Positions 1-16,988 of a stretch of DNA of 16,988 nucleotides are shown here, piece after piece. Source of the DNA: Treponema sp. (GTDB lineage Bacteria > Spirochaetota > Spirochaetia > Treponematales > Treponemataceae). The first letter of the stretch is position 1, and each line of letters starts with the position of its first letter. The stretch spans positions 1-16,988 of the forward strand of contig JAEETM010000074.1 of the NCBI GenBank assembly GCA_016290335.1, given 5' to 3'. The translations under genes were made by a program, and so were the position numbers. The notes beneath the pieces were generated by a model that was given only the letters and a program-made list of their open reading frames with translations, was not told the DNA's origin and did no database searches.

Positions 1-183
1 CACAACATTATCATCATTGGAAGAATCGAGGATATCTGCAATTTTATGAGACATAGTTTCAATCGGCATATTTCTGTTACCGGAGCCCAAAATCAGCATA
101 ATGAGTTCTTCATCGGTAGGGTAGCCGATTCCATATTCCAAAGTTTTTTCCCGCACATCGGGTTTATAATTTATAATTTCCAC
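1..183 (-). CDS. radC: RadC family protein, N-terminal fragment
   Basis: Read on the minus strand from a GTG at 183-181, an open frame of 61 codons runs off the left edge of the window. The translation contains YPTDEELIMLILGSGNRN, which matches the N-terminal helical region of RadC-like JAB/MPN-domain proteins (the family signature there is of the type SDEELLALLLGTG). The metal-binding JAB domain would lie outside the window. RadC is widely annotated as a DNA-repair protein, but its real role is unsettled. The start is uncertain: no Shine-Dalgarno sequence precedes the GTG, and no in-frame ATG is visible nearby upstream. The gene diverges from the galactan operon and shares its 5' intergenic region, but nothing suggests a functional link. 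Confidence 0.72.
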   Translation of the reverse strand, partial: MEIINYKPDVREKTLEYGIGYPTDEELIMLILGSGNRNMPIETMSHKIADILDSSNDDNVV

Positions 184-230
184 ATATATATAATTGCAAA
201 AATATGAAAAATTACGCGGTTTTTTGGGGG

Positions 231-299
231 AAAAATTGAAAAAAAAAAGTAAAAAATTATTAAAAAAAATTTGACATAGTAAGATATAGGGGTTATCCT
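231..299 (+). promoter_or_regulatory. Promoter of the GH53 operon with A-rich upstream element
   Basis: TTGACA at 271-276 and TATCCT at 294-299 are separated by 17 bp, a perfect -35 with a 4/6 -10 at the optimal spacing. The 40 bp upstream of the -35 (231-270) are almost pure A with a few T, which resembles an UP element. The predicted start is about 306, just before the operator centred at 319/320. This placement suits a strong promoter held down by a repressor. Confidence 0.75.
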
Positions 300-309
300 T
301 TAGGTATAT

Positions 310-329
310 AAAGTGACACGTGTTGATAA
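310..329 (+). promoter_or_regulatory. LacI-type operator O1
   Basis: The palindromic core ACACGTGT lies at 316-323, followed by a complete right half-site TTGATAA. By hand count it matches 15 of 20 positions of the palindrome TTATCAACACGTGTTGATAA, shared with three other sites in the window; the mismatches are all in the left half. The central CG step is typical of LacI-family operators. The site sits about 20 bp downstream of the -10, where a bound repressor would block initiation or early elongation. The right half also forms a short inverted repeat (CGTGTT-GAT-AACACG, 319-333). The likely ligand is the LacI-family protein encoded at 9096. Confidence 0.72.
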
Positions 330-366
330 CACGAGGTTAAAAGTATATTAATAAAAGGGGAATCCT

Positions 367-3300
367 ATGAAAAGAAAATGCCTGATTCTTTTATGCTTTG
401 GAATCTTGGGTTACTGCTGTTCTTTGTTTGCTATGACACATCCGGCTGAGGAAGGAGTTAAACAGAATATCATTATTGAGCCGGTAGAAGGACTTTCTGA
501 GGATTTTATGCGGGGAGTTGATATAAGCTCCTTGTATGAAATTGAGGCAAATGGCGGTAAGTATTATAACGCAAATCGAGAAGAAGAAGATTTATTCAAA
601 ATCCTTGCTGAGAATGGTGTAAACTGGGTACGTTTGCGAGTTTGGAATAATCCAAAAGATGGTGGCGGAAGCAACAATGTAGATATTGATGTAAAGCTTG
701 CAGTTCGGGCAAAGCAGGCTGGACTTAAGCTTCTTGTAGACTTTCATTATTCAGATACCTGGGCCGATCCTGGAAAACAGCCAATGCCGGCTGAATGGAA
801 AAAGCTTAATGAAAAACAACTGAATGCAGCGGTTGAAAAATATACAAAGGAATCTATTGAAGCGTTTATAAAAGCCGGAGCTCGCCCGGATGCTGTTCAG
901 ATTGGAAACGAGCTTAATAACGGTTTTATGTGGCCGCTTGGAAAAATATGGGGAAATGATGGTGAAAAGGTTGGCGGCTTTAAGGGCTTTACAGAGTTAC
1001 TAAAATCTGCAGCTGCAGGTGTTCGTGCTGCTCAGGGAAATGGACAATTAATTAAAATCATCATTCATATTGCGGATGGTGGAAATAATGACTTATATCG
1101 AGCAGTTCTTGATCCTGTTACTAAAGCAAAGGTAGATTTTGATATTATCGGACTTTCCTTCTATACCTATTGGCACGGCTCTTGTACTGACTTAAAGCGA
1201 AATATGGCAGATCTTGCAAAACGTTATGGAAAAGAGATGGCTGTAATGGAGACAGCTTACGCATTTACAAAAGAAGATGGTGATGAGCAGGGTAATGTGT
1301 TTATGGTTTACTCTGGAGATAATGATGGTTATTTACCGTCGGTTCAGGGACAGGCTACTGCAGTTCGTGATGTTATTGAGACTGTAGCTAATATAAAAGG
1401 CGGTATTGGAGTTTTTTATTGGGAACCTGCCTGGATTCCGGTAGAAGGAGCTGGTCTTTCAAAAACAGAGGGTGATACTTGGGAAAACCAGTGTATGTTC
1501 GATTTTGAAGGACGGGCTCTTCCTTCTCTTGCAGTATGGAATCTTGTATACGGTAATGATAGAGGTGCTGTTTCTAATGTTTGGGGCGGTTCGGCAAAAA
1601 ATGGTAGTGGTTTTATTCCTTATGATATGGCTGATCCGCTGAAGATTACTACAATGCCTGGAGTTGATCCTGTTCTTCCAAAAATGGTGAAGGTGGTTTA
1701 TACAAACGATAAGGAAAACAATGTAATTGTTTCGTGGGAAAAGCACGATTGGGTAGCAGAAACAACACCACGTATTATGGAGATTTCGGCTGGACTTTCA
1801 GGTTCAAGCTATAGGGTTAAGGCAGAGATTGAAATCAGCTCTCGTATTAATCTTGTTGAAGATAATTCCTGGGAAAGCGGAAAACTTGGAAAATGGAAGC
1901 TCAACGGTTCAGATACTGCTTGTTATGTAGAGAATAACAAAAGCAATTCTCATACAGGAAAATGGACTTATAAGTATTGGCTCGGACAAGGCTTTAAATC
2001 TGTTCTTACACAGGATTTTAAAGGAATTGAAAACGGAACTTACGTTATGACTGTCTGGGCTATGGGCGGTGGCGGAGAAAATGATATAAGATTTTTTGCT
2101 GCTAATTATGACGGTAATAAAACACAGCTTTCTACACAAATTGTAAATACGGGCTGGCTTAATTGGAAGCAGTACAAGGTTGAGGCGCCTGTTACAAATC
2201 ATCAGATTACAGTTGGTATTTATCTTGATACAAATGCAGGAAACTGGGGTAATTTTGATGACGTTGAGCTTTATCTTAAGGAAAACACTTCTGTTTCAGA
2301 AACAAGTCAGGAATGGGATGACAGCTTTACAGTAAATCTAAATACTGATTTTACAGATGAAATCTCTGATGAACCTGCAGCAGACGGTGCTAGTGGAAAA
2401 ATGGCAAATGTTCTTCAGGGAATTTGGATTGAGGCAACAAGCAAGACGAATGCTATTATTCGCGATATTGCTACCGGAGAAAAAGCTGGTTGGGAGCTTG
2501 ATAATCAGCATCTTCTCTCAAATGCTAACTGGTGGTTCTGGGGTGATATAAATAAAACCTTCCATCTTGATGCCGAAATTGGTGTATGGAAGTTTGACAG
2601 GACTCTTTATCAGGCTGACAGCTTTGCTGCAAATGTTCCTGTCGTAACCTGGGGAGATGGACTTCAGGGCTTGGGTACAATGTTTTTCAGTCCTATTTAT
2701 AACTGGAATGATAATGGACTGGGTGCTTTTAATAAGCTTGGTTTTACAATCAGTTCTCCTTTTGTAAATGTAAAGGTTGGATACGGTGGGCTAAAGGAAA
2801 ACGGAATGTCCGAGTTCACAGGAATCTATAATGTAATAGACCGATGGCTTGATGTTGGAAAAGGCTTTACAGAGATTTCAAACGGGAAGAAGTTACAGCG
2901 CTTTGGAGATGTAAAAGTAAATGCTATGGCAGCTTTATCTATGATGCGCGGAACTTACGGTATGTACGATATTCTTGATGTTAAGTTTGGTGAGGATTAT
3001 CGTACTGTAGCAACCTTTGGAAGTAAAACTACAGCAGAGCAGCTTTTCTATTATAATTCAGATAATTTGAATGCAGCTTCACTTTATTTTATAGCAAATC
3101 CTGGTAGCATAAAGCTTGAAGCTCACGGACTTACAACGTTCGGAACTGGTCTTGATTACGGTGCTTCTACCTTAGCAGGAGCAGTCAGAGCAGGTTATTC
3201 TAATGATGTGCTTGAGGTTTCCGTAAAAGGAAGCTGGGCTGGGAAAAACGTTAATTCAGTCTGGGGCTCTGATGGTCAGATTTATGATGATATAAATGCA

Positions 3301-4017
3301 GATACTGTTACTGGTAAGGTTGATGTAAATTGGCAGCCAAAAGAGTTTATAGCAATAGGTCTTGATGAAACTATAACCTTCAATAATGTTGAAGCGCTTT
3401 CTGACGGATTAATGAACATTCGTACTCAACCAATTTTGGATTTTTATCTTGAACCGCTAGCAGGCTTTGACTTTACTGCTTCGACGTATGCAGTTATGAA
3501 CTTTGACCGACTTGCAACTGCTACTTCTGTTAACCGCGATACGATTTTCAGCTTTAAGGAAGCTGGAATTGAGCTTACTGCAAAGGATATTTCTTATCGT
3601 CTTAAAAAGCTTGTTTTTGATTACGCACTCAGCTTTGATTTCCAGGATTGGAAAGACGGCAGCACTTATGATATAGGAGTGACTTATAATTCCTTTATGC
3701 TTTCTGCTGACGTGTCTGATAATCTGAATCTGCATGCAGGTACAGTTTTAAGAAATAAGAGTGAAAAGGATGCAGCCTTTGTTCCGCTCGGCTTTGCGCT
3801 TGGAGCTAAGTTTGCTTCAGTTCCTCTACCGGGAAGTCCTACCTTGTGGATGCATTTCTGCTATGGAATGAATCCTTATTCAGAAAATAATTACAGCCTT
3901 TATCGTGCCGATAACTGGATGAATAAGGCTCCTCACCGCACTTATTTATTGAACAGTCTGTATGAGGATTACACGACAAGCCAGATTGGAATAGGCTTTA
4001 TTTGGAATATTCAGTAG
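367..4017 (+). CDS. GH53 endo-beta-1,4-galactanase fused to CBM61-like module and C-terminal outer-membrane beta-barrel
   Basis: This 1216-residue protein should hydrolyse beta-1,4-galactan outside the cytoplasm. A signal peptide spans residues 1-22 (cleavage likely after SLFA). The GH53 barrel covers about 43-397: DFMRGVD, GVNWVRLRVWNNP and DFHYSDTWADPGKQ are family hallmarks, with acid/base E182 in QIGNE and nucleophile E295 in VMET. A Big_4/Ig-like domain (about 430-492) and a CBM61-like module (about 495-637; ENGTY, WAMGGGG, NTGWLNWKQY, NAGNWGNFDDVEL) follow. After an acidic linker (640-685), residues 690-1216 consist of alternating hydrophobic/polar strands rich in aromatic residues and glycine, ending SQIGIGFIWNIQ: an outer-membrane beta-barrel by appearance. 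The catalytic and CBM assignments are firm; the barrel is inferred from pattern, and I recognise no named family for it. Known GH53 enzymes are about 350-900 residues long and secreted. AGGGGAA precedes the ATG. First gene of the operon; 22 bp to the next. Confidence 0.9.
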   Translation: MKRKCLILLCFGILGYCCSLFAMTHPAEEGVKQNIIIEPVEGLSEDFMRGVDISSLYEIEANGGKYYNANREEEDLFKILAENGVNWVRLRVWNNPKDGGGSNNVDIDVKLAVRAKQAGLKLLVDFHYSDTWADPGKQPMPAEWKKLNEKQLNAAVEKYTKESIEAFIKAGARPDAVQIGNELNNGFMWPLGKIWGNDGEKVGGFKGFTELLKSAAAGVRAAQGNGQLIKIIIHIADGGNNDLYRAVLDPVTKAKVDFDIIGLSFYTYWHGSCTDLKRNMADLAKRYGKEMAVMETAYAFTKEDGDEQGNVFMVYSGDNDGYLPSVQGQATAVRDVIETVANIKGGIGVFYWEPAWIPVEGAGLSKTEGDTWENQCMFDFEGRALPSLAVWNLVYGNDRGAVSNVWGGSAKNGSGFIPYDMADPLKITTMPGVDPVLPKMVKVVYTNDKENNVIVSWEKHDWVAETTPRIMEISAGLSGSSYRVKAEIEISSRINLVEDNSWESGKLGKWKLNGSDTACYVENNKSNSHTGKWTYKYWLGQGFKSVLTQDFKGIENGTYVMTVWAMGGGGENDIRFFAANYDGNKTQLSTQIVNTGWLNWKQYKVEAPVTNHQITVGIYLDTNAGNWGNFDDVELYLKENTSVSETSQEWDDSFTVNLNTDFTDEISDEPAADGASGKMANVLQGIWIEATSKTNAIIRDIATGEKAGWELDNQHLLSNANWWFWGDINKTFHLDAEIGVWKFDRTLYQADSFAANVPVVTWGDGLQGLGTMFFSPIYNWNDNGLGAFNKLGFTISSPFVNVKVGYGGLKENGMSEFTGIYNVIDRWLDVGKGFTEISNGKKLQRFGDVKVNAMAALSMMRGTYGMYDILDVKFGEDYRTVATFGSKTTAEQLFYYNSDNLNAASLYFIANPGSIKLEAHGLTTFGTGLDYGASTLAGAVRAGYSNDVLEVSVKGSWAGKNVNSVWGSDGQIYDDINADTVTGKVDVNWQPKEFIAIGLDETITFNNVEALSDGLMNIRTQPILDFYLEPLAGFDFTASTYAVMNFDRLATATSVNRDTIFSFKEAGIELTAKDISYRLKKLVFDYALSFDFQDWKDGSTYDIGVTYNSFMLSADVSDNLNLHAGTVLRNKSEKDAAFVPLGFALGAKFASVPLPGSPTLWMHFCYGMNPYSENNYSLYRADNWMNKAPHRTYLLNSLYEDYTTSQIGIGFIWNIQ

Positions 4018-4039
4018 GCAAGAATCAGAGAGGTAAAAA

Positions 4040-4504
4040 ATGAAAGAAAAAATAAAAAAAGCTTTAACAGTACTAATTCTTATTTCGGCAGCCTTATTAA
4101 TAAGTGCCTGTGCGGATGCGAATGGACTTCATAATCAGACTGCGGCAAAAATAACCTTTGTGTTTAAAAACTTTGGCAGCATAAGCGGCGATTACACAAT
4201 TCCGGGAAACTTCAACAGCTGGGATAATTCTAAAAGCCTGATTAATATGAAGGACGGAAACGGACAATCAGAGCCAATAACAATTTCAAATGTAAATATT
4301 GAGTTTACTCTGATTCAGACAGGAGATTCCGGATGGTTACGGCCCTGGTATAGTGCAGGTGTTCTTGAAGGAAATGGGGTTGACCGTGGAACTGCCGGAA
4401 ATCCTTATCAGAACTTTTATATTGATGCACTTGATTTAAATGCCGGCGAAATCACCCTGATAATTGACGGTTCTGACCTGATTGCAACTCCGGTTGTGCA
4501 GTAG
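4040..4504 (+). CDS. Small lipoprotein with a CBM48/E-set-like sugar-binding motif
   Basis: A 154-residue lipoprotein. Basic N-terminus (MKEKIKK), hydrophobic stretch and lipobox ISAC put the lipidated cysteine at residue 24. The mature part is mostly beta-structure and includes YTIPGNFNSWDNS (about 58-70). This resembles the GxFNxW turn of CBM48/AMPK-type starch-binding or other E-set folds, but the similarity is short and the substrate cannot be read from it. Tryptophans in the W-x-R-P-W cluster near residues 99-103 could be sugar-stacking residues. It lies 22 bp behind the galactanase-barrel gene (AGAGG before the ATG) and 21 bp before the next lipoprotein, so it is surely co-transcribed. 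A role in holding galactan or assisting the enzyme is inferred from context. I do not recognise a named family. Confidence 0.78.
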   Translation: MKEKIKKALTVLILISAALLISACADANGLHNQTAAKITFVFKNFGSISGDYTIPGNFNSWDNSKSLINMKDGNGQSEPITISNVNIEFTLIQTGDSGWLRPWYSAGVLEGNGVDRGTAGNPYQNFYIDALDLNAGEITLIIDGSDLIATPVVQ

Positions 4505-4525
4505 ATTTTACAGGAGGCTGAGAAA

Positions 4526-6067
4526 ATGATAGAAAGAAAAACAGCAGATGTATATGCAAAAAAAATAGTTGAAATAATTAGCTTAAGTGTCATTCTGCTT
4601 GGATTTACGTTTTTTTGTACAGGTTGTGAGTATCTTCAGGGAACCTTAAGCACAGTTCAGCAGGAAAAGCTATTAGAGGCTACTGGTTCTCCGAGTTATG
4701 ATTATAAGGTTTGGTATTATAATGGAATGAGTGGCGAGAATATGTCTTTGTCAGCAGATTCTTCAACCGATGAATATTTTTCACAGACACTTCGCATTAA
4801 TTTTGGTCAGAAGGTTGCGCTAAAAGCCTACGCTCCTTCCGGTAAAATTATTGTGAATTATACAGATTCTGGTGGAAATAATATTTCAAAAACAATCTCT
4901 AAAATCAGTGGACGCTTGTCTCCTGATTACGAGTCCTACTACCTTGATATGTCTCCGGTTACAAAGCTTATTTCCGGGACTACAAGCTCTGCTACTGTTG
5001 ATATTAAGCTGAGTGGTTTTGTCTGTGCGGCAGGTGAACAGAATGGACGTCCCCTTAAAGCCTTTGAGTATTCAAGTCTTCAGATTCGTCCTTTGTACAG
5101 TGCACTAAGCTTTGATTATTCTACTGTGGGCTTCTCCAAAAGCTCCAGCTTTAAGATTCCTATGAATGGTGCTTTTTCTCTTGCTGGTGGTTCTTATAAG
5201 GTTGTGGGAAAAGATGCTTCTTCAAAGGAGTATACATTTATAGTTTCGGCTGATAAAAATGCAATCTATCTTTCACCAGATTTTGTTACAGAGCCTGCAG
5301 ATCAGACTTCTATGGTGCTTGAGCTTTCAGGTATTCTTGCAGATGGAGCAGGGGAAGCTTATTCTAAAAAAATAAAAGTCAGATTTCTAAAGCACCTTAT
5401 TGTAATAGACGGATTTGAGGATTCAAATTGGGAAGCAGCGAATGTAGTTACTTCTGAAGATGCAAGTGGCGATGCTATGGCTTTGGGTGATGACGGTATT
5501 ATGTATGCAACTTCTGCTGATATTACAAAGCTTTCTGTAGCAAATGATGATGATTATCTTTATCTTGCAATAAAAGGTGGACTTACTTCAAGTTGGGGAG
5601 ACGGTTTTGCCCTGATGATTTCAAAGGATCATTCTTCAAATGTAGTATATACGGAAGGTTCAAAGAGCTTTAAGGTTTCTGACAGTCTTGGATTTGGACG
5701 AGATTCCCTGGCTCATGGAACACCTGATTTATATCTTTATCATAAGCCGCAGAATGAAATTCTTGGTGCCTGGGTAGAAAAAGGTACTTCCCCAGAGCTT
5801 TCTACAGAGGACATTTCTTCTTCGATTGAATGTGCAGTTGATTCTTCAGAAACCTTCATAGAATATGCAATTCCGCTTACTAAGCTTGCATCAGCAGGAA
5901 TTAAAAATGGAGACCAAATCTTCCTTGGAGCTTTCTTCTCTGCTCACTGGGATGCAGGTATATTCGCAGCAGATGTAGTTCCAGATTCGCTAGTTTCTTC
6001 ATCAAACGAAAGCCATAGCTCTGTGGTTTTAAACTTTAAGAATGGACTTGCATACACAGTAAAATAA
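4526..6067 (+). CDS. Lipoprotein with C-terminal CBM9/DOMON-like domain
   Basis: A 513-residue lipoprotein. The signal has an unusually long n-region, then a hydrophobic stretch (17-30) and CTGC, giving lipidation at C34; the -3 cysteine is atypical, but spirochaete lipoboxes are relaxed. AGGAGG lies 8 bp before the ATG and fixes the start. Residues 40-285 are beta-rich, and no family was recognised there. Residues about 290-510 begin LIVIDGFEDSNWEAA and contain the pattern of CBM9/DOMON-like sandwiches: a D-G-x-x-D-x-x-W opening, LSVANDDDYLYLAI, a GFALMIS strand and a late FIEYAIPLTKL strand. Such domains bind saccharide ends or cover secreted glycosidases. It sits between the small lipoprotein and the second GH53 gene, so a galactan or galacto-oligosaccharide-binding surface protein is the best guess. 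No catalytic motif is seen. Confidence 0.8.
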   Translation: MIERKTADVYAKKIVEIISLSVILLGFTFFCTGCEYLQGTLSTVQQEKLLEATGSPSYDYKVWYYNGMSGENMSLSADSSTDEYFSQTLRINFGQKVALKAYAPSGKIIVNYTDSGGNNISKTISKISGRLSPDYESYYLDMSPVTKLISGTTSSATVDIKLSGFVCAAGEQNGRPLKAFEYSSLQIRPLYSALSFDYSTVGFSKSSSFKIPMNGAFSLAGGSYKVVGKDASSKEYTFIVSADKNAIYLSPDFVTEPADQTSMVLELSGILADGAGEAYSKKIKVRFLKHLIVIDGFEDSNWEAANVVTSEDASGDAMALGDDGIMYATSADITKLSVANDDDYLYLAIKGGLTSSWGDGFALMISKDHSSNVVYTEGSKSFKVSDSLGFGRDSLAHGTPDLYLYHKPQNEILGAWVEKGTSPELSTEDISSSIECAVDSSETFIEYAIPLTKLASAGIKNGDQIFLGAFFSAHWDAGIFAADVVPDSLVSSSNESHSSVVLNFKNGLAYTVK

Positions 6068-6082
6068 AGAAGGAGACAAAGA

Positions 6083-7333
6083 ATGAAAAAAAATATTTTT
6101 GTGGGCGGACTTTTTATAATGGCTATGATTTTTACAGCCTGTACTGATATACCATCTTATCCAGCAGATGGCAATAAGGTGCAATCCGGTTCTGTTACTT
6201 GTACAATCGATGGAACTACTGTAGTGATTAATCCAATAGAAGCAGAAATCCCGTCTGATTTTATGCGCGGTTTTGATTCTTCAGCAGACAGAGAAGCGGC
6301 AGTAGCTTATAAAAATACAGCTGCAAATAATTGCAGTATTTACCAGACACTTGCAGGTTTTGGTGTTAATTGGGTGCGCTTGAGAGTCTGGAATAATCCT
6401 CAAAGTGGAAATATTCCAAATGGAAATCCTGGTGGAAAGTCTGATAAAGCTGTTGTAATTGCTCAGTCTGTTGAAGCAAAAAGGGCAGGCTTGAAGGTGC
6501 TGCTTGATTTCCATTACAGCGATTATTGGGCTGACCCTGGAAAACAGGTTATCCCTGCTGATTGGCTTTCCTGCACGACCTCAGATGCAATGGCACAAAA
6601 GCTTTATGATTATACAAAGGAAGTGCTGGAAGCTCTGGAAGAAGCAGGCGCTGCTCCTAATATGATTCAGATTGGAAATGAAATAAGCTCTGGTCTGCTT
6701 AAGCATTCTGCAATTTCCGAAGCTTCTGACAACACTGTTTCTGTTACAGAAGCAGCGTCATCAGTTGCAGGAACATTTAGAAGTGCAAATTATTTCAAAT
6801 ATCTTAATGCTGGAATTACAGCTGCCCGCGAGGTTTGTCCTTCTGCAAAAATAATGCTTCACTTTACTGATGTGAACAGAAATTCGCCGCTTAATTTTTT
6901 GAGCAGCTTTAGTGATTTGGATTACGATATTGTAGGACTCTCCTGGTATTCTGAATGGGCAAGCCATGGTACACTGGAAAATCTAGGCTATCTAATATCA
7001 GGAATAAAGAAAAACTTCAATAAGGAAGTGGCAGTAGTTGAAACTAATGTTCATCACACTACCCAGGAAGGTGTACTTACAGCACAGCATAAAACAAATC
7101 TGACAAGTGCAGACGGAAAGCTTTATTCAGGAATTATTACTGATGCTTCAGGTAATATTGTTGCTTCGGTTCAGAATCAGGTGAATATCATTCGTGCTGT
7201 AATTGAAGTTACTGTAAAAAACGGTGGTTGCGGTGTGTTTGAATGGGGTGGAGAATATCTTGGCGCCTGGAACTCTATGTTTGCTGGTTCAGGTGTTCCT
7301 CTTCCAAGCCTTGCTGTGTTTGGAGTTCAGTGA
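6083..7333 (+). CDS. ganB: GH53 endo-beta-1,4-galactanase, lipoprotein form
   Basis: A 416-residue lipoprotein enzyme. Signal MKKNIFVGGLFIMAMIFTAC gives lipidation at C20. After a short beta-hairpin linker, the GH53 (beta/alpha)8 domain covers about 55-416: SDFMRGFD, GVNWVRLRVWNNP, DFHYSDYWADPGKQ, acid/base E200 in QIGNE, nucleophile E320 in VVET, and a closing GVFEWGGEYLG. Both catalytic glutamates are intact. It is a paralogue of the N-terminal domain of the first gene in the operon, but has no Ig, CBM or barrel parts; it is anchored by lipid instead. It differs in the loop after the acid/base and in the segment after the nucleophile (VHHTTQEG instead of YAFTKEDGD), so chain-length preference may differ. 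AAGGAGA precedes the ATG; the gap to the previous gene is 15 bp. Last gene of the first operon, followed by a hairpin terminator. Activity on beta-1,4-galactan is known for the family. Confidence 0.93.
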   Translation: MKKNIFVGGLFIMAMIFTACTDIPSYPADGNKVQSGSVTCTIDGTTVVINPIEAEIPSDFMRGFDSSADREAAVAYKNTAANNCSIYQTLAGFGVNWVRLRVWNNPQSGNIPNGNPGGKSDKAVVIAQSVEAKRAGLKVLLDFHYSDYWADPGKQVIPADWLSCTTSDAMAQKLYDYTKEVLEALEEAGAAPNMIQIGNEISSGLLKHSAISEASDNTVSVTEAASSVAGTFRSANYFKYLNAGITAAREVCPSAKIMLHFTDVNRNSPLNFLSSFSDLDYDIVGLSWYSEWASHGTLENLGYLISGIKKNFNKEVAVVETNVHHTTQEGVLTAQHKTNLTSADGKLYSGIITDASGNIVASVQNQVNIIRAVIEVTVKNGGCGVFEWGGEYLGAWNSMFAGSGVPLPSLAVFGVQ

Positions 7334-7354
7334 GAGCTGTAGTAAAAGTAAAAA

Positions 7355-7410
7355 AAATCCCTTTTTCAAAAAAAGAATTTGACAGCATAGAAAAAGGGAT
7401 TTATTATTAA
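7355..7410 (+). terminator. Hairpin terminator of the GH53 operon
   Basis: AAATCCCTTTTTC (7355-7367) pairs perfectly over 13 bp with GAAAAAGGGATTT (7390-7402), across a 22-nt loop; TTATTATT follows. It starts 21 bp after the stop of the second GH53 gene. The loop is long and the tail is not a pure U-tract, so termination may be partial. The structure also carries the next promoter: its -35 lies in the loop and its -10 in the tail. Confidence 0.72.
7379..7407 (+). promoter_or_regulatory. Promoter P1 of the 7554 lipoprotein gene, nested in the terminator
   Basis: TTGACA (7379-7384), a 17-bp spacer and TATTAT (7402-7407): 6/6 and 5/6 matches at optimal spacing. The spacer is the right arm of the terminator stem. 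The predicted start is around 7414, which places it at the left edge of operator O2a. Confidence 0.72.
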
Positions 7411-7414
7411 AGAG

Positions 7415-7434
7415 TAATCAACACGTGTAAATTA
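7415..7434 (+). promoter_or_regulatory. LacI-type operator O2a
   Basis: Core ACACGTGT at 7421-7428, preceded by AATCA. By hand count 16 of 20 positions agree with the shared palindrome TTATCAACACGTGTTGATAA. It covers the predicted start site of promoter P1. A further right half-site (GTTGATAAC) follows at 7440-7448 without a matching left half. Confidence 0.75.
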
Positions 7435-7440
7435 CATAAG

Positions 7441-7468
7441 TTGATAACATTTTTTTTTGAGGCATAAT
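7441..7468 (+). promoter_or_regulatory. Possible second promoter P2 of the 7554 lipoprotein gene
   Basis: TTGATA (7441-7446), a 16-bp spacer with an internal T-tract and CATAAT (7463-7468): 5/6 matches in each hexamer. Its -10 touches operator O2b, so a repressor bound there would cover the start site. Caution is needed because the -35 coincides with an orphan operator half-site, and in AT-rich DNA such pairs arise by chance. Confidence 0.45.
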
Positions 7469-7484
7469 CAACACGTGTGGATAA
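7465..7484 (+). promoter_or_regulatory. LacI-type operator O2b
   Basis: Core ACACGTGT at 7471-7478 inside AATCAACACGTGTGGATAAC. It is the best site in the window: by hand count 18 of 20 positions match the shared palindrome, with both half-sites good. Its centre is exactly 50 bp from that of O2a, close to five helical turns, so two repressor dimers could sit on the same face of the DNA. Confidence 0.78.
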
Positions 7485-7485
7485 C

Positions 7486-7517
7486 GGAATCTTTATGAGC
7501 TTTAGTTCAGAGATTCC
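7486..7517 (+). other. 5' UTR stem-loop ahead of the 7554 lipoprotein gene
   Basis: GGAATCT (7486-7492) is complementary to AGATTCC (7511-7517). The 18-nt loop can form a few more inner pairs (TGAG with TTCA). No U-tract follows, so this is not a terminator. It would lie at or near the 5' end of the leader made from either promoter and might protect the mRNA. The AGGAGG ribosome site is about 25 nt downstream and free. Confidence 0.45.
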
Positions 7518-7553
7518 ATAAATAGAAAACGTTAATCTTATTAGGAGGATTTT

Positions 7554-8975
7554 ATGAAAAACGTTAAAAAATTAAGTTGGGGATTGCTGGCACTTTGTCT
7601 GGCATTCAGCATGTCTTTTATCGGCTGTAAAAAACCTACAGATGGTGATTCGCAGACACAAAAGGGTGAATCTGATCCAATTACAAATACAGATCCAGCG
7701 GTAAATCCAACCGACGATAAAGATGTTACTTCTATTGTTGATGGTGCCGAGGTAACAATTAAAGCTGGTGAAACAATAAAGGTAAAAGCTGATAATAAAA
7801 TCGATTATGAGGCAGACTTACCAGAAGGTGTAACAGTTGAAAAGAAGGATGGTATTTTTACAATAAAGGTTGCAGAAGATGTAGCTGACGGACAGTTTAA
7901 TCTTATTTTGTTTGCTGATGAAAATGATGACGGAATTAACGTAACTGTTAAAATCACAAATCCTATTTACTACTTAACTATAGCTTTGGATGATGAACTT
8001 GCGGCTAAGGCTGCAGGTGTTAGTGTTGCTTATGGTAATTCGGATACAGTTATTGAAACAATTGATGCAATTTATACTGCAGGTGAAAAAACAGCAATTG
8101 CAAAGCTTAAGAAAGAAAATGCTGACGAATGGGATTGGTTTTCTCCTGTAAAAGTAACAGTAAAAGATTCTAATGGTGAAGAAATAGTAATTGCGCAGTC
8201 TGTTTCATATTTCTGTTATTCTGCTTCCGAAGGTAACGGATATCTGGAAAATCGTACGATAAAGGCTGTTATGGGAGCTACAGAATTAAAATTTACAGTA
8301 ACATTTGAAGGTTTTACTACAAAAGAAATATCTGGAATTGTTTATACTAAGGTTGAAAATGATTTTGATACAACTGGTGAAAATGCAAAATCAGCAGTAG
8401 CAACAGTTGCTGAAGATGGAAAGAGTGCAACATTTGTTGTAGAAAAAGCTTATACAAATGATAGCGGCTGGTTCCAGGTTAAGTTTGCTGATGTAGTTGC
8501 AAAGGATGCTGATGGAAAAGAAGTTACTATCACCAATAAAGACAATGCCTGGTTTGAATATAAAGAAGGAATGAATGGAAAGCTTTCTTATGTTGCTATT
8601 TCTACGGATGATTATAAGGAAACTTTATTGTCTGATGTAGCTTTACCAACTGATACTTCGCCGTCTTCTGTTGTTCTATTAAAATCTGATTTATCTATTC
8701 CTGAAGATGCAAAAGCATTTAAGCTTGTATATACAGCAGGAGAAAATGATATAGTAGGAACTTCAAGTTGGATTTCTATTTACAGTGACACAGATTGGTC
8801 AAATCAAACTAAGCTTGTTAATGCTTGGGTAGATGGATTTGATGCAGATGCAAAGACATTTACAGTTTACATTACAGACAGTGTAGCTGTAACTGCATTT
8901 AAAGCTTGTAATTTCTACATCGCAGCTGATTCAGCAGCTTATACAGGTAAAATTACAATTACTTACGCAAAATAA
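7554..8975 (+). CDS. Lipoprotein with duplicated beta-sandwich unit, putative glycan-binding
   Basis: A 473-residue lipoprotein; the lipobox FIGC gives lipidation at C25, followed by a D/T/K/N-rich linker (26-60). Residues 60-136 look like an Ig-like domain. Residues about 140-237 and 246-349 are two copies of one unit: the aligned features are an ATAxxxxE strand, a W-F pair (WDWFSPVKV versus SGWFQVKFA), a K-D-x-x-G-K/E-E turn, a Y/W-F-x-Y strand and a final GYL/GKL strand. A third beta-rich region (365-473) closes the protein, with TSSWISIYSDTDWSN giving exposed tryptophans. No catalytic motif and no recognised family. It has its own tightly controlled promoter region (two promoter candidates, two operators), a strong AGGAGG site and its own terminator, so it is probably made in large amounts under galactan induction. 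A surface glycan-binding role is inferred from context. Confidence 0.8.
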   Translation: MKNVKKLSWGLLALCLAFSMSFIGCKKPTDGDSQTQKGESDPITNTDPAVNPTDDKDVTSIVDGAEVTIKAGETIKVKADNKIDYEADLPEGVTVEKKDGIFTIKVAEDVADGQFNLILFADENDDGINVTVKITNPIYYLTIALDDELAAKAAGVSVAYGNSDTVIETIDAIYTAGEKTAIAKLKKENADEWDWFSPVKVTVKDSNGEEIVIAQSVSYFCYSASEGNGYLENRTIKAVMGATELKFTVTFEGFTTKEISGIVYTKVENDFDTTGENAKSAVATVAEDGKSATFVVEKAYTNDSGWFQVKFADVVAKDADGKEVTITNKDNAWFEYKEGMNGKLSYVAISTDDYKETLLSDVALPTDTSPSSVVLLKSDLSIPEDAKAFKLVYTAGENDIVGTSSWISIYSDTDWSNQTKLVNAWVDGFDADAKTFTVYITDSVAVTAFKACNFYIAADSAAYTGKITITYAK

Positions 8976-8985
8976 ATCATAAGCA

Positions 8986-9017
8986 GGGGGCTTTTGCCCC
9001 CGAAATAATTTTTTTTT
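8986..9017 (+). terminator. Intrinsic terminator after the 7554 lipoprotein gene
   Basis: GGGGGC (8986-8991), loop TTTT and GCCCCC (8996-9001) form a compact GC stem that begins 10 bp after the stop codon. A run of nine T follows at 9009-9017, after a short GAAATAA spacer. This separates the lipoprotein gene from the regulator/transporter operon. Confidence 0.85.
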
Positions 9018-9023
9018 GAAAAA

Positions 9024-9043
9024 AAGTCAACGCGTGTAAACGA
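9024..9043 (+). promoter_or_regulatory. Weaker LacI-type operator O3 at the regulator's promoter
   Basis: GTCAACGCGTGTAAAC contains the variant core ACGCGTGT (9030-9037). By hand count only 12 of 20 positions match the shared palindrome, but the TCAAC half and central CG are kept. It overlaps the -35 region of the promoter with its -10 at 9061. This suggests modest autoregulation of the LacI gene and the transporter genes behind it. Confidence 0.55.
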
Positions 9044-9060
9044 AATGTTGATTTATGGTG

Positions 9061-9066
9061 TATAAT
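9061..9066 (+). promoter_or_regulatory. -10 element of the lacI-transporter operon promoter
   Basis: A perfect TATAAT at 9061-9066 lies 29 bp before the ATG of the regulator gene. No good -35 is seen at 16-18 bp upstream (AAACGA region), and there is no TGn extension. The promoter may therefore be weak, which suits a regulator gene. Confidence 0.55.
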
Positions 9067-9095
9067 TTACGGGTAAAGAAAAAAAGAGGCAAAAA

Positions 9096-10142
9096 ATGCG
9101 TAGATCAGATGAAAGTAAAAAAACAGTTACTCAGAATGACGTTGCAAAAGCTGCAGGTGTTACCCGTAGTATGGTTAGTTATGTCATTAGTGGAACTTCA
9201 GGACGTTCAGTTGCTCCTGAGACAAGGGAAAGAATTTTAAAAGTAATTAAGGAGATGGGGTATAGGCCGAATAAAGCCGCTCAGGCTTTGCAGCTTGGTG
9301 ATGTAGCCTTTGCTTCAAAAAATATTGGAGTAGTGCTTCCTGATTCCTCTATTTTTTTACGACCCTTTTATACGGAGATTCTGGCAGGAATCTTTACTGC
9401 GGCTCACGAGCATAATTACAATGTAAAATTTATCAGATTTTTTGGTGAGCTTAAGGATCCTGTTTTATTTAATGAGCTTATTCATCCTGAATCTATAGGC
9501 TCTCTGGTTTTGGTTGCTGTAAATCAGGCAATAAAAACTGAAGAGGATGAGAAAATCATTGAAAAGATCCGGGAGTTAATAAAAAAGACTGTATGTGTGG
9601 AATGGAAAACTGATGGTCTGACAAGTGTTCTTTTTGACAGACAGGAAGCAGCTAAAAAAGCTACGGAATATCTTGTAAAAAAGGACTATTCAGATATTGC
9701 ATATATCGGCGAGCATGACGAACGTGTTTTTGGTGTTCAGCAGGCTTTGCTTCAGCATAATTTAAATGCGGTTCAGCAGAACTTTTATCTTGCAGAAGGC
9801 TTTGACATGCAGACCGGCTATGATGGTATGAAGTCTATTTCGGAGAAAAGTGGAGGAACCTTTCCTCGTGCTCTTGTTTGCGGTTCAGATGAGGTTGCAG
9901 TTGGCGCAATGTGTTATTTGAATGAAAACGGAATCAGGATTCCAGAGGATGTAGCAATTATCAGTATAGATAATATTGAGCTTGCCGCATACGCAAATCC
10001 ACCTCTGACGACAATAAATGTTCAGAAAAAAGCGATGGGATATCGTGCGGTGGAAATGATTATAAATGATTCTGTAGGGCAGGGAGATAAGGCAGTTTGC
10101 ATCACTCTTCCTACAGAAATAATAGAAAGAAAATCGTGCTGA
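9096..10142 (+). CDS. LacI-family transcriptional regulator of the galactan locus
   Basis: A 348-residue protein with the full LacI-family layout. An N-terminal helix-turn-helix (about 10-35: TQNDVAKAAGVTRSMVSYVI) is followed by the hinge helix region (GYRPNKAAQALQLG, 54-68) that normally inserts into the central CG of the operator. A periplasmic-binding-protein-like sugar sensor domain covers about 74-348 (IGVVLPDSS, YIGEHDERVFG, ALVCGSDEVAVGA, ISIDNIELAAYANPPLTT). AGAGG precedes the ATG. It is the only regulator in the window, and palindromes with the expected LacI-type central CG flank three promoter regions including its own, so it is very probably the local repressor. The inducer, perhaps galactose or galactobiose, is inferred only. 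In Bacillus the comparable galactan locus is controlled by GanR, also a LacI-type repressor. Confidence 0.93.
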   Translation: MRRSDESKKTVTQNDVAKAAGVTRSMVSYVISGTSGRSVAPETRERILKVIKEMGYRPNKAAQALQLGDVAFASKNIGVVLPDSSIFLRPFYTEILAGIFTAAHEHNYNVKFIRFFGELKDPVLFNELIHPESIGSLVLVAVNQAIKTEEDEKIIEKIRELIKKTVCVEWKTDGLTSVLFDRQEAAKKATEYLVKKDYSDIAYIGEHDERVFGVQQALLQHNLNAVQQNFYLAEGFDMQTGYDGMKSISEKSGGTFPRALVCGSDEVAVGAMCYLNENGIRIPEDVAIISIDNIELAAYANPPLTTINVQKKAMGYRAVEMIINDSVGQGDKAVCITLPTEIIERKSC

Positions 10143-10181
10143 TTTTTTGAATAAAAAATGTGTTCATACAGGAGGATTATG

Positions 10182-11390
10182 ATGAACAAAAGAATTATTG
10201 CGGCTGTAGTTGCCGGTGCAGTTTTGTTGTCTTGTACCTATGCAAAAAAGGCTAAGACTCCAAAAAAGTCTAAAAAAGGAAAGGTTGTACTTACAGTTTG
10301 GGAATCAACAAATGGACCTGATGAGTTTATCAAAAAGGCTGGTGAAGCTTACACAAAAACTCATCCGAATGTAACAATCAAATATGTAAATGTTGAGCTT
10401 GGCGATGCAGTCACACAGATTGCCTTGGACGGACCTGCTGGAGTTGGTCCAGATTTGTTTGCTGCTCCTCATGACAGACTTGGTTCTTTGGTAAGCGGTG
10501 GGCACGTTCTTCCTACAGCAAATGCAGATTCAGTTCGTTCTGTAATCCTTGGTTCTTGTGCAAGTGCCCTCACTTACGAAGGAAAAATGTACGGTTATCC
10601 TGTATCAGCTGAAACCTACGCTCTTTTTTACAATAAAAACTTAATCAATGAAAAAGACGTTCCTACAACTTGGGAAGGCCTTGCTGAATGGTCAAAGAAA
10701 TTCAATGCAAGTAATCCTGGTAAATATGGTTTTGTAATGGATGTCGGAAGCGGTTACTACACAATCGTATTTACAACAGCAGAAGGAAACAGACTTTTTG
10801 GTCCAAGTGGCACAGATACAACAAATACAAACATCAATTCAGCTGCATCAGTAAAGGGAATGAAGTTCTTCCAGAGTATGCGTTCAGCACTTGATGTACC
10901 AGCTGCAGATTTGGATACCTCTACTGCTGATGCCGCCTTCCAGTCTGGAACAGCTGCAATGCATATCACAGGACTTTGGAATGTTGTTCCATTTGAAGAG
11001 GCTGGAATCGATTTTGGTGTAACAACTCTTCCTGCTCTTCCTGGCGACAAAAATCCTTGTGCTTCATTCTCAGGAACACGTGCAATGTTTGTTTCTGCTT
11101 ATTCAGATCATCCAGATGAAGCAAACGATTTTGCAGCATTCCTTCTTACTCCAGAAATGCAGAAGCTCCGTTTTGACTGCACAGGTACAGTTCCTTCAAT
11201 TTCTGTAGAAGTTTCATCTCCATATCTTGAAGGCTTTATGAAGCAACTTCAGTTTGCATTCCCAATGCCATCTATTCCTGAAATGGGTATGTACTGGGAA
11301 GCTATGAATAATGCTTCAAAAAATATCTGGGACGGTGCAGATGTAAAAGCAGAACTTGATGCCTGCAATGCCGCTATTTTAGGTAAATAA
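10182..11390 (+). CDS. ABC transporter sugar-binding lipoprotein (MalE/GanS type)
   Basis: A 402-residue extracellular solute-binding protein, family 1. From the chosen ATG the signal is MNKRIIAAVVAGAVLLSC, with lipidation at C18, followed by a very lysine-rich linker (KKAKTPKKSKKGK). The mature domain has VVLTVWEST, ALTYEGKMYGYPVSAETYALFYNK (typical hinge strand region, in two parts), a C-terminal SGTRAMFVSAYSDHP and WEAMNNASKNIWDG, all as in maltose/oligosaccharide-binding proteins. The start at 10182 is preferred because AGGAGG ends 6 bp before it; in-frame ATGs at 10179 and 10158 are too close to, or upstream of, that site. The gene follows the regulator by 39 bp and precedes two permease genes. 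By context the ligand is galacto-oligosaccharide from galactan, as for GanS. Confidence 0.92.
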   Translation: MNKRIIAAVVAGAVLLSCTYAKKAKTPKKSKKGKVVLTVWESTNGPDEFIKKAGEAYTKTHPNVTIKYVNVELGDAVTQIALDGPAGVGPDLFAAPHDRLGSLVSGGHVLPTANADSVRSVILGSCASALTYEGKMYGYPVSAETYALFYNKNLINEKDVPTTWEGLAEWSKKFNASNPGKYGFVMDVGSGYYTIVFTTAEGNRLFGPSGTDTTNTNINSAASVKGMKFFQSMRSALDVPAADLDTSTADAAFQSGTAAMHITGLWNVVPFEEAGIDFGVTTLPALPGDKNPCASFSGTRAMFVSAYSDHPDEANDFAAFLLTPEMQKLRFDCTGTVPSISVEVSSPYLEGFMKQLQFAFPMPSIPEMGMYWEAMNNASKNIWDGADVKAELDACNAAILGK

Positions 11391-11396
11391 ATCTTA

Positions 11397-11418
11397 GGGG
11401 GAGGGGGATTCCTCTCCC
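11397..11418 (+). other. Intercistronic GC-rich hairpin between binding-protein and permease genes
   Basis: GGGGGAGG (11397-11404) pairs with CCTCTCCC (11411-11418), 8 bp with one G-U wobble and a 6-nt loop. It begins right after the binding-protein stop codon. The following sequence (CAATTGGAG) is the ribosome site of the permease gene, not an immediate U-tract. It probably protects the upstream mRNA or partly stops transcription, making more binding protein than permease, as at malE-malF in enteric bacteria. Confidence 0.62.
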
Positions 11419-11433
11419 CAATTGGAGTTTTTT

Positions 11434-12753
11434 ATGAAAAACCTTCCTTCTGATGGAAGCGCAGAAAAAAAAGTAAAAATTTCGTCAGTTTGTTTTATGG
11501 GGCTGGCACATCTTTTATATTTGCGTGATTTTATAAAAGGTATATTTTTTGCAGTTTGCGAAATTGTTTTTTTAGCCTTTTCTCCTGCAATTGTTAAGAA
11601 AATAATTGATTTAATAACGCTTGGTTCTCCTCATCCAGAGCTACCAATTAAACAGCGCGACAATTCCATTTTTATGCTGATTGATGGAATACTTATTCTT
11701 GCGCTTGTAGCAATTTTTGTAATAGTTTACGTGCTTTCTGTAAAAAGTGCAAAAAAAGAATATAAGGATTACTGCCGTAAGGGGGATTTTGGCAGTCAAA
11801 AAGAACACTTGAATACAACACTTGGTAAATCCTTTCCAATTTTTGGACTGGCTCCAAGTTTTATTATAGTCATAATTTTTGTAGTTGTACCGCTCATCTT
11901 CTCTGTATGTGTGGCATTTACAAATTATTCAGATCCAAGTCATATTCCACCAAACAACACGGTAGACTGGGTAGGCTTTCAGAACTTTGTAGAACTTATG
12001 GGTGGACAAAACACCTGGTCAAAAGGCTTTCTTCGTGTAACTGGCTGGACCTTGATGTGGGCTGTACTTTCAACCTTTACCTGTTATTTCGGTGGCTTTA
12101 TTGTTGCAGTACAACTTCGAGAAATCAACATAAAAATAGCTCCGTTATTCCGTTTTATCTTCATTCTGCCTTATGCAGTTCCATCTGTAGTAACAATGCT
12201 TGTATGGAAGAATCTTTTGAACGGAACCTTCGGAATAATAAATAGAACATTAATTACATTCGGTATAATAAGAAATCCAATCCCTTGGCTTGGTAGTCCG
12301 CACTTGGCTCAGTTTGTTTGTGTGCTTATAAACTTATGGGCAGGCTTCGGTTACTTTATGCTGCTGACAATGGGAACAATGACTGCAATCCCTCAGGATA
12401 TGTATGAGGCTGCAAGAATTGATGGTGCCGGCAGGTTTCAGATTTTGAATAAGATAACACTTCCTCTTGTTCTTTATCAGACAATGCCACTTATTATTAT
12501 GTCGTTTGCACATAATGTTAATAATTTCGGTGCAATTTTCTTCCTGACAGGTGGCGCTCCTACTGTGGCAGATAGTACCACAACGCTTGCAGGAAGCACC
12601 GATATTCTTGTTACCTGGATTTACAAGCTCACAATCACACTTATGAAATATAATTATGCTTCTGTGATTGCAGTAATGATTTTTATTGTTCTTGCTCCGT
12701 TTGCAATTTTCCAATTCAGACAGACAAGAGCTTATAAGGAAGGTGAAGTATGA
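11434..12753 (+). CDS. ganP: ABC transporter sugar permease (MalF/GanP type)
   Basis: A 439-residue integral membrane protein. Two N-terminal hydrophobic segments (about 33-60 and 78-102) precede the core of six, as in the MdxF/GanP branch of MalF proteins. The EAA loop that contacts the ATPase is clear at about 325-345 (EAARIDGAGRFQILNKITLP). The first periplasmic loop carries WVGFQNF and a polar stretch. The start at 11434 is chosen because GGAG lies 6 bp upstream; an in-frame TTG at 11422 overlaps that site and is less likely. The stop codon overlaps the start of the next gene (ATGA), so the two subunits are translationally coupled. Together they should form the heteromeric channel for galacto-oligosaccharides. 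No ATPase gene is present in the window. Confidence 0.93.
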   Translation: MKNLPSDGSAEKKVKISSVCFMGLAHLLYLRDFIKGIFFAVCEIVFLAFSPAIVKKIIDLITLGSPHPELPIKQRDNSIFMLIDGILILALVAIFVIVYVLSVKSAKKEYKDYCRKGDFGSQKEHLNTTLGKSFPIFGLAPSFIIVIIFVVVPLIFSVCVAFTNYSDPSHIPPNNTVDWVGFQNFVELMGGQNTWSKGFLRVTGWTLMWAVLSTFTCYFGGFIVAVQLREINIKIAPLFRFIFILPYAVPSVVTMLVWKNLLNGTFGIINRTLITFGIIRNPIPWLGSPHLAQFVCVLINLWAGFGYFMLLTMGTMTAIPQDMYEAARIDGAGRFQILNKITLPLVLYQTMPLIIMSFAHNVNNFGAIFFLTGGAPTVADSTTTLAGSTDILVTWIYKLTITLMKYNYASVIAVMIFIVLAPFAIFQFRQTRAYKEGEV

Positions 12754-13598
12754 TGGATAAAACTCATGGTGAACATGTTTCTTTAACAGCTGCAGTAATA
12801 TATATAATTTTTACTATAATTTCGTTTTTTGTAATCTATCCGCTCGTTTATGTTGTTAGTGCAGCATTTAGTCCTGGAAACAGTATTGCTTCTCTTAACA
12901 TAATTCCTTTTGCCGATGGTTTCACTGCAAAGCATTTTGTACATTTGTTTAAAAATACAAATTACGGACTCTGGTTTATGAATACGCTTAAGATATCTCT
13001 CGCAACCTCAGTCCTTACAGTAGTAACCTCATCCTTGGGAGCCTATGTTTTTTCACGCTTTCATTTTACCTTTAAGAAATCTATGCTCATGTCACTGCTT
13101 ATTCTGCAGATTTTCCCATCCTTTGTAGGAATGGTTGCAATATATGTTATTTTGTACAGAATTGGCGGACTTGATACTCTCTGGGGACTTGTACTCGTAT
13201 ATACAGCGGGAAATATTCCTTACAACACCTGGATGGTAAAAAATTATATGGATACAATCAGCAAGAATCTGGATGAGGCGGCAAGAATTGATGGCGCAGG
13301 TCATTTCAGGGTATTTACAACAATTACTTTGCCTGTTGCCCGACCTATAATCACTTTTTTAGGAATTACAAGCTTTACTGCTCCTTGGATGGATTATATC
13401 TTCCCAAAGATGGTTCTTCGCTCTGTAGAAAAACAGACACTTGCCCTCGGGTTATTTAGCTTTGTTTCAGATAAAAAGAATGAGTTTACAACTTTTTCGG
13501 CAGGTGCCTTAATTGTAGCAATCCCATTCGTAATTTTCTTTTTGATTACGCAAAAAACTCTGATTACAAGCTTTGGAAGTGCCGGAGTAAAAGAGTAG
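12750..13598 (+). CDS. ganQ: ABC transporter sugar permease (MalG/GanQ type)
   Basis: A 282-residue integral membrane protein, the usual length for MalG-type subunits. There are six hydrophobic segments, starting at about 12-38 (AAVIYIIFTIISFFVIYPLV), and the EAA motif lies at about 176-196 (EAARIDGAGHFRVFTTITLP). The C-terminal tail TLITSFGSAGVKE resembles the TSGxxxGAVKG end of MalG/GanQ proteins. AGGAAGG lies 6 bp before the ATG, which overlaps the TGA of the MalF-type gene; a second ATG directly follows, so the true start could be one codon later. It pairs with the upstream permease and relies on an ATPase from elsewhere. Confidence 0.93.
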   Translation: MMDKTHGEHVSLTAAVIYIIFTIISFFVIYPLVYVVSAAFSPGNSIASLNIIPFADGFTAKHFVHLFKNTNYGLWFMNTLKISLATSVLTVVTSSLGAYVFSRFHFTFKKSMLMSLLILQIFPSFVGMVAIYVILYRIGGLDTLWGLVLVYTAGNIPYNTWMVKNYMDTISKNLDEAARIDGAGHFRVFTTITLPVARPIITFLGITSFTAPWMDYIFPKMVLRSVEKQTLALGLFSFVSDKKNEFTTFSAGALIVAIPFVIFFLITQKTLITSFGSAGVKE

Positions 13599-13621
13599 CC
13601 CAAAAATAAGGATTTTTTGAA

Positions 13622-15799
13622 ATGTACAGTTTTGACAATATCAGTTTGAAGCAGGACAACAAGCGTTGGTTCCCTGTGATGGGAGAAATACACTATTCCC
13701 GATATCCGCACGAATACTGGCGCGAAAGCCTTTTGAAAATGAAGGCGGGCGGTGTGGATGTTGCCTCGACTTATGTAATCTGGATTCATCATGAGGAGAT
13801 TGAAGACGAGTATGATTTTTCCGGTGACAGAGATTTAAGGTTGTTTGTTCAAACCTGCAAGGAATGTAAAATCAAGCTGTGGCTCAGAATAGGACCTTGG
13901 GTTCATGCTGAGGTTAGGAACGGCGGTTTCCCAGACTGGCTTTTAAAAAAGGATTTTAAAGTACGAACAAACGATGAACGCTATTTTGCCATTATTGAAA
14001 AATGGTACAAAAAAATATATGAGCAGGTACAAGGGCTTTTTTATTCAGATGCGGAGCCGGATAATCCAATAATCGGGGTTCAGATTGAAAATGAGTTTGG
14101 TCACTGTGGCGGTTTATATGATGAGAGCGGAGAAATCCATATGCAGCGGCTCACTAAAATGGCTAAAGAAATAGGATTTACAGTTCCATTTTATTCTGCA
14201 ACTGGCTGGGGGGGAGCAAGAACCGGCGGGCTTATTCCAGTAATGGGTGGCTACTGTGATGCTCCTTGGGATCCTCGTACAACAGAAATTGAACCAAGCG
14301 GAAACTATATCTTTACTTATGAGCGTAATGACCATAATATCGGCAGCGACTTTGGACTTGGTGAAGGAATTACCTTTGCTCAAGAAAAGTTCCCCTACCT
14401 TACTGCAGAACTGGGTGGCGGACTCCAGATGACAAAGCATCGAAGAACAGTTGCAACGGCCAAGGATATAGGAGCTGTTTCCCTTGTAAAGATAGGAAGC
14501 GGAGTAAAGCTGCTTGGCTATTATATGTATCACGGTGGAACAAACCCAGATGGAAAGCTTACTTCTTTGGAAGAATCAAAAGCAACTGGTTCACTAAATG
14601 ATTTGCCAGAAAAATCCTATGATTTTAATGCACCAGTTCGTGAATACGGGCAGCTTGCACCTGTTTATAAGGAGTTGAAGCTTCTGTTTTATTTTGTTCA
14701 TGATTTTGGTTCAGAGCTTTGCGAATTACCAGCCTTAATTCCAGAAGACAATCCATTGAAACCTGAAAATCTTAGCGATTTACGTTACGCTTTTAGGACG
14801 GATGGAAAAAGAGGTTATGCTTTTATAAATAATTATGTACGGCTAAAAAAAATGCCGGTACATAAAAAAGTAGAGCTTAAGCTTCCTGACGAAAAGACAA
14901 GGCTTCCTCTTATGGATATTAATCCTGATGAATATTTTTTTGTTCCATTTAATATGTGCTTTGGTGGAGTGAAGATTCTTTCTGCCGAATGTTCACCTTT
15001 GTGTATGCTTCCTGATGGAACAGTTGTATTTTATGCAAGAGAGTATTCTGAACGGAAAAATGCTTTTTTCAACTTTGAGAAAGAAGAAGCCATGAAAAAA
15101 AATCCTTCTATAAAATACCTTGTGCTCAGTCGTGAAAATGCCCTAAATGCCTGGAAATTCAAAAATCATCTTATAATAAGCGAAAACCCTGTTATTCCTC
15201 AAACAAAAGCTTCTGCCTTAATAAGTGGACGTGGAGAATGTAGCTTTAGCGTTTATCCAGATTTTAATAAGGCACCCAATGGATTTGAAAAATGTGGAGT
15301 TGAGAATCTGAATCTTGCTGAGGATTTACCTCCTGTTGAGTTTTCAGTTTACAGAAGCACAAAAAAGATAGTTCAGCCTTATTCAAAGGAAATAAGCTTT
15401 AATCTTATACAGACTAGCGAAGATAAGAAATCCTATAAGCTGTCGCTTTCTAAGCTGGTTGACAGTTTTATTACCGAACAAAAACAAGCAGAGCTTAGTG
15501 ATTGTTTTATAAAAATAAATTACCTTGGAGAATCTGCCCGTCTTTATGCATTGCAGAAGGGGAAAAAGGTGCTTATTGCCGATAATTATTTTTCTGGAAC
15601 AGAATACACCTGGGAAATAGGTTTAAAACGCTTTATTAATACCGACATCTCCTTTGAAAATCTGGAGCTTGAGCTTTTTACCCTACATTCCAGTGATAAA
15701 ATCTATTTTGAAAAACCAATTGATTTTACCGAAAAGAACTTATGCAGCCTTATATCTGTAAATACCGAATACGAATGGACTTTACTTCTTAAGGATTAA
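13622..15799 (+). CDS. GH35 beta-galactosidase, cytoplasmic
   Basis: A 725-residue enzyme without signal peptide, so it acts in the cytoplasm on imported oligosaccharides, releasing galactose from non-reducing ends. The GH35 catalytic barrel is at the N-terminus (about 15-345): GEIHYSRYPHEYW, a DVASTYVIWIHHE stretch, DFSGDRDLRLFV, LRIGPWVHAEVRNGGFPDW, acid/base E158 in QIENEFG and nucleophile E263 in YLTAELGGG, then YYMYHGGTNPDG. The C-terminal half is beta-rich and less conserved, and contains several cysteines, which suits a cytoplasmic protein. AAGGA lies upstream of the ATG. It follows the permease gene by 23 bp and completes the operon. Galactan loci in Bacillus use a GH42 enzyme at this step, so GH35 is a functional replacement. 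Exact linkage preference (beta-1,4 versus beta-1,3) cannot be read from the sequence. Confidence 0.93.
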   Translation: MYSFDNISLKQDNKRWFPVMGEIHYSRYPHEYWRESLLKMKAGGVDVASTYVIWIHHEEIEDEYDFSGDRDLRLFVQTCKECKIKLWLRIGPWVHAEVRNGGFPDWLLKKDFKVRTNDERYFAIIEKWYKKIYEQVQGLFYSDAEPDNPIIGVQIENEFGHCGGLYDESGEIHMQRLTKMAKEIGFTVPFYSATGWGGARTGGLIPVMGGYCDAPWDPRTTEIEPSGNYIFTYERNDHNIGSDFGLGEGITFAQEKFPYLTAELGGGLQMTKHRRTVATAKDIGAVSLVKIGSGVKLLGYYMYHGGTNPDGKLTSLEESKATGSLNDLPEKSYDFNAPVREYGQLAPVYKELKLLFYFVHDFGSELCELPALIPEDNPLKPENLSDLRYAFRTDGKRGYAFINNYVRLKKMPVHKKVELKLPDEKTRLPLMDINPDEYFFVPFNMCFGGVKILSAECSPLCMLPDGTVVFYAREYSERKNAFFNFEKEEAMKKNPSIKYLVLSRENALNAWKFKNHLIISENPVIPQTKASALISGRGECSFSVYPDFNKAPNGFEKCGVENLNLAEDLPPVEFSVYRSTKKIVQPYSKEISFNLIQTSEDKKSYKLSLSKLVDSFITEQKQAELSDCFIKINYLGESARLYALQKGKKVLIADNYFSGTEYTWEIGLKRFINTDISFENLELELFTLHSSDKIYFEKPIDFTEKNLCSLISVNTEYEWTLLLKD

Positions 15800-15833
15800 A
15801 ACTCTAATGCAGAGAAAGGAAAGCAGTAAACAG

Positions 15834-15862
15834 TTGTTAAAAACGCTCTGATTTATTAAATT
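15834..15862 (+). promoter_or_regulatory. Weak candidate promoter of the htrA gene
   Basis: TTGTTA (15834-15839), a 17-bp spacer and TAAATT (15857-15862), 4/6 at each hexamer. It would start transcription about at the ATG at 15869, which has no visible Shine-Dalgarno sequence. The match is weak for AT-rich DNA. No convincing terminator is seen between the GH35 gene and this point, so readthrough is also possible. Confidence 0.25.
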
Positions 15863-15868
15863 ATAAGT

Positions 15869-16988
15869 ATGAAATTATATACACGAAGTCAGTTGATTAT
15901 ATCCTTGTGTGCAGGTGTTGTGCTTACAGCTGGAATTACAGCATTTATTTGTTTGAAAGTTGCAAATGGTAAAAAAGAGGTTACGGGAAAGGAAGTTCAG
16001 GTTTCCGAAAACGAAAAGGCGCAGTCAGCAATATCAGCAGCAGAAGAAAGTGGTAAAAGCTTACAAACTGCACAGGCTGCCCAGACCGAAAATTATAATG
16101 ATAACGAACTTACTCTTGCCGAGCTGGAGCAGAATCCGACGGTAATAATTCCGGTAAGCAGCGGCAACAATTCCTATACACAGGATGAAGTTCAAAATAT
16201 AAACGTTTATTCCGCATGCAACGAGGCGGTTGTAAATATTAACACAAAGGTTATGGCCTACGACTGGTTCCTTGATCCTTACGTTCAGGATGGCGGTAGT
16301 GGTAGTGGTTCTATAATTGACAAGCGTGGTTATATTCTTACAAATGTTCACGTAATTCAAGGTGCTACAAAAATCTATGTTTCTTTGTTTGATGGAACTC
16401 AGTATGAAGCAGAAGTTGTCGGTCAGGACTTAGACAGCGATTTAGCTGTTATAAAGTTTACTCCGCCGGAAAACCTTGTCCTAAAAACAATTTCCTTTGG
16501 AGATTCAAGCAATCTTAAGGTTGGGCAAAAGGTAATTGCAATTGGAAATCCGTTTGGTATGGAAAGAACTATGACTACCGGTATTGTTTCGGGGCTTGGT
16601 CGTCCTATCCAAAACTCAAACAAGCGAATTATTCGAAATATGATTCAAACAGATACAGCAATTAATCCTGGAAACTCTGGTGGTCCTTTGCTGGATACAA
16701 ATGGCAGAATGATTGGTATTAATACAATGATTATGTCCAATTCCGGAAGCTCTGCGGGTGTTGGTTTTGCAGTACCTTCTGAAACAGCTGTACGTGTAGT
16801 TTCTGATTTAATTAAATACGGAAAAGTTCAGCGTGGTAGTATTGATGCCGTAATCATCCAGCTGAACAAAAGAATTGCACAGTATGTAGGACTTGATATT
16901 TCAAGCGGTATTCTTGTATCAAAGGTAGAAAAGGGCGGAAATGCAGAAAAAGCCGGTCTTAAAGGCGGAACGGAAGCTGTTTATTACG
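15869..16988 (+). CDS. degP: HtrA/DegP-type serine protease, 3' end missing
   Basis: An open frame of 373 codons running off the right edge. An N-terminal hydrophobic anchor (about 8-30, with cysteines but no good lipobox) and a polar linker (31-105) precede a trypsin-like domain with the complete triad: H161 in ILTNVHV, D191 in DSDLAVIKF, S270 in INPGNSGGPL. GSGSIID, GNPFGMERTMTTGIVSG and SAGVGFAVPS are typical of HtrA. A PDZ domain begins at about residue 320 (GLDISSGILVSKVEKGGNAEKAGL) and is cut by the window end. It should degrade or refold misfolded envelope proteins in the periplasm. The ATG at 15869 has no ribosome site; in-frame alternatives downstream would remove the membrane anchor, so I keep it. 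It is probably a housekeeping gene and not part of the galactan locus. Confidence 0.92.
   Translation, partial: MKLYTRSQLIISLCAGVVLTAGITAFICLKVANGKKEVTGKEVQVSENEKAQSAISAAEESGKSLQTAQAAQTENYNDNELTLAELEQNPTVIIPVSSGNNSYTQDEVQNINVYSACNEAVVNINTKVMAYDWFLDPYVQDGGSGSGSIIDKRGYILTNVHVIQGATKIYVSLFDGTQYEAEVVGQDLDSDLAVIKFTPPENLVLKTISFGDSSNLKVGQKVIAIGNPFGMERTMTTGIVSGLGRPIQNSNKRIIRNMIQTDTAINPGNSGGPLLDTNGRMIGINTMIMSNSGSSAGVGFAVPSETAVRVVSDLIKYGKVQRGSIDAVIIQLNKRIAQYVGLDISSGILVSKVEKGGNAEKAGLKGGTEAVYY

Follow-up and report, generated by a model that had tools for sequence, protein, structure and literature searches.

A GH53 galactanase joined to a predicted outer-membrane beta-barrel in gut Treponema, a fused form of neighbouring members of a galactan operon

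The first gene of a plus-strand galactan operon of Treponema sp. (assembly GCA_016290335.1, contig JAEETM010000074.1) encodes a protein that, as judged from sequence comparison with its relatives, is two neighbouring operon members joined into one chain, a secreted GH53-CBM61 galactanase and an outer-membrane barrel. The gene runs from 367 to 4017 as a single frame of 1,216 residues with an ATG start, within a window, meaning the whole stretch of DNA analyzed here, of 16,988 nucleotides. We consider it rather likely that the protein combines a galactanase with a pore for galactan fragments of gut Treponema, with the enzyme in the periplasm, and that it feeds a GanSPQ-like importer and a GH35 beta-galactosidase encoded in the same operon. 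The enzyme, its carbohydrate-binding module (CBM), the importer, and the GH35 enzyme are ordinary parts.

The domains and their order can be read from the chain itself (Table 1), and Pfam, alignments to solved chains, and AlphaFold2, together with a signal peptide seen by eye, give the succession of signal peptide, GH53, Ig-like domain, CBM61-like module, and barrel that the original prediction had proposed. The PF07745 match covers profile positions 1-339 of 340, i.e., the full-length fold. In the alignment to the GH53 chains 1r8l and 2gft, the fusion has both Glu182 and Glu295, which we take to be the acid/base and the nucleophile of GH53 (in the Glu295 column, 1r8l has Glu and 2gft has Ala). 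By fold and both catalytic glutamates, we assign this domain as an endo-beta-1,4-galactanase. The solved chain that matches the binding module, 2xom, is presumably a CBM61, and the GH53 chain 9fli_A matches fusion residues 31-637. These galactanase chains share the catalytic domain and the CBM with the fusion, but the matches stop at residues 637-638, and they have no barrel.

Table 1. Features of the operon in the window, with the evidence for each
Feature	Position	Strand	Evidence
Sigma-70-like promoter (candidate), TTGACA-17-TATCCT	271..299	+	Consensus scan
Perfect inverted repeat CGTGTTGATAACACG, candidate LacI-type operator	319..333	+	Lies between promoter-like site and start codon
Signal peptide, about residues 1-22	367..432	+	By eye: hydrophobic core, then SLFA, without clear lipobox
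GH53 endo-beta-1,4-galactanase domain (assigned), residues 48-390	508..1536	+	PF07745, E 1.5e-116; aligned to 7osk, 1r8l, 2gft
Ig-like domain Big_4, residues 423-467	1633..1767	+	E 5.7e-6
CBM61-like galactan-binding module, residues 492-638	1840..2280	+	Match to chain 2xom_A, E 1.7e-16
Linker, residues 639-680	2281..2406	+	Matches mature N-terminus of free barrel (EWDDSF...); 13 fused and 23 unfused junctions
Predicted 24-strand outer-membrane beta-barrel, residues 681-1216	2407..4014	+	AlphaFold2, structure comparison; C-terminal beta-signal-like G..W.I
Small lipoprotein (ACADANGLHN), next after barrel	4040..4504	+	Invariant Cys24 in 11 rows
Putative larger lipoprotein	4526..6067	+	Invariant Cys34 (12-row alignment)
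Second GH53, lipoprotein-like start (FTAC)	6083..7333	+	PF07745, E 3.8e-69
Putative lipoprotein, no confident family	7554..8975	+	Family searches
LacI-family regulator	9096..10142	+	Family search
GanS-like galacto-oligosaccharide binding protein	10158..11390	+	NF053763, E 2.6e-61, 207.7 bits, below curated cut-off of 700
MalF/GanP-like permease	11422..12753	+	Family search
MalG/GanQ-like permease	12750..13598	+	Family search
GH35 beta-galactosidase, no visible signal peptide	13622..15799	+	PF01301, E 2e-57

The barrel was modeled with high confidence as residues 646-1216 (mean pLDDT of 89.8 and pTM of 0.83), giving 24 strands of at least 6 residues in which short turns alternate with long loops; helices lie in the loops at model positions 117-126 and 131-134. 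Model positions 1-33, which belong to the linker, are unordered, with a pLDDT below 50. The best 50 Foldseek and the best 50 VIA-align matches to the model are outer-membrane proteins by title, one of those listed being a LamB-phage fibre complex, and these matches suggest that the barrel is closed. A C-terminal motif, G..[WFY].[hydrophobic], is present in 106 of 106 barrel rows, an alignment made without the near-duplicates P0053-P0058 and P0060-P0064 and the partial P0128, P0130, and P0131 and in which the window slice stands for the fusions. The modeled up-down strands and short turns, the signal peptide found by eye, and the C-terminal beta-signal mark the region as a predicted outer-membrane beta-barrel, as had been proposed. 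In the window protein, taken as one sequence, hydrophobic residues alternate clearly between the two faces (difference of at least 0.3) in 14 of the 24 strands and weakly in 10. Since model positions 189-194 and some other strands are short, the number of strands may be 22, an even number that leaves the sidedness unchanged. A soluble beta-helix or beta-sandwich for residues 690-1216 is ruled out by the model and the structural matches.

By sequence, the galactan-type barrel has no significant match in Pfam or NCBIfam. Pfam searches with six barrel members gave chance-level matches only (CDC45 with an E of 0.014 and DUF7776 with an E of 0.21), the barrel profile matched no solved-structure sequence up to an E of 10, and the Pfam models of the plug and TonB receptor, autotransporters, ushers, and MOSP matched neither the window protein nor the six members.

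The barrel belongs to an unnamed spirochaete family whose members usually stand alone, as proteins of about 525 to 650 residues. A barrel-only profile search found 125 proteins, and nearly all of the 120 listed were 525-653 residues long and without a Pfam domain; where named, family members are called "hypothetical" or "glycogen-binding." The barrel thus occurs without GH53 and is not specific to the fusion. All protein searches scored the 7,989-7,993 candidates with the most shared words. The full-length search found 10 complete GH53-barrel fusions, including that of the window, and one fragment, and it returned nothing else because its length limits leave out proteins of 600 residues. In the nine other complete fusions, the barrel is 42-85% identical to that of the window, and the presence of fusions in other genomes and loci rules out an assembly artefact.

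Among 33 barrel loci from species genomes (Treponema or other spirochaetes, many of them rumen assemblies), 4 are fused, 28 have a free-standing barrel (one incomplete), and 1 holds only a barrel end. Given the origin of these relatives, the window itself most likely comes from a rumen Treponema. A GH53-CBM61 gene lies directly upstream on the same strand, at a distance of -4 to 247 bases, in 23 of the 24 free-barrel loci with an upstream gene in the sequence, the sole exception being L028. The free enzyme in these 23 loci mostly ends within about 10 residues past WGNFDD, for example in ELYLKDN, and the free barrel opens, by eye, with a signal peptide, after which the closest loci have EWDDSF or a similar sequence. 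In the window, the junction reads ELYLKEN-TSVSETSQ-EWDDSF with no signal peptide between, and no remnant of one was seen by eye in the linkers of 13 fused rows, some of them close kin or from the same genome. Since the fused linker matches the start of the mature free barrel, fusion implies the loss of a stop codon and a signal peptide. A barrel tree was built by a quick method from 151 rows (13 fused), of which a cut at 95% identity left 122 (10 fused). It requires 7 switches between fused and unfused, with 5 or more of them forced by starred branches. The direction of these changes is not given by the tree, but the splitting of a fused gene would require a new signal peptide resembling those of distant free relatives, and repeated fusion therefore seems the simpler reading of the sequences.

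It could be argued that the fusion is a pre-protein whose linker is cut after export, so that it behaves as the unfused pair does and the joining serves no purpose. Such a view would fit the disorder of the linker in the model, its variability among fusions, and the interchange of fused and unfused states in the tree. However, no conserved cleavage motif is visible by eye in the 13 junctions, and that enzyme and barrel were joined repeatedly, always in one order, suggests a benefit, or at least a tolerance, of tethering. We therefore regard cleavage into two independent proteins as improbable.

The surroundings of the barrel gene link it to galactan uptake as had been proposed, with GanSPQ-like transporter genes and a GH35 gene in the same operon. 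Counted within the sequence covered, with many contigs ending early, the small lipoprotein is found in 29 and the larger lipoprotein in 24 of the 33 loci, and the GanS-like gene (14/33) and GH35 (15/33) are each found in under half. Three loci with 10 kb on both sides (L009, L022, and L030) have neither a GanS-like gene nor GH35, showing that the importer is not always adjacent, which weighs slightly against the uptake model given below. A lipoprotein gene with the pattern C..LH[ND] follows 39 of 52 barrels in wide loci (29 galactan-type and 10 CBM48-type), a count made apart from 2 further barrels at contig ends. The partner is about 150-200 residues long in most galactan loci, and Pfam gives nothing firm for it, with an HA70_C match in 6 of 11 members (best E of 2.1e-5). 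The LHN or LHD near the lipid cysteine is possibly a docking motif for the pore. The larger lipoprotein has no significant Pfam match (chance level only) and no match in PHROGs. One locus (L002, 13627-16590) has two copies of the GH53 gene with the lipoprotein-like start. At the ends of the window, an HtrA/DegP-like protease gene (by eye; 15869-16987) follows GH35 and runs off the end, and at the left edge (1 to about 180, minus strand), a gene seems to be cut off with only its beginning in the window and, by eye, resembles one for a RadC-type protein.

Upstream of the fusion gene, CGTGTTGATAACACG is the only match in the window at up to two mismatches (it has none, and 0.25 matches are expected at up to two), and it is possibly the operator of the LacI-type regulator encoded at 9096. 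Of 27 loci examined, 4 (L005-L008) have palindromes of the form ATCAACnCGnGTTGAT close to where GH53 starts, and the others lack them in that form. The window has 34 promoter-like sites against a shuffle mean of 44.4, which is not above the shuffles, and the site at 271..299 is weak evidence alone.

Distant relatives of the barrel (L064-L074 and L105-L113) carry an N-terminal CBM48-type module and mostly lie near amylase- or pullulanase-like genes, and some of these spirochaete proteins are named "glycogen-binding domain-containing." Their neighborhoods were counted in 11 wide loci (L064-L074), apart from L075-L104, whose flanks reach no further than about 1.5 kb; the seeds came from 5 of the 11 loci, and L070 and L071 are on one contig. 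One further sequence set (A4) held 57 of 120 proteins listed among 435. A search of 4 genomes for barrel paralogues gave a single match in each (at an E of 1e-3), and another search, scoring the best 4 candidates per genome, gave weaker second matches in some genomes. Three second matches from genomes with a galactan-type barrel (L070, L071, and L072) are of the CBM48 type. In L110 (4054-8463), L111 (4517-9028), and L113 (2228-6833), two differing CBM48-type barrels stand in tandem with an LHN lipoprotein gene between them. In L073 and L087 (same genome) and in L089, the CBM48-barrel genes contain in-frame stops or have a separate N-terminal piece close by, possibly through decay or duplication.

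The predicted 24 strands and the pattern of short turns and long loops would place both ends of the barrel in the periplasm. The Tpr porins of Treponema offer a precedent, since they are reported to have a periplasmic N-terminal soluble part and a surface-exposed, trimeric C-terminal barrel with porin activity (PMC8407342). The fusion resembles these Tpr/MOSP porins in layout and differs in having a glycosidase with a CBM as its soluble part and no Pfam match to the MOSP models. Strand parity and this precedent together would put the N-terminal module in the periplasm and thus GH53-CBM61 at the inner mouth of the pore. In the unfused enzyme, inspection by eye shows a signal peptide but no clear lipobox. 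The original prediction had the enzyme at the surface, cutting just above the pore; strand parity, the lack of a clear lipobox, and the Tpr precedent argue against this, and the topology proposed there probably has to be inverted.

A surface location would require that GH53-CBM61 is threaded through its own barrel like an autotransporter passenger and displayed above the pore. Classical autotransporters do have an N-terminal enzyme and a C-terminal barrel, the domain order of the fusion, and the flexible linker of about 40 residues is long enough to thread the pore. The CBM61 would fit binding of cell wall galactan outside, and endo-acting enzymes that carry polysaccharide-binding modules are more commonly extracellular, which counts against the periplasmic placing. 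However, the 12-strand C-terminal translocator of type Va autotransporters was not found, as 24 strands are predicted and no autotransporter domain is matched in Pfam, and the free barrel retains the same linker without a passenger. Furthermore, the unfused pair consists of two proteins with a signal peptide each (by eye), so the enzyme works without a passenger role. Surface display is therefore unlikely in our judgment. It is more doubtful still that the barrel is a pure anchor, plugged and merely holding the enzyme at the outer membrane. The long folded loops with helices could close the lumen, but in most loci, the barrel stands alone in the same operon with no covalent cargo, and its relatives in starch-type loci carry other N-terminal modules.

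With the enzyme in the periplasm, the long loops of the barrel would open outward, and both barrel ends and the N-terminal enzyme would lie inside. The lipoprotein GH53 would probably make galacto-oligosaccharides outside, and the lipoproteins encoded next door would collect them; we place these proteins on the outside, though either face is possible. The oligosaccharides would diffuse through the barrel, and at its inner mouth, the tethered CBM61 would bind the chains and GH53 would trim them, so that the gradient would stay directed inward. Uptake of the products would fall to the GanSPQ-like ABC transporter, and GH35 would complete the breakdown. The most speculative step is that cutting at the exit would sustain import without TonB.

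Several known systems share parts of this arrangement. The LamB maltoporin, a sugar pore with an ABC importer behind it, is a stand-alone protein that forms trimers of 18-strand barrels. In Escherichia coli, MalS is the periplasmic amylase of the maltose pathway (PMC10223318). The likeness lies in an outer-membrane sugar pore, a periplasmic endo-hydrolase, and an ABC importer behind, while here, 24 strands are predicted and the enzyme is covalently joined. The PapC/FimD usher pores are closest in shape to the barrel model, but identity is 7-10%, and there is no usher match in Pfam. As in SusC/SusD of Bacteroidetes, the barrel gene is mostly kept with a lipoprotein gene, and glycosidases are present in the locus. 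In contrast to SusC/SusD, no plug or TonB-receptor match and no N-terminal plug domain are found, ABC importer genes are in the locus, and the partner lipoprotein is about 150-200 residues long in most galactan loci, its presence being a separate matter from SusD homology. What the original prediction called a one-protein counterpart of a GH/SusCD complex is better described as the fused version of a conserved multigene module, in line with the finding that the barrel gene and the following lipoprotein gene mostly stay together. In the open-licence literature, the best-ranked matches, judged by title or start of abstract, do not describe the barrel family, experiments on any of its members, its pairing with the LHN lipoprotein, or the repeated glycosidase fusion, which may be in print elsewhere. 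To our knowledge, a sugar pore with a glycosidase attached at its inner opening would be new.

These findings touch on the question of how gut spirochaetes pass plant glycans across the outer membrane, and they point to an overlooked system of sugar uptake. That such fusions recur in nature speaks for a functional link between enzyme and pore, and the fused chain offers a single protein for studying sidedness, pore function, and uptake driven by cleavage. Somewhat tentatively, and with less confidence than in the role of the fusion itself, we suggest that spirochaetes may have a TonB-free counterpart of SusC/SusD, made up of a 24-strand glycan pore, an LHN lipoprotein, and a periplasmic CBM48 (for starch) or GH53-CBM61 (for galactan), in which binding and cutting would pull the chains inward. 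If this is true, the fused galactanase would be pore, binder, and cutter in one chain.
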